NCBI RefSeq assembly: GCF_032118995.1 | Contig: NC_092657.1 | Location: forward strand, 69,391 to 133,390 | Direction of reading: 5' to 3' | Origin: Asterias amurensis | Taxonomy: Eukaryota; Echinodermata; Asteroidea; Forcipulatida; Asteriidae | DNA length: 64,000 nt | Position numbers and translations under genes: made by a program | Notes under the pieces: model-generated | What the model was told of the DNA's origin: nothing | The model's database searches: none | What the model saw: only the letters and a program-made list of their open reading frames with translations | Shown here: one piece after another, positions 1-64,000 of the stretch | Numbering within the stretch: position 1 is the stretch's first letter | Layout: the number at the start of each line of letters is the position of its first letter

Positions 1-844
1 CCCAACCCCCCAACCCCCCAACCCCCCAACCCCCCAACCCCCCAACCCCCTAACCCCCTAACCCCCCAACCCCCTAACCCCCTAACCCCCTAACCCCCTA
101 ACCCCCTAACCCCCTAACCCCCTAACCCCCTAACCCCCTAACCCCCTAACCCCCTAACCCCCTAACCCCCTAACCCCCTAACCCCCTAACCCCCTAACCC
201 CCTAACCCCCTAACCCCCTAACCCCCTAACCCCCTAACCCCCTAACCCCCTAACCCCCTAACCCCCTAACCCCCTAACCCCCTAACCCCCTAACCCCCTA
301 ACCCCCTAACCCCCTAACCCCCTAACCCCCTAACCCCCTAACCCCCTAACCCCCTAACCCCCTAACCCCCTAACCCCCTAACCCCCTAACCCCCTAACCC
401 CCTAACCCCCTAACCCCCTAACCCCCTAACCCCCTAACCCCCTAACCCCCTAACCCCCTAACCCCCTAACCCCCTAACCCCCTAACCCCCTAACCCCCTA
501 ACCCCCTAACCCCCTAACCCCCTAACCCCCTAACCCCCTAACCCCCTAACCCCCTAACCCCCTAACCCCCTAACCCCCTAACCCCCTAACCCCCTAACCC
601 CCTAACCCCCTAACCCCCTAACCCCCTAACCCCCTAACCCCCTAACCCCCTAACCCCCTAACCCCCTAACCCCCTAACCCCCTAACCCCCTAACCCCCTA
701 ACCCCCTAACCCCCTAACCCCCTAACCCCCTAACCCCCTAACCCCCTAACCCCCTAACCCCCTAACCCCCTAACCCCCTAACCCCCTAACCCCCTAACCC
801 CCTAACCCCCTAACCCCCTAACCCCCTAACCCCCTAACCCCCTA
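1..844. repeat. Telomere-like terminal array, 8-bp unit CCCCCTAA
   Basis: About 105 head-to-tail copies of CCCCCTAA (TTAGGGGG on the other strand) run unbroken from base 1. The C-rich strand is 5'->3' inward, as expected for the left end of a chromosome. Five units at 6-45 and one at 62-69 read CCCCCCAA, so the variants sit at the distal end. The usual animal unit is the 6-mer TTAGGG; here the G run is two bases longer in every unit. It could be a true telomere or a terminal satellite derived from one. Confidence 0.85.
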
Positions 845-918
845 CGGGAATCGAACCGGGGTCTCCTAGGTCAGACGCGAGCGTCTTATGCACAAGCCAA
901 CTGTGCTACCTCTCTTAG
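845..918 (-). repeat. tRNA-like sequence abutting the telomere array
   Basis: On the minus strand this has an A-box-like TAGCACAGTTGG and a B-box-like GGTTCGATTCC at tRNA spacing, so it looks like a tRNA-derived SINE head or tRNA pseudogene. The 3' end of the tRNA-like body runs directly into the telomere array. A related minus-strand copy lies at 49,750-49,818. I could not fold a clean cloverleaf with a 7-base anticodon loop, so I do not call a functional tRNA. Confidence 0.6.
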
Positions 919-1189
919 TATATCTCAACAGAATTCATAACCATAACAAGCCTGTGAAAATGTTAGCTCGATTGGTAGTCCAAGTTGCTAGATTTCTATG
1001 AAAGAACATTACACTCTTGTCACACCAAGTGCTGGGCTTTAAATGCTAAATGTAAAGACCTTAATTTAAAAGGTTTCACAATCAAATTCGTGGATAATTA
1101 CTTTACTGGCAAAAAATACATCACTTCATACGGACTTGTTTGTCACAATGTTTTCAACTATCAATCTCTCACCATTACTAGTAAGAAAG
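919..1189 (+). mobile_element. MITE family A, truncated copy
   Basis: Matches the inner part of the family seen complete at 13,364-13,757, from TATCTCAACA through CCTGTGAAAAT to CACCATTACTAGTAAG. The left end is cut by the tRNA-like element and the right end by the SINE that follows. The 74-residue open frame here is a by-product of the repeat. Confidence 0.7.
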
Positions 1190-1345
1190 TGTCGTGGCCG
1201 AGCGGTTAAGAGCACCGAATTCAAACTCTGGTGTTTCTGATCAGCAGGGTTCGAATCCCCAGACACTTGACCATTGCTTCGTCCAGCGGTGGGGCAGAGG
1301 GGGGTGGAACTGTGTGCCCATGACACCGGGTTGATGAACTAATTT
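1190..1345 (+). mobile_element. tRNA-derived SINE (Leu/Ser-like head)
   Basis: The head has an A-box-like TGGCCGAGCGGTTAAG and a B-box-like GGGTTCGAATCC, a type II tRNA pattern, followed by a degenerate body. The same head recurs at 32,905-33,044 (+), 18,765-18,845 (-) and 43,318-43,380 (-). It interrupts MITE family A, so it inserted later. Confidence 0.7.
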
Positions 1346-2900
1346 TTAGTTAACACACGGCGTACTAGTAAAGAAAGTGAAGGGTGTAATTGGAGCTGAT
1401 CACCGTTGATTGTTTTATAGTTTAATGAAACAAACAATATTCCCCTTCAACATACATGTACTATTGTCAAGATACACAGATATAACACATGTAGTCTTGT
1501 TGTACAATCATCTGTGTGACTGGTAAGGGTTAACGATTTATACAGAGATAACATACATAGGTGTACAGTTCTAATAAAAACATTGAATAGTGTGCGTTTT
1601 TTTCTCATTATTGTCTGGGTACCTCACAGTCGCACGACTACAATTTTGCAATGTTCAATTCGCAATGTCAAATTAATGTTCACATATGTTTTATTTAATA
1701 TATGCAATAGAAGACCAGTATCCAGTATGACTTTTTACAAGCAAAAATTGTGTCACGTACATTAAACATGACAGTTCAAAGTAAGAGACTTGGGGAATAA
1801 AACAAAATGTTACTGACGTTTAATAACTTCTGTACTGGGGCTGGGATACTTTAAGTTTATGTTTTGCGTCACACTGGAAACTTCAATACTTTAATTGGTT
1901 TAGGGAAGGTTCACAATTACTTGCATTGTAGTGCTATATGGGGGTTCCACATTGTGATTAGGTTGTAAGTACGTTATGAATGTTTGGCCGGTTTTTACCG
2001 TCGTTTCACGCGGTTTGACGCTATTGACGCTGTAGTTGTCGCGATGGATTTCAGGATTTAATATTTAGGTAATTTGAAAAGTACACTAGTGTTAATGAAG
2101 GTCAGTCGGTCTCCTTTGATGGTCAAAGAAATTATTGACGGTGTGATGGGGGCCATCACGGAGGTTTTATGGGGGTCACAGACAGTTCGGAAGATGGTAG
2201 ATGGTCAGTGATGGTATGCATCGGGTGCGCCGTTCAGTGTTCACGCTGTTTTAAATAACAATTTATTGAAAAAAAAATTAATTCATGACGGTCTTTTTGA
2301 TGTCTTGACGCTGTATAGAGCCATCTTGACGGTGTTTTAAAAGAAATTACGGTCAATTCAATTGACGGTCGTTTTCCTACATTTGTATTTTGTCGTATGC
2401 CTCATTTGCATATACCTATAGCTAGTGCAGCCCCACCCTACCCAGTAACCCACAAATACAAATTAAATTAACCCCGCCCACAAATAATTGCCACTCTAAA
2501 AGTGGCGCGTGACTTTGTGGTCGGGTTGTGGATCCCTCTATGTTCGTAGAGAATATCCACTGCATGTATAGCGCGCCTAGCAGTGAAGCTTACCGCAGCA
2601 GGGAACCATACTATCCACTGCCTCTTCACATCTAACGAAGCTTCAGGGTTCATATATAAGTGCATTCAAGTTCCAAAAATCCTAGTCATGGTTGCTAATT
2701 GTTGCTAAAAGTCGTCAGAGAAATACACATTCAGCACATACAGTTCTACCGAACCTTACAAAACTTATCTCAAAAATGATTTGTTATTGTTTATTATAAG
2801 ATTACAGCGGAAGATGGTTCAAAAACAACGCGACATTACCGAAAAGCCATATTTTCACGGTCGAAACTTGTCGATTTCATATGCAAACTATCGTTTTCAG
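1346..2900. other. No gene seen; TTGACGG-rich stretch at 1,980-2,380
   Basis: No frame here has recognisable domains or convincing splice structure. From about 1,980 to 2,380 the motif TTGACG followed by G or C and T recurs about seven times at irregular spacing, probably a degraded repeat. Confidence 0.5.
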
Positions 2901-2904
2901 CGCT

Positions 2905-3125
2905 GAAAGTGAACCAATCACAGACCATTCAGTTTTTTTTAACAAACCAATCGGAAACAAATAGCATGTAAGCCGGTCTCTCAATCACAAACCCTTCAGG
3001 TCATCCACGATAACATAGTACGACGATCACCAAGAACAGCTAAAAACAACCATTTCTTAATAATAAGCCAACAGCAAACAAATTCTACATTGCCGGGATC
3101 AACAAAGAGATTCAAGTATTAAGGT
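2905..3125 (+). promoter_or_regulatory. Possible promoter and first exon with 5' splice site
   Basis: Two CCAAT boxes (about 2,914 and 2,946) lie upstream of a strong 5' splice-site match, AAG then gtaagt, at about 3,122. A non-coding first exon of a plus-strand gene is possible. I see no TATA box and cannot identify a downstream exon, so this is weak. Confidence 0.15.
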
Positions 3126-3684
3126 AAGTCTCACGTTTTAGATTGTTTGGACACGATGTCTACATATTCAGACCGAACAAGTAGAAAAACAAACTTTCTG
3201 TTTGTGGCCAATAAGCAATAGTCTACCGATGCATTGTAAACGTAACACTCTGGGATATTTAACCATAATGACACACAAGTTAAATTTCAACTGGCAAAAA
3301 AACAGTAACACACGTTTAGTAAGATGGGCATGGACAGGAGGCAAAATATTGTATAAAAAAAAATCTCAGACAACAAACAAAATCGTAATACTAATAACAA
3401 CACTTTTTAATACACATCTGTTTCGGTTGTCATCAAATGCTAAGATTTTTATACCACAATCAGTAACCAAATCTGTTCATACTAAGAAGGCTGATTATCG
3501 GTGGTTTAGAGAAGAAGGTTTCTTTCAAGTAGGGATAAACACAAAAATAACAATTGATCAGTGCAACTACAACAGTTCAACATAATATATTTATCCAACT
3601 GTTGTTTAAAAAAAAAATGATTGATAGATGAACTTTAGAGATGAACTTTTAGAGAGTTCAAATAGTGTCACTTTAAGGGAAGGG

Positions 3685-3955
3685 TTACATTGGAGTAGGT
3701 AGCACTCCTAATGTAAGGGCATTACAAACTATTCATATACTAGCATCAACAATTAATAAAGCAACAGGTAACAGTGGACTAACACTCTTAATGTAAGGGC
3801 ATTACAAACTGTTCATTACTAGCATCAACAATTAATAAAGCAACAGGTAACAGTGGACTAACACTCTTAATGTAAGGTCATTACAAACTGTTCATTACTA
3901 GCATCAACAATTAATAAAGCAACAGGTTAACAGTGGAATAGTACTCTTACATATG
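3685..3955. repeat. 79-bp minisatellite, about 3.3 copies
   Basis: ATTAATAAAGCAACAGG recurs at 3,752, 3,831 and 3,910, a 79-bp period. Each unit also carries ACTCTTAATGTAAGGGCATTAC. Degenerate relatives of the short half continue to about 4,080. Confidence 0.8.
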
Positions 3956-4789
3956 TAAGGGTAAATACACTTACACATGTAACAGTCTTACTCCACTGTA
4001 AACTATTGCTTACTAGGATGTCTAAAGGGACCTGGTTACATTGGGATAACACTCTTACACATGTAAGGGCATTACAGAGTAGTGCTTACTACAATAAATA
4101 GAAACTTTTGTATATATAATTGCAACGACATTTCACATTACATTAATGTAGTTATGTAAAAGCATAACCAAGAATTACAGGCCAAAGTTTGACAGCAACA
4201 AGAAAACATTTTCACATATTATGACAACAACACTTCTCAGAGTGCATTTTAAGTCTATTAGCCTGTTAAACAGGAACTTATTTTCAGGCAGGTAAACTTA
4301 ACTATATTCACACATTGAATGCACCCCAAAAAGTTCAGGTGGTTTTTCAAGACCTGACTGAATGCCAGCTTTCAGCTTTTATCAAGATAACTCTCAATAA
4401 CAAAGATAACTACAAATGGGGTCTAAGGACATTTCAGCAGGTCAAATGGACACACCCACTAATAATAAGTTTTATCAGGTTAAAGATTCAAATGGGGTCT
4501 GCGGCCATAGACCGGTGGTTTACAAAATGTATGACAGTACCCATGCCTCGATACATGGCACTTTACAAAGTCTTTTCATCGTGCTTTTTTAAGGTTCACT
4601 CTCCAGCTGATAATAAAAGCTCTACGTTGAGGTACCTGAACATTTAATGACTGTCAAATATGTTACTTGACATTCAGTGTAGTAGTTTCAGTTACTAGGT
4701 ACATAAATTAACTATTTTTTGGTTAAACACACTGCACACTATTGTCAACGACCAAATCTTCTCACATGCTGTATCTGAAAATATACAAA

Positions 4790-5098
4790 ACAAAACAAAC
4801 CTGTGAAAACTTTAGCCCAATTGGTCGTGGAGGGTTCCGAGAATAATTGACGAAAAAACACCCTTGTCACATAAAGTTGTGGGCTTTTAGATGGTGCATT
4901 TAGAGACCTTATTCATTCGAAATCTGAGATCTCAAAATCCAATTTTTGGAAAATTAATTCTGTCTAGAAACTACTCTACTGCAGAGGGAGCCGTTTCTCA
5001 CAATGTTTTGTACCATCAAGTTCTCCCCATTACTCATCATCAATTTAATGCCAATAATTATTTTTAGTAGTTTACCAAGGTGTCCACTGCCTTTCACT
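4790..5098 (+). mobile_element. MITE family A, 5' truncated
   Basis: Contains the family landmarks CCTGTGAAAACTTTAG, CAGAGGGAGCCGTTTCTCAC and the 3' terminus GGTGTCCACTGCCTTTC. The first third is missing. Confidence 0.75.
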
Positions 5099-6374
5099 TT
5101 ACTAAATTACCTACAGTACAAATAAAGTTTACTTCAAAGAAAATTCAGTGTTCTTTAATTACACTATATGTCCTCCAAGGGAAATTTACTGTACTTTAAT
5201 TAAAGTATGTACTTCAAGGAAAATTTACAGCACTTGTTTTACAATATGTAATTCAGGGAAATTTACTATACTTTAATTACAGTATGTACAGAAACACCTT
5301 TACAATTTTAAATCACACTTTCACGTTATTTTCAAAATTAGGTTTGATTATTAAAGTCACTGTATTTGGTGTAAAATTGCTGTTTTAATTCTATGAATTT
5401 AATATTATTGTTGGTTTCTTTCTAAAGGAATAAAATAAGTGTCTTTGTTTCAAAACAACAGGTCATCAACAAAATTTGTTTCATTTATGTTTTGATAATG
5501 TATTGTTCTTTCAGTCCTCAAATTTGGACACTTTGAAAAGCAACAACACCATTTACTGACTGTTTTGGAAAACTTCACATTTGGAAACAATGTTTTTCAC
5601 CTGTTTCCTGTCAACTTGAAACTTTTAATGATCGAGCAGCAACTTTGCTTTTGTTTATGTTTTCAGGACTTACCAAGTAAATCAGATTACATAATGCTGC
5701 TTCTTAATATAATAATTTTTATGTTATTTTTGATACTTTTTTTAATTACTAATATTTGTTAACATGTTATATTTCGACCTTTTGGGTGTAAAGCTTGTAT
5801 TCAGTTTTCGGCCTGATATATACTTACATTCATGTTCTATTTGCATTTAAAACAACGCAAACAGTTATCTCTGATGCATTAATTTACAATGCCTTGTAGC
5901 TAGTCTAACAATACTTTAATAATCAGTACCCACAAAATGCAAGGACTGGTATAAAATACAAGTCTACTTTCAAGCGCCACCCAGACTTCGCGTACGTTTA
6001 ACGAATGTACAAATGGCTTGAGCTCATGCTTTTCTTCCAGGAGTATCTCGACATCGTACACTTGTTTCACGGATTGTACAAGCTTTTTTGTAAGAGAGGA
6101 TCTACAGATAATAAGATAGCTTCTGTCCCAAAAAGTAGTCAATAAGGTTACTTTCTACTTTGATACTTGAGCCTATTTTATGTCGTTTCAACAGTGTTTG
6201 TGACCTTCATGTTCGTGCTCATTGACATTGAACTGGTGTTGTGACCGGGCCACTGCACACATGGAAAGTTGCATCGTTGTTTGGAATTCTTCACTTTCAT
6301 CGGTAAGTGTGTTACTATTAATGTACTATACTTAGAATACGTAGGACTAGGTTGTAGGTAGAAGCTCACAGACT
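5099..6374. other. AT-rich stretch without recognisable gene
   Basis: A diffuse repeat around GGGAAATTTACTGTACTTTAA occurs three or four times at 5,110-5,290. Nothing else stands out; short open frames here have no protein-like features. Confidence 0.4.
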
Positions 6375-6842
6375 TTTAGGCAATGAGAACGAAAATGATA
6401 GATTTGCGTCCACCGCCCGCATGCTCTGAAAGCTACCGCCGAAAAATTTAATTACTTTCACAAAATTTCATTAGTTTCACAAAAAAGGCTATGCATCATC
6501 ACAAATGTTCAAGTTAAAATCATCAAACAAGGGTAAAAGGTTATATTTACGCATTTTAGTATTGTCATTGCGATCGCGATCATTCTGTTTGCAGTTAAAC
6601 CCGCATAAGATCTGCTGCCGTTCATCTGTCGAGCACAATCGACAAATTTGCCCAATTTCTGCACAATTTTTAATTTGCGCTATGCAGAATAGACAAATTT
6701 GTGTATCGAGCTCCACTTTGCGCAATTTGAAGATTGCGCATCTTCATGTGCAAAATAATGAATAGAAAAAGAAAAAAAGCCTCATGTCCTTTCAAAAAGG
6801 CCCGGACGCAAATCTAAAACTTTCATTCTCATGGCCTTAAAC
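6375..6842. mobile_element. TIR element (MITE), about 468 bp
   Basis: The left end (GGCAATGAGAACGAAA, then GATTTGCGTCC) is repeated inverted at the right end (GGACGCAAATC, then TTTCATTCTCATGGCC). The arms are about 38 bp with a few mismatches. The interior is AT-rich and has no transposase. Two overlapping open frames of 78 and 86 codons on opposite strands are explained by this palindromic element. Confidence 0.7.
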
Positions 6843-8099
6843 AAGTAAATAAGGGGAGTCCAAAAAAAACTTTGCAAACGTTAGCTAATATTTTATAAAA
6901 TGAAATTAAAAACAGGATTCCAAATTGGATTGGGTTGGCATTTTTATCTAAGTTTCGTCTGTTTGATTGCAGCATGATTTCAAATTTTCATACCTTAATA
7001 TGTAAAAGTGGTGCATCAGTTCATCGTAGTCATGATAATTTATGTTGGTTTTTCAAGACATTTATGCCAAAACACAACCCCATGAAGTAGGCAGCCCCAT
7101 GAATACCCACTGACAACAGTAGGCATTAAAACTAAGATCATGGGTCACTTTTTGCCATTTTGTACGTTTCATGAGGACTGTAGCTGACTGAGAATCACAG
7201 AAGAAAAAAAAAAACAGTTTAAGAGCAACATAGTAAACATAGCCCACGATTTGTCACAGGTACTTCTAAAAAACTACAGTAACTATAAAGCTCCCCGTGA
7301 GAGAGCCTTATAGTTTCTAGAAGTATGTCACTCTGTCTTCAATTAGAAACTTCAATAATGGACAGACTCCTCCTAAGTTCCATAATAAATAGAGACAAAG
7401 CTGCAGGATATGTTTCTTTTTCAGTACTTCAAGGAAGCAGCTTCATGTAACACATATTCTAATAAAAGGTTTTACATTTGACGGAATGGACAGAACTGTG
7501 AGGTCCTAATCAATCATGTGTTTCGGGAGTACTTGAGTACAATCAATAAGAAAGCTATAATGCATAAACTTACAACTATGCTTTTTCGTGTCCCCTTCTA
7601 AAAACCATTTTAATCCTGTCTTGCTAGGAACTTTATGATGTGCCTGTGTTATTTGTACATATTATAATGAAATTCATCTGAATGACTACATATTAAAACA
7701 ATTTTGTTTTTCTCTCTCTCTTTCTTCAATAGTTCAAACTACAACTTCTCTGATTCTTCCTCGACTTGCTGTCATCACAGAAGGCCACAAGCATGGTGAA
7801 ACAGAGTGACAATGTCACCTCATAGGCTAAACACTCCAAAAAGAGATTGAACTTGTTGTGTCGGCAAATGTACCCTGTAGGGATGTAAGCATTTGACCAG
7901 TCCGTTGGGACAGTTTCTTTTCCTCTTTTTCGGCCAATTGTGTCAGTTCACCTGACGGGACAAAAAGTGATTGACGGGACATAATACGACTGACGGGACA
8001 CTATTTCAAGACGTCACATTATTCTCTTTACTAAATATCAGTAAACAAAAATGGTTTTTGTTTTTTAGTTCAGGCGAATTGGATAGTAGATACATTTAA
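6843..8099. other. No gene seen
   Basis: Non-coding by inspection. At 7,950-8,000 the motif TGACGGGACA occurs three times at about 20-bp spacing. A pyrimidine tract lies at 7,707-7,727. Confidence 0.4.
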
Positions 8100-8440
8100 T
8101 ACACTGGACACCTTTGGTAATTGTCGAAGACCAGTCCTTTCACTTGGTGTATCTCAACATACGCATAAAATAATAAATCTGTAACAATTGGAGCTCAATA
8201 TTTATCGAAGATAACAGACAATAATGGAAGAAAAAACAGCAAACGTTGTGTATTTTCAGATTCTTTAATTTAAGACCTCAGCTGAGGTCTCAAATTCAAT
8301 TCTAAATATCTTGCTTCAGAGGGAGCTGTTTCTCACAATGTTTTATACTATCAACAGATCTCCATTGTTAGTTACTACTAAGTAAGTTTGTATGCTAACA
8401 ATTAATAATTTTGAGTAATTACCAATAGTGTCCAGTGCCA
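8100..8440. mobile_element. MITE family A, shortened copy
   Basis: Starts at ACACTGGACACCTTTGGTAATT and ends at ACCAATAGTGTCCAGTGCC, which are inverted termini. The centre holds the perfect palindrome GACCTCAGCTGAGGTC (about 8,275-8,290). It is a deletion derivative of the roughly 390-bp family. Confidence 0.75.
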
Positions 8441-11251
8441 GTACCAAAACAAGGATATACTTCAGTATACGGATTTGTGAAGAATATATGACGATCAAAA
8501 CCCACCGCAGAAAAATGTATGCTGCCATGGAATGTGAATCTGTTGAAATTGGTGCTTTCTTGCAGGTAAAATTTGAGTTCTGAAGCTTTGAAATTTTTCG
8601 GCCCCAGAAATGGACCCTGATATCCAGGACATCACTGTAGTACAATACGAAAGTGTAAGGCCTCCAGGGCTAAGTTCACAGGGAACTTTGATGGCCCAAC
8701 GTTGATCACAGAGATCGACGCTCAGAGTGAGCTCACTGGGGTTGACAAGTGCTTGTTTATTATCAGTTGAATAGTCCACCTACTTTGGAAACTTGAATGA
8801 GACAAAGCAAAACACAGGCATGGGAATGGGCGATGATGAAAAAACAGGAAATCAATTTTGTACGAAAAAAATTGAACGCTAAACATGCGTGTCAGGATTT
8901 TGGGCAATGTCCATAATTTGGGCAAGCTAGCTAGGTGACCCAGGCGTCAGTGCTGCACCGAGTGAACTGTTGTCAGTTCCTTTTCTGCAAAATAGGTCAA
9001 CTTACATTTTCAGATTAGAGAAGAGGGATATTAGCGAAATCCAAATGTATACCCAGGGCCTACAACTCACCCCCCAAATTTTATATCAAATTCACACTGA
9101 ACTCGAAGACCACAAATTTGAAAGGGGAAAAACAGGAATTCATGTTTAAACAGGAAAATTCTCATGCCTGAAAACAGTCGGCGTGCTAGTGCATGCGTTT
9201 TGGCCTTGATAAATTTGCTAGTGCATTTGGGAAGACAGGTTTGTTGAAGGTATTTCGATTGGATTTGACAAAGTGAGGCAATTAAAGAATTTTTTCACAT
9301 AGAGCTGTGTGTCAGAGTCCCCTCATTTATGTTCTCTCAAACCCCCCAGAGATATTTCCAACCCGGCCCCCGGAGTGCAACAGACAAACAGTAACCGGTC
9401 GGGCGGTAGATTTCCACCAAAACGAGCCTGCAGCCTTAGCCCGAGACTGCTCGTAGTATTCCCCGGGTCTGAGGTTCGATTTGGATTCGGGATAAGGGGA
9501 ACTTTAGGCCCAGTGGTTAGACTTCTCCCAAGACTTTAAAATTAGTCTCGCAGGAAACACGCCACAGTATGTGATCATAATATTTCATGTGGGAGTGTAA
9601 ATTTCACCCGGGATTGGAAAAAAGGTCTCAAAGCTGATATTTAACCATAAATACATATCTTAATTGGATGTGAACTACAACACAAATGTGTGATTCAATA
9701 TTTATTTCCTGATTTAGGGTACCCACACCTGTTCCAGATCCTCGAACTTCAATTATCATAAACATTTATCAATCTAAGGAGACAAAAGGGAAAAGTGGTT
9801 TTGGACAGCTTAGATTGTCTACTTTGCATGCGGTAATTATTTGAAAGCATATATGAGCTTTTACAATTCAATGCAAAAACAACACATTTATGTGGAATTA
9901 GCCAAACATAAATTTGTCTGGGGATCATGTCATACGCAAGTTAAGTCCAAGGAAGAATGGGCTAGACTCTTAACTGATCATCAGCAGTAATAAGTTGTGA
10001 CACATCTTATGCATTTTGTGAGCACTGTAATGGAACACAAAGCCTTTTAGGGCCTGGGGTCCGGGCCTGCCTACAGGAACAAATTTTGCATTTCAGATGC
10101 TCTGTGATGCAATCTAAGGCAATTAAGAGCCCTAATGGCAAACAAAACAGAACAAAATAAACACCCTCACATACTTCTCAAATGAATATGGAGTCAAATA
10201 ATAACAGCCCTTAGTGCAAAGTTACCTGGATAAAACATGGCCAATATATCGCTCAAACAAGTCATAGAGGCCGCAGACTGACAATAGCATACAGAGATGG
10301 CGCGTCTCAATAAAGTAAACATACAGTAACTACAGTACAAGAGAACAAAAAAGTATGGAGACAACACGCATGTACATGTATTTGCCCTCTTATGAGACAC
10401 ACAAGTTAGCAAAAACTGGGGGAATATTGTTCACCGCAGAACATGGGGGGGACACACATGTCCCCAATTCCCCTACCCCTGATTGACGCACATGCATTGA
10501 CTTAGTGTAACCCTGATGTAGCTTCGACAAAAAGAGCATTTGAGGTACTGAGCATTATTTTGAGGTAGTGGTACAGTAGTACATATGCATTTATTTTTTA
10601 AGGCCAGCTATGGTTAGTAATGGTGTAAGAGGAAATCGCAGCTTGGAAACAGTTCTATTTAATTTTAGATATTGAAAGTGTACATATATGCAGCACAACT
10701 AAACTTCTTTTCCTTGTGGGGGAAACACTTTATACACGTACATGGGTCAGCGCATTGTACACAACACAGCTCTTTCTTATTCGTTAAGACATTTTATTGT
10801 GATTATAAAAGTGGGAACAAATGAACTTGCAATTTGAACACAGCAAATTGTAATTAATCACAGCAGTACCATTAGGATCTATACAGGTAGATTCACAGGT
10901 AAATTTATGCAGAGTTCTTTTGATTGTTGGAAACAGTTTCCATTGTAAAACAGAATTTCAGAAGCTTTATACTGTGAAACTTCTCAGATTCAACACATAA
11001 ATACATAGTGTATGTTTCTACATTGACACATTAATTTTAACTTAAATGTAGGGCCATGCATGCATGAGGGTCTGCACGTTTATAGCCCAGTGGCAGAAGT
11101 TTGTGCAGTAAAGACAAGACAAGGCAGTACCATAAACAGGTTCACAGGCAAAATATTTCTTGGAACTATCCGTTCAATTGTTTTAATACTTTATAAATGT
11201 AGTTGTATACAATCTTAAAAAACGGGCCCATTTTTTAGATAGCAGAAACTT
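8441..11251. other. No gene seen; GC-rich block at 9,340-9,500
   Basis: This long stretch shows no domain-bearing frame on either strand. The block at about 9,340-9,500 is markedly richer in CpG and GC than its surroundings and may be the remnant of a mobile element or an unrecognised exon. The 76-codon frame through it has no features I recognise. Confidence 0.35.
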
Positions 11252-11376
11252 CCCAGCAAATGTCAACAAAGAAATAATAATCCCTATAGGGATACACACT
11301 TTGAAGAGCGTTACCAGCAAATGTCAACAAAGAAATAATAATCCCTATAGGGATACACACTCTGAAGAGCGTTACT
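11252..11376. repeat. 61-bp direct duplication
   Basis: CCAGCAAATGTCAACAAAG through GAAGAGCGTTA occurs twice, starting at 11,252 and 11,313, almost identical. It contains the palindrome TCCCTATAGGGA. Confidence 0.9.
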
Positions 11377-12778
11377 GCCATTATGCTTCTTATATTTAAA
11401 AGGCAATGTATTTACTTCACAGTGAAATGTGTCTCAAAGTGCACTTTACTATACAAAGCTGCTGTAATTTTTACTACATGTATGTAAGTCTGTAATTAGT
11501 CATTTTAAAATGTATACAAACCATTTGATCAGAAGATTTCAGTTACAAGTTTAGTCATATTGCTGGTTAGCAAATTTAAAAGCATGTTAATTGTAAGATT
11601 AGATTGGGGCGTCTGAATTTATTGAAACGGGATTTTGTACAATTAGTGTATACCTTTGATTCTTTGAACCATATCAATGGTAGAGAATACAATAAAATGA
11701 ACCTGTGACAAATTAATTTTAATCCGCTTCAGGAGTCGCAATGTGATTGCAAAAATCATCCACTGGTGTATAGCTCACTTAATAAGTAGTGGGGTTTCAA
11801 AAGACTACAAAATCATTTAAATTTTTTAATCTAGTTAAAACTTGACGTTTATCTAATAGACAAAACAGTGGACATTAACCAATTAACAATGTTGGTTTTA
11901 CACAAAAGTACAATTTGATTCACTTTACGACCATTTGGATATCTTTATCATACCACAGCAGTCTCCACTCACAAACAGGGCCATTCCAATAAGGAGATCA
12001 AATCAATCTAACAGTAACTATGTTCCTTTAGAACTTCCTATTTGTACATGTATGTATTCTTTGTGAAGAGATCAGTCCTTGTACAAGCTTAGGCTTCTTG
12101 TCTGCGACCTCCCACTATATGATTAACTTCTGTTAAGTAGTTTTTCATTATATTGCACTACCTAATGGTATGGAAAATAAACCTAATATCTGAACCACCA
12201 TAATTTAAGTGTGCCACAAACTACAAAAAGAAGAGTGGACTCAAAAGCTATTAAACTCCCACCAGTAAACAAACACTAAATTAAGAGCAAATCAAAAACA
12301 TGACAATAAGTGTCATACATTAGCCTTTTACCTTTACTAAATTGTATTGGACTTCAGTTTCCATCCTATTGGCTAATTGAAGGAGGTTTACAGTCACCAA
12401 GTACTGGTTCTATTCTATTTGATTCTATTCTATTCTACTATCCTATATTTAACGATTCTTTTTAGGAGATTTCTTCAACATAGTTAATTGATGGGCTATC
12501 TTTGCCTGAGTCTAAAGATGGAGTTTGACCGTAAAGAAGCAGCACGCACCTCCGCACAAGGCAGAAGTGCCACACACCTCCGCATCAATGCAGAAGTGGC
12601 ACGCACCTTTGCATGATGAGTGCAATCTCACAATGTCACCATTATAGGAGCTGATCACCCATGATGAGAGACAGACCGTACTGGGATACAATGCAAGACA
12701 TCATACTGGGGTGACGAGCCTTCCAAACGCTGTCGCCTCCATCTTTTGAGTTTAATTAGGTTTACAAATGTAGACTAA
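11377..12778. other. No gene seen
   Basis: AT-rich and non-coding by inspection. A short TTCTA-type microsatellite lies at about 12,410-12,440. Two or three copies of a GCACGCACCTCCGCA-like phrase lie at 12,540-12,615. Confidence 0.4.
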
Positions 12779-12845
12779 CCCCCCCCCCCTTCACACTGCA
12801 TAATCCCACTCCCCCCTCCCCACCCCCCCCCCCCTCCCCCAAAAA
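12779..12845. repeat. Poly-C/pyrimidine tract
   Basis: Several runs of 8-12 C on the plus strand, with the potential to form G-quadruplex or i-motif structures. Homopolymer lengths may be unreliable. Confidence 0.8.
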
Positions 12846-13363
12846 AGATAAAAATAAAAAATAAAAGTATGTTCCCGAGGCTTTGCACTCATGAAATGTT
12901 AGCTTGGTAGCAGAATAATTCCATTCCAATATTGTGCATGTGGCGTGATTGTGTCCAGGAAAGGTTTTTCATACTCACAGTCCTCACTTTTTACAATGAA
13001 GTCACATGGGAAGTTGGGTCCAAAGTGTCCTCTTGTCCAATTAGTACAAATTATTAAAACCAAACACCCAACACAAATACATGTCACTTTTATTCTAAAG
13101 ATAAGGTATTCCATTATTCTTCAAAAGAAGTCTTAATAATAAGGTATAGCATTATCACTCAGTCTTTGGTGAGGAAAACACATTAAATTTGTGGACATAC
13201 CAAATCTTTAAAATTAAAAGTATTTCAATTGAGAGCTGACAACTCATCACAATTACACATTAATGCCTAAGAATAAACATAAAAGTAAAAATTACCAGAC
13301 ACTTCTTTACTGCAGATACACATGATTTATTCGCAATAACAAACTTTACAATACCCAATTAAA

Positions 13364-13757
13364 GGCAGTGGACACTATTGGTAATTACTAAAAATAGTTA
13401 TTGGCATAAAACCTTTCTTGGTAACGAGCAATGGATATAGGTTGATGGTATAAAACTTTGTGAGAAACGGCTCCCTCTGAAGTGCCATAGTTTTCGAGAA
13501 AGAAGTAATTTTCAACAAATTTGATTTCGTGACCTCGAGTTAAGAACTTGAGGTCTTGAAATCAACCATCTAAACGCACACAAGTTCGTGTTGCAAGGGT
13601 TGTTTTTCTTTCATTATTATCTTGCAACTTTGACGACCGATTGAGCTCAAATTTTCACAGGTTTGTTATTTTATGCATACAGTATGTTGAGATACATGTA
13701 CACCAATTGTGAAGGCTAGTCTTTGACAATTACCAATGGTGTCCACTGCCTTTAAAA
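13364..13757. mobile_element. MITE family A, essentially complete copy
   Basis: Termini are AAAGGCAGTGGACACTATTG and its inverse CAATGGTGTCCACTGCCTTT, about 25-bp arms, with a palindromic centre (GACCTCGAGTT then AACTTGAGGTC). Length is 394 bp with no coding capacity, so it depends on an autonomous partner. Related pieces lie at 919, 4,790, 8,100, 17,770, 22,185, 33,045, 39,388, 40,470, 44,308, 45,413 and 61,868. Confidence 0.85.
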
Positions 13758-14261
13758 CAGCATTGCTTTTTATTTCAAATTAAAAAACAATTTGAAGAAA
13801 TAAATTAACATAAACAAGTACAGGTACACGTATGTATTCACAAACACGTAACAAGACAGATAAACTGCAAAGTTGTCAGCTCACAATTAAAATATTTCAA
13901 AGCCATGGCACAACAATTTCTAATAATTGTCATATCGAACACTCGTATGGAAAAAAGGATTAAAAAATTTTTGTTTTTAAAGGATTAATAAAAATAAAAA
14001 AAAGGTATGTTGTTGTAACTCCTAAGCTTGAATGTAAATGAGGAGTGTACAATTTTGTGAACTTCTGGGAATATAAAGTATACTATCTGATTGGAATTTC
14101 ACAGATTAAGTCATAATGCAAATGGCATTATCAAGGTGTACAAAAGGGTGATAGTTCCATACCTTTGACCTTTATACCCCAGAAACAAATGGAACTTTCT
14201 GTTCTCTCAAGTTGCAAGTTCCCCCCCCCAAAAAAAAAAAAACAACCATAATTACAAAACT

Positions 14262-14640
14262 GAGTTTGCCCGGTGGCTAGAGGCAGTGTGAATCCTTGCT
14301 TAGCAGCAGGTTCTGCAAATGAATTAATAGATTTGCATCCAGTATAAAGAATATTAATTTGGTTTGTACCCATATACACTGATGAATTGCCACTGTTTAC
14401 TCCGTACTAACACAAGTAAAAAATCACAGGCATATTACTCGGTTGGGATTCAAACCCACGACCGTTGCAAATCTACAGCAGTGTCATACCAACTAGACCA
14501 CTGAGATTGCCCGGTGGCTAGAGGCATTTTGAATCGTAAGTGTAGCAGCGGGTACTGCATAGGATTTATAGATGTTACACTTGCATCCGGAATAAAGAAT
14601 ATTAATTTGTTTTTTTTACCCTTACACACCAACAATTGTT
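14262..14640 (-). mobile_element. Tandem tRNA-derived SINE-like units
   Basis: On the minus strand, a tRNA-like head (A-box TGGTCTAGTTGG, B-box GGGTTTGAATCC, about 14,440-14,510) is joined to a body ending CTCTAGCCACCGGGCAA. A second body copy precedes the head (14,507-14,640), so this is a head-to-tail partial dimer. The family recurs at 41,205-41,440. Open frames of 61 and 82 codons here are by-products. Confidence 0.65.
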
Positions 14641-14964
14641 AGCACTTATACTCAGAACTTACCAGAGTTCTGCGAAGAAAAAATATCAAAGGCATAAAAA
14701 AAACTATTAATCAGGTGGGATTCAAGAAAAAAAAAAATGACATCGCACCGTGGCTTTGAAGACAACACAAAAAAGAACAACACTAATGCATGCAAGGCAG
14801 TATGACAGTCTGATGGTCAACAAACTCCTACAATATCAAGCAAATCTGAAAATGAACAAGCACATAAAGATTTCTTACATGTACACATTTACAACTTCAA
14901 TAATGAATCATACTGTCTTGCATAGCATTTTTGGGACGGGAAAGGTGCACAAATACATAACTCT

Positions 14965-16079
14965 CATCCATTCATTCGTTCATTCATTCATTCTATCTAC
15001 TGTACACAACTAAATGATATGGTTTCATGGATAATGTATAGGAGCAAATAGAGTCCATTTCATACTGTAACAACTACACTTAAAACATTATGAAGTATCA
15101 AACACTTTTCAGTTACAAAATGAAATTCATTTACAATTTGTACAACAATCATTCATAACTCCTAACAAAATACATACGTGCAGGGATACATCTATATAGA
15201 CCACACACACAAATGTTTGTCATTGGATTAGGGAAAAATGCTTCAAGTGTCATCATTTGTAGGTACCAGAAAAAATCATTCACAGCACGTCTGTGGAAAT
15301 GTTTTTTTTTCAAGGAAAAGTAACGGAGGACAGGATTGAAATCTACATGGCATTATCTGCATTTCAGTGTTGGGTATACAAGTTTCTGTGTCTTTTGCAT
15401 ATTCATGGAGAGCATTTTTTCCAAGGACAAGCATCTATGAGTGATTATAGTACAACAAATATTGAATACATTTCCTTTTTGCATTGTCAGAACTTGATCA
15501 ATCTGCACCATGCATTCTCATATGCATCCAATGTTTGCATTTAACACAACTAACCATAGTCCTTTGATAATACTTGCTCCTTCAGTGATGTCAAACATTT
15601 CACATAGACAAATCCTAAGAAACATGAAAAAAAGACACATTCAATTTAAATGTTTTATAAAACTATTTATGAACAATGACACACAGCATTACAAAATTAT
15701 TCTGAACTTGTAGGTGACATTAACATAAAGAGACCCAGTTAAGGAAAGGACATACAAAAAAAATGAATCACAGTTGTGGGTACTCTTTGTTCTTTGATGC
15801 ATGGTGCACAATTTCAATAATCATGAAAACAGATTACTTTGTTTTCAATACTTCATATTCATGGACTCACAGTCTGGTGTCTCTATTAATTCAGACGTTT
15901 TTTCCCTTCATCTCAAACTAGGGTTTCTTTTTAGCTCTTTTTGCATTCGATTTTGTTATGTGCGCACATGATTGCATTTTTCTCGTTCAGTCATTCAATG
16001 TTGCTTCGCTTTAGGCATTCTATTTCATTTATCATGTTTATAGGTAATCAAGACTTCACTTTGACCATTCTTAAGTTGA
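14965..16079. other. No gene seen; CATT microsatellite at left edge
   Basis: A short (CATT)n microsatellite lies at about 14,965-14,992. The remainder is AT-rich. Several 60-90-codon frames lack protein-like features or splice context. Confidence 0.35.
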
Positions 16080-17212
16080 ATTTCTATAGGCTCTTTGTCT
16101 GGAATATGAATTCCCTAAATGAATCAGAGAGGCAATGAAGAAGTCCATAGTGTTCACCTTCAAACTTGGGGGTGTGTATAGCAAAAGGTGGAGGGGAGGG
16201 TTACGGTAAGGCTCTTTGTCTGGAAAATGGATTCCCTAAATGAATCAGAGAGGCAATGAAGCAGCACAAAGTGATCACTGCATACATGGTGGTATGGATA
16301 GCAAAGGGTGTGTGTGTGTGGGGGGGGGGGGGGGTTAGGGTTAGGCTCTTTGTCTGGAATATGGATTCCCTAAATGAATCACAGAGGCAATGAAGCAGCA
16401 CACAGTGATCTTCTGCATACATGGTGGTATGGATAGCAAAGGGTGTGTGTGTGGGGGGGGGGGGTTAGGGTTAGCCTCTTCCTCTGGAATATGGATTCCC
16501 TAAATGAATCAGAGAGGCAATGAAGCAGCACACAATGATCACCTTCATACTTGGTGGTGTGGATAGCCAAGGGTGGAGGGGGGGGGGGGGGTTAGGGGGT
16601 TAGGGTTAAGCTCTTTGTGTGGAATATGGATCCCATAAATGAATCAGAGGCACTGCAGCACACAGTGATCTCCTTCATACTTGATGGTGTGGATAGCAAA
16701 GGGCGTGTGTGTGGGGGGGGGGGGGGGTAAGGGTTAGGCTCTTTGTCTGGTATGGAAGTTCTCTAAATGAATCAGAGAGGCCATGGAGCAGCAGACAGTG
16801 ATCACCTTCATACTTGGTGGTATGGATAGCAAAGGGTGTGGGGGGGGGGGGGTTAAGGTTAGGCGCTTTGTCTGGAACATGGAAGTTCCTAATGGAAGTT
16901 CCTAAATGAATCAGAGAAGCAATGAAGAAGTCAACAGTGATCAACTTCATACTTGTGGTGTGAATAGCAAAGGGTGGAGGGGGTGGGGGAGGGGTAGGGT
17001 AAGGCTCTTTGTCTGGAATATGGATTCCCTAAATGAATCAGAGAGGCAATGAAGAAGTCTACAGTGATCAACTTCATACTTGTGGTGTGAATAGCAAAGG
17101 GTGGAGGGGGTGGGGGAGGGGTAGGGTAAGGCTCTTTGTCTGGGTGGATTCCATAAATGAGTCAACGAGGCAATAAAGAAGTCCACAGTTTGTCCAATAT
17201 TGGTAAACCAGG
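16080..17212. repeat. About 130-bp tandem repeat, nine units, with G-run/TTAGGG junctions
   Basis: GGCTCTTTGTCTGG-type landmarks recur at about 16,090, 16,211, 16,346, 16,477, 16,611, 16,738, 16,862, 17,005 and 17,132. Each unit contains GGATTCCCTAAATGAATCAG and GGATAGCAAAGGGTG, then a run of 8-14 G. Several units end in TTAGGGTTAGG (for example 16,335-16,345), and 16,592-16,605 reads TTAGGGGGTTAGGG. Four minus-strand frames of 60-90 codons are shadows of the repeat. Confidence 0.9.
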
Positions 17213-17764
17213 GTGTTTCAACCATAAGGATTGTAGCTAGACTCTTTCATTAATTTGTTTACTGAATTGTTGTTGATGTTAGCAGGGATTCTGGCATGTG
17301 TATGTGTGTGTACTCCAGCTTATCACAACTAGCCATTCTACACTATACACAGCTAGTGAAGAAATTAAATGCTGGTGTTCATAAGCGCAGAATAATTTTG
17401 CGGTAAGCAGAGCCAAGATTTTGAGCCATAGAGTGATGTTTTCCGGTCTTAAGTTCCTCCACTTATTTGATCAGCCTCTTCACAATCAGCTTTAAATTGT
17501 TCCTTTCTACATCCTCATATTTTCGTTTGTGCCAATTATTTATAAGAGATTTAAAGTGAAGACAATTATTTGTTTCCTTTTTCTTTTGGTTTCTACAGAC
17601 AAACAGCTACAGAATAACTTACTGGCATCTGGCCAATGAAAATGAAAGCCAAACATGAAACCAGCTCCCTCAAGAGTTCAGCATGCACGATCCAACTCCT
17701 TTTTTGAATTTCTCATCCATAGGTGTTTATGCGCATGTGCATGTCTCATTTGCATATTTCATAG

Positions 17765-17995
17765 GAAGGGCCTATTCGTCATCAAAGTTAAAAAAAACAA
17801 TAACGATAGAAAAAACACCCTTGTTGCAAAACTTTTTTCAAAAACTACCTTTAAACCTATGTTACTTCACAGGGAGATGTTTCTCACAATTTGCTTATAC
17901 TATCAACAGCTCTCTACTGCTCGTGACCAAAACTATACAGTTTTTGGGCTAACAATTATTTGGTGTAATTACTACTAGTGTTCAGTGCCTCTATA
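17765..17995 (+). mobile_element. MITE family A fragment
   Basis: The right half of the family is recognisable (AAACACCCTTG, then GGGAGATGTTTCTCACAATT, then the terminus TACTAGTGTTCAGTGCCT), with more divergence than other copies. Confidence 0.6.
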
Positions 17996-18264
17996 AAGAC
18001 CATTTTAAAATACATGTATGTACTTACCACAGAACAACAGCAAGATGATTTACAAATCATTGTCAGAAACATTTGTATCAGAGTTTCTGTCAAAGCATGG
18101 TCTACAAGAGAACAAAATGTACACATAATCAGTTAAAACAAGTGTTCATGATCAAACACACTTGAATCACATCAGGGCCTAAATTATAATAAATAAATAG
18201 TAATATTAATACTTGGTTCTTATACAGGGATGTATCAAAGTAAGAGACACATTCCTTTACAGTA

Positions 18265-18845
18265 TCATGTAATGGTTTCAATGTGCTGTGGTGCAATATG
18301 CTGCGGATCAGACCAGGAACATATGGGCAAAACCATTCTCTATATATGATAAGTGTGCTGATTTTCATACATTACACAACAAACATGACCTACATCTTTA
18401 CGTCCAATCCGAAGGACGGAGCAATAATGGTTAGGACACTTAACCATCGCTTTGACTTTCTGATTGAACGTAAAGCTGTAGGTCCCGTGTGTTGTAAACA
18501 GCATGTAAAAATAGTGCAGTTCATATCGAAAAGCGAACAGGTTACTGCGCCCCAGTATTCCTGGTTTAATTGGCTGCATAATGCGCCATAGCACCTTGTA
18601 AAACAATTTCCAAAAATAGGTCTCATAAATGTAAGCTCCACTGTACCTGGCAGGTAAAATAATGCGCACTTTGATATGCCCCTTAGGGGTGTGATAAAGC
18701 GCACTGTAAATGTACATGTAAAACCAAGTATTATTAAAAACGGTTAATGACACAAAATGTCACCACTCAGAGTCGAACCCATACTCTGTTGATCAGAAAC
18801 ACCAGAGCTTGAATTTGGTGTTCTCATCAGCTCGGCCATGACTGC
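18265..18845. mobile_element. Cluster of SINE bodies in both orientations
   Basis: A minus-oriented SINE body (GTGCTGTGGTGCAATATGC, about 18,280) is followed by a plus-oriented body (CTTAACCATCGCTTTGAC, about 18,440, to GCACCTTGTAAAAC). A minus-oriented Leu/Ser-like head with a gtcgaaccc B-box then lies at 18,765-18,845. Opposed copies produce the overlapping open frames of 79-137 codons here; none is a gene. Confidence 0.65.
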
Positions 18846-18892
18846 CGCATCAAATGGCTCCACCAAAACATAGTGTTAGCCAGAGGGGTGTC

Positions 18893-19030
18893 TGGGTGTC
18901 TTTTGGACACCCTGTTTTTAATTTGGACACCCTGTTTCATCTGTCATTTACATGTAAACTTATTGTAAGTGAACAATTTGGACACCCAGTTTTAAAATTT
19001 CCAGCAAATTTGGACACCCTTTTACCAAAT
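18893..19030. repeat. TTTGGACACCC motif cluster
   Basis: The 11-mer occurs four times (about 18,902, 18,922, 18,979, 19,009). The first can pair with an upstream GGGTGTC to form a 7-bp stem. Probably a degraded repeat. Confidence 0.6.
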
Positions 19031-19040
19031 TCTGGCTAAA

Positions 19041-20675
19041 ACCTTGCACCAAAATATTGCATTAACAGCCCACCAAGGTGGGCTACCTTAGAAAGATATA
19101 AATATTAATTAAACTGTATAAAATGTAAGGTGTCTTTCTTCTTCATCTGTTTTTCCCCCTCAAAAATGTATGTTTATGAGTGTATGTCGAATGCTGAACT
19201 TGCATTTCTAGCCACAGATATGAATTGTGAAGGGATTAATGAATGTGAAAGAATGTATAAAATATAAATCACTTAAGTAATCAAAGTGCCATTTTTCAGA
19301 AAGTCAATGTTGACCCTGATAAGATGTTTCTTGAAGAATTGATCTGTGTTTTGAGGCCCAACGTAAGGAAATCCCAGTTGCAAGAAGTGCAGGGCAAAAT
19401 GTTTGTCACTCTAAGGCTTGAGATTTAAAGAAACGGTAGCTAGCAAAAAGAACCTATTTTGGTAGTCATGGTAGAACACATGGCACTTACATGGCACATG
19501 GTGCAAATGGAAGTATAGGCCAAATACTACTCCATCAGGTTATTATTCACCTTTTACTATTAAAATGGCCAGCCCAGCACTACCACAGTCACCTCTGTCC
19601 TAACTCTATGCATCCACTGACCATGCTGCTTAGAGTAGCAGAACTTCATGCATTGTCAGTGCTTACTTACAAAGGTCTTACAAAATGCTTTCAAAGGAAT
19701 TTCATGGCAACAAAGGCTCCATTAAAAAAAGGAAGTGAGTATGCAAGAGCATAACAAAGAAAGTGTTTAATGTTGATAATGACCAGCTGGAACTCTGTTT
19801 ATAACCAATTATTTTTGGTTACTATACACTACTCTTGGTGCAAGACAGTTCTTGTTGCGGGCAATGCAGGCGCTGTTGGTGAGTTGGTCGCGCTGTGTTA
19901 AAGAAAAACGAGGAATGTCTTGCACCAAGAATACATCCGAGTCATAGAAATTAAACAAACGCACGGAGCTCAAGGTCGTCAGAAAACGGATACATTTTTA
20001 CAGAGTTTCTTAATGTATTATGCCTTTGAACCAAAAAGGCATAAATGAATGGGAATAAAAGAGCATTCACTCGTTCTTAAATTTGTGTTTAAAACTATGC
20101 AGGGTCGTGGCCATGATAAAAGGCCCTCGCCTTTCGCTCGAGCCTTTACCAAATGGCCAAGACCCTTCCGGTTTCACACTGCTGTTCATGACTACCATTT
20201 CGTTCCATTCATTAGACCTTGTCTATTGGATTAACAAAAATTAAACTTACCTTTATAGCTACTGGCCAGAATGAGTAATGCCGGGCGTGCATTAAGTTAC
20301 TTCATTGTATGGTGAAGATCTTATTGAATCTAAAACAGATCAATGGTCAAAGAATAGAAATTAAGGATAAATTATAAATTATTATGTCAATTGCATCAAA
20401 TAATGTCACTACCCTCCAGCAGGACCCCACCAACCTCCAGAAATTGTTATTATTAATATTATTATTATTTTGGACAATCTGTCGTTTTGTGCGCACAGTC
20501 TTGTTAACTCCCGGGAGAAAGGTTTACGATATCGCAACTCACCATTCACACTAATCTCTCTCATAGTACAAACATTGGTTTAACATCTATGATTATGAAT
20601 TGCACAAATCAAGAAATTGTGATTCAGTAACTAGACGACAATATTTGTTCTCTAGTCATTGTGAAAACAGCGGTT
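19041..20675. other. No gene seen
   Basis: No domain-bearing frame. An AT-rich run with short TTA repeats lies at about 20,448-20,470. Confidence 0.4.
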
Positions 20676-20745
20676 AGCTGGGGGATTCGAACCCACAATA
20701 TTGTGATGTAAGTCCTGCAGTCTAACCACCTGACCACGGTGACAC
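20676..20745 (-). repeat. tRNA-like sequence (SINE head)
   Basis: The minus strand shows TGGTCAGGTGGTTAG (A-box region) and GGGTTCGAATCCCCC (perfect T-arm/B-box). The intervening arm is degenerate. It may be a tRNA pseudogene or a SINE head without a recognisable body. Confidence 0.5.
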
Positions 20746-22184
20746 TACATTAACATGTACTTTAACTATACTAACTACTCTGGATTTATAGTTATAGCCC
20801 TATTTAGTATTATTAAAAGGAAAGTACACGTTTGGTTATTATTACTCAAAATAAAAATTAACTTAAAAACTGGCTTGACGATCATTGGACTTGGATGGCT
20901 GATGGAAGTATAAAATAATGTAGGAAATGACTCCCTCTATGGTTTATATGGGATACACCTAGTAGTAAGAAGACTGGTCTTTAACAAAATAACAATTACC
21001 AAACGTAAACAATGCTTTTCAGTACACTACGTACATACAAACGTGTACATTAGGCTTAGCTTACTACATAGATGCGTAGACCAGCTATCCGAAGAAAACG
21101 ATTTAAAAGTAGCTTCTCTCGAGCGGACGGCGGAATGAACCATATAAATGTACTCTAACAGCCCTTAGCTTGACTTGTGTGCTTTAGTTGCTTCATAAAT
21201 AACACTTAACACAGATATTAACAGTCAAAATTGTACACTTACTCATTTTATACTTCCCGCGATGATGTTCACCATCTTGAATTGATCGCGGAATGCAACA
21301 CTAAACATAACTAGTCTACAGAGGGCGCTAGGGTTGTTCTTAGATGAAATTAATTTTCTTTGGCCCTGTTATAACAAAATATACTACCAGACTAAAGTTA
21401 CCATGTCATGTTCAGCTTGCGAGTGGTATCCAGCTCGTTTCTGCTTAACATACAATTCTTTGAAATAATGGGCCCTGGATGCCATGCCACCTAGGCCCCC
21501 CGGGGGGGGGGGGGGGGGATGGGGGATGAGGGAGGGGCAAACCCGGGATTGTTCAGGTCCTGGGGAGAATGGTGGAAATTGCACTCTGTGTCCTATTAAA
21601 CTAATTTTGACCATTTAAAATATTGCCTTGACGGGAACAGCCCTTGACTAATAATATTATAGTGGTTATAATGTTTACAAGTTGGCAATATCTTAAAAAA
21701 AGTATTCAAAGTGTACAGAGGTAACACAACTTCTCAGACTGAGTGCACATTGCTTAAGAGTTTTGGCAATATCTCAACTTCTCAGATTGTGTACTACTAT
21801 GGGAATCTCTTCTCTCAGGAATTTTTGCAATAATATCTCAAAAGAAGTATAAGAAGCGTTACTGCGATATCTCCAACTGTGTCTTGATCTAGGGATAATT
21901 TATTCTTATAGTTTTGGCAATAAAGTAGTGCAGCCAAGCTTGAGTGCAGCGGCTTTGGGTTAAAGTAAAATGTGTTTTAAGACATTTTTCACTAGTGGCA
22001 AAATAAGCAATTTCTTTTACGGGGGTATTTTATTATTTTACAATGTTAATTAATCACAAGGTTGTTTCTTGTTTCACATGACCAAGGTATTTATTTCACA
22101 CTAAGCCATAAACATAAATGTGGCAAAATAAAATGAACACTTTGATATTACTATACACATAACGGGCAAAAACACTTAAAAGTT
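20746..22184. other. No gene seen; long G run at 21,500-21,518
   Basis: A run of about 18 G starts at about 21,500 beside CCTAGGCCCCCC. The rest is AT-rich and non-coding by inspection. Confidence 0.4.
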
Positions 22185-22546
22185 AAAGACAGTGGACATT
22201 ATTGGTAACTGTTAAAGACTAGTTTTCAACATATGCATAAAATAACTAACCTGTGAACATTTGAGCTTGATCGGTGTCAAAGTAGAGAGATAATAATGAA
22301 AGAAAAACCCTCGTCACACAAAGTTGTGTGCTTTAAGATGCTTGATTTCGAGACCTCAAGTTCTAAATCTGAGGTCTTGAAATCAAATTCGTGGAAAATT
22401 ACTTCTTTCTCAAAAACTATGGCACTTCAGAGGGCCATTTCTCACAATGTTTTATACCATCAACTTCTCCCAATTACTCATTACCAAGTAAGATTTTATG
22501 CTAATTATTGTTCTGAGTAATTACCAGGAGTGTCCACTGCCTCTAA
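22185..22546. mobile_element. MITE family A, near-complete copy
   Basis: Begins AAAGACAGTGGACATTATTGG and ends ACCAGGAGTGTCCACTGCCT, with the palindromic centre GACCTCAAGTT/AAATCTGAGGTC. A 74-codon frame within it is a by-product. Confidence 0.85.
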
Positions 22547-24055
22547 GTGATTGATAGTTATGGTAATAGGCATTAATAGGGCCAACTGAAATTAATTAGG
22601 TTAGAAGACAATACCAGTATGAAAACAAGGGGTAGTGCTACATAGATTGGTTTTGACCATTGCAAATACTTGGTACGCAGGCATAGCGATTAAGTTTGAT
22701 TGCGAGCTGGATCAGCATGCACCTTGTTCAACAGCGAGGGCTTCCCAAAAGAATTTGCGAAAAAGGTCTTTGATGACATTAGTTAACAACAGGGTGGACC
22801 ACGTGAAGGTTGTCATCTTCCACCCCACAACAGTTAAAGGGATCATAATACATCAAAGTGTGTAACCATTACAACGATTGCTTCATTGGAAATGTTACCC
22901 CCTTTGATACCTAGCCTACGGAGTAAAAAACCAGAGATAACAAATACTCTGGAAAACCCCACTTAAACTTATCTATAATAACTATGACTTAAGAAATGGT
23001 TTCAATTTTTCAATTAAAGTTGTTGACCATGATTATGCGGTTAAAGAAAATTGTATATACTGTTTTCTTGCAGTAAAACCAATTAATTACTTTCCTTTGT
23101 CTAAGATAAGATACATTATATAATTTAAATCAATATCCTATATCGGAAGTCATCGTTAATAGTGGCTAGCTCCCTTTGTCTGCAGAGTGAAGAAACACTC
23201 TTGTGTGAAAGTACTCTTGAAAACCCTGATATTAGCATCAAATAGCTACTACATGGGCATTATCAAACTTGTCAACAATTTTGTAATTAAAAAAAACCTT
23301 GTTAACAAGTACTCTCAACTACAAAACTGTTGCGAATGGTATATCACAATACCAATCTTTGTGTGGCATTTTTGCCACAAAATTAACACAAGATAAAACA
23401 ATGTCATGTCCTTTGTATTAAAAAAAAATACCATAATTAACAAGCAATCTCAAATATTGCAAGGTATAAAGATTATGGATACTGAGTGTGACATTAATGC
23501 AACATAATTAACAGTAGATAATATAAATGTTGTCACCATTGTTATAACCATTGTCATTAATATAGCAACTTGTACTCGGTGCCCGGCGAACAGCGCCCTC
23601 TATTGAGCAAAAACTCAACATCATGCAAATTTATAATAAATAGAACTGCCTAGCTCATAACAATGAACATTATAATTAATTAGCATAACAATGAGGACTC
23701 AAACACCCTCAAGGAACACAGTACAATGTCATGACCATAATTTAAAACCTCAATAACAGTTATTGTGAGTCACAATATTGATGTCCTTAAATAATAATAC
23801 AAAAGAAAACATGGTGGCCACCATGTGGGGGTACCCCCAGAACACTTATAATATTGTTTGGATGAATAACGGAAAAGACAGAGTGACACTTAATAAAAGG
23901 TACCATTCATATTTAATACAATATTCAAATTCAGTAAAAGTAAAAACTAAATTTTATTAGTTTGTAATGTTAAACCACTCATAATATAGAATACACTACA
24001 TGACAAGCTTGTTGTCTTTATATTTCTGATGAGTTTACCCTATTGTTTCATATTT
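22547..24055. other. No gene seen; adjacent perfect palindromes at 23,809-23,839
   Basis: Apart from an 18-bp palindrome (23,809-23,826) directly joined to a 14-bp one (23,826-23,839), nothing is recognisable. Short open frames lack features. Confidence 0.4.
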
Positions 24056-24262
24056 GTAATGAGCAATTGCATTACAAATTTACATAACTTGTTTCATGCT
24101 TGTAATGCAGTACTTCATTACACACTTGAAACTATTACATACTTGCAATGAGGTATTTCATTGCAAGGATGTTTTGCATGAGTGTAATGAAATACCTCAT
24201 TACAAACAAGCAATATTAAAAATGTGAATACATTAACTTGTAAGGAATTATCTCATTACAAG
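24056..24262. repeat. Cluster of five 20-26-bp palindromes
   Basis: Five inverted repeats with arms of the type TTGTAATGA/TCATTACAA lie at 24,056-24,075, 24,102-24,121, 24,142-24,167, 24,184-24,203 and 24,237-24,262. Spacing is roughly 40 bp. Arms are 7-10 bp, mostly perfect, separated by 6-8 bp cores. The third and fourth have reverse-complementary cores (GGTATT and AATACC). Confidence 0.85.
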
Positions 24263-24939
24263 TTATTACGTATTCTGTCTACAAAATAAGTTGAACAAGG
24301 CAGCTTGAAGCAGGAACTTCATCACATCAAGACATCACTACAACTCAACAAGTTAAATACCTTAAATTCTTACAGCCAGCCCAAGCCATTCCTCATCACA
24401 CCAGTAGACAAAAGTCCGCAGTTCAAGGCTACCATCACCCTTTGAAACATCGGCCATGCATCTCACAAGCTTCAACGAATCGTCAGCCAAGCTCAACTCA
24501 AGACCTTCCCAGAAACAAACAAGATTCAAACATCACTTCACACAGACGACCAGCATGCATTCCCTCCGAATGCGATGACACAGAGGAGACCTGCTGCATT
24601 CATATCCATGAGAATCAAGAAACATAAAGCGCACGACAGTCTGGGACACCATGACAAATCAGCCTTGATCAAACACTCACACAAACAAAAGGTCTTTCAG
24701 AGCCAACACTCACACAAAAGAGTGTACCCACAAGTTAAATATACATATTTATAGTTTCTTCCTATTTCTATTTACCATGCAAAGCTTCAAGCAATACTAC
24801 AAATATTCAAGTCATTGTTCCACAATATGAAAACTTTGTTGTGTAAGTGAGTTTAATCTGCAGATGAATCCGGATGATCATGCTGTAATATCAAGATCCA
24901 TTGGAAGAATTGTTCAATGTTGTTCATGCTCTTGGAAAG

Positions 24940-25616
24940 TTAACTCATTGGTCGAAGTACATCCTTAGTAACAGTCGAAGCTGGTGGATATGACCTTTGA
25001 TGAGGGCAGTCATCATGAAGAAACAGTCCTCCTTTACAAAGACGGTGTTGAAGCAACAGTTTTATTGGTGCTGCATAATGTGGCTCAGCATCTTGACGTA
25101 ACCAGCTCTTAGTTGTTCCACTCTGTTCATCCTGTAATATGGTATAAAACAAAATTGAAACAAAAAGATTTGTAAGTTCAATTTTTGTGTTTAAGCAAAG
25201 TTTATTTTCCGCACGTTAATGGATTTCTCAGATTTATTAGCTAAAAGAGATCTTACCTTCAAGGATCCTGGTAAGTAGTTGTAGAAATACTTAATGTATA
25301 TCTCCTCAAGCCATGACGTATCTATCTTTGTGTTGTGATGTCACATCTTCATGGTCCATGTTGACAGGATGGCAGAAAAGTAGTCATCACAATAACCTGT
25401 ATGTAAGTAGTAGAGCGACAGGTTGTCTTTAGCCGACGCCATCTTGAGAACCTCTGATGGCAGCCTTCTACGCCCGTCCAGCATCAGCATCTTAAGCTCA
25501 GTTGTTTCTGGTTGTGTGCTGTGTCATTCAGCTGATGTAAGAATGCTACATCAATGGCCATTGGTAGTATTCTTGTATAGACCCCGTCTAGCGGATGACC
25601 TCTAGGGGTGCGCCAT
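24940..25616 (-). pseudogene. Terminal exons of an unrecognised spliced gene, broken
   Basis: The minus strand shows two exons with good splice signals: 25,616-25,257 (acceptor ctttctttcag, donor gtaaga) and 25,131-24,940 (acceptor atattacag, ending in TAA). They join in phase 0: the upstream exon ends YFYNYLPGSLK and the next begins DEQSGTTKSWLRQD and ends KDVLRPMS. The first exon opens with WRTPRGHPLDGVYTRILP in the phase offered by the upstream 82-nt exons. It then needs a frameshift after about HQLNDTAHNQ to continue as TELKMLMLDGRRRLPSEVL, and a TGA follows STWTMKM in that frame. The peptides read like real protein, but I do not recognise the family. It is probably a pseudogene; an assembly error or a selenocysteine-type readthrough is less likely. 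Confidence 0.55.
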
Positions 25617-25699
25617 CTGAAAGAAAGTTGTTATCACATCAGTACAAACCATATAGAGACTAATATAATGTAACCATCTGATGATCATTACGGGACTAC

Positions 25700-28600
25700 T
25701 GCTTCAAAATAAAATCACAAAATTAGCTCAAAAACTGAGTTCAAACACCACTTTTCATAAACAAGTTTGAAGTTTCTGTCATCTCAAAGATGCAGACTGT
25801 TAAAAAGATTGATGCAACACGCTCTATCCACAATCCTTTAAAGTTACGTTATTACATATGTAACGTCTGTTTTAGTTTTATGTCAAAACAAATATAGTTG
25901 CCATTATTACATCTGTTGTTGATCCATCAGACTGCAATGCATTCTCTCATCCACCAGACAGACAGGAACACTCCTCTATGAAGCCAGGCAACCAGCGGTT
26001 GTCTTCTTGGTCATCGGCAGATGGACGTCACCAGCACGAACGCAGATTCCATTGATGTGCAGTTTTCATTGGACTCCGTAGTTCACAGGCAGTTGGTTTC
26101 GCATTTCACCATTGCAGTTAATAAAAGACAAAAATAGATACATTCAGAAATGCACTTCCAAATAGAGTTATTCCATTTAGTTTGGGAATAGTTCAGGTCA
26201 ACATAAATGTGGGTTTGAGTTTTTCGATCATATTATTCGTTAGGGTTTATTTCTTTGAATTTTTAGAGTCAAATATTTCTCATCAACTCATGTGTCAGCA
26301 TTTAACAAATGGTAAAATAAATTGTAAATTTTTCGTTAAACTTTGATGAACACTGATGAACACATCAGAGGAAAGAAAGGAATGTTTAGGTTTTTTTAAG
26401 GGTTAAACTGCATGGTTTTATTGAGCTAGTTTTGTTTGGCCATTCAAAATAAGCCACATTAAGTTTTCAAAAGAACTTTTTTACGACTTAATACTCATGG
26501 ACACCAATAACTTAAAGTGTATTTTACTTTCTTAAGTCGTCTTACCTGGAAACTTGCATCCTCAGACCATAAGACACTCTCGTCCTCCTTCCATGATCCT
26601 TGGTAGACATTATCCTTTTGACATCACCTGTATATGAAGAAACATTCAACAACTGCATCACTAAGTTAGTTCAAAAATTGAGTTCAGTCGCTGCTTTTCA
26701 GCAACAAGTTTGAACTATTTATGTCATCTCAAAGACATCGATTGTTGAAAAAAAAGATTGACGCAACAAACTTTCTGCGCAATCCTTTAAAGTTATGTTA
26801 TTACATGTGTAAAATCTGTTTTAGTTTAGTGTCAAAACAAATATAGTTGCCATTATTACATCTGTTGTTGATCCATCAGACTGCAATGCATTCTCTCATC
26901 CACCAGGGAGACAGGAACACTCCTCTATGAAGCCAGGCAACAAGCGGTTGTCTTCTTGGTCATCGGCGGATGGACGTCACCAGCACGAACGCAGATGCCA
27001 TTGATGTGCAGTCTTCATTGGACTCCGTAGTTCACAGGCAGTTGGTTTCGTATTTCACCATTGCAGTAAATAAAAGACAAAAAATAGATACATTCAGAAA
27101 ATGCACTTCCAAATAGAGTTATTCCATTTAGTTTGGGAATAGTTCAGGTCAACATAAATGTGGGTTTGAGTTTTTCGATCATATTATTCGTTAGGGTTTA
27201 TTTCTTTGAATTTTTAGAGTCAAATATTTCTCATCAACTCATGTGTCAGCATTTAACAAATGGTAAAATAAATTGTAAATTTTTCGTTAAACTTTGATGA
27301 ACACTGATGAACACATCAGAGGAAAGAAAGGAATGTTTAAGTTTTTTTAAGGGTTAAACTGCATGGTTTTATTGAGCTAGTTTTGTTTGGGCATTCAAAA
27401 TAAGCCACATTAAGTTTTCAAAAGAACTTTTTTTACAACTTAATACTCATGGACAGTAAAATAACTTATACTGTATTTTACTTTATTAAGTCGTCTTACC
27501 TGGAAACTTGCATCCTCAGACCATAAGACACCCTCGTCCTCCTTCCATGATCCTTGGTAGCCATTATCCTTTTGACATCACCTGTATATGGAGAAACATT
27601 CAACAACTGCATCACTAAGTTAGTTCAAAAATTGAGTCCAGTTGCTGCTTTTCAACAACATGTTTGAACTATTTATATCATCTCAAAGACATCGATTGTT
27701 GTAAAAAGATTGATGCAACAAACTTTCTGCGCAATCCTTTAAAGATATGTTATTACATGTGTAAAATCTGTTTTAGTTTCATGTCAAAACAAATATAGTT
27801 GCCATTATTACATCTGTTGTTGATCCATCAGACTGCAATGCATTCTCTCATCCACCAGACAGACAGGAACACTCCTCTATGAAGCCAGGCAACCAGCGGT
27901 TGTCTTCTTGGTCATCGGCAGATGGACGTCACCAGCACGAACGCAGAGGCCATTGATGTGCAGTTCCATTGGACTCCGTACTTCACAGGCAGTTGGTTTC
28001 GCATTTCACCATTGCAGTAAATAAAAGACAAACAATAGATACATTCAGAAAATGCACTTCCAAATAGAGTTATTCCATTTAGTTTGGGAATAATTTAGAT
28101 GAACATAAATGTGGGTTCGAGTTTTTCAATCATATTATTTTTTAGGGTTTATTTCTTTGAATTTTTAGAGAGTCAAATATTTCTCATCAACTCGTTTGTC
28201 TGCATTTAGCAAATTGTAAAGAAAATTGTAAAATTTTCGTTAAACTTTGATGAACACTGATGAACACATCAGAGGAAAGAAAGGAATGTTTAAGTTTTTT
28301 TAAGGGTTAAACTGCATGGTTTTATTGAGCTAGTTTTGTTTGGGCATTCAAAAATAAGCCACATTAAGTTTTCAAAAGAACTTTTTTTACGACTTAATAC
28401 TCATGGACACCAATAACTTAAAGTGTATTTTACTTTCTTAAGTCGTCTTACCTGGAAACTTGCATCCTCAGACAATAAGACACCCTCGTCCTCCTTCCAT
28501 GATCCTTGGTAGCCATTATCCTTTTGACATCACCTGTATATGAAGAAACATTCAACAACTGCATCACTAAGTAAGTTCAAAAATTGAGTTCAGTCGCTGC

Positions 28601-29545
28601 TTTTCAGCAACAAGTTTGAACTATTTATGTCATCTCAAAGACATCGATTGTTGTAAAAAGATTGACGCAACAAACTTTCTGCGCAATGCTTTAAAGTTAT
28701 GTTATTACATGTGTAAAATCTGTTTTAGTTTTATGTCAAAACAAATATAGTTGCCATTATTACATCTGTTGTTGATCCATCAGACTGCAATGCATTCTCT
28801 CATCCACCAGGGAGACAGGAACACTCCTCTATGAAGCCAGGCAACCAGCGGTTGTCTTCTTGGTCATCGGCGGATGGACGTCACCAGCACGAACGCAGAT
28901 TCCATTGATGTGCAGTCTTCATTGGACTCCGTAGTTCACAGGCAGTTGGTTTCGCATTTCACCATTGCAGTAAATAAAAGACAAAAATAGATACATTCAG
29001 AAATGCACTTCCAAATAGAGTTATTCCATTTAGATTGGGAATAGTTCAGGTCAACATAAATGTGGGTTTGAGTTTTTCGATCATATTATTCATTAGGGTT
29101 TATTTCTTTGAATTTTTAGAGTCAAATATTTCTCATCAACTCATGTGTCTGCATTTAGCAAATCGTAAAATAAATTGAAAATTTTTCGTTCAACTTTGAG
29201 GAACACTGATGAACACATCAGAGGAAAGAAAGGAATGTATAGGTTTTGTTCAGGGTTAAACTGCATGGTTTTAGTGAGCTAGTTTTGTTTGGGCATTCAA
29301 AATAAGCAACATTAAGTTTTCAAAAGAACTTTTGTTACGACTTGATACTTATGGACAGCAATAACTTATACTGTATTTTACCTTCTTAAGTCGTCTTACC
29401 TGGAAACTTGCATCCTCAGACCATAAGACACCCTCGTCCTCCTTCCATGATCCTTGGTAGCCATTATCCTTGTGACATCACCTGTATACGGAGAATCATT
29501 CAATAACTGCATTTAAACCACAAATTTAGCTCAATCATTGAGTTA
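25700..29545 (-). repeat. About 950-bp tandem repeat, four units, each carrying an exon
   Basis: The landmark GATCCATCAGACTGCAATGC recurs at 25,921, 26,870, 27,822 and 28,774, a period of 949-952 bp. Units are nearly identical over most of their length. Each holds an 82-nt putative minus-strand exon and a second block (for example about 25,920-26,120) whose minus-strand reading resembles the segment at 30,731-30,930 but has stop codons. A decayed fifth unit seems to extend to about 30,930. Confidence 0.9.
26546..29481 (-). other. Four copies of an 82-nt exon with conserved splice sites
   Basis: The minus-strand exons are 29,481-29,400, 28,533-28,452, 27,581-27,500 and 26,627-26,546. Each has an acceptor ending tatacag or tatatacag and a donor gtaagacg. 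In the phase that joins to 25,616 they read DVTRIMATKDHGRRTRVSYG and continue LRMQVS, open in all four, with changes such as A to S and G to C. Because 82 is not a multiple of three, splicing two copies in series would shift the frame. If used at all, they would be alternatives. They may equally be duplicated debris of a dead gene. Confidence 0.5.
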
Positions 29546-32500
29546 ATGTAACATGACATCATCGGTCATAAAATAAATGGGTATGTTCATTCCCAAGAGG
29601 AATGTCTGTGTCAGTCACATTAACTAAGATGTAATGCCATTTGGATTGAGTTTCAAAATGAAATTAACAATTTATGTACAACAATTTATCGACCATGTAT
29701 TTCAAAATATGATGATATCCACTATTATTTTATTTCTATAAAATAAATTGTTGGGCATCAGACATAATGGCATTTTACACCATTACAATATGAAGTCATA
29801 GACCCTCCCCCCCAAATAGTGAATCCCCCAGCTCAATTTGACCTTTGCAGGAGCACCTCTTTAACATAAATAAACAAAATATCATCATTTCAGGAAAATT
29901 CTTTACAAATTACGGTCCTGAATGAACTTCCAAACTATTAACATCATGCAAATAAACTTACCCTCAGGTTGTATTCCTGAACTTTAAATTGAGTGTCGTT
30001 TCCTCACAGCATACCTCCACTCACCACAGCTCCAATGGTCTCAACAGGGTCTGGAAAACAGCTGAAGGGAATGAAACATAAAAGATGTTGAAGGGTATCA
30101 AACATAATAGCATTTTACACCATTATCAAATGAAGTCAGAGACCTCCCCCCCCCCCCAAAAAAAAAAAAAACCAAAAGAACTCAACAATTTTCATATCAA
30201 TTTGAAAAGTAGTGAAGCGCAGAACTCGCAGGAGGCTCTCTTTTAAGCAATAGCACATCAACGATAAAACAGTATTGTCCAAAGACCCACAGTTCCTGTA
30301 TCACAACTTGTACACAAACCTGTGAAAATTTAAGCTCAATCGGTCATCAGAGTCGGGGGAAAAATACTGGGAAAACCCACCTATGTTTACGCACGTTTCC
30401 CCGAGTCACAACAAGTGTTTATAATAATCAGTTGTTCTCAATATTGAGAATTGAGAATTGTATTAATGTCTTCTCAAAAAGTGAAGCATCTCATGGAATA
30501 ATATTTCGCAGGGAAGTCTTTAACCATTAGCTTCTGTAAAACCTGTGAGTTATTTATTATTCTGTGAACTTTAATTTGTTGTTCTGTTCAGAGAGTGTTC
30601 ATTGGCTTTAACCAAAATTAACCAAATATGATAATTTCAGGATTTTTTGTTAACAATTTTGGTCCTGCAAAAACTTCTAAACTATAAACATCCTGAACAT
30701 AAACTTACCTTCAGGTTCTATTCCTGAACTTTAAAATGTGTAAGTGTTGTTTTCCTCGCAGCAACCTCCGCTCACAACAGCTCCAATGAAGTCTTCATGG
30801 CCCTGGAATGACTGGTGCAGTTTCCATTGGACTCCATATTGCGTATTCACCATTGCAGTGAATAAAGAACAGAAAATACATACATTCAGAAAATGCACCT
30901 CCAAACAGAATGATTCCATTTAGTTTGGGAATATTTCAGGTGCATATAAATGGTGTGAGTGGTTGTTACATGACAAGTGACTGATAACTGATGGTGTGGA
31001 GTTATAGATGGGGTACGTTTTCGCTGTCGTATAACGAACCCCTGATTGTTAAGATGTAACATGCAAGCATGGAAATGAGCTTAGTAGATTTTAAAGTGAT
31101 GGTGTAGATGGGAGTGAGCTTGTTAATCATGCAGTTTGGTGCAGGTTTGATGTTAGAGTGAATAAATGGTGATAATAATATACCTTTAGGATGGACGTAA
31201 TCCCTCTGTGCCGTAATACCACGAGATTACAGTGGTTGCTGGGTCTGTCATAAGAGAGCATGTAGATGAGAAGGACTCCATCCCAGGTTCTCAATCTCAG
31301 TCACTGCATGTTGGGAAATAAAGATAACATTCTCTAAGTTGTGAAACATGTTTACCAACATCAGAGTAAAAGATGGTAGCTCCAGTGGTTAGAGAGTAGT
31401 TTTGGAACGAGGGGCAAGGTGCTAAATAATGTACTTGAACGAGACTGAATGCATTGGAATGCCATTTACATGTAAACTTGCTTATAATACGTTTGTCATG
31501 TAATTGTATTTCTGTTGCTTTTACACTTCTTGTTTTCCTGTCGTTATCATTCACAAAAACTACTAAGCATGTAGAGTGAATTTCTCAAGAACTACAGCAC
31601 CTCAGGTAGTAATATTTTTAGGAAAGCTTTACACAATCATTATCTTTGGTGTAACTTAAATGTAAATCTGCGGACATTGTCTTTTGTGTTACCAAAAGTA
31701 TCCAATTGCATTAATTTTTAAAGAGAAGTAAAGATCACACACTTTGTGTAAGCTTTAAAAAATATATCCAGTGTCTTTCACAGGATGCAAAGATCTTGCA
31801 TGTAGCAACTAGGGTTCTCCAGATATATTTTTTGGTAAATACTTAAACATTGATTTAAAGTTATAACGTCATCTTATTCCAAAACTTGTTAAATTTTATT
31901 GCCACACTGAGGTCTAAGTTCAAAGTGAAACCCTAGCCTGTTTGGATCACACACTAAGCGCTGGAATCCAGAATCCATAACCATCCATATACCATAAAAA
32001 AGAATTGTGTAGGCTTCTAACGAAATTTGTCTCATTAACATTATTTTTAAGAGTGACCACTAACTGTTTAACTTTCTTTTATTAACCAGTCTTAAAAAGA
32101 TCAGGTTTCAAAGAAGTTTGACAAAGATCGGTTTCCCATAAGCAGCCCATTCCACATGCAGGATTGTAAAAGAATGATCGCTGGGGAGTATTTGGTTTTG
32201 CCAAAGTTGTTTCTGTAAATTAAAAGATATCAAACTACACACTATCCACTGTGAAACTATCCGAAATCTCATTGAACGCAGGAGTTGGCTGAAATTTAAT
32301 TGTTTCTCTTTTGTGAACCATCCAATTCACCTTGGCCATTTTTTTCTTCACCTGGGCTCTGTGACTTTCACTATGGTTTCAAGGAATGCTCCCCATCCAA
32401 GCCCAGACCTTTTAAATTGTTGACTAATTCTCTGAAATAAAATTTCACACTTCCCCAATTTCACGGCCTCATTTGCTCTTACTATGTCATGCTCTACTCC

Positions 32501-32904
32501 AAATGTAAACAAGCACAGTATGTTGGACACTGCTGGACCATAGAGCTAGGACCCTAGATCCATGGCTGGATACAGTACTGCTGACCTTAAACAAGGTGAA
32601 GGCTTACCAATAAACCACTTATCACTCAGGTTGACTTCCCCTCATTAAACAGTAATCTATCTGGCTGTGTTCATGATAGCCTTAAAGTGAAAACAATTTA
32701 AAACTGAGGTTATTGCTAGTTAGCAGAGAACTCTATGAAAACAAGGTCAAAAGGAATTGAAAAGGCAATTTCAAGGAGAATGATGAACTAGACAAAGATT
32801 TCATAGTGAGAGCATCTCAACCGCAGAGTTTCTGTAGTGTTTTTACTTAATACATGGAGGCATGCATTAGCCCACAAAGATAACCTGGAATTGTGGAAGA
32901 GTAG
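29546..32904. other. Mostly non-coding; two decayed minus-strand exon-like segments
   Basis: The segments at 30,053-29,960 (acceptor ctgttttccag, donor gtaagt) and about 30,919-30,712 share the phrase IGAVVSGG and a related following sequence, so they look like duplicated exons. The first has an in-frame stop; the second ends in a stop just before its donor. A 62-codon frame at 30,731-30,919 contains QYGVQWKLHQSFQGHEDF. An A-rich tract lies at about 30,158-30,175. Beyond 31 kb I see no gene. Confidence 0.35.
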
Positions 32905-33044
32905 TGGCCGAGCAGCACTGTCAAGAGCACCGAATTCAAACTCTGGTGTTTCTGATCAGCAGAGTGAGGGTTCAAATCCCCAGCCGTGCCACTTGTGTCC
33001 TTAGGCAAGACACTTAACCATTGCTTTGTCCTTCGGATAGGACG
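32905..33044 (+). mobile_element. tRNA-derived SINE, 3' truncated
   Basis: The Leu/Ser-like head, GTGGCCGAGCAGCACTG to GGGTTCAAATCCCCAGCCG, is followed by CACTTAACCATTGCTTTGTC and GGATAGGACGC. The body stops exactly where a MITE family A copy begins. Confidence 0.7.
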
Positions 33045-33432
33045 CTAAAGGCAGTGGACACTATTGGGAACTACTCAAAATAATTATTAGCATAAAACCT
33101 TTCATGGTGACGAGTAACGGGGAGAGGTTAATGGTATAAAACATTGTGAGAAACGGCTCCCTCTATAGTGCCATATAGTTTTCAAGAAAGAAGTAATTTT
33201 CCACGAATTTGATCAAGAGACCTAAGATTTAGAACTTGAGGTCTCGAAATCAACCATAAAACGAACATAACTTCGTGTGACAAGGGAGTTTTTTTTTCTT
33301 TCATTCTTATCTCGCAAGATCGATGACCGTTTGAGCTCAACTTTTCACAAGTTTGTTATTTTATGCATTTGTTGAGATACACCAATTGTGAAGGCTAGTC
33401 TTTGACAATTACCAATAGCGTCCACTGCCTTA
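33045..33432. mobile_element. MITE family A, complete copy inserted in SINE
   Basis: Termini are AAAGGCAGTGGACACTATTG and ACCAATAGCGTCCACTGCCTT. All internal landmarks are present. It directly follows the SINE body, implying insertion into the SINE. Confidence 0.85.
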
Positions 33433-33701
33433 AAGAATCTTATTATATTTACTATAGACAAGAGACACAATTTTATAATCCAATGTTATGCTCAAAAAGT
33501 AAAGTGGATGACATTTATGTATCAATGTTTGGACTATTATCAGGCAGGCTACAATAGAACTTGAGGCAGAGATGAGGCAGACACAATAAGAAACTTAGTC
33601 TTAAACCTAAAACAATTCAACGAGGGGGAGGCATATGTTAACTAACGAAGGTGAAAATTGGGTGAGCATTTGTTTGCTACTTCTTTTTTGCAGGGATAAT
33701 T

Positions 33702-33789
33702 TTCTGGACCAACGCGGCTGAGCTCACTGTGAGAACAAACATAGTTTCTGGACCAACGCGGCTGAGCTCACTGTGAGAACAAACATAGA
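33702..33789. repeat. 44-bp direct duplication
   Basis: TTTCTGGACCAACGCGGCTG through GAGAACAAACATA occurs twice in tandem, essentially identical. Confidence 0.9.
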
Positions 33790-34924
33790 GACAAGCTTGC
33801 AAATAGACTTATTGCCAGATGCAGTTTTAAATAAGAATTCCAGGAGTGTGAAGGGCAAAATGTTTCCTAGCCCACCTTGTTGAGCTGTAAATGATTTGTA
33901 TTTTGTATTTATGTTTTCATTATTTTGTTTCCTTAATATATATAGTAAAACATATTAATAATAATTGAATCACCTAGCAAATGTTTTAATATTTAATATT
34001 AATGAGGGTTAAAAAAACATTCTCCAAAGAAAATGATGTAGGGCACATGGCTTATTTAAGTCTTTGTATTTATTTCACTAAATGGTCAGCAGAACATTCA
34101 GTCACAAGATCTGATCCTCGTAAAATTTAAGTTAAAAAGTGTTTGATAAAACTTTTCCGGAGGGCAATTTTTCTTTATATGGCCCATTATCGTGACCAAT
34201 TTTTGTACCTAGTAAAAAGTTGTAGAAACGCCTAAAGTACTAAGTTTGCATTTGCAAGTGCAACTAACGAGTGGAGCCTTACATGGTTCTAAGTTTTGGT
34301 CAAGTGATAGGAGACTCTTTGTTTGGCAAGTCAAACCATGATCAAACCACAAACAATTTATTTACAGATTGTTTTTACATCAAGCGCGAAAGGTAACAGA
34401 TTTGCCGCGATTATAGGGACACCTTGAAAACAGGATGTCCTACGATACGAGAAGAAGCATTTACATGTAGACGGCGAACACAGCATTTAGTAACGCAGCA
34501 CAGCATAGCACATGGTGCACAGGAAAACAAGGCAAAATACTCCCATAAATATAAAACAACATCTAACTAACTTCAGTCATCTAGCTTACTTTAAAAAGTT
34601 ACCATCCGCATCCTGCCACAACCACCCTTACCGTAGCTTAGCGGTGAGTCAACTGGCCGACCACGCTGCCAGAGTTTTAACAAAAGTGAAAGAAATCTGA
34701 ACGGAAATTTCCACTGAATCACGTGCTAACAGAAAAGAAAAGGAACTTACGTAATACTTTTACAACTGGGTAAATCATCAAAACAAAGGCTCATAGTCGA
34801 GGGGTAGAAAACTCCACATGATAACAACAAACAAAAGCTGGGCCTGAAGAAATGCAAGCTGTATTTATGAATGATTTCAATGGATGGATAATAGCTTGCA
34901 TTTCATGGGCTTTTACTTTCCGTG
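33790..34924. other. No gene seen
   Basis: AT-rich, without recognisable coding or repeat structure. A 62-codon frame at 34,512-34,700 has no features. Confidence 0.4.
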
Positions 34925-35350
34925 TTCTGATTGGTCTGCTCAGTGACGTATAAGTCACGTACACATCCAGGGGTCAATTTCATGAATACTGCTCAGCAGG
35001 TTTGTCTGCTTCTGATTGGATGGCCATGGATCCTCATTTTGTCACAAATTCTTAATGGGATTTCGTGTGTTAAATGCCCTCCATTAAGAACTGTGCTGGT
35101 GAAAATACCAAGATCTGATTGGTCGACCGCTCTTGAGCTTGGATCCTCATTTTGTCACAAAACTCTTAATGGGATTACGTGTAGTAAATGCTCTTCATTA
35201 AGAACTGTGCAGGTAAAAATACCACGATCTGATTGGTCAACCGCTCTCGAGCTTGGATCCTTGTTTTGTCACAAAACTCTTAATGGGATTTCGTGTGTTA
35301 AAGCCAGTGCGGTGTAAATTGATGCACTATATATACATGCTAAGAAAAAG
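34925..35350 (+). promoter_or_regulatory. Possible promoter with reiterated CCAAT boxes and TATA
   Basis: Inverted CCAAT boxes (ATTGG) lie at 34,930, 35,015, 35,118 and 35,232. A CRE-like pair (TGACGTA/AGTCACGT) lies at 34,943-34,960, and TATATATA at 35,329-35,336. A 5' splice-site-like GCAG/gtaact follows at about 35,350. Two of the boxes are carried by a tandem repeat. No downstream coding exon is recognised. Confidence 0.25.
35029..35305. repeat. 112-bp tandem repeat, about 2.5 copies
   Basis: GGATCCTCATTTTGTCACA recurs at 35,029, 35,141 and (slightly changed) 35,254. CTTAATGGGATT follows in each and CTGATTGGTC in two. The 128-codon frame over this region is a product of the repeat. Confidence 0.85.
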
Positions 35351-36054
35351 CAGGTAACTGGGCTGGGGTAATGTTCTCTTTTTTATTTTGATATCTGTCT
35401 AGCCGCTGCAAAACTTTTGAAGAAATTCAAAATTAGAGCGCCCCTGTTCAGTGTTACTGGGTCTATTCGTTCTTTTTCTCTATTGGGTTTTGCTGAAAGG
35501 ACATTAATTACACTAAATAGTGCATAAATGACTTACTAGATTTGTGAGGTGGCAAATTGTATGGTGTCAAAAGGTCTATTGTGGTGAACCCTGCAACATG
35601 TTTATGAGATGGCAAATATTATACGAATGTGCAATTGTTTTTGCTAGAAAAAGTTAATTTGTTTATTTTTTAAAGCAAATACACTTCTTAAAACCAAAGT
35701 TCTTATTGTGTTTTTACCATTCTATTTTGATTGAAAAAGCAATGTCTAAGTTGCCAGTCCATTAACTAATGGCATGCAGCATTCAATTCAGTGTAATGAC
35801 TGGTTAATTAATTGTAATTATTTGTGATTGACTGATTTTAGACCATCTGATTGGCTGACAAGCTACAATCTTAGACTGCTCCAACTTTCCCTATCCATAG
35901 GGAAATACACAACTTCCCTGAAAACTGAACAAGCAACCAACATACTCTGTGCACTGATGCCCCAGCTAGCACACAATGTTTTCATGCAGTTTGATTGGCT
36001 ACAAGTTTGATCTTCATTTGAATAGAGACTGTTCCAAAACATGGAACACAGTGT
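35351..36054. other. No gene seen
   Basis: AT-rich, without recognisable features. Overlapping short frames on both strands at 35,828-36,228 lack domains. Confidence 0.35.
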
Positions 36055-36073
36055 CACCTCTATTACAGTGTGT

Positions 36074-36555
36074 ACAGTGGTGTAACTAGACATTTTCATT
36101 TGGTGGGGCAAGTGGGGGCAAAGATTAAATTTGGGGGGCCAAAGAAGTGCAAGATAATTATTAAATATGTTAACTGATATATAGTTGATACACACCAATG
36201 CAGTTCTAAAACAGTCTATAGTCAGCATATAACAAAAGATTGCGAAAACAACAAAATCTTAGAGAACATGTCATTTTGTATAAGATAAAACTTTTTGACT
36301 GTATAAAAGGATTAAATTACCAACTGTGGTCAACAAGTACCAATTTAGAGTTGTATACGGTATTCTCAACTAGGCTTTGTGGGTGTGTAAATACCCAAAA
36401 CATAATAATATTAGGCCAAGTAAAAATAGAAAAATAGAAATGTTTAGCGTCCCCGCCCGCTTCCTTTTTACAGGACACCTCTTTTTTTCCTTAAGTTTTT
36501 GTATGCACCTTTTTTTTTCTTTTTTTTTTTTAAAAAGGGTTATTTGAAATGATCT

Positions 36556-36591
<36 letters not shown>

Positions 36592-37347
36592 AATGTCTTG
36601 TCTGAATGCCTTGACCGAACTGTTTCATTAATGTTTTGTGTATTTCAGCAGCAGAAAAAACCAGTTGATATTTGACATTCATGGCGACCTATGAAATAAA
36701 AAACAAAAAGCCCCTCCTCCTTCCTTATTTTTGAGAAACCCAGACACTAAACATGTTTCTTTTTTTACTCGGCCTTATTGTAACAAGTGTAAGCCAAAAA
36801 TACAGGATCGAAATAGTGGGTGTTTAATAGTCACATTTTAGTTACGAAACGGATGTTTAAAAATAATAGGCCTACCTCTCAATTGCACCGCTTGCTTCAA
36901 AGGAGAAGAAATGGTCTAAGCAACCTTTTTCGCTGGCCATTTTTGTGCTGTAGTAAATTTCTATATAGTGCATCTGACCATGGAGGTAGAAATTTCTACC
37001 TCCATGATCTGACTTTGTGTTTACGGAGCTATTGGTCTGCGTTCAGACCACCACGTATTTAACAGAACTTTGTCACATCCTGCACTCTCTGTAACTGCAA
37101 AACCACAACAAACATTTACCGCCAATACGATCGCGCGCGCGTTTCCACGTATTTTTCATGTTATAGTCCACATAGGGCCTACTGATAATGAATAAAAGTT
37201 TTCCGTTTTACGGCAGCATTTTATGCAGCCTTAAACGATTTATATATAAGGCCTATAAGAATATACTTATCTCTGATTTCATATGGTGGGGAAAGAGGGG
37301 GGGGGGCAAGGGTTCTGAGCGGGGGGGGGGGGGGGGGGGCGCCGGCC
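36074..37347. mobile_element. Possible 1.27-kb insertion flanked by 19-bp direct repeats
   Basis: CACCTCTATTACAGTGTGT occurs at 36,055-36,073 and again at 37,348-37,366, bracketing 1,274 bp that begin ACAGTGGTGTAACTAG and end in G-rich sequence and CGCCGGCC. A further copy at 37,398-37,416 is part of a 50-bp tandem duplication, so the direct repeats may not be a target-site duplication. The interior has a run of about 31 A (36,557-36,587) and a 28-bp palindrome. No transposase or reverse transcriptase is seen. Confidence 0.4.
36979..37006. repeat. 28-bp perfect palindrome
   Basis: CATGGAGGTAGAAA is followed at once by TTTCTACCTCCATG with no spacer. It can extrude as a cruciform or bind a symmetric dimer. 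Confidence 0.95.
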
Positions 37348-37416
37348 CACCTCTATTACAGTGTGTTGTTTGTGTGCTGGGATTCACAGCTGTGTACCAC
37401 CTCTATTACAGTGTGT

Positions 37417-38978
37417 AGTTTGTGTGCTGGGACTCACAGCTATGTACATGTAAACAACGAGAGTTGTTCTACTTCCAAACCTTACAGCTAAATATTTGTC
37501 AGTACAACAAACCATGCTTATAGCATTAATATCTGAGAGATTCCTAGTATTATACAGAATGCATTGAGTAAGCCTAATAATTGTGCATGCTTTTTGCAAG
37601 TAGAAATAATTTGATCTTCAAGAGATAAAGTATCTTGTGGTATTTATTATTTATTTCATTCACCTTGATTATGAAAACAAACATGTTTATTGTTAATTTT
37701 GCTTCATTTAGCAACCAATAAACAAATATATACATTTAGTTCAAAAGATGATACATTCACAAAGTACCAGCTTGAATGGCAAGGTTAATATCAGCAGGGG
37801 CACAGTGAAGGCATTCATTTCTTTCAGAGGGTTGTATAAAGACAGCTTGCCAAACAAAATGTTGCCCATTAACTCATTATTTAAAAAAAGACTGACTAGT
37901 TCATACAGCATGTAACCCTTCTTTGTATCCAAAACAACAACAAATAAATGTTGCTAGATGTAGAAGGCAGAATTAATGGACTAGAAGAACAACTATTGTC
38001 ATTTGGCAATTTGACTGATTTTTAGTCTGGATGTTCTTGACTTATAGTTTTTCAATAAGCTTTTAGTGAATCTGCATTTGGGTACAAGTTGAATTCTTCA
38101 GACAGCAGAGAGTTGCTATGTCACATGGCTCAGGGCAAGGTTTTGTGGAGGTTTATAACATACAGGAAATGCTGACAATACACAAGATCCTGGCACACTG
38201 GTACCAGGCTTTACAATACAATTCTCTGCATGTCTGATGATGTCATCGCAAGCTTGTCACTGATTGGCTAAAAGTCACAAGCACATTCTTCCTCATTTGC
38301 ATACCACACAATGTATGCAGTCTAGTGACTCACAAACAAGTTAAGTCCAGGGACTTAGTACTGTATTACACTGTTAGAAAAAAGACAATCCTGGCACAAT
38401 GGTACAAGGCTTTGACAATTTGGAGGTTGTCTTTTGTCTATAAAGCTCCCCCTTTGTAACAGGGCAACACTGTCTTCTTGTCAATCCAATTTGCGTATTC
38501 ACTAATGAAAGACCATCAAGTTGTTGTCTTAGATATTATTCAACCCCTAACTTACACATGGCTGAGTGCCAACTTGGCCTAAAATACAAACTAAGGCAAT
38601 TTGTAAACCCCTCCCCCCCCCCCCCCCCATCATACAAAAAAAACCTTAAATGTACAATCAATCACAAATTACCCAAAGTATACAATACACAATTGTTGCA
38701 CGCTATAACAGGGTCCATGGCGTTTTGTACACTCGAGGAGATCAACGGAACCGGAGGTGAAGTTCAATCTGGATATTATTTCAGGAAAATTAACAACTCA
38801 GCTTGAGATGAATCTTAGTGTTTTTAACATCAATCGTTTTTGAAGTCAGTTATTTATATTCATAAAAATATTTATACATGGGTCATTAAATAGCAATTGG
38901 CTTGATCATCACCTTTCTTTCATGCTTCTCTATAAATTTAATTACTGAGTTTTTAAGTATCAAATATTTTCATTGGTA
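37417..38978. other. No gene seen; poly-C run near 38,613
   Basis: A repeated phrase around GATCCTGGCACACTGGTAC (38,186) and ATCCTGGCACAATGGTAC (38,388) suggests an old duplication. A run of about 17 C lies near 38,613-38,629. No recognisable coding region. Confidence 0.4.
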
Positions 38979-39316
38979 TTAAAGGAACACGTTGCCTTGG
39001 ATCGGTCGAGTTGGTCTTTGAAAAGCATTTGAAACCGTTCGTTATAAAATGCATATGATTAGAAAGATGTTGTAAAAGTAGAATACAATGATCTACACAA
39101 ATATGCCTCGAAATTGCGTGGTTTTCCTTTTACCTCGTTGACAAACAAAACGTGTTAGTTGGCCACATATAAAGAATACCACGCAATTTTGAGTGATACT
39201 TGTGTGGACCATTATATCCTACTTTTAAAATATCTCTCTAACCATATGCATTTTATATTAACAGTTTCAAACGCTTTTTACCAACTTGTCCGATCCTAAG
39301 CAATGTGTTCCTTTAA
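38979..39316. mobile_element. MITE family B, full-length palindromic element
   Basis: TTAAAGGAACACGTTGCC at the left is matched inverted by GGCAACGTG-type sequence ending GTGTTCCTTTAA at the right. The two halves are complementary almost throughout (about 150 bp arms), so the 338-bp element folds into one long hairpin. The TTAA at both ends fits a TTAA target duplication, as used by piggyBac-type transposases. No coding capacity. Confidence 0.85.
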
Positions 39317-39387
39317 TTGCATCAAGCACAATTTAAAAACTTGTGTAGATCAACATAATTTATCACAAATACTAAACACTGACTTAA

Positions 39388-39618
39388 AGGCATTGGTTAC
39401 TGTTGGTAATTCTCAAAGACCAGTCTTCTCACTTGGTGTATCTCAACATATGCACACAATAACAAACCTGTGAAATTTGAGACCTCATCTGAGGTCTCCA
39501 ATTCAATTTGATTCTCACAGTGCTTTATACTATCAACAGCTCTCCATTGCTTGTTACCAAGTAAGTTTGTATGCTACTAATTTGCTAAGTAATTACCAAT
39601 AGTGTCCATGCCTTTAGG
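39388..39618. mobile_element. MITE family A, internally deleted
   Basis: Starts AAAGGCATTGGTTACTGTTGG and ends ACCAATAGTGTCCATGCCTT. The middle is reduced to GACCTCATCTGAGGTC. Confidence 0.75.
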
Positions 39619-40084
39619 AATATGATATGTGAAGCTTAATCCAATTAAAAAGGCACTTGATTATCAATCAAAATAAACAAGATCACCTACATCAATGCTT
39701 CAAGGAAATATTGCCAAGTTTTGATGCTGCATGACATGTCTAGTGTGCCACCATTGCTATATGGTCCATGCTGTCAACATTGAGCACTTTGTCTGTGATG
39801 AGATCCCTGGTTGTCTTGGTGATACCATGGAGATAAGATGTAAACATATCACTCTTAAGAATTAGAAGACTACGAGGTTGAAGGAGCAAAGATAAGACAT
39901 GATGTTGGACTGGTCTCTCAGATAAGGAACTCCCATCCTAAAGAGGAAAGAAAACAATGTGAAAATAAATCATTAGAAACCAGTATCTCTATTGGAATAA
40001 TCTGTAAAACTGTTAAGCACTCAAAAGTACACAGGAAAAATGTGGAGCTGAAATAACAAACTGACCCAAATTCCATGACACTAT

Positions 40085-40465
40085 TTGTTGCTGGTTGCAG
40101 CTAGATGCAAACTTGTTATGCCACGCAGATTTGCTAAGTCAATGCAAGCATTTCTTACTGGTTACAAACAAACTTTTGCAGAGCAGATATGCATACAAGT
40201 CATTTTTACTATGTATTCAACCATAGATTTGCTAAGTATACAAGTCATTCCTGCTGGTTGCAAAGCAAACTAACTTTTGCTAAACAGATTTGCTACGTAT
40301 TCAAACACTGTTCCTAGATACAAAACTTGTTTTTGGTAGCAGATCCGCTAAGTATACAAGTCATTCTTGCTGGTTGCATTGCAAACTTGTTTTAGCTAAG
40401 CAGATTTGCTATGTATTGTTCCTAGAAGCAAACTTGATTTTTGCAAACAGATTTGCTAACCATTC
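40085..40465. repeat. Degenerate tandem repeat around CAGATTTGCTAAGTAT
   Basis: CAGATTTGCTAAGTAT and TACAAGTCATTCTTGCTGG recur about four times with indels over 380 bp. This is a diverged minisatellite of roughly 100 bp. Confidence 0.65.
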
Positions 40466-40625
40466 TTAAAGACACTGGACACTATTGGTAATTGTCAAAG
40501 ACTAGTCTTCACAGTTGGTGTATCTCAACATATGCATAAAATAACAAAACTGACAAACCTATGAACATTTTAGCTCAATCAGTCGACGTAGTTGTGAGAT
40601 ATTAATGAAAGAAAAAAACACCCTT
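40466..40625 (+). mobile_element. MITE family A, 3' truncated
   Basis: The left end AAAGACACTGGACACTATTGG through TGAAAGAAAAAAACACCCTTG is clear; homology then stops abruptly. Confidence 0.75.
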
Positions 40626-41204
40626 GCTTACCGTAAGCAAATAATCAACGCTAGTGGAAGCAGGGAATTCTGCGCTTACATGTCAAGTGTGTTTCACAAG
40701 ATAGCGGGGAATTTTGGCTTGAGCGTTTGCGTTCTCCACGGTAGCATTCTACACTTACACACAAGAGGGCAGTATACCGACTTAATTGGTTGATTAGCGC
40801 TTGCATCACAGCCTGAGAGAGTTGATGGTAGTCCTCACTTTGCTTCCTGGTTCCATGCTGGAGAGTTGAGACGCTTGCATGTGCTGGGCTACTTCTAGGT
40901 CAAAAAAAAGAATAAAGTTTAACCCAAATGAACAACAAAAATGCATGATTTAGACATGATACACAATTCAATTCAGTTCAATGCAATTCAATTCAATTTA
41001 TTTATTTCATCACAGATTACAGGTAAAAAGTGAAAATTGCTTTCCCTGTGTGCACTAAAAAGATTCAAATATGATACTTATAGAAAAACAAACAAAACAT
41101 TACATTTTAAAAACACAGAATTCATTACAATACTTCTAACACTTGGAAATAACATCCCTCTCTGAGAAACCTGCTCGTAGCTTTCAATCCCCAACTTCTA
41201 GTTG

Positions 41205-41440
41205 GTAGCTAGAGGCAGTTCCAATCCTATGTTTTAGCAGGGGGCACTGCAAATTAATAGATGTTAAATTTGTATCAGGGATCAAGAATATTCATTTTGG
41301 TTTTACCCACATAATATTTTGTTTCCCTCGATACAAATTTGAAATCATTGCAGTACCTGCTGCTAAAACATAGGATTCGAACTGTCTCTAGCTACCAGGC
41401 AATCTCAGTGGTCTAGTTGGTAAGACACTGCTCTAGAATT
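41205..41440 (+). mobile_element. SINE-like unit with inverted body and tRNA-like head, split
   Basis: GGTAGCTAGAGGCAGTTC (41,205 onward) is repeated inverted as GAACTGTCTCTAGCTACC (to about 41,398), forming a hairpin of about 195 bp. The tRNA-like head follows with A-box TGGTCTAGTTGG. The rest of the head, with B-box GGGTTCGAATACC, resumes at 42,041 after an inserted element. Confidence 0.6.
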
Positions 41441-42036
41441 CGTCGGTCATACCACGAACTGACCAAACTGACTCAAATCACACAATTTTGCAATTTTTTT
41501 TTTAATTATCAGCAAGTTTCAATGCCTAATATGTAATAGTTTGGTATTTACACTAACTAGTAAGAACGACGCATCGCTGGACTTGCCATTTTGTCGTTTC
41601 ACAAAGTGACCTAACTAGATACGTCGCTTTACCAATGGTAAAGGATTAGGGCGCGCGAGAAAATGTTCGTACCACAAAGTGACCTAACTGGGGAGCATAG
41701 TATTTTCACAAAGTGACTGATCTCAGTAGGTCTCTATTACACATTGCTTTGTACACAGCGCGCTGCAGGCAAAAATGAAATTTTCATTTTCACAAAGTGA
41801 CCTATCTGTTTAGGAATTAATTACTAATTAAAATAGTTTTAGGGATGAAAACACATTGATAGTTCTGTATGAATAAAGTATTCAGCTTTGTTTTCATGAT
41901 AAAATAGTACAATAAAGTTAGTAAGCAGACTCCGAAACAGCAGTTTGAAAAGTAGTGCAACTTCAATCGAGATTTTCTCTGAAAACGTTTTTTTTAAACA
42001 GTGAACGAGTTAGGTCACACCGTGGTACGGACGACG
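41441..42036. mobile_element. TIR element inserted in a tRNA-like SINE head
   Basis: The left end CGTCGGTCATACCACG and the inverted right end (reverse complement CGTCGTCCGTACCACG) match at about 18 of 24 positions. AATT flanks both sides. The interior repeats ACAAAGTGACCTAACT-like motifs four times (about 41,600, 41,672, 41,714, 41,790), with the inverse near the right end. This is 596 bp with no coding frame. Confidence 0.6.
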
Positions 42037-42110
42037 AATTGCAAAGGTCAAGGGTTCGAATACCAACCAGGTAATATGCCTTTTTTTACAGAACTCAGGT
42101 AACACACATT

Positions 42111-43000
42111 GGTGTATATGGGTTTCACAAAATCAATTCAAAGCCCAAGAAAAACATTTGGTATATTTGGATTGCACACAAGTGGAAAAAGACAGTGTTT
42201 ATGTGTCTTGAATATAAACAATATTTGTTTCAAAATTTTTCAACCAGATTTGAGAGTTGAAATGGACGTGTTACGTTCCCACGTAACCTCTTCTGACTAT
42301 GAAACCTTAGATGAACACTATCTTCTTTGTCATTAGCCCTATGTGCAATAGTGATAACCCAACACTGAATTTGTTCGTACCAAAATTGGACCAGACTATT
42401 TGTTTGTGTCCCAGGCTCTGTTGTGTTGCAGTGAGTTGAATGAGGGACAGAGCTGTCTGAGTTGACTAATATCTTGAATATTGCTTCCTTGGTGTGAATT
42501 GAAACGCCAGTTATCAGGTTGATCTATCCCTTCAGCTCATCAGTTACTTCCAGACCAGTAGACAGAAGGCTGAAAATGAAACAAAAACAAATAATTCATT
42601 ATTTGTTTGTACTTTTGGTTTGCAGGCTGCATGATAGAATCAGAAAGTGGATTCCAAAAGGTGTTTTCAATTTCAAGCAATGTCTTTTGCCCCAAAGATA
42701 AACAACAAATAGTCTTAACTATTTTTTTAATTATCTTTGGTGAAAAAGACATTAAAATGACCTGACGTTTGAACCATAGCAGAGTCTTGAGTTGTAGGCA
42801 CTTCCCAACAGCCATTTATATTTTCTCAATATTTTCTGAAAGATACACAACTTTTTTTTTAAACTTCATGATCATTTCCTTTGATGAGAGGAGTATTAAT
42901 ATGTTTATGTTTGTGCAATTCTCAACTTAAAACCTACTTAACAAGTGTTTGAATAAACAGTGGCTTCTTAGAATGAGAGCAGCGTTTTAATTATGATACC
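42111..43000. other. No gene seen
   Basis: Short frames on both strands (75 codons at 42,109; 91 codons at 42,540-42,815 minus) show no domain, signal or splice support. Confidence 0.35.
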
Positions 43001-43380
43001 TATTCCTTTAACATGTAAAGCACCATAATGGTTTACAAGGTGCTGTGGCGCAATATGCAGCCTATCAAACCAGGAACACCGGGGCGAACCCCTTCTTTTT
43101 TCAATAAGTGCACTGCCATATTCCAACAATGTACAGTTCCTTTATTCTTATAGTTTTTTCCCCAATCAAAAAAAAAACAAAGATCTACTTAGATTGGTAT
43201 CATCCACAATGTGCCAGACTCAGGTATGAGCAGAATGCGCTACTTTCAAACGTTTTTACAAAGCAATTATTGTTAAGTGTCTTTTTTAATGGCACAAGAG
43301 TCTTAAACGAGTATCAAACCCACACTCTGCTGCTCACAACACCAGAGCTTGGCTCCAGTGATATGCCAGTCATCTGTTAA
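43001..43380 (-). mobile_element. tRNA-derived SINE, minus strand
   Basis: The body (CAAGGTGCTGTGGCGCAATATG to CGGGGCGAACCCCTTC, plus-strand wording) is followed by a degenerate tRNA-like head with atcaaaccc in place of the B-box (43,313-43,380). It is the reverse of the plus-strand SINE body at 18,440-18,600. Confidence 0.6.
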
Positions 43381-43767
43381 TCCAGAGGCATTGCTTCAAA
43401 TCCAACGCCCATAATGTTGTTTTTGTTCAACCCCCAAATCATCTAAACTTTAACCAGTTATTTTCCCATGTGGGTTGATGTTCAATAAGGCATTCTTGAG
43501 AACCTTGTCTAACACAGAATGTTATTTGTTTTTGATAATTAAGAAAGTCTATCAGGAAGAGGATGAATAACAGTAATAATAACTATCTATTTTATGAGCA
43601 TTTTAGAATAATGTGTCAATGAGCTTTACAACTGCTCTGTTCCGTGCACTCTTAAAGCTTTTTCAAACACAATATTAACCGCTACCCTCGCAGATGCCTA
43701 TTTATACCCCTTAAAGGATACAAGCGTCATGACCAGGATTCAAACCCACAATTCCATGTGTTAAGAT

Positions 43768-43822
43768 ACACCAAGTGAGAATACTGGTCTTTGACAATTA
43801 CCTAATGTGTCCAGTGTGTTAA
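43768..43822 (+). mobile_element. MITE family A, terminal fragment
   Basis: Only the last 50 bp or so is left: GATACACCAAGTGAGAATAC to CTAATGTGTCCAGTGTGTT. Confidence 0.55.
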
Positions 43823-44217
43823 AGTCCATATTAGTTTTACAATCCAACTTGTGCTGTCAATAGAAGGTGTGTATCTCAGAGGAAAAGAGGCATAAACTCA
43901 AAACAATTGTCTTACCCATAATAGATACAGGCTTTAAATGTTTTACTATTTCACTTGTTTGGTTCCATAAAAGTATATTATTTTACTATTTCGGACAAAT
44001 AATAACTTGTTTGCAAAAAAAACCCTCACACATCAAATCATGGTCTGACCAAATCACTTTGCGTACCCAGCGTTGAATCAGCAATTTAAGGGTTCTGGAC
44101 CCAGCCAACCCTAGGTTCGCAGGCGGCATAGAAAAACAGCTCAGGGAGGCCATTCCCCAACTTGGTATGCAAGAACATAATATGGCAAAAGGAATAAATA
44201 GCAGTGAGAATGATTGT

Positions 44218-45122
44218 GATGACATTGTCAATGTTAATGGCCTTATCCAATCGTCATCCAGTTGTATGATACCATTAATCCTCTGATGATACAAGTTGCA
44301 ATCATCTTAAAGACACTGGACACTATTAGTACATTGTCAGAGACCAGTCTCACTTGGTGTATCTCAACATTCTTAAATACACTGGACACTATTAGTACAT
44401 TGTCAAAGACCAGTCTTCTCACTTGGTGTATCTCAACATTCTTAAATACACTGGACACTATTAGTACATTGTCAGAGACCAGTCTTCTCACTTGGTGTAT
44501 CTCAACATTCTTAAAGACACTGGACACTATTGTTACATTGTCAGAGACCAGTCTCACTTGATGTATCTCAACATTCTTAAAGACACTGGGCACTATTAGT
44601 ACATTGTCAGAGACCAGTCTCACTTGGTGTATCTCAACATTCTTAAATACACTGGACACTATTAGTACATTGTCAGAGACCAGTCTTCTCACTTGATGTA
44701 TCTCAACATTCTTAAAGACACTGGACACTATTAGTACATTGTCAGAGACCAGTCTCTCACTTGATGTATCTCAACATTCTTAAATACACTGGACACTATT
44801 AGTACATTGTCAGAGACCAGTCTTCTCACTTGATGTATCTCAACATTCTTAAAGACACTGGACACTATTAGTACATTGTCAGAGACCAGTCTCTCACTTG
44901 ATGTATCTCAACATACTTGTGATGACATTGACAATGTTAATGGCCTTATCCAATTGTCATCCAGTTGTATGATACCATTAATCCTCTGATCTACAATAAT
45001 ACAAGTTGCAATCATCTTAAAGACACTGGACACTATTAGTACATTGTCAGAGACCAGTCTCTCACTTGATGTATCTCAACATTCTTAAAGACACTGGGCA
45101 CTATTAGTACATTGTCACAAAC
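44218..45122. repeat. 66-69-bp tandem array made from a MITE terminus, with duplicated flank
   Basis: Nine units from 44,307 to 44,912 begin CTTAAAGACACTGGACAC and end GTATCTCAACATT. This is the outermost segment of MITE family A. The preceding unique flank (44,218-44,306, from TGATGACATTGTCAATG) is repeated at 44,922-45,018 and followed by two more units. A 161-codon minus-strand frame and a 99-codon plus-strand frame are shadows of the unit. Confidence 0.9.
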
Positions 45123-45412
45123 ATCAACAGATTAACCTGTAGAAATTTGAGATCAATCAGCCATTTTGGTCGCGAGATATAGTGAACAAATTATTACATA
45201 TTTTGCATGACAATGATGCCAAACAAAAACGAATTAAAAGCTCACTGAGCGATAAACTCCAAACGCGAGATAAATTTTATTTTTTTCTCATCAAATATGA
45301 CATTTCAAACAGAAATGTTTCAAGAGATGTTTTCTGCCATCATCATCATTAGATCGTGAATCTGTAATCTGAGACAGTTTTTTTTTTCTTACCAATTCTG
45401 TCATGTTCCTTT

Positions 45413-45780
45413 AAAGGCACTTGACACTGTTGGTAATTACTCAAAATATCTGTTGGCTCAAAAACTTACTTGGTAATGAGCATTGGAGAGCTGTTGATAG
45501 TACAAAACATTGTCAGAAACGGCTCCCTCTGAAAGAACGTAGTTTTTGAGAAAGAAGTACTTTCTCACTAAAATATTTGAATAGAATTTGAAACGTCAAT
45601 TAAGGTCTCCAATTCAAGCATCTGAAAGCACACAACTTGTGTGACAAAGGTGTTTTACGTCAATTATTCTCTCCCAACTTTGACGACCAACCAAGCTCAA
45701 ATTTTTGCAGGTGTTATGTTGAGATACACCAAGTGAGAAGACTGGTATTTGACAATTATCAAAGGTGTCCAGTGTCTTGA
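45413..45780. mobile_element. MITE family A inside duplicated block A
   Basis: Begins AAAGGCACTTGACACTGTTGG and ends CAAAGGTGTCCAGTGTCTT. The same insertion is at 61,868-62,133 in block B, where about 95 bp is deleted from the middle. The insertion therefore predates the duplication. Confidence 0.85.
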
Positions 45781-45960
45781 AATGTGATGATAACAATAAA
45801 ATATACATTTCACATTCTTTTGAATGTTAAGGCATTTTCATACATTGCTTACAACTTTTCTAATAATAAAGGTTATCTAACTTACAAAGCAAATTATGGC
45901 AAAATATACAATAGTTAGTTTTATTACATTTTGATGAGTAATGATTTTCAAAGCAACTCG

Positions 45961-46256
45961 TTGCATGCAATGTTAAACTTCATAGAATGCTTCTCTTATC
46001 AAAAGGAAAAGGTTGCACTACTTAATGAACAACCCCATAATGTAATAATCAACCCTTTGCATGCAATGTTAAACTTCATATATTGCTTCTCTTATCAAGA
46101 TGAAAAGGTTGCACTACTTAATGAACAACCCCATAATGTAATAATCAACCCTTTGCATGCAATGTTAAACTTCATAGATTGCTTCTCTTATCAAAAGGAA
46201 AAGGTTACACTATTTAATGAACAACCCCATAATGTAATAATCAACCCTTTGCATGC
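45961..46256. repeat. 96-bp tandem repeat, three copies
   Basis: TTGCATGCAATGTTAAAC recurs at 45,961, 46,057 and 46,153, with a partial fourth at 46,249. The period is a multiple of three, so an open 137-codon plus-strand frame runs through it with a 32-residue repeat. Block B has two copies at 62,315 and 62,410. It lies in the 3' flank of TRIM copy A, antisense to it. Confidence 0.9.
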
Positions 46257-46610
46257 TACTATTTCTTGCAAATACTATTTTCTGCTTTTATTTCTTGCAA
46301 ATACTATTTTCTGCCCGATGGAGTGTTTTTCAGAAACTCCTTAAAATAAACAAGCCTGTACTCGAGATAGTTTTTCTCCGAACATTATTTTACTGCAAAA
46401 TGCAAAATGAGTCAACAATGTAAATAATTGCAACCAGGTATTACAGACAGATTTAATCAACTCAATGTCATAACATTGAGAACTAAAATTAATTGGTTAT
46501 TTGAACTTTTCAGTTTGCACAACTTTGTGATTTAATTTGATTGCCATAATTTGGTGGTCAGTTCAATCAATGAGACAGTATTTGACCAGTATCATCATTA
46601 TTAGATAATA

Positions 46611-49281
46611 TTACACCTTGTTATAAATCTTCACTGATTTGTTGTCTGCCACTGCAAGCTGCTGACCATCTGATGTCAATGAGATTCCACCAGGGCTGAA
46701 CAGACCCTGAGCAATACAGCTGAGAAATCTACCCTGAGTGTCATACTGATGAATATGACCAGTGCCTGCCCCATTCCACATTGCAATGTAGATAGATGAG
46801 CTATCACAGCATACACCTTTGCAGTTTCCAACTGGTTGACTATTGATCTTTGGATTGATGCTGAATAGTGTAATACCAGTGAGTTCAACAATGTCTACTT
46901 GATGTCTGTCCCCACTGACTACAACTCTGTCCTTGCTGTCAATGGCCAAGTAGTGAGGTTTTGTCTGAACTAAAACAGTGTCAATGAGTGAACCATCACT
47001 GGATCTGTGTTTAGTTATAACTGACCTCTTCACATCCCCGACCATGATTGTATCCTTTATGACTGCTACACACTCAAGGTCTACTGATGTCTTGCCAACT
47101 TCACTATGAGGCACTGTGTGGAATTCAAACATCTTGTTGCCATTCCTATTGTACATCTTGACAGAGTCGGTCCTATCTACAATCACTAACTGATTCTGGA
47201 ATGCAGCAACAGCCAGAGGGTCTGGAAAACAGATAAACAAACGGATAGAACCCAATACAATGAATGAATATTCATTTGAAAAAAAAACTTACAATAATTT
47301 GATTTTTGTAAAAAAAAAAAAAAGATCATTATTTATTTGAATGTTTCCTGTGCTGTAAAAGCTCTTTGTATGTTGCTTCCAATTCACAATCATACATGTA
47401 ACAATGACATGTAACAATGACATACAGTAGAACAATAAACAACAATTTGTTCATATTAGCAAGGTTACTATTAATCAAGATATTCAAATAGTATTGAATT
47501 CTTTCTTTTTAATTCTTCTTTTCTGTTTTCACCAAAATAATTAATTTGTTTATTAATTTATTTATTTATAATATTAATTTGGTATTAAACTGCTTTTGTT
47601 GGTTTAAATTAGAGGAATGTCAATTATTGAGAATAACAGCAGCAGAGTGGATTTAGTGATCATGCAGCAAATGGATGTAGTCCTAGTCTACAAGGTACAG
47701 TGAAATAGCAAGAACCATTCAATTTCATGACATACAGTTTGACTACCACAGAAACCTTGTATTGATCACAACCAATGCTGTGATGTTTGAACATTCTAAT
47801 GATTGACTTGAGTTGAGAAAAGCAAACAATGTTTGATAAATATTTCTCAGATTTGATTGTGGTATTGGATTGGAATAAATCCTTATTTTCATAGAATACT
47901 TTCTAACTGTCACCTTGAAACCAAACAAGAGTACTTTTTCCACAGTTATATCTAAGATTTACAACAATATACCCCTGACTAAATGATTTGTATGGAACTT
48001 ACAGCTTGATAATGGGATAGATTTCTTCTGTTGTCCCTTAGTGTCGTAGATTACCACTCTTTTATTCAAGTGGTCTGCCACTGCCATCTCATCCCCAGGT
48101 ACAGATGCTTCAATATCAGAGGCCCCATTGATTCCTTCATCATACTCCAAACTAAGCTCCCACTTTGGCTCCTTCATACATGTACTCAGATTACCCAGGG
48201 AGATATCACAAACCCCTGGAGTGAATCTCAGATGGTCGAGGGTCGAATCTATCTTGGGTTGATTTTGATCTATGAGTCCCTTCAAGTCCTTACTGATTGT
48301 TGGATAGCTTGCAAAGAAGTCAGGCACTGATGAATTCTTGAAGATGTCTTTGGCGCTCTGAAGTGATTGCTGTATTTGCTGCAAGTTTACACTAACTGCT
48401 TGCTCAAATTCCTCCAATTTCTTGTTTCGATCTTTAAGGATTGTTTGTAATTCATCCATGATGCGACTCTCTTGAGCTGTTACCTTAGCCCTGATCCCAT
48501 CAGCTCTGTTCTTCACGTGTGCCATGGTTCTCTTAACTGCAATGTTTAGGTTGTCTTTCATTGTTGAGGCAGTTGCTTGAGATTGTTCAAGCTTCTTCAT
48601 GGTTTCTTCAAGGGGAGTAAAGAGTTGAGCCAATGTCTGTTTGTATGTGGATGAGGCTTGGTTGCAGTCAATATACTCATGTTGTGGATTACGGTGATCG
48701 ATGACAGTACAATCTCTACAAATCATCACATCACATGTTGTACAGTAGAACCTCATCACTTCACCTTCATGAGGTTGGCATTCTGGATGGCGTTTTGGTT
48801 TTGTCTTTTTCATTGCAGTTTTCCCATCTCTAACATCTTTCAAAGTAGCTACTGTATGGCTTAACAATGAGGGAATTTTCTTGTGCATTTTGTAGCAGTT
48901 TGCACAAATAAACATGGGGCAGTCGTAACAGAAATGTGTTGCCTTGTTTTTTTCCTCACATAAATTACAGACCAACTTGCTGTGTTCAAGTGAACTGACC
49001 TGCTCCAGTTGACCTGCAAGACCAGTTAAAATGAAGTTACTCTTAAAATCTTCAACACCCGTCTCAGGAAGTTGTGTCTCCTTTCGACACAAAGGACAAA
49101 TAAGCATCTTTGCATCTTTGTAGTTGGTAGTGTGATATTCAAGTAAACAGTGTTTACAGAAGCTGTGAAGACAGTCTAGTAGTTTGGGTTCCGTGTACTC
49201 CTCTTGACAAATACTGCACTCCAGATAATCCTTTCTGATTTGTTCTAGAGCTGAACCTTGTGCTGGTTTAGAAAATGCCAT
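46611..49281 (-). CDS. TRIM protein: RING, two B-boxes, coiled coil, NHL-like propeller (copy A)
   Basis: Two exons, 49,281-48,003 and 47,221-46,611, are split by a 781-bp phase-1 intron (donor gtaagt, acceptor tttatctgttttccag), giving 629 residues. The start ATG has a good context (AAAATGG). The RING C3HC4 ligands are C22, C25, C37, H39, C42, C45, C62 and C65. B-box 1 uses C105, C108, C118, C121, C126, C129, H133 and H142. B-box 2 uses C168, H171, C180, C183, C188, C191, H196 and H201. A coiled coil follows (about 205-330). From about 385 to the end, NHL/six-bladed-propeller-like repeats such as LAIDSKDRVVVSG and ISLTSDGQQLAVAD appear. By family it should be a RING E3 ubiquitin ligase whose propeller binds a protein or RNA partner; the substrate is unknown. 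Architecture resembles TRIM45/TRIM56/TRIM71-type proteins, many of which act in innate immunity or development, and I cannot assign orthology. ATTAAA at 46,536-46,531 may be the poly(A) signal. All zinc ligands and both frames are intact. Confidence 0.9.
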
Positions 49282-49391
49282 TTTGATCTGAATAAAAAAA
49301 AAATAACAAACTCGTTAATCAAATATTATAAACCACAAGGGAAACTGACCGGATAAATTTTAATTGATTTGGGTTTGAACAAACATTATCA

Positions 49392-49475
49392 CTAGAGTGG
49401 GACTCGAACCATGGACCTCCAGATTAACATGGCAGTGCTCTGTATACCAACTGAGCTATCTAGCCAACATAGAGA
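49392..49475 (-). mobile_element. tRNA-like SINE head, minus strand
   Basis: The minus strand reads TAGCTCAGTTGG (canonical A-box) and GGTTCGAGTCCC (B-box), then GTTCAAACCCAAAT. The same family occurs inverted at 49,845-50,105. It lies about 110 bp upstream of TRIM copy A and could offer a Pol III promoter there. Confidence 0.6.
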
Positions 49476-49749
49476 GACTGATAACACAGGGCTAGATAAT
49501 AATTTGGGGTTCTAATCATCCTTACTCACAGCTAAGAGCTGAATTGCGAAGGATGCGGCTACAACGTGTTCGAGAAGCTGGCATGCAAGGGCGCCTTTGG
49601 CTGCCAGCCACATCAACCCATTATGACCACAGAGCACAGCCAAGATCGAAATTGTTACATTTTACCTGAGGGAGGAAAACCCGATGGTCTGGAAAACCCT
49701 CGATGCACAGCAGAGAACAAACGCACAACTCAACTCACATATGGCCCTG

Positions 49750-49818
49750 GCCAGGAATGGAACCGGAGTCATCTTGGTGAGAGGTGAGCGCTATACGCAC
49801 AAGCCAACCATGCCATCC
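49750..49818 (-). repeat. tRNA-like sequence, minus strand
   Basis: The minus strand has TGGCATGGTTGGCTTGTGCG and GGTTCCATTCC, related to the telomere-abutting element at 845-918 (shared GAGCG, CACAAGCCAAC and GAACCGG in plus-strand wording). Confidence 0.5.
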
Positions 49819-49844
49819 AGTCAGCTCATAGCCAGTCAGCTCAT

Positions 49845-50105
49845 AGCCAGTCAGCTATAGTTGGTAGAGCGCCAGCACATGTATCCAGGAGTGCGTTTTG
49901 GCGACCCCAACCAAAAACTGTTTTGGTTGTTGGTCGTTGATTCTGCTGTTCAGACTGAACGACAACCGAGTAGTGAGCTCGGTTACCGTTTTGGTTGTGA
50001 CGTAAGAAACAGTTTTTGGTTGGGGTCGCCAAAACGCACTCCAGGGGTCATTGGTTCAAGTCCTACTCTAGTAGGCCTAAATTTGTCTTTGTTCAAACCC
50101 CAAAT
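49845..50105 (+). mobile_element. tRNA-like SINE split by a MITE
   Basis: Left part: AGTTGGTAGAGCGCCAGCAC (A-box). Right part from 50,043: TTGGTTCAAGTCC (B-box), then TTTGTTCAAACCCCAAAT. Joined across the insertion it aligns with the head at 49,392-49,475. Confidence 0.65.
49889..50042. mobile_element. TIR MITE, about 154 bp, inside SINE head
   Basis: Arms of about 35 bp starting GAGTGCGTTTTGGCGACC are perfectly inverted at the right (GGTCGCCAAAACGCACTC). CAG flanks both sides as a possible 3-bp target duplication. The 63-codon minus and 90-codon plus frames here are palindrome by-products. Confidence 0.85.
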
Positions 50106-50225
50106 AAAAATAGTTAACCTTCAGTTTGCCTGAACGGTTCTTGCTATTCTACATCAATTTGAACCATGTATTGTACATTAGATGGGAATGTAATAAAACA
50201 TTTTAATATTTCATCATTCAATGTC

Positions 50226-50279
50226 AAATCTTCATGTTCACTTAGAATGTTAAAACATTCTAAGTGAACATGAAGATTT
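50226..50279. repeat. Perfect 26-bp-arm hairpin, 2-nt loop
   Basis: The arm at 50,226-50,251 (AAATCTTCATGTTCACTTAG, then AATGTT) is exactly complementary to 50,254-50,279, with AA between. It is 9 bp from the left edge of a solo LTR. Confidence 0.97.
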
Positions 50280-50288
50280 CTTTGATGT

Positions 50289-51516
50289 TGTCACAGAGTG
50301 AAATAAAAGAAGCAAAATTACTCCAGATCTTACGGTAGTAGAGTAACATAATATAATTTGTGTATGGCCAGAGTGCATGTACAGTACTTTAAATTTGTCG
50401 TGTAAGATAACAAGTTTTTATTTTTGAGTGGCAAAACCGCGCCCCAAAATTCCTTAAACTTGGTGAGCCATCTTATTTTATGCAAAGAAGTAATGTGACT
50501 TCAACATAGGTTTTGATTGGTGAAGTAAAGGGTTATTTTGAACAATGAATATTCATGAGCAGGCTTGAGCGAGCAGGGATAAAAAGTTCAGGGGGAAAAC
50601 AAATAAAATTCCTAAGTTTCTTTTCAGTTTGGGAGGGTGTGTAGACCCTATGGGAATAGAATATATATTTTTGGCATTCAACATCAGAGCTTCTTGAGGA
50701 GAGGATGTGAATCCAGCCTCAAAGATTTAAATTGCGAGCCTTAGGAGAGAGGGCATAGCCAGCTTTAGGCAGTGAGAACTAGTGAGAGTTCAAGTCAATA
50801 ATAGTTTTGAGTGGAGTGTCGCTTGCTAATAAATATTTTATATGTGGCGATTTTGAGAAGAACTTCGAGAAAGCCAGGATTCGCCAGTATTCCTGTAAGT
50901 TAACTTTATAGTAATTGTTGTTAAATTTAAAGTGGAACTCAGCATTTATTGTACAGTTTTAGAGAATTTATTTTATTTATTGTCACTGGAAGGAAGTTGT
51001 CCAACCTTTAAACAATGCAAAGAGTGTGTGATTTAATATCCAAGACGGGCGAGTTAGCCAACCGAATTTAAAATTATGTTTCCCTATTCTTGCGGTATTT
51101 AATAATGGGCCCGAGTGGAACAAAGGCTTTGAGAAATAAGTTTATATTCTTTTATGATATTGTGAGATGACTTGTTGCAAATAGACCGAGTAGTTAGAAT
51201 GGTGTTCATTATGTATTTATGTACAGGGCTTGTGCCTTGGGAGAAGCGTACTTGAGAAGTGGAAGGTGGACGGAGATCTCACACCGTTTAGACGAGAAGG
51301 ACGGAACATCTTCCCCCCTACCAAGTCAGAGGAAGGCAGAACCGAGTAACATTAATGAGAGAGCTTGTAAATATTGTAGAAAGTAAAATGTAAATAAATT
51401 TGTAAATATAAATGAGAAGCGTCATCGTAGTTTTCTTGCGTGTGTGTGTGTGTGTCGAGGGGGTGGGTGTAGAATACTGAAGGTCTATACTTGGGTTGAG
51501 TCCTGGGTATGTGACA
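50289..51516 (+). mobile_element. Solo LTR of a retrotransposon, 5-bp target-site duplication
   Basis: Starts TGTCACA and ends TGTGACA (short inverted termini, TG...CA). GATGT flanks it at 50,284-50,288 and 51,517-51,521, the 5-bp duplication typical of Gypsy-type integration. Inside, an inverted CCAAT box (about 50,516) and GGATAAAAAG (about 50,577) resemble a Pol II promoter on the plus strand, and AAATAAA near 51,390 resembles a poly(A) signal. Length is 1,228 bp. There is no internal region, so the element was lost by recombination between its two LTRs. Confidence 0.85.
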
Positions 51517-51521
51517 GATGT

Positions 51522-52004
51522 AGCAATTTTCACTCAGCTTTTAAACAACCACAAGCATCTATTTAGTCAGTTTACAAATAATTTAATACAATGGGATTTG
51601 GGACTCATTGGTTCAGCACTGAATATTGGGGACGCAAAATATAATAATATGAACTAGCCAAATTGAGTCTTTCTGATTAAATAGTTGTGAACACTAAAGT
51701 GCAAGCATTTACAATATTCTTGAATTTTGCTGGAAACAAGCAGAACTGAAAATAATTTGTTTGTAGATTATTTTCTTCATATTTCTCAGAAACTACAAAT
51801 TCTCAGCAAGAACTATTTTAAGGGGAGCTTCCTACCATCATTATCTTTAAACCGTGTAAGTTTAATGTAGATCTGTGGACATTGTGTCGTTGGACCTACA
51901 AACAGTACACAGAACCTTTAAGACCCCAGGTATGCAAAGAATGACCTAAACACTAATTGGCATGTTACTATGGCAACAGGCAATATATTGATTTTCAAAG
52001 TCTA
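51522..52004. other. No gene; old dispersed repeat at 51,770-51,920
   Basis: TTTCTCAGAAACTACAAATTC through ATCTGTGGACATTGTG resembles a segment at 31,590-31,690, so a further unclassified repeat family is present. Confidence 0.45.
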
Positions 52005-55000
52005 TACGCCTCTCTTAATATTTATGCATGAGGTACGTCACAATAGACTGTGCAAGTCTCGCGCGCACCGGAGCGAGAAAACATGACAACTGAAGAACTT
52101 TATTTTTTTATGAATCAAATCTTTGCTTTAATTTATTCTTAATGCTGAATCTGAACCACAAAAATACCCTATAGAGCTTGTTTAAATTAGTTTTAGCTTT
52201 TTAAACAAACACACAATTATCGGTTAAAGTCTATGTATGGACAAAAGTAAAGCTCTGGGACAAGGATGTTTGTTTGATCTTAAATTTTTTGAAACCCCTT
52301 TTGTAAATCTACGCCCGAATGTGAAACTGCTAAAAGCTGGTTTATACGCGGACGCACGATGGTCGCAAGGGCGTTAGATAAACGCGTGACGCAGTTTAAA
52401 GAGGAAGCCGATGCCTAAACGACTAATGAAAAAGCTTTTCACCCCGCGCGACAAAAACAAGCGTCTGCGTAAGTTTCGTGATCGGAGATGGGCAGAAATT
52501 CTTAATTTTTACCAAGTAACCTGACCTGAGGTCCAGTTTAAATATCGATTTCCTTGTTATCATGTTGACTTTATTTTTACTTTTATATATGATGTTAATT
52601 AGTATTACATTTTTAACAACATGTGTCATTTTTATGGTCATAAACTACATTAAACTAAAGTAATGGACAAAACAAAATCTCCCCAACGTAAAACTCCATA
52701 AGGGCAATTCCACGTCATGGACATTACGTTTTGAGACATTTTTAGAACTTTGTTGGTCAGTTAAACACACCAAGTGGCTTTGATTTATAGTTTTGTGTTT
52801 GATACTAGTATCTTGTGTCCTAGTAAGTCAATTGATACTATGTATTTGGAAAAGTTCAAATTAATTAAGGAGTCAGAGCACTGCTAACGAGCGTCATGGA
52901 CATTACGAAAAACGGAAGTGGGTTTTGGGTACAACACACTCAATTCCAAAACTCTGTGAAGTTAAAATTCAAAATTTTTAGAATACCTTTTTATTTGCTA
53001 AACAGGGAAGTAGTTAACATGAACAGTGGTAATATTTTTAAGAAAACCTGTCAACTTTCTTGTTACGCGTCTTAATGGAGCATCATGGACATTACATTTT
53101 GGGTTATTTTTAGCGTCATGGACATTACGTCAAACTTGTAAAATGATGCACCATGCTTTTACCCTGAATTTGTAAACCCATGTGCTGCCTTGCTCTTAAT
53201 ATGGGTTTTAAACTATAATGAATGTCCCTATCTTAATGTTTAACCTCTTCCAAACATTTTTAAGAACCAAACCTCCCCCAGAATCTCACTTAAACCCCGC
53301 CCCTCGGTAAGTCCCCTTTTTGTACTTTCCGTCCACATCCAACCAGGCTGGCTTCTGCCTTGGAGTAGTTATGATAGACCAGAGATGTAGATATACATGA
53401 TGTAACCTTTTTTTCTAATTATCTTTAACATAATTCCCTTTTATGTGTTTCTCACAAGGTGATTGTTCATCTTGAGTAATATACTGAACATCTTGCGTCA
53501 ACATTTTGTGACGACAGTAAATGGAAATTAAACATCAAAGGTTTCTGTAATTTTCAAAGTTGATCTGGATACTGCTATGTTCAAGACTGGGTGAACAATT
53601 CCCAGAAGATCAGTTAAAATGAGTTGGGATGACTTCTTGGGAGGAACAGGTCAAACGTAGATGCTTCCTTAGTTTTCCAAATACGAGACAGTCATTGAGG
53701 TCATCCTCTACACGTTCCACCTAGATTGACATGCAAAACAAGAATGGAGAACAACAAATGAGGGAAAAATTGGCTGCATGGGGCTTTGTTTATCACAATC
53801 ATGTTTCCATGTTTTGTCTTGTTTTCTCTCTATACTTTTTCTGCCTTTCTACTCAAGTCTTAGCCATTCTGAAATTATGTAAAAATAAAAAAATATTTGA
53901 TGTATGATGCCTTTGTATCCAAGCTATCCGTAGATGTGTACAAATCTGCATTACGCCTAAGCCTTGAGAAGTCTTCTTTGATAATAAAGTGTGTTTATAA
54001 TGTCCTACATTCATTTAAACTTGTCTCACCAACAGTTCACATACATTTCAGTATGAAAATGTCACTTGAATGTTTTTAGGAAAGATCAGTTCCATGAGAA
54101 AACTCACCTGAAAATCTCGGATTTGGGCTGTCAGTTTGTAGAATCTGTGCACGATGTTGCCACTAAACGCGCTGCTAAAAAAGAGCTTGAAACAAATTTC
54201 TGATGAGGTCTATGACAAATGTTCTCTTTGACTAGTCCAGGTTGACCAACAATAGGTCCAATTGATAAATTGTAGCATTTACCTTCAAAAAGGTAAGTTT
54301 CATGTGACATGTAATGTCCATGACGTAATGTCCATGACGCTAAATGTAATGTCCATGACACTCGTTAGCACAGTTGTAATTAATTTTTTTATTAATTTTC
54401 TTGCATTATAGGATTAGCCCCTAAAAACTAGCTTTGCGTATGAAGTCTCATGAAAATATCTCTAATTGGCTTTAAAATATAAAACTAAACACCATGCAAT
54501 GTCATGGACATTACATTTCATAATTGGTAATTAAGGGCTAATTAAAACGAGTGGCAGCACCCTGTGAATAAATTGACAATGAAGTTTCTTTAAAATTGTG
54601 AATACTTACCACCAGTTATATGTTTTAAGCCAAAAATAATTGAAATATCATCTAAAATGTAACCAGGAGGGGATTTTAGACAATTGTGCCAAACATTTCC
54701 CAAAAATCATGAATTTGGCACAAAAAAAACTTTTTTAATAAACGATGAAAAACATGGAAAACCAAGGGAAAAAAAACAAACAAACATAGACTTGAAATCA
54801 CTAGGCATCACTCTTTCTTGCTACTTTAAATTTAAATCCACAAGTTTGACTTCAATTTTTTGGGCCGAGGACACTTTTTGGTGGAATTGCCCATAAGGTT
54901 GGGACCACAATGGTCCCGGAAGTTCAAATCCGCGCGAGACTTGCACAGTCTATGCTAACTCCAAACGAGGCGATGGGCGCAGCCACTGGAAGTGATGGGG

Positions 55001-55069
55001 GAAGTGCGCCCATAGCCTCATTTTGGGTAAGAATTATGACGTCATGCATTAAGTATTAAGAGAGGCGTA
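52005..55069. mobile_element. Outer TIR element with a nested insertion
   Basis: TACGCCTCTCTTAATA then ATGCATGA at the left is inverted at the right end (TCATGCATTAAG, then TATTAAGAGAGGCGTA). Further in, CAATAGACTGTGCAAG with TCTCGCGCG is matched inverted by CGCGCGAGA with CTTGCACAGTCTATG (about 54,931-54,953). The right terminus has about 80 extra bases between these blocks. Removing the inner element leaves about 0.87 kb, so this is non-autonomous. Its ends TA...TA suggest a TA target duplication. Confidence 0.7.
52702..54892. mobile_element. Inner TIR element with CATGGACATTAC subterminal repeats
   Basis: GGGCAATTCCAC begins at 52,702 and its inverse ends at 54,892. ATAA flanks both sides (52,698-52,701 and 54,893-54,896). 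The motif GTCATGGACATTAC occurs at about 52,714, 52,893, 53,082 (one base changed) and 53,115 on the plus strand. It occurs on the minus strand at 54,311, 54,325 and 54,346, and once more on plus at 54,501. This is typical of transposase-binding subterminal repeats. Some protein-like reading exists on the minus strand at about 54,130-54,300, but no transposase signature is recognised. Confidence 0.75.
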
Positions 55070-56097
55070 TTGGTTGAGTCGCATCCCAAGTCCTTTATAT
55101 CAACAAAGATAAAAAATGTCTGAAGTAGGGCCTATTAATGCCAAAGATGTCAAACAAGTTTTGATCACCACTACCTTTAAGATTAATAATCAAACAATAC
55201 CTTCCCTTAAAGGTAAAAACATGAACGATAAATGCATGAGACAAGTCCTTTGCATTGGAAATTACTGTTGATTATTTAATGTTTGGGATATCGTCTCTTT
55301 TTGTTCATAACACTGAATTCAAGTCTTAGAAAATGTTGCAACCAATTGAGAAGAATGACCCTTAATAACCAGCCATTACATTGTAATTCCATTGCAATGA
55401 ACGGTAAATTCATTCTAATCTGAGTCAATCATGGAGCTAGGACACAGATTTCTACCCTGAGTGATCTCATAAACCATGCAGTCGTGTTAATTGTACAACA
55501 CTTTTAAATGTAAACCAAAGATAACATCATAATCATCTATATAGGCTGAAATTACAAACAAATTATATACTGCACAAATTAAGTGGTATTTGTATACAAT
55601 CTTAGGCCTGTTTTAAATAAGCTGCCAGAGTATTTTAGCAAAGTTGAATCAGTTTGTGATCTGTACTCACCTAAGCACTTAGTACTGTTCAAAAAGATGT
55701 CCAAGATACGTCTGCAATCCTGTCAGGATGTTCACTGAGTTTACAACAGTCTCTTATTTCCTGGTAGAATGTAGGATTATGTCGCAACAAATACAGTCAC
55801 AAAACACTTACGTAGCAAGTTTGTACTTTGTACTGTGCGGGGTGTGTCCACAGTTGCTGGATTAATATACAACATACAACATACAAAGTACTGTATGTTG
55901 ACAATGAACTTCAGTGTCAAAGGTCATGGAGCTAGCGATACTGCACGTCTATGTGTTGAACAGTTGTCTGGGCTGTTTTAACAATGAACTTGGCAGTGTA
56001 CATGGTGTAAACAACTCCATGAGTGTACAACAATACACAGTGAATGTACAACGTACTGGGATAGTAGACTACAGTGTGTTGACAATGAACTTCAGTG
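55070..56097. other. No gene; flank shared with 61.1 kb
   Basis: AGTACTGTATGTTGACAATG through TCATGGAGCTAGCGAT (about 55,888-55,940) is repeated, diverged, at 61,095-61,147. The two sites bracket the truncated TRIM copy C region and may mark an old duplication. Confidence 0.5.
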
Positions 56098-56222
56098 TCC
56101 TCAAAACCAACAATCCTGAAGATGTTTTGATTTCCCAAGTCCTCAAAACCAACAATCCTGAAGACGTTTTGATTTTCCAAGTCCTCAAAACCAACAATCC
56201 TAAAGTCATTTTGATTTTCTAG
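56098..56222. repeat. 42-bp tandem repeat, three copies
   Basis: CCTCAAAACCAACAATCCT recurs three times at 42-bp spacing. Period divisible by three makes a 102-codon plus frame and a 129-codon minus frame; neither has other protein features. Confidence 0.9.
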
Positions 56223-56680
56223 CTGGGCAGAAGCTAGAAATTCAGTCAGGACTACTACTTTAACTTTTAGTAGATCGTTATTAACTTTAATAATGCGGAG
56301 TGAGTTTTTAATCTGTCTCATTGTTTCAACTAACTTGCTTGAGTCAACCTCAGGAGACTGTCTATAGAAAGAAGAATAACCAAAATGATCTTACCGTACT
56401 TTCTCCTTTGCATCCACGAAGATTCAAACGGCAGGTACAACTTTGATGTGCAACTTCTGGACACAGAACTGAGCAATTGCGACGCTGTTCGGAGCAAATT
56501 TAGATCGGAAATGTTTCTCGGCTAAAACCTGACCTGGAAATAACAAGAAGAGGTTCAGTGAATTAATGTTGAATAATACTAGATATAATAGCAAAATGTT
56601 ATTAAGCGCATTTCACAACACCATCTCAATGTACTTCATATTAGTGGCCTGGTCATTGTTCCAATAGTATTCATTTCATC

Positions 56681-59418
56681 TTTCTCAGCTCCCTTTGGGA
56701 GTATCCAGTCTGAGCTGCTGTGATGCTCAGAAGGCTTTTTCTCAGCTCCCTTTGGGAGTATACAGTCTGAGCTGCTGTGGAGCTCAGAAGGCTTTTTCTC
56801 AGCTCCCTTTGGGAGTATACAGTCTGAGCTGCTGTGGTGCTCAGAAGGCTTTTTCTCAGCTCCCTTTGGGAGTATACAGTCTGAGCTGCTGTGATGCTCA
56901 GAAGGCTTTTTCTCAGCTCCCTTTGGGAGTATACAGTCTGAGCTGCTGTGGAGCTCAGAAGGCTTTTTCTCAGCTCCCTTTGGGAGTATACAGTCTGAGC
57001 TGCTGTGGAGCTCAGAAGGCTTTTTCTCAGCTCCCTTTGGGAGTATACAGTCTGAGCTGCTGTGATGCTCAGAAGGCTTTTTCTCAGCTCCCTTTGGGAG
57101 TATACAGTCTGAGCTGCTGTGGAGCTCAGAAGGCTTTTTCTCAGCTCCCTTTGGGAGTATACAGTCTGAGCTGCTGTGATGCTCAGAAGGCTTTTTCTCA
57201 GCTCCCTTTGGGAGTATACAGTCTGAGCTGCTGTGGTGCTCAGAAGGCTTTTTCTCAGCTCCCTTTGGGAGTATACAGTCTGAGCTGCTGTGGTGCTCAG
57301 AAGGCTTTTTCTCAGCTCCCTTTGGGAGTATACAGTCTGAGCTGCTGTGGAGCTCAGAAGGCTTTTTCTCAGCTCCCTTTGGGAGTATACAGTCTGAGCT
57401 GCTGTGGTGCTCAGAAGGCTTTTTCTCAGCTCCCTTTGGGAGTATACAGTCTGAGCTACTGTGGTGCTCAGAAGGCTTTTTCTCAGCTCCCTTTGGGAGT
57501 ATACAGTCTGAGCTGCTGTGGAGCTCAGAAGGCTTTTTCTCAGCTCCCTTTGGGAGTATACAGTCTGAGCTGCTGTGGTGCTCAGAAGGCTTTTTCTCAG
57601 CTCCCTTTGGGAGTATACAGTCTGAGCTGCTGTGATGCTCAGAAGGCTTTTTCTCAGCTCCCTTTGGGAGTATACAGTCTGAGCTGCTGTGGAGCTCAGA
57701 AGGCTTTTTCTCAGCTCCCTTTGGGAGTATACAGTCTGAGCTGCTGTGGAGCTCAGAAGGCTTTTTCTCAGCTCCCTTTGGGAGTATACAGTCTGAGCTG
57801 CTGTGATGCTCAGAAGGCTTTTTCTCAGCTCCCTTTGGGAGTATACAGTCTGAGCTGCTGTGGAGCTCAGAAGGCTTTTTCTCAGCTCCCTTTGGGAGTA
57901 TACAGTCTGAGCTGCTGTGATGCTCAGAAGGCTTTTTCTCAGCTCCCTTTGGGAGTATACAGTCTGAGCTGCTGTGGTGCTCAGAAGGCTTTTTCTCAGC
58001 TCCCTTTGGGAGTATACAGTCTGAGCTGCTGTGGTGCTCAGAAGGCTTTTTCTCAGCTCCCTTTGGGAGTATACAGTCTGAGCTGCTGTGGAGCTCAGAA
58101 GGCTTTTTCTCAGCTCCCTTTGGGAGTATACAGTCTGAGCTGCTGTGGTGCTCAGAAGGCTTTTTCTCAGCTCCCTTTGGGAGTATACAGTCTGAGCTGC
58201 TGTGGTGCTCAGAAGGCTTTTTCTCAGCTCCCTTTGGGAGTATACAGTCTGAGCTGCTGTGGTGCTCAGAAGGCTTTTTCTCAGCTCCCTTTGGGAGTAT
58301 ACAGTCTGAGCTGCTGTGGAGCTCAGAAGGCTTTTTCTCAGCTCCCTTTGGGAGTATACAGTCTGAGCTGCTGTGGTGCTCAGAAGGCTTTTTCTCAGCT
58401 CCCTTTGGGAGTATACAGTCTGAGCTGCTGTGATGCTCAGAAGGCTTTTTCTCAGCTCCCTTTGGGAATATACAGTCTGAGCTGCTGTGGAGCTCAGAAG
58501 GCTTTTTCTCAGCTCCCTTTGGGAGTATACAGCCTGAGCTGCTGTGATGCTAAGAAGGCTTTTTCTCAGCTCCCTTTGGGAGTATACAGTCTGAGCTGCT
58601 GTGATGCTCAGAAGGCTTTTTCTCAGCTCCCTTTGGGAGTATACAGTCTGAGCTGCTGTGGTGCTCAGAAGGCTTTTTCTCAGCTCCCTTTGGGAGTATA
58701 CAGTCTGAGCTGCTGTGGTGCTCAGAAGGCTTTTTCTCAGCTCCCTTTGGGAGTATACAGTCTGAGCTGCTGTGGAGCTCAGAAGGCTTTTTCTCAGCTC
58801 CCTTTGGGAGTATACAGTCTGAGCTGCTGTGGTGCTCAGAAGGCTTTTTCTCAGCTCCCTTTGGGAGTATACAGTCTGAGCTACTGTGGTGCTCAGAAGG
58901 CTTTTTCTCAGCTCCCTTTGGGAGTATACAGTCTGAGCTGCTGTGGTGCTCAGAAGGCTTTTTCTCAGCTCCCTTTGGGAGTATACAGTCTGAGCTGCTG
59001 TGGAGCTCAGAAGGCTTTTTCTCAGCTCCCTTTGGGAGTATACAGTCTGAGCTGCTGTGGTGCTCAGAAGGCTTTTTCTCAGCTCCCTTTGGGAGTATAC
59101 AGTCTGAGCTGCTGTGATGCTCAGAAGGCTTTTTCTCAGCTCCCTTTGGGAATATACAGTCTGAGCTGCTGTGGAGCTCAGAAGGCTTTTTCTCAGCTCC
59201 CTTTGGGAGTATACAGCCTGAGCTGCTGTGATGCTAAGAAGGCTTTTTCTCAGCTCCCTTTGGGAGTATACAGCCTGAGCTGCTGTGATGCTCAGAAGGC
59301 TTTTTCTCAGCTCCCTTTGGGAGTATACAGTCTGAGCTGCTGTGGTGCTCAGAAGGCTTTTTCTCAGCTCCCTTGGAAAGTTTACAGTCTGAGCTGCTGT
59401 GGTGCTCAGAAGGCTTTT
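56681..59418. repeat. 57-bp minisatellite, 48 copies, higher-order structure
   Basis: Forty-eight head-to-tail units of 57 bp, nearly identical, with a mainly three-state site (TGTGATGCT, TGTGGTGCT, TGTGGAGCT) and a few rare variants. Each unit contains two potential hairpins: CTCCC-TTT-GGGAG, and CTGAGC with a 9-nt loop closed by GCTCAG; the three-state site lies in that loop. Since 57 is 3 x 19 and one plus frame lacks stops, a 920-codon frame spans the array with a 19-residue repeat. A minus frame is open in 46 of 48 units. Neither has a promoter, splice support or recognised domain, so I treat it as non-coding. The array lies in what corresponds to the intron and NHL exon of TRIM copy C. 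Confidence 0.95.
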
Positions 59419-59440
59419 TTAAAGCCTCACAGGTACTCAT

Positions 59441-60221
59441 TTATACCCCTGAAATAGCAACAACCATTCAATTTCATGACATACAGTTTGACTACCATAA
59501 AAACCTTGTATTGATCACAACCAATGCTGTGACGTTTGAACATTTGTTATGATTTGACTTGAGTTGAGAAAAGCAAACAATGTTTGATAGATACAGTGTA
59601 TATCAAATAAAAGCAAGCTAGAAAATCAAACAGAGCCGAACTACACAGCCCAGAGACACTTTATTATGACCAAGATACTAAGGTGAACATGATCCTGTCT
59701 GACCCATCCCATCCCTTGTACCCTAAAGTTTTATTAAGTCGTCGGCGGGAGGATCTCCTTGGACACAATGCCACAACAACTCCTTTGTCCCTACTGCAAT
59801 TCATGTTTACAATGGTTCTTAAGTTAGCTGCACTTTGTTTTATGCGTTGTCGGTTTAAAGGACCTCGCTTGTGTACATTTTACCTTGTATATAAATATTG
59901 ATGTGAATCATTTTTAATCCATGCCGGAAACATATTTTTATACCTGATATTCTTAATTTTATCTCTCTGTTTATTGTTATAAAATGTTTAGTGTTTTTGT
60001 ACTGTTTGAAGCAAGGCCAGTTTTAATTTCCCCAGTGTGGGATAATAAAGTATCTATCTATACCTCAGATTTGATTGTGGTAATGGAGTGGATTAAATCC
60101 TTATTTTCATTGAATACTTTTTGACTCTCACCCTGATAACCAATCAAGAGTAACTTTTACAAAGTTTTATCTGAGATTTGCAACAATAAATCTCTGACTA
60201 AACAATTACTAGGAAACTTAC
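59441..60221 (-). other. Intron-like sequence of TRIM copy C
   Basis: On the minus strand, 60,221-60,062 and about 59,592-59,441 match parts of the TRIM copy A intron (for example CAACCATTCAATTTCATGAC near 59,460 and near 47,713). Homology ends at the minisatellite edge. Confidence 0.75.
59593..60062 (+). mobile_element. 5'-truncated LINE 3' end
   Basis: Absent from the copy A intron. The plus strand begins with a decayed frame containing ILSDPSHPLYPKVLLSRRR, reminiscent of the C-terminal tail of LINE reverse transcriptases. It continues through an AT-rich 3' UTR and ends CCCCAGTGTGGGATAATAAA, then GTATCTATCTATA, a LINE-like short tandem tail. The 72-codon frame at 59,683-59,901 is part of it. 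Confidence 0.6.
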
Positions 60222-60532
60222 TTTGAGGTATGTCAATAGTTTCCTTCTGGTGTCCCTTACTGGCATAGATCACCACTCTATTCCCAGCATCAGCCAATGC
60301 CATCTCATTCCCAGGTACAAAGACATCAATATCCAAAGCATTGATTCCTTCATCAAACTCCCAACAAAGCTCCCACTTTGGCTCATCCGTAGGCTCCTTC
60401 ATAATCAGATTACCCAGGGACATATCACAAACCCCTGGAGTGAATCTCAGATGGTCTAGGGTCGAGTCTATCTTGGGTTGATGTTGATCTTTGGGTAATT
60501 TCAAGTCCTTACTGATTGTTGAATAGCTTGCA
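60222..60532 (-). pseudogene. TRIM copy C: 3' end of exon 1 only
   Basis: The reading frame matches residues about 335-426 of copy A (shared QPKIDSTLDHLRFTPGVCD and the KWEL block) and keeps the same phase-1 donor (gtaagt at 60,221). Differences include a TDEP insertion and single-residue losses. Upstream, homology stops at about 60,532, so RING, B-boxes and coiled coil are missing. Downstream the NHL exon is absent, replaced by minisatellite sequence. No stop interrupts the fragment itself. It is probably a dead duplicate; a short open frame of 115 codons covers it and its intron start. Confidence 0.8.
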
Positions 60533-60640
60533 AGGATGTAATTTAAATACAGGTGACAGTTTCTACTTCAATTCAATCTGAAGACAGAAAACACACATTT
60601 AAAATAAATTGTTTTGCCTTGTATTTATCATTAGTACAGA

Positions 60641-61084
60641 CTAACTGAATCCTTTCCTAATAGTGCTAAGCACAAGTTCATTTCATGCTTAGAGTCATAG
60701 CAATACCGGCTAGCTGACTCCTTGCCTAATGGTGCTAAGCACAAGTTCATTTCATGCTTAGAGTCACATAGCAATACCGACTAGCTGACTCCTTGCCTAA
60801 TGGTGCTAAGCACAAGTTCATTTCATGCTTAGAGTCGCATAGCAATACCGGCTAGCTGACTCCTTGCCTAATGGTGCTAAGCACAAGTTCATTTCATGCT
60901 AAGAGTCACATAGCAATACCGGCAAGCTGACTCCTTGCCTAATGGTGCTAAGCACAAGTTCGTTTCATGCTTAGAGTCGCATAGCAATACCGGCTAGCTG
61001 ACTCCTTGCCTAATGGTGCTAAGCACAAGTTCATTTCATGCTTAGAGTCACATAGCAATACCGACTAGCTGACTCCTTACCTAT
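60641..61084. repeat. 71-bp tandem repeat, about six copies
   Basis: GCTAAGCACAAGTTCATTTC recurs at 60,665, 60,734, 60,805, 60,876 and twice more. Each unit contains nested inverted pairs, CTAAGCA with TGCTTAG and GACTC with GAGTC, so each can fold into a stem-loop. The period is close to a tRNA length, but no T-arm consensus is present. Confidence 0.9.
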
Positions 61085-61207
61085 ATATTTTTGTCAGTAC
61101 TGTGTGTTGACAATAATCTTTCGTGTCAAAGGACATGGAACTAGTGATTGCACAATGAACATGCAATATGGAAACAAAAGCCCTTGATACAATCAAGGTT
61201 AAATAAG

Positions 61208-61370
61208 GGAATCAATGTGTGGTGAAGAGGTTTTCAATTAGTGGTTTAATCGCAACGAGGCCTGGTTCTTGATAATTTTACTGAGACAAAGTCCAGGTAA
61301 ATTATAAAGAACCAGGCCTCGGCAGGTTTAAACCACTAGTTGAAAACTGATTCAGCACACTTGGATTCCC
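61208..61370. repeat. Long imperfect hairpin, about 70-bp arms
   Basis: GGGAATCAATGTGTGGTGAA at the left pairs with TTCAGCACACTTGGATTCCC at the right. Inside, GTTTTCAATTAGTGGTTTAA and GAGGCCTGGTTCTT pair with their inverses. The loop is about 15 nt. It may be a MITE remnant or a structured transcript. Confidence 0.85.
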
Positions 61371-61867
61371 ATTCATAAATACCTTTTCGGTCAAAAACAT
61401 CAACACTTTTTGGCCAAAAAGTAAAATAAATGCAAAAATTATAATTGTTCAATGATTTCTTTCAACACAACACCCCTCCAGCTATGAAATGGTAAAGCCC
61501 TCCGCCGCCCTCGGGTAATCAACTCTTTATAAGGGAATGCTGTGCGGTCGCGCGTATCGCGTGATGTGGCACAACTGTTTCAGCCGTTGCTCTCGACCAA
61601 TAGGAATGAAGAAACTGTCTTATAAGAACAGGTGCAAGGTCACGTGTCACGCCCATGGGCATGACAATGATGCGAAACAAAAATGAATTAAAAGCTCACT
61701 TAGTGATAAACTCCAAACGCGAGATAAATTTTATTTATTTCTCATCAAATATGACATTTCAGACAGAAATGTTTCAAGGGATGTTTTCTGCCATCATCAT
61801 CATTAGTTCGTGAATCTGTAATCTGAGACAGGATTTTTTTTCTTACCAATTCTGTCATGTTCCTTTA

Positions 61868-62135
61868 AAGGCACTGGACACTGTTGGTAATTACTCAAAA
61901 TATATGTTGGCTCAAAAACTAACTTGGTAATGAATTTCAGACCTCAATTGTGGTCTCCAATTCAAGCATCTGAAAGCACACAATTGTGTGACAAAGGTGT
62001 TTTTACTTGTTAAGGTATTATTCTGTCACAACTTTGACGACCAACCGAGCTCAAATTTCCACAGGTTTTTTGTTAAGATACACCAAGTGAGAAGACTGGT
62101 ATTTGACAATTATCAAAGGTGTCCAGTGTCTTGAA
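61868..62135. mobile_element. MITE family A inside duplicated block B
   Basis: AAAGGCACTGGACACTGTTGG to CAAAGGTGTCCAGTGTCTT, with the middle deleted relative to 45,413-45,780. Confidence 0.85.
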
Positions 62136-62314
62136 ATGTGATGATAACAATAAAATATACATTTCACATTCTTTTGAATGTTAAGGCATTTTTATACATT
62201 GATACAACTTTTCTAATAATAAATGGGAATCTAACTTAGAAAGCAAATTATGGCAAAATATACAATAGTTAGTTTTATTACATTTTGATGAGTAATGATT
62301 TTCAAAGCAACTCG

Positions 62315-62515
62315 TTGCATGCAATGTTAAACTTCATAAAATGCTTCTCTTATCAAAAGGAAAAAGTTGCACTACAAACAGACAACCCCTTAATGTAATA
62401 ATCAACCCGTTGCATGCAATGTTAAACTTCATAGAATGCTTCTCTTATCAAAAGGAACAGGTTGCACTACTTAATGAACAACCCCATAATGTAATAATCA
62501 ACCCTTTGCATGCTA
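62315..62515. repeat. 95/96-bp tandem repeat, two copies
   Basis: TTGCATGCAATGTTAAAC at 62,315 and 62,410, against three copies in block A. Unit number has changed since the duplication. Confidence 0.85.
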
Positions 62516-62839
62516 CTATTTCTTTCAAATACTATTTTCTGCCCGATGGAATGTTTTTACAAAACTCCTTAAAATAGACAGGCCTGTACTCAAGATATTT
62601 TTTCTACAAACATTATTTTACTGCAAAATGCAAAATGAGTCAACAATGTAAAGATTTGCAACCAGGTATTACAGACAGAATTAATCAACTCAATGTCATC
62701 ATATTTAAAAATGGAAATTGAGTGGTTATTTGAACTTTTCAGTTTGCATAACTTTGTGATTTAATTTGATTGACATAGTTTGGTGGTCAGTTCAATCCAT
62801 GAGACAGTATTTGACCAGTCCCATCATTATTAGATATCA

Positions 62840-63453
62840 TTACACCTTGTTATAAATCTTCACTGAATTGCAATCTGCCACTGCAAGCTGCTGACCATCT
62901 GATGTCAATGAGATTCCACGTGGGTAGTACAGACCCTGAGTAATACAGCTGAGAAATCTACCCTGAGTGTCATACTGATGAATATGACCAGTGTCTACCC
63001 CATTGCCCACTGCAATGTAGATAGCTGAGCTGTCACAGCATACACCATTGCAGTTTCCAACTGGTTGACTATTGATCTTTGGATTGATGCTGAATAGTGT
63101 AGTACCATTGAGTTCAACAATGTCTACTTGTTGTCTATCCCAACCACTGACTACAACTCTGTCCTTGCTGTCAATGGCCAAGTAGTAAGGTTTAGTCTGA
63201 ACTGAAACAGTGTCAATGAGTGAACCATCACTGGATCTGTGTTTAGTTATAACTGACCTCTCCGCATCCCCGACCATGATTGTATCCTTTATGACTGCTA
63301 CACTCAGAAGGTTTACTGATGTCTTGCCCACTTCACTATGAGGCACTGTGTGGAATTCAAACATCTTGGTGCCATTCCTATTGTACATCTTGACAGAATT
63401 GGTCTGATCTACAATCACTAACTGATTCTGGAATGCAGCAATAGCCCGAGGGC
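62840..63453 (-). CDS. TRIM copy B: NHL-like propeller exon (partial gene)
   Basis: This is the terminal exon of a second TRIM gene; the acceptor tttatctgttttccag precedes base 63,453 and the stop is TAA at 62,842-62,840. The frame is intact over 204 codons and enters in the same phase as copy A. Against copy A I count by eye about 27 substitutions and one extra codon (GWDRQQ for GDRHQ), roughly 87 percent identity. Conserved propeller phrases include LAIDSKDRVVVSG, QPVGNC and ISLTSDGQQLAVAD. Several changes cluster at SSAIYIAVGNGVDTGH (SSSIYIAMWNGAGTGH in A). ATTAAA at 62,765-62,760 is a possible poly(A) signal at the same distance from the stop as in A. The RING, B-box and coiled-coil exon must be to the right of the window, so intactness of the whole gene cannot be judged. 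The role is presumed as for copy A. Confidence 0.85.
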
Positions 63454-64000
63454 CTGGAAAACAGATAAACAAACGGATATTCACAATCATACATGTAACA
63501 ATGACATGTAACAATGACATACAGTAGAACAATTAACAACAATTTGTTCATATTAGCAAGGTTACTATTAATCAAGAACAAAATAGTATTGAATTCATTC
63601 TTTTTAACTCTTCTTTTCTGTTTTCACCAAAATAATTAATTAATTTATTAATTTATTTATTTAATGTTAATTTGGGATTAAACTGCTTTTGTTGGTGTTA
63701 ATTAGAGGAATGTCAATTATTGAGAATGACTGCAGCAGAGTGGATTTAGTGATCATGCAGCAAATGGATGTAGTCCTAGTCTACAAGATACAGTGAAATA
63801 GCAAGAACCATTCAATTTTATGACATACAGTTTGACTACCATGGAAACCTTGTATTGATCACAACCAATGCTGTGATGTTTGAACATTTTAATGATTGAC
63901 ATGAGTTGAGAAAAGCAAACAATGTTTGATAAATAGTTCTCAGATTTGATTGTGGCGTTGCAAAGTAGATTAAATCCTTATTTTCATTGAATACTCTTTG

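Follow-up and report, generated by a model that had tools for sequence, protein, structure and literature searches.

A likely eight-base telomere at the left edge of an animal-looking sequence

Introduction

TTAGGG is described as the characteristic telomere motif of Metazoa, Echinodermata included (PMC6410037); the further textbook units for animals are TTAGG in arthropods and TTAGGC in nematodes (PMC10767889). Departures from these units have been described in Hymenoptera, where chalcid wasps carry TTATTGGG, TTACTTGGG and TTATTGGGG, for which the authors inferred a changed telomerase RNA template (PMC8977481), and vespid wasps carry the 11-base unit AACCCAGACCC, according to a survey in which complex repeats are counted in 45 species, few of them named (PMC11814493); unusual telomere repeats are also reported from root-knot nematodes (PMC10844300). 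The eight-base unit TTAGGGGG is known from telomeres of basidiomycetes, namely Cryptococcus (as a seed sequence), Naematelia, Tremella and, as a candidate, Agaricus (PMC10100673, PMC13085929, PMC3990503, PMC13066641).

The 64 kb of DNA analysed here (the window) opens with a tandem array of this same unit, followed by sequence that looks metazoan. The locus raises the question of whether an animal chromosome can end in eight-base repeats, which would imply a changed telomerase RNA template, or whether the array is a terminal satellite, both possibilities having been put forward in the initial annotation.

Results

Structure and direction of the array

The period-8 array fills the left edge of the window:

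1..843, minus strand: telomere-type array (TTAGGGGG)n of about 105 units (TRF, unit-by-unit reading, shuffles and unit count)

TRF reported it as a single row at 4-844 with period 8, 105.1 copies, 99% matches and 0% indels, and unit-by-unit reading resolved window 1-843 into 3 bases followed by 105 x AACCCCC[T/C], base 844 being still in phase with the eight-base period. At 106 assessable positions, the third base of the unit was A (TTAGGGGG) in 99 and G (TTGGGGGG) in 7; other sequence differences were found in 0/106 units and length differences in 0/106, and the run of five G was present in all 99 normal TTAGGGGG units. The six-base unit of canonical (TTAGGG)n fits none of the 106. The 16-mer TTAGGGGGTTAGGGGG had 96 exact matches, every one inside the array, whereas 100 dinucleotide shuffles gave 0.00 on average. 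The exact period-8 runs of at least 24 bases were those of 777 and 50 bases within the array and a 28-base stretch of A. The array is therefore confirmed as an observation, and the annotated eight-base unit in place of TTAGGG, with five G in each of about 100 inner copies, was borne out.

The annotated left-telomere orientation held as well, with the C-rich strand reading 5′ to 3′ from the left edge and the G strand pointing outward. As in telomeres made by telomerase, a short unit of T, A and G is repeated in tandem with its G strand running 5′ to 3′ endward, and the units are not diverged, divergence being one mark of a minisatellite beside an internal position in the chromosome. The array begins at window base 1, and TTAGGGTTAGGG was not found in the rest of the window (847-64000). 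Its direction, homogeneity and start at base 1 suggest that it is terminal in its contig.

Variant units at the distal end

Departures from the normal unit lie at the distal end:

1..45, minus strand: distal block of six TTGGGGGG units, the outermost incomplete (unit count)
62..69, minus strand: isolated TTGGGGGG unit with its third base at window 67 (unit count)

The variant C of the strand as read stands at window 3, 11, 19, 27, 35, 43 and 67, so that all seven TTGGGGGG variants are among the nine most distal units of 106 (p = 1.5e-9 if randomly placed). The annotation of the distal units as TTGGGGGG is thus right for the block at 1-45 and incomplete beyond it, the further TTGGGGGG unit at 67 being set apart by two normal units. 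Template slippage, which had been suggested as a source of this variant, found no support and was rejected: because the unit length stays at 8 bases in all units, TTGGGGGG is an A-to-G substitution and not a product of slippage.

Natural telomeres usually carry their variants proximally. Here, the variants sit at the newest, distal end, and this placement hints at trouble with the consensus at the tip. The outermost array, where TTGGGGGG lies, is likely to be covered by few reads, and an error of consensus or base calling at the tip is the most likely source of the variant, more so than incorporation of dG opposite template U. The latter would make TTGGGGGG real biology, in which the newest repeats differ because telomerase places dG opposite template U by wobble, or because a second telomerase RNA allele is at work; such an origin would be compatible with an eight-base telomere, and we consider it unlikely. 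It accords with the constant length of 8 and with the clustering of variants at the growing end, and ciliate telomerases that misincorporate offer a precedent. However, it is drawn from one assembled tip, behind which there are probably one or few reads, and six consecutive variants suit systematic error better than random misincorporation.

Junction with the flanking DNA

Transition from array to flank is abrupt at 844/845, with no degenerate repeats, the minus strand reading GGTTCGATTCCCG up to the junction and TAGGGGGTTAGGGGG beyond it. Three features follow the array inward:

845..917, minus strand: truncated tRNA-like SINE head adjoining the array (A and B box pair, diverged copy)
915..1182, plus strand: interspersed repeat (four copies of 70-72% identity, plus weaker ones)
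1187..1269, plus strand: tRNA-Leu-like SINE head (ARAGORN), with partial copies at 32897-32983 and 18842-18783

In the junction head, an A-box-like motif (908-897) and a B-box-like motif (857-847), 40 bases apart, both face the telomere, and the B box stops two to three bases short of the array. In a scan of both strands for such boxes, three of the A boxes were paired with a B box, in four rows, the junction head among them. Rfam gave no match for 845-917, either at gathering score across the window or in a scan of 800-1400, and the head is called tRNA-like from its boxes and its copy. The second head was matched as tRNA at 1188-1268 with 18 bits, a weak hit under the gathering score of 29 and the sole one in the 800-1400 scan; no Rfam family was found at gathering score in the window.

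A diverged copy of the junction head lies at 49754-49808 (78% over 55 bases) and runs past the B box into sequence other than the array, diverging after 49808. Because this copy continues differently past the B box, the telomere starts inside the SINE head. The simplest history of the junction would be that the DNA distal to the SINE head was lost and the break capped at that point, so that the telomere was seeded inside the SINE, although with one junction to judge from it is also possible that the SINE inserted beside an existing telomere.

The boxes of the junction head face outward into the array, and TTTT is absent from its G strand. Without such a stop, the boxes could be a start of RNA polymerase III telomeric transcripts, and outward transcription of the telomere from them is put forward as a conjecture.

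Repeats in the rest of the window

Copies of the 915-1182 repeat were found at 22226-22478 (+), 13694-13424 (-), 33385-33110 (-) and 4788-5034 (+). TRF listed 30 rows in the window; periods other than that of the array were 1, 5 or 13 to 393 bases, and a second period-8 row was not found.

The only TTAGGGGG outside the array is at 16587-16605, where GGGGGTTAGGGGGTTAGGG keeps in phase with the telomere unit over 19 bases, probably by chance. This stretch, GGGGG-TTAGGGGG-TTAGGG, was considered as a telomere fossil and rejected, as it sits within a G-rich minisatellite (16087-17189) that has units of roughly 130 bases, long G runs and TTAGGG-like parts.

Two further tandem arrays were observed. 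At 44305-44918, a 69-base unit is repeated in nine copies that share a 21-base stretch with 910-930 (86%, E 0.17), the start of the telomere-adjacent interspersed repeat, and the array is perhaps a tandem-amplified piece of the 915-1182 repeat family. At 56681-59419 lies a 57-base minisatellite of 48 copies at 97%. Because 57 is a multiple of 3, each of its strands stays open for more than 900 codons (929 aa on plus, 915 aa on minus), and false proteins may be predicted there by a gene caller.

Nature of the host DNA

Coding evidence in the window comes from TRIM and NHL reading frames:

47959..49314, minus strand: TRIM-type ORF with RING and two B-box domains (Pfam; phmmer)
46611..47288, minus strand: NHL-like ORF, just under the Pfam cut-offs (NHL 19.8 bits against 20; Str_synth 24.9 against 25)
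62840..63532, minus strand: NHL ORF (Pfam NHL 24.7 bits, cut-off 20; Str_synth 28.3, cut-off 25)

In the first, zf-B_box scored 42.2 bits against a cut-off of 24.1, and the best PDB matches in phmmer were chains named TRIM3 and TRIM2. The NHL-like ORF at 46611-47288 is perhaps a further, predicted exon of this TRIM gene, and the similar ORF at 62840-63532 is part of a second such gene. Pfam was run on 17 of the 37 ORFs of at least 90 aa outside masked repeats, one of them as a piece: three (the TRIM/NHL ORFs) were at the cut-off or at most 0.2 bits under it, four had matches far under the cut-off (the best, RP854, 18.2 bits against 25), and ten had none. Genes or pieces of the TRIM/NHL type thus occur in more than one copy in the window (46611-49314, 60160-60567 and 62840-63532, minus strand), where the stretch at 60160-60567 looks, by eye, like the central part of the TRIM ORF and had no Pfam match.

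Long ORFs are sparse. Twelve reach at least 150 aa in the 64 kb, nine of them inside or partly within tandem repeats, the other three being the TRIM/NHL ORFs. GC content per 2 kb is 33-46%, except for the first 2 kb (48.9%, array included). The TRIM ORF gave no match to phage sequences, the SINE and repeat pieces gave none to viral contigs, and six pieces of the sequence, looked for as text in papers, occurred in none. The repeats may be reminiscent of echinoderm DNA, and of sea stars in particular. Animals and fungi differ in the distribution of TRIM proteins and in gene density, which served as our guide here. By TRIM/NHL ORFs, tRNA-like SINEs, GC and the sparsity of long ORFs, the host DNA looks metazoan, and TRIM-type and NHL ORFs together with few long ORFs outside tandem repeats are not what a fungal host such as a gene-dense basidiomycete would present.

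Alternative explanations of the array

Between the two possibilities offered by the annotation, a real left telomere with a changed template is the better supported, by its place at the edge, the outward G strand, five G in 99/99 normal units and the lack of TTAGGGTTAGGG at 847-64000; a satellite is possible and fits less well. Such a terminal or subterminal minisatellite would resemble a telomere and mark the point at the contig edge where the assembly broke off, perhaps at this end alone, and we consider it quite unlikely. The motif alone is weak evidence of a telomere, as short arrays of the 8-mer occur within unrelated loci: exact fourfold TTAGGGGG was found in one stretch of viral contigs and three of prokaryotic genome contigs, within arrays of 4.5, 7.9, 5.4 and 15.0 copies inside loci. 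The window is also rich in tandem repeats, with its 30 TRF rows and the TTAGGG-like G-rich array at 16087-17189. On the other side, the 843 bases are near-perfectly homogeneous, their G strand points outward at the window edge, and the TRF output holds no further period-8 row. A run of 105 clean, outward units at the edge is set apart from the short non-telomeric arrays, though it is one end. The longest of these short arrays, with about 15 copies of a telomere-like 8-mer (91% matches), is on a Desulfobulbus contig, at locus positions 728-847.

Alternatively, the true unit may be TTAGGG or have another G-run length, with TTAGGGGG made by a nanopore basecaller or polisher and TTGGGGGG as a second miscall, an artefact that appears distinctly improbable. 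Nanopore miscalls at telomeres are common and strand-specific, (TTAGGG)n being read as TTAAAA and (CCCTAA)n as CTTCTT or CCCTGG, and miscalls that change length, with longer G runs, are also reported, from (TTGGGG)n to (TTGGGGG)n and from (TCAGGG)n to (TCAGGGG)n (PMC9414165). The tip block of TTGGGGGG resembles this type of error, and if the reads were nanopore reads, these miscalls would be the best argument against the 8-mer itself. However, TTAGGGGG is not among the TTAGGG miscalls given in the relevant part of that report (TTAAAA, CTTCTT, CCCTGG), and length differs in 0/106 units.

Finally, a chimaera of a basidiomycete telomere joined to animal DNA, or a fungal origin of the whole window, could draw on TTAGGGGG being normal in Agaricus (candidate), Cryptococcus (seed sequence), Naematelia and Tremella, but is very improbable in view of the animal-looking DNA downstream, with SINE heads from the junction on, TRIM/NHL ORFs and few long ORFs outside tandem repeats.

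Discussion

Our analysis suggests that this array probably forms the left end of an animal chromosome, as a telomere made by telomerase from a changed RNA template. The ordinary animal telomerase RNA template is CUAACCCUAAC. A template like CUAACCCCCUAAC, the usual animal one with two extra C, would let each round of telomerase add one TTAGGGGG. Telomerases that stutter produce units with varying G number. Because the run of five G is fixed in all 99 normal units, the array points to copying of a template rather than to stuttering or slippage. The human template has 11 nt for a 6-nt unit (PMC7658794), and by analogy a CCCCC-containing template would serve an 8-nt unit; sea star telomerase RNAs have been identified in nine species (PMC8480181). 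From the array and its junction we infer the telomerase origin, the template and the healing of a break, and from this one end the use of TTAGGGGG at chromosome ends across the species, a single end being the weak side of the proposal. Far less likely are two additions to it, namely that TTGGGGGG arises from dG opposite template U and that RNA polymerase III telomeric transcripts start from the SINE boxes.

Compared with canonical (TTAGGG)n, the array has the same T2-A-Gn unit, the outward G strand and the homogeneous tandem arrangement at the edge, whereas the unit has five G in 8 bases instead of three G in 6. If the host is an echinoderm, published echinoderm telomeres count against an TTAGGGGG telomere here: those of sea urchins are TTAGGG (PMC3308324; PMC11066563), and the TTAGGG ends of Diadema setosum show longer G runs here and there, including one of five G (PMC11066563, Table 5). 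Among the literature matches listed, this odd unit in a TTAGGG end is the only case of the 8-mer in an animal telomere in print, and an animal telomere made of TTAGGGGG was not found, a weakly supported negative. Hymenoptera likewise have animal units longer than 6 bases, with a changed template inferred for chalcids, but their sequences are different and change outside the G run, whereas the G run alone grows here. The unit is identical to that of basidiomycete (TTAGGGGG)n, while the host differs, being animal-looking in its TRIM/NHL ORFs, SINEs, low GC and sparse coding; the sharing of TTAGGGGG with basidiomycetes is presumably convergent. We somewhat favour a non-insect animal, probably a deuterostome, whose template would have gained two C and whose telomere unit, grown from six bases to eight, would have come to match that of basidiomycetes by convergence; its end-binding proteins would have had to follow.

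The unit at this end seems to be an animal telomere unit two G longer than TTAGGG, and an eight-base animal telomere is likely, though unproven for other ends. If true, the two additional G would call for a corresponding change of the telomerase RNA template together with tolerance by telomere-binding proteins, TTAGGG probes and TTAGGG-only software would miss or misjudge such ends, and the species would offer a natural experiment in the co-evolution of template, TERT and end-binding proteins.
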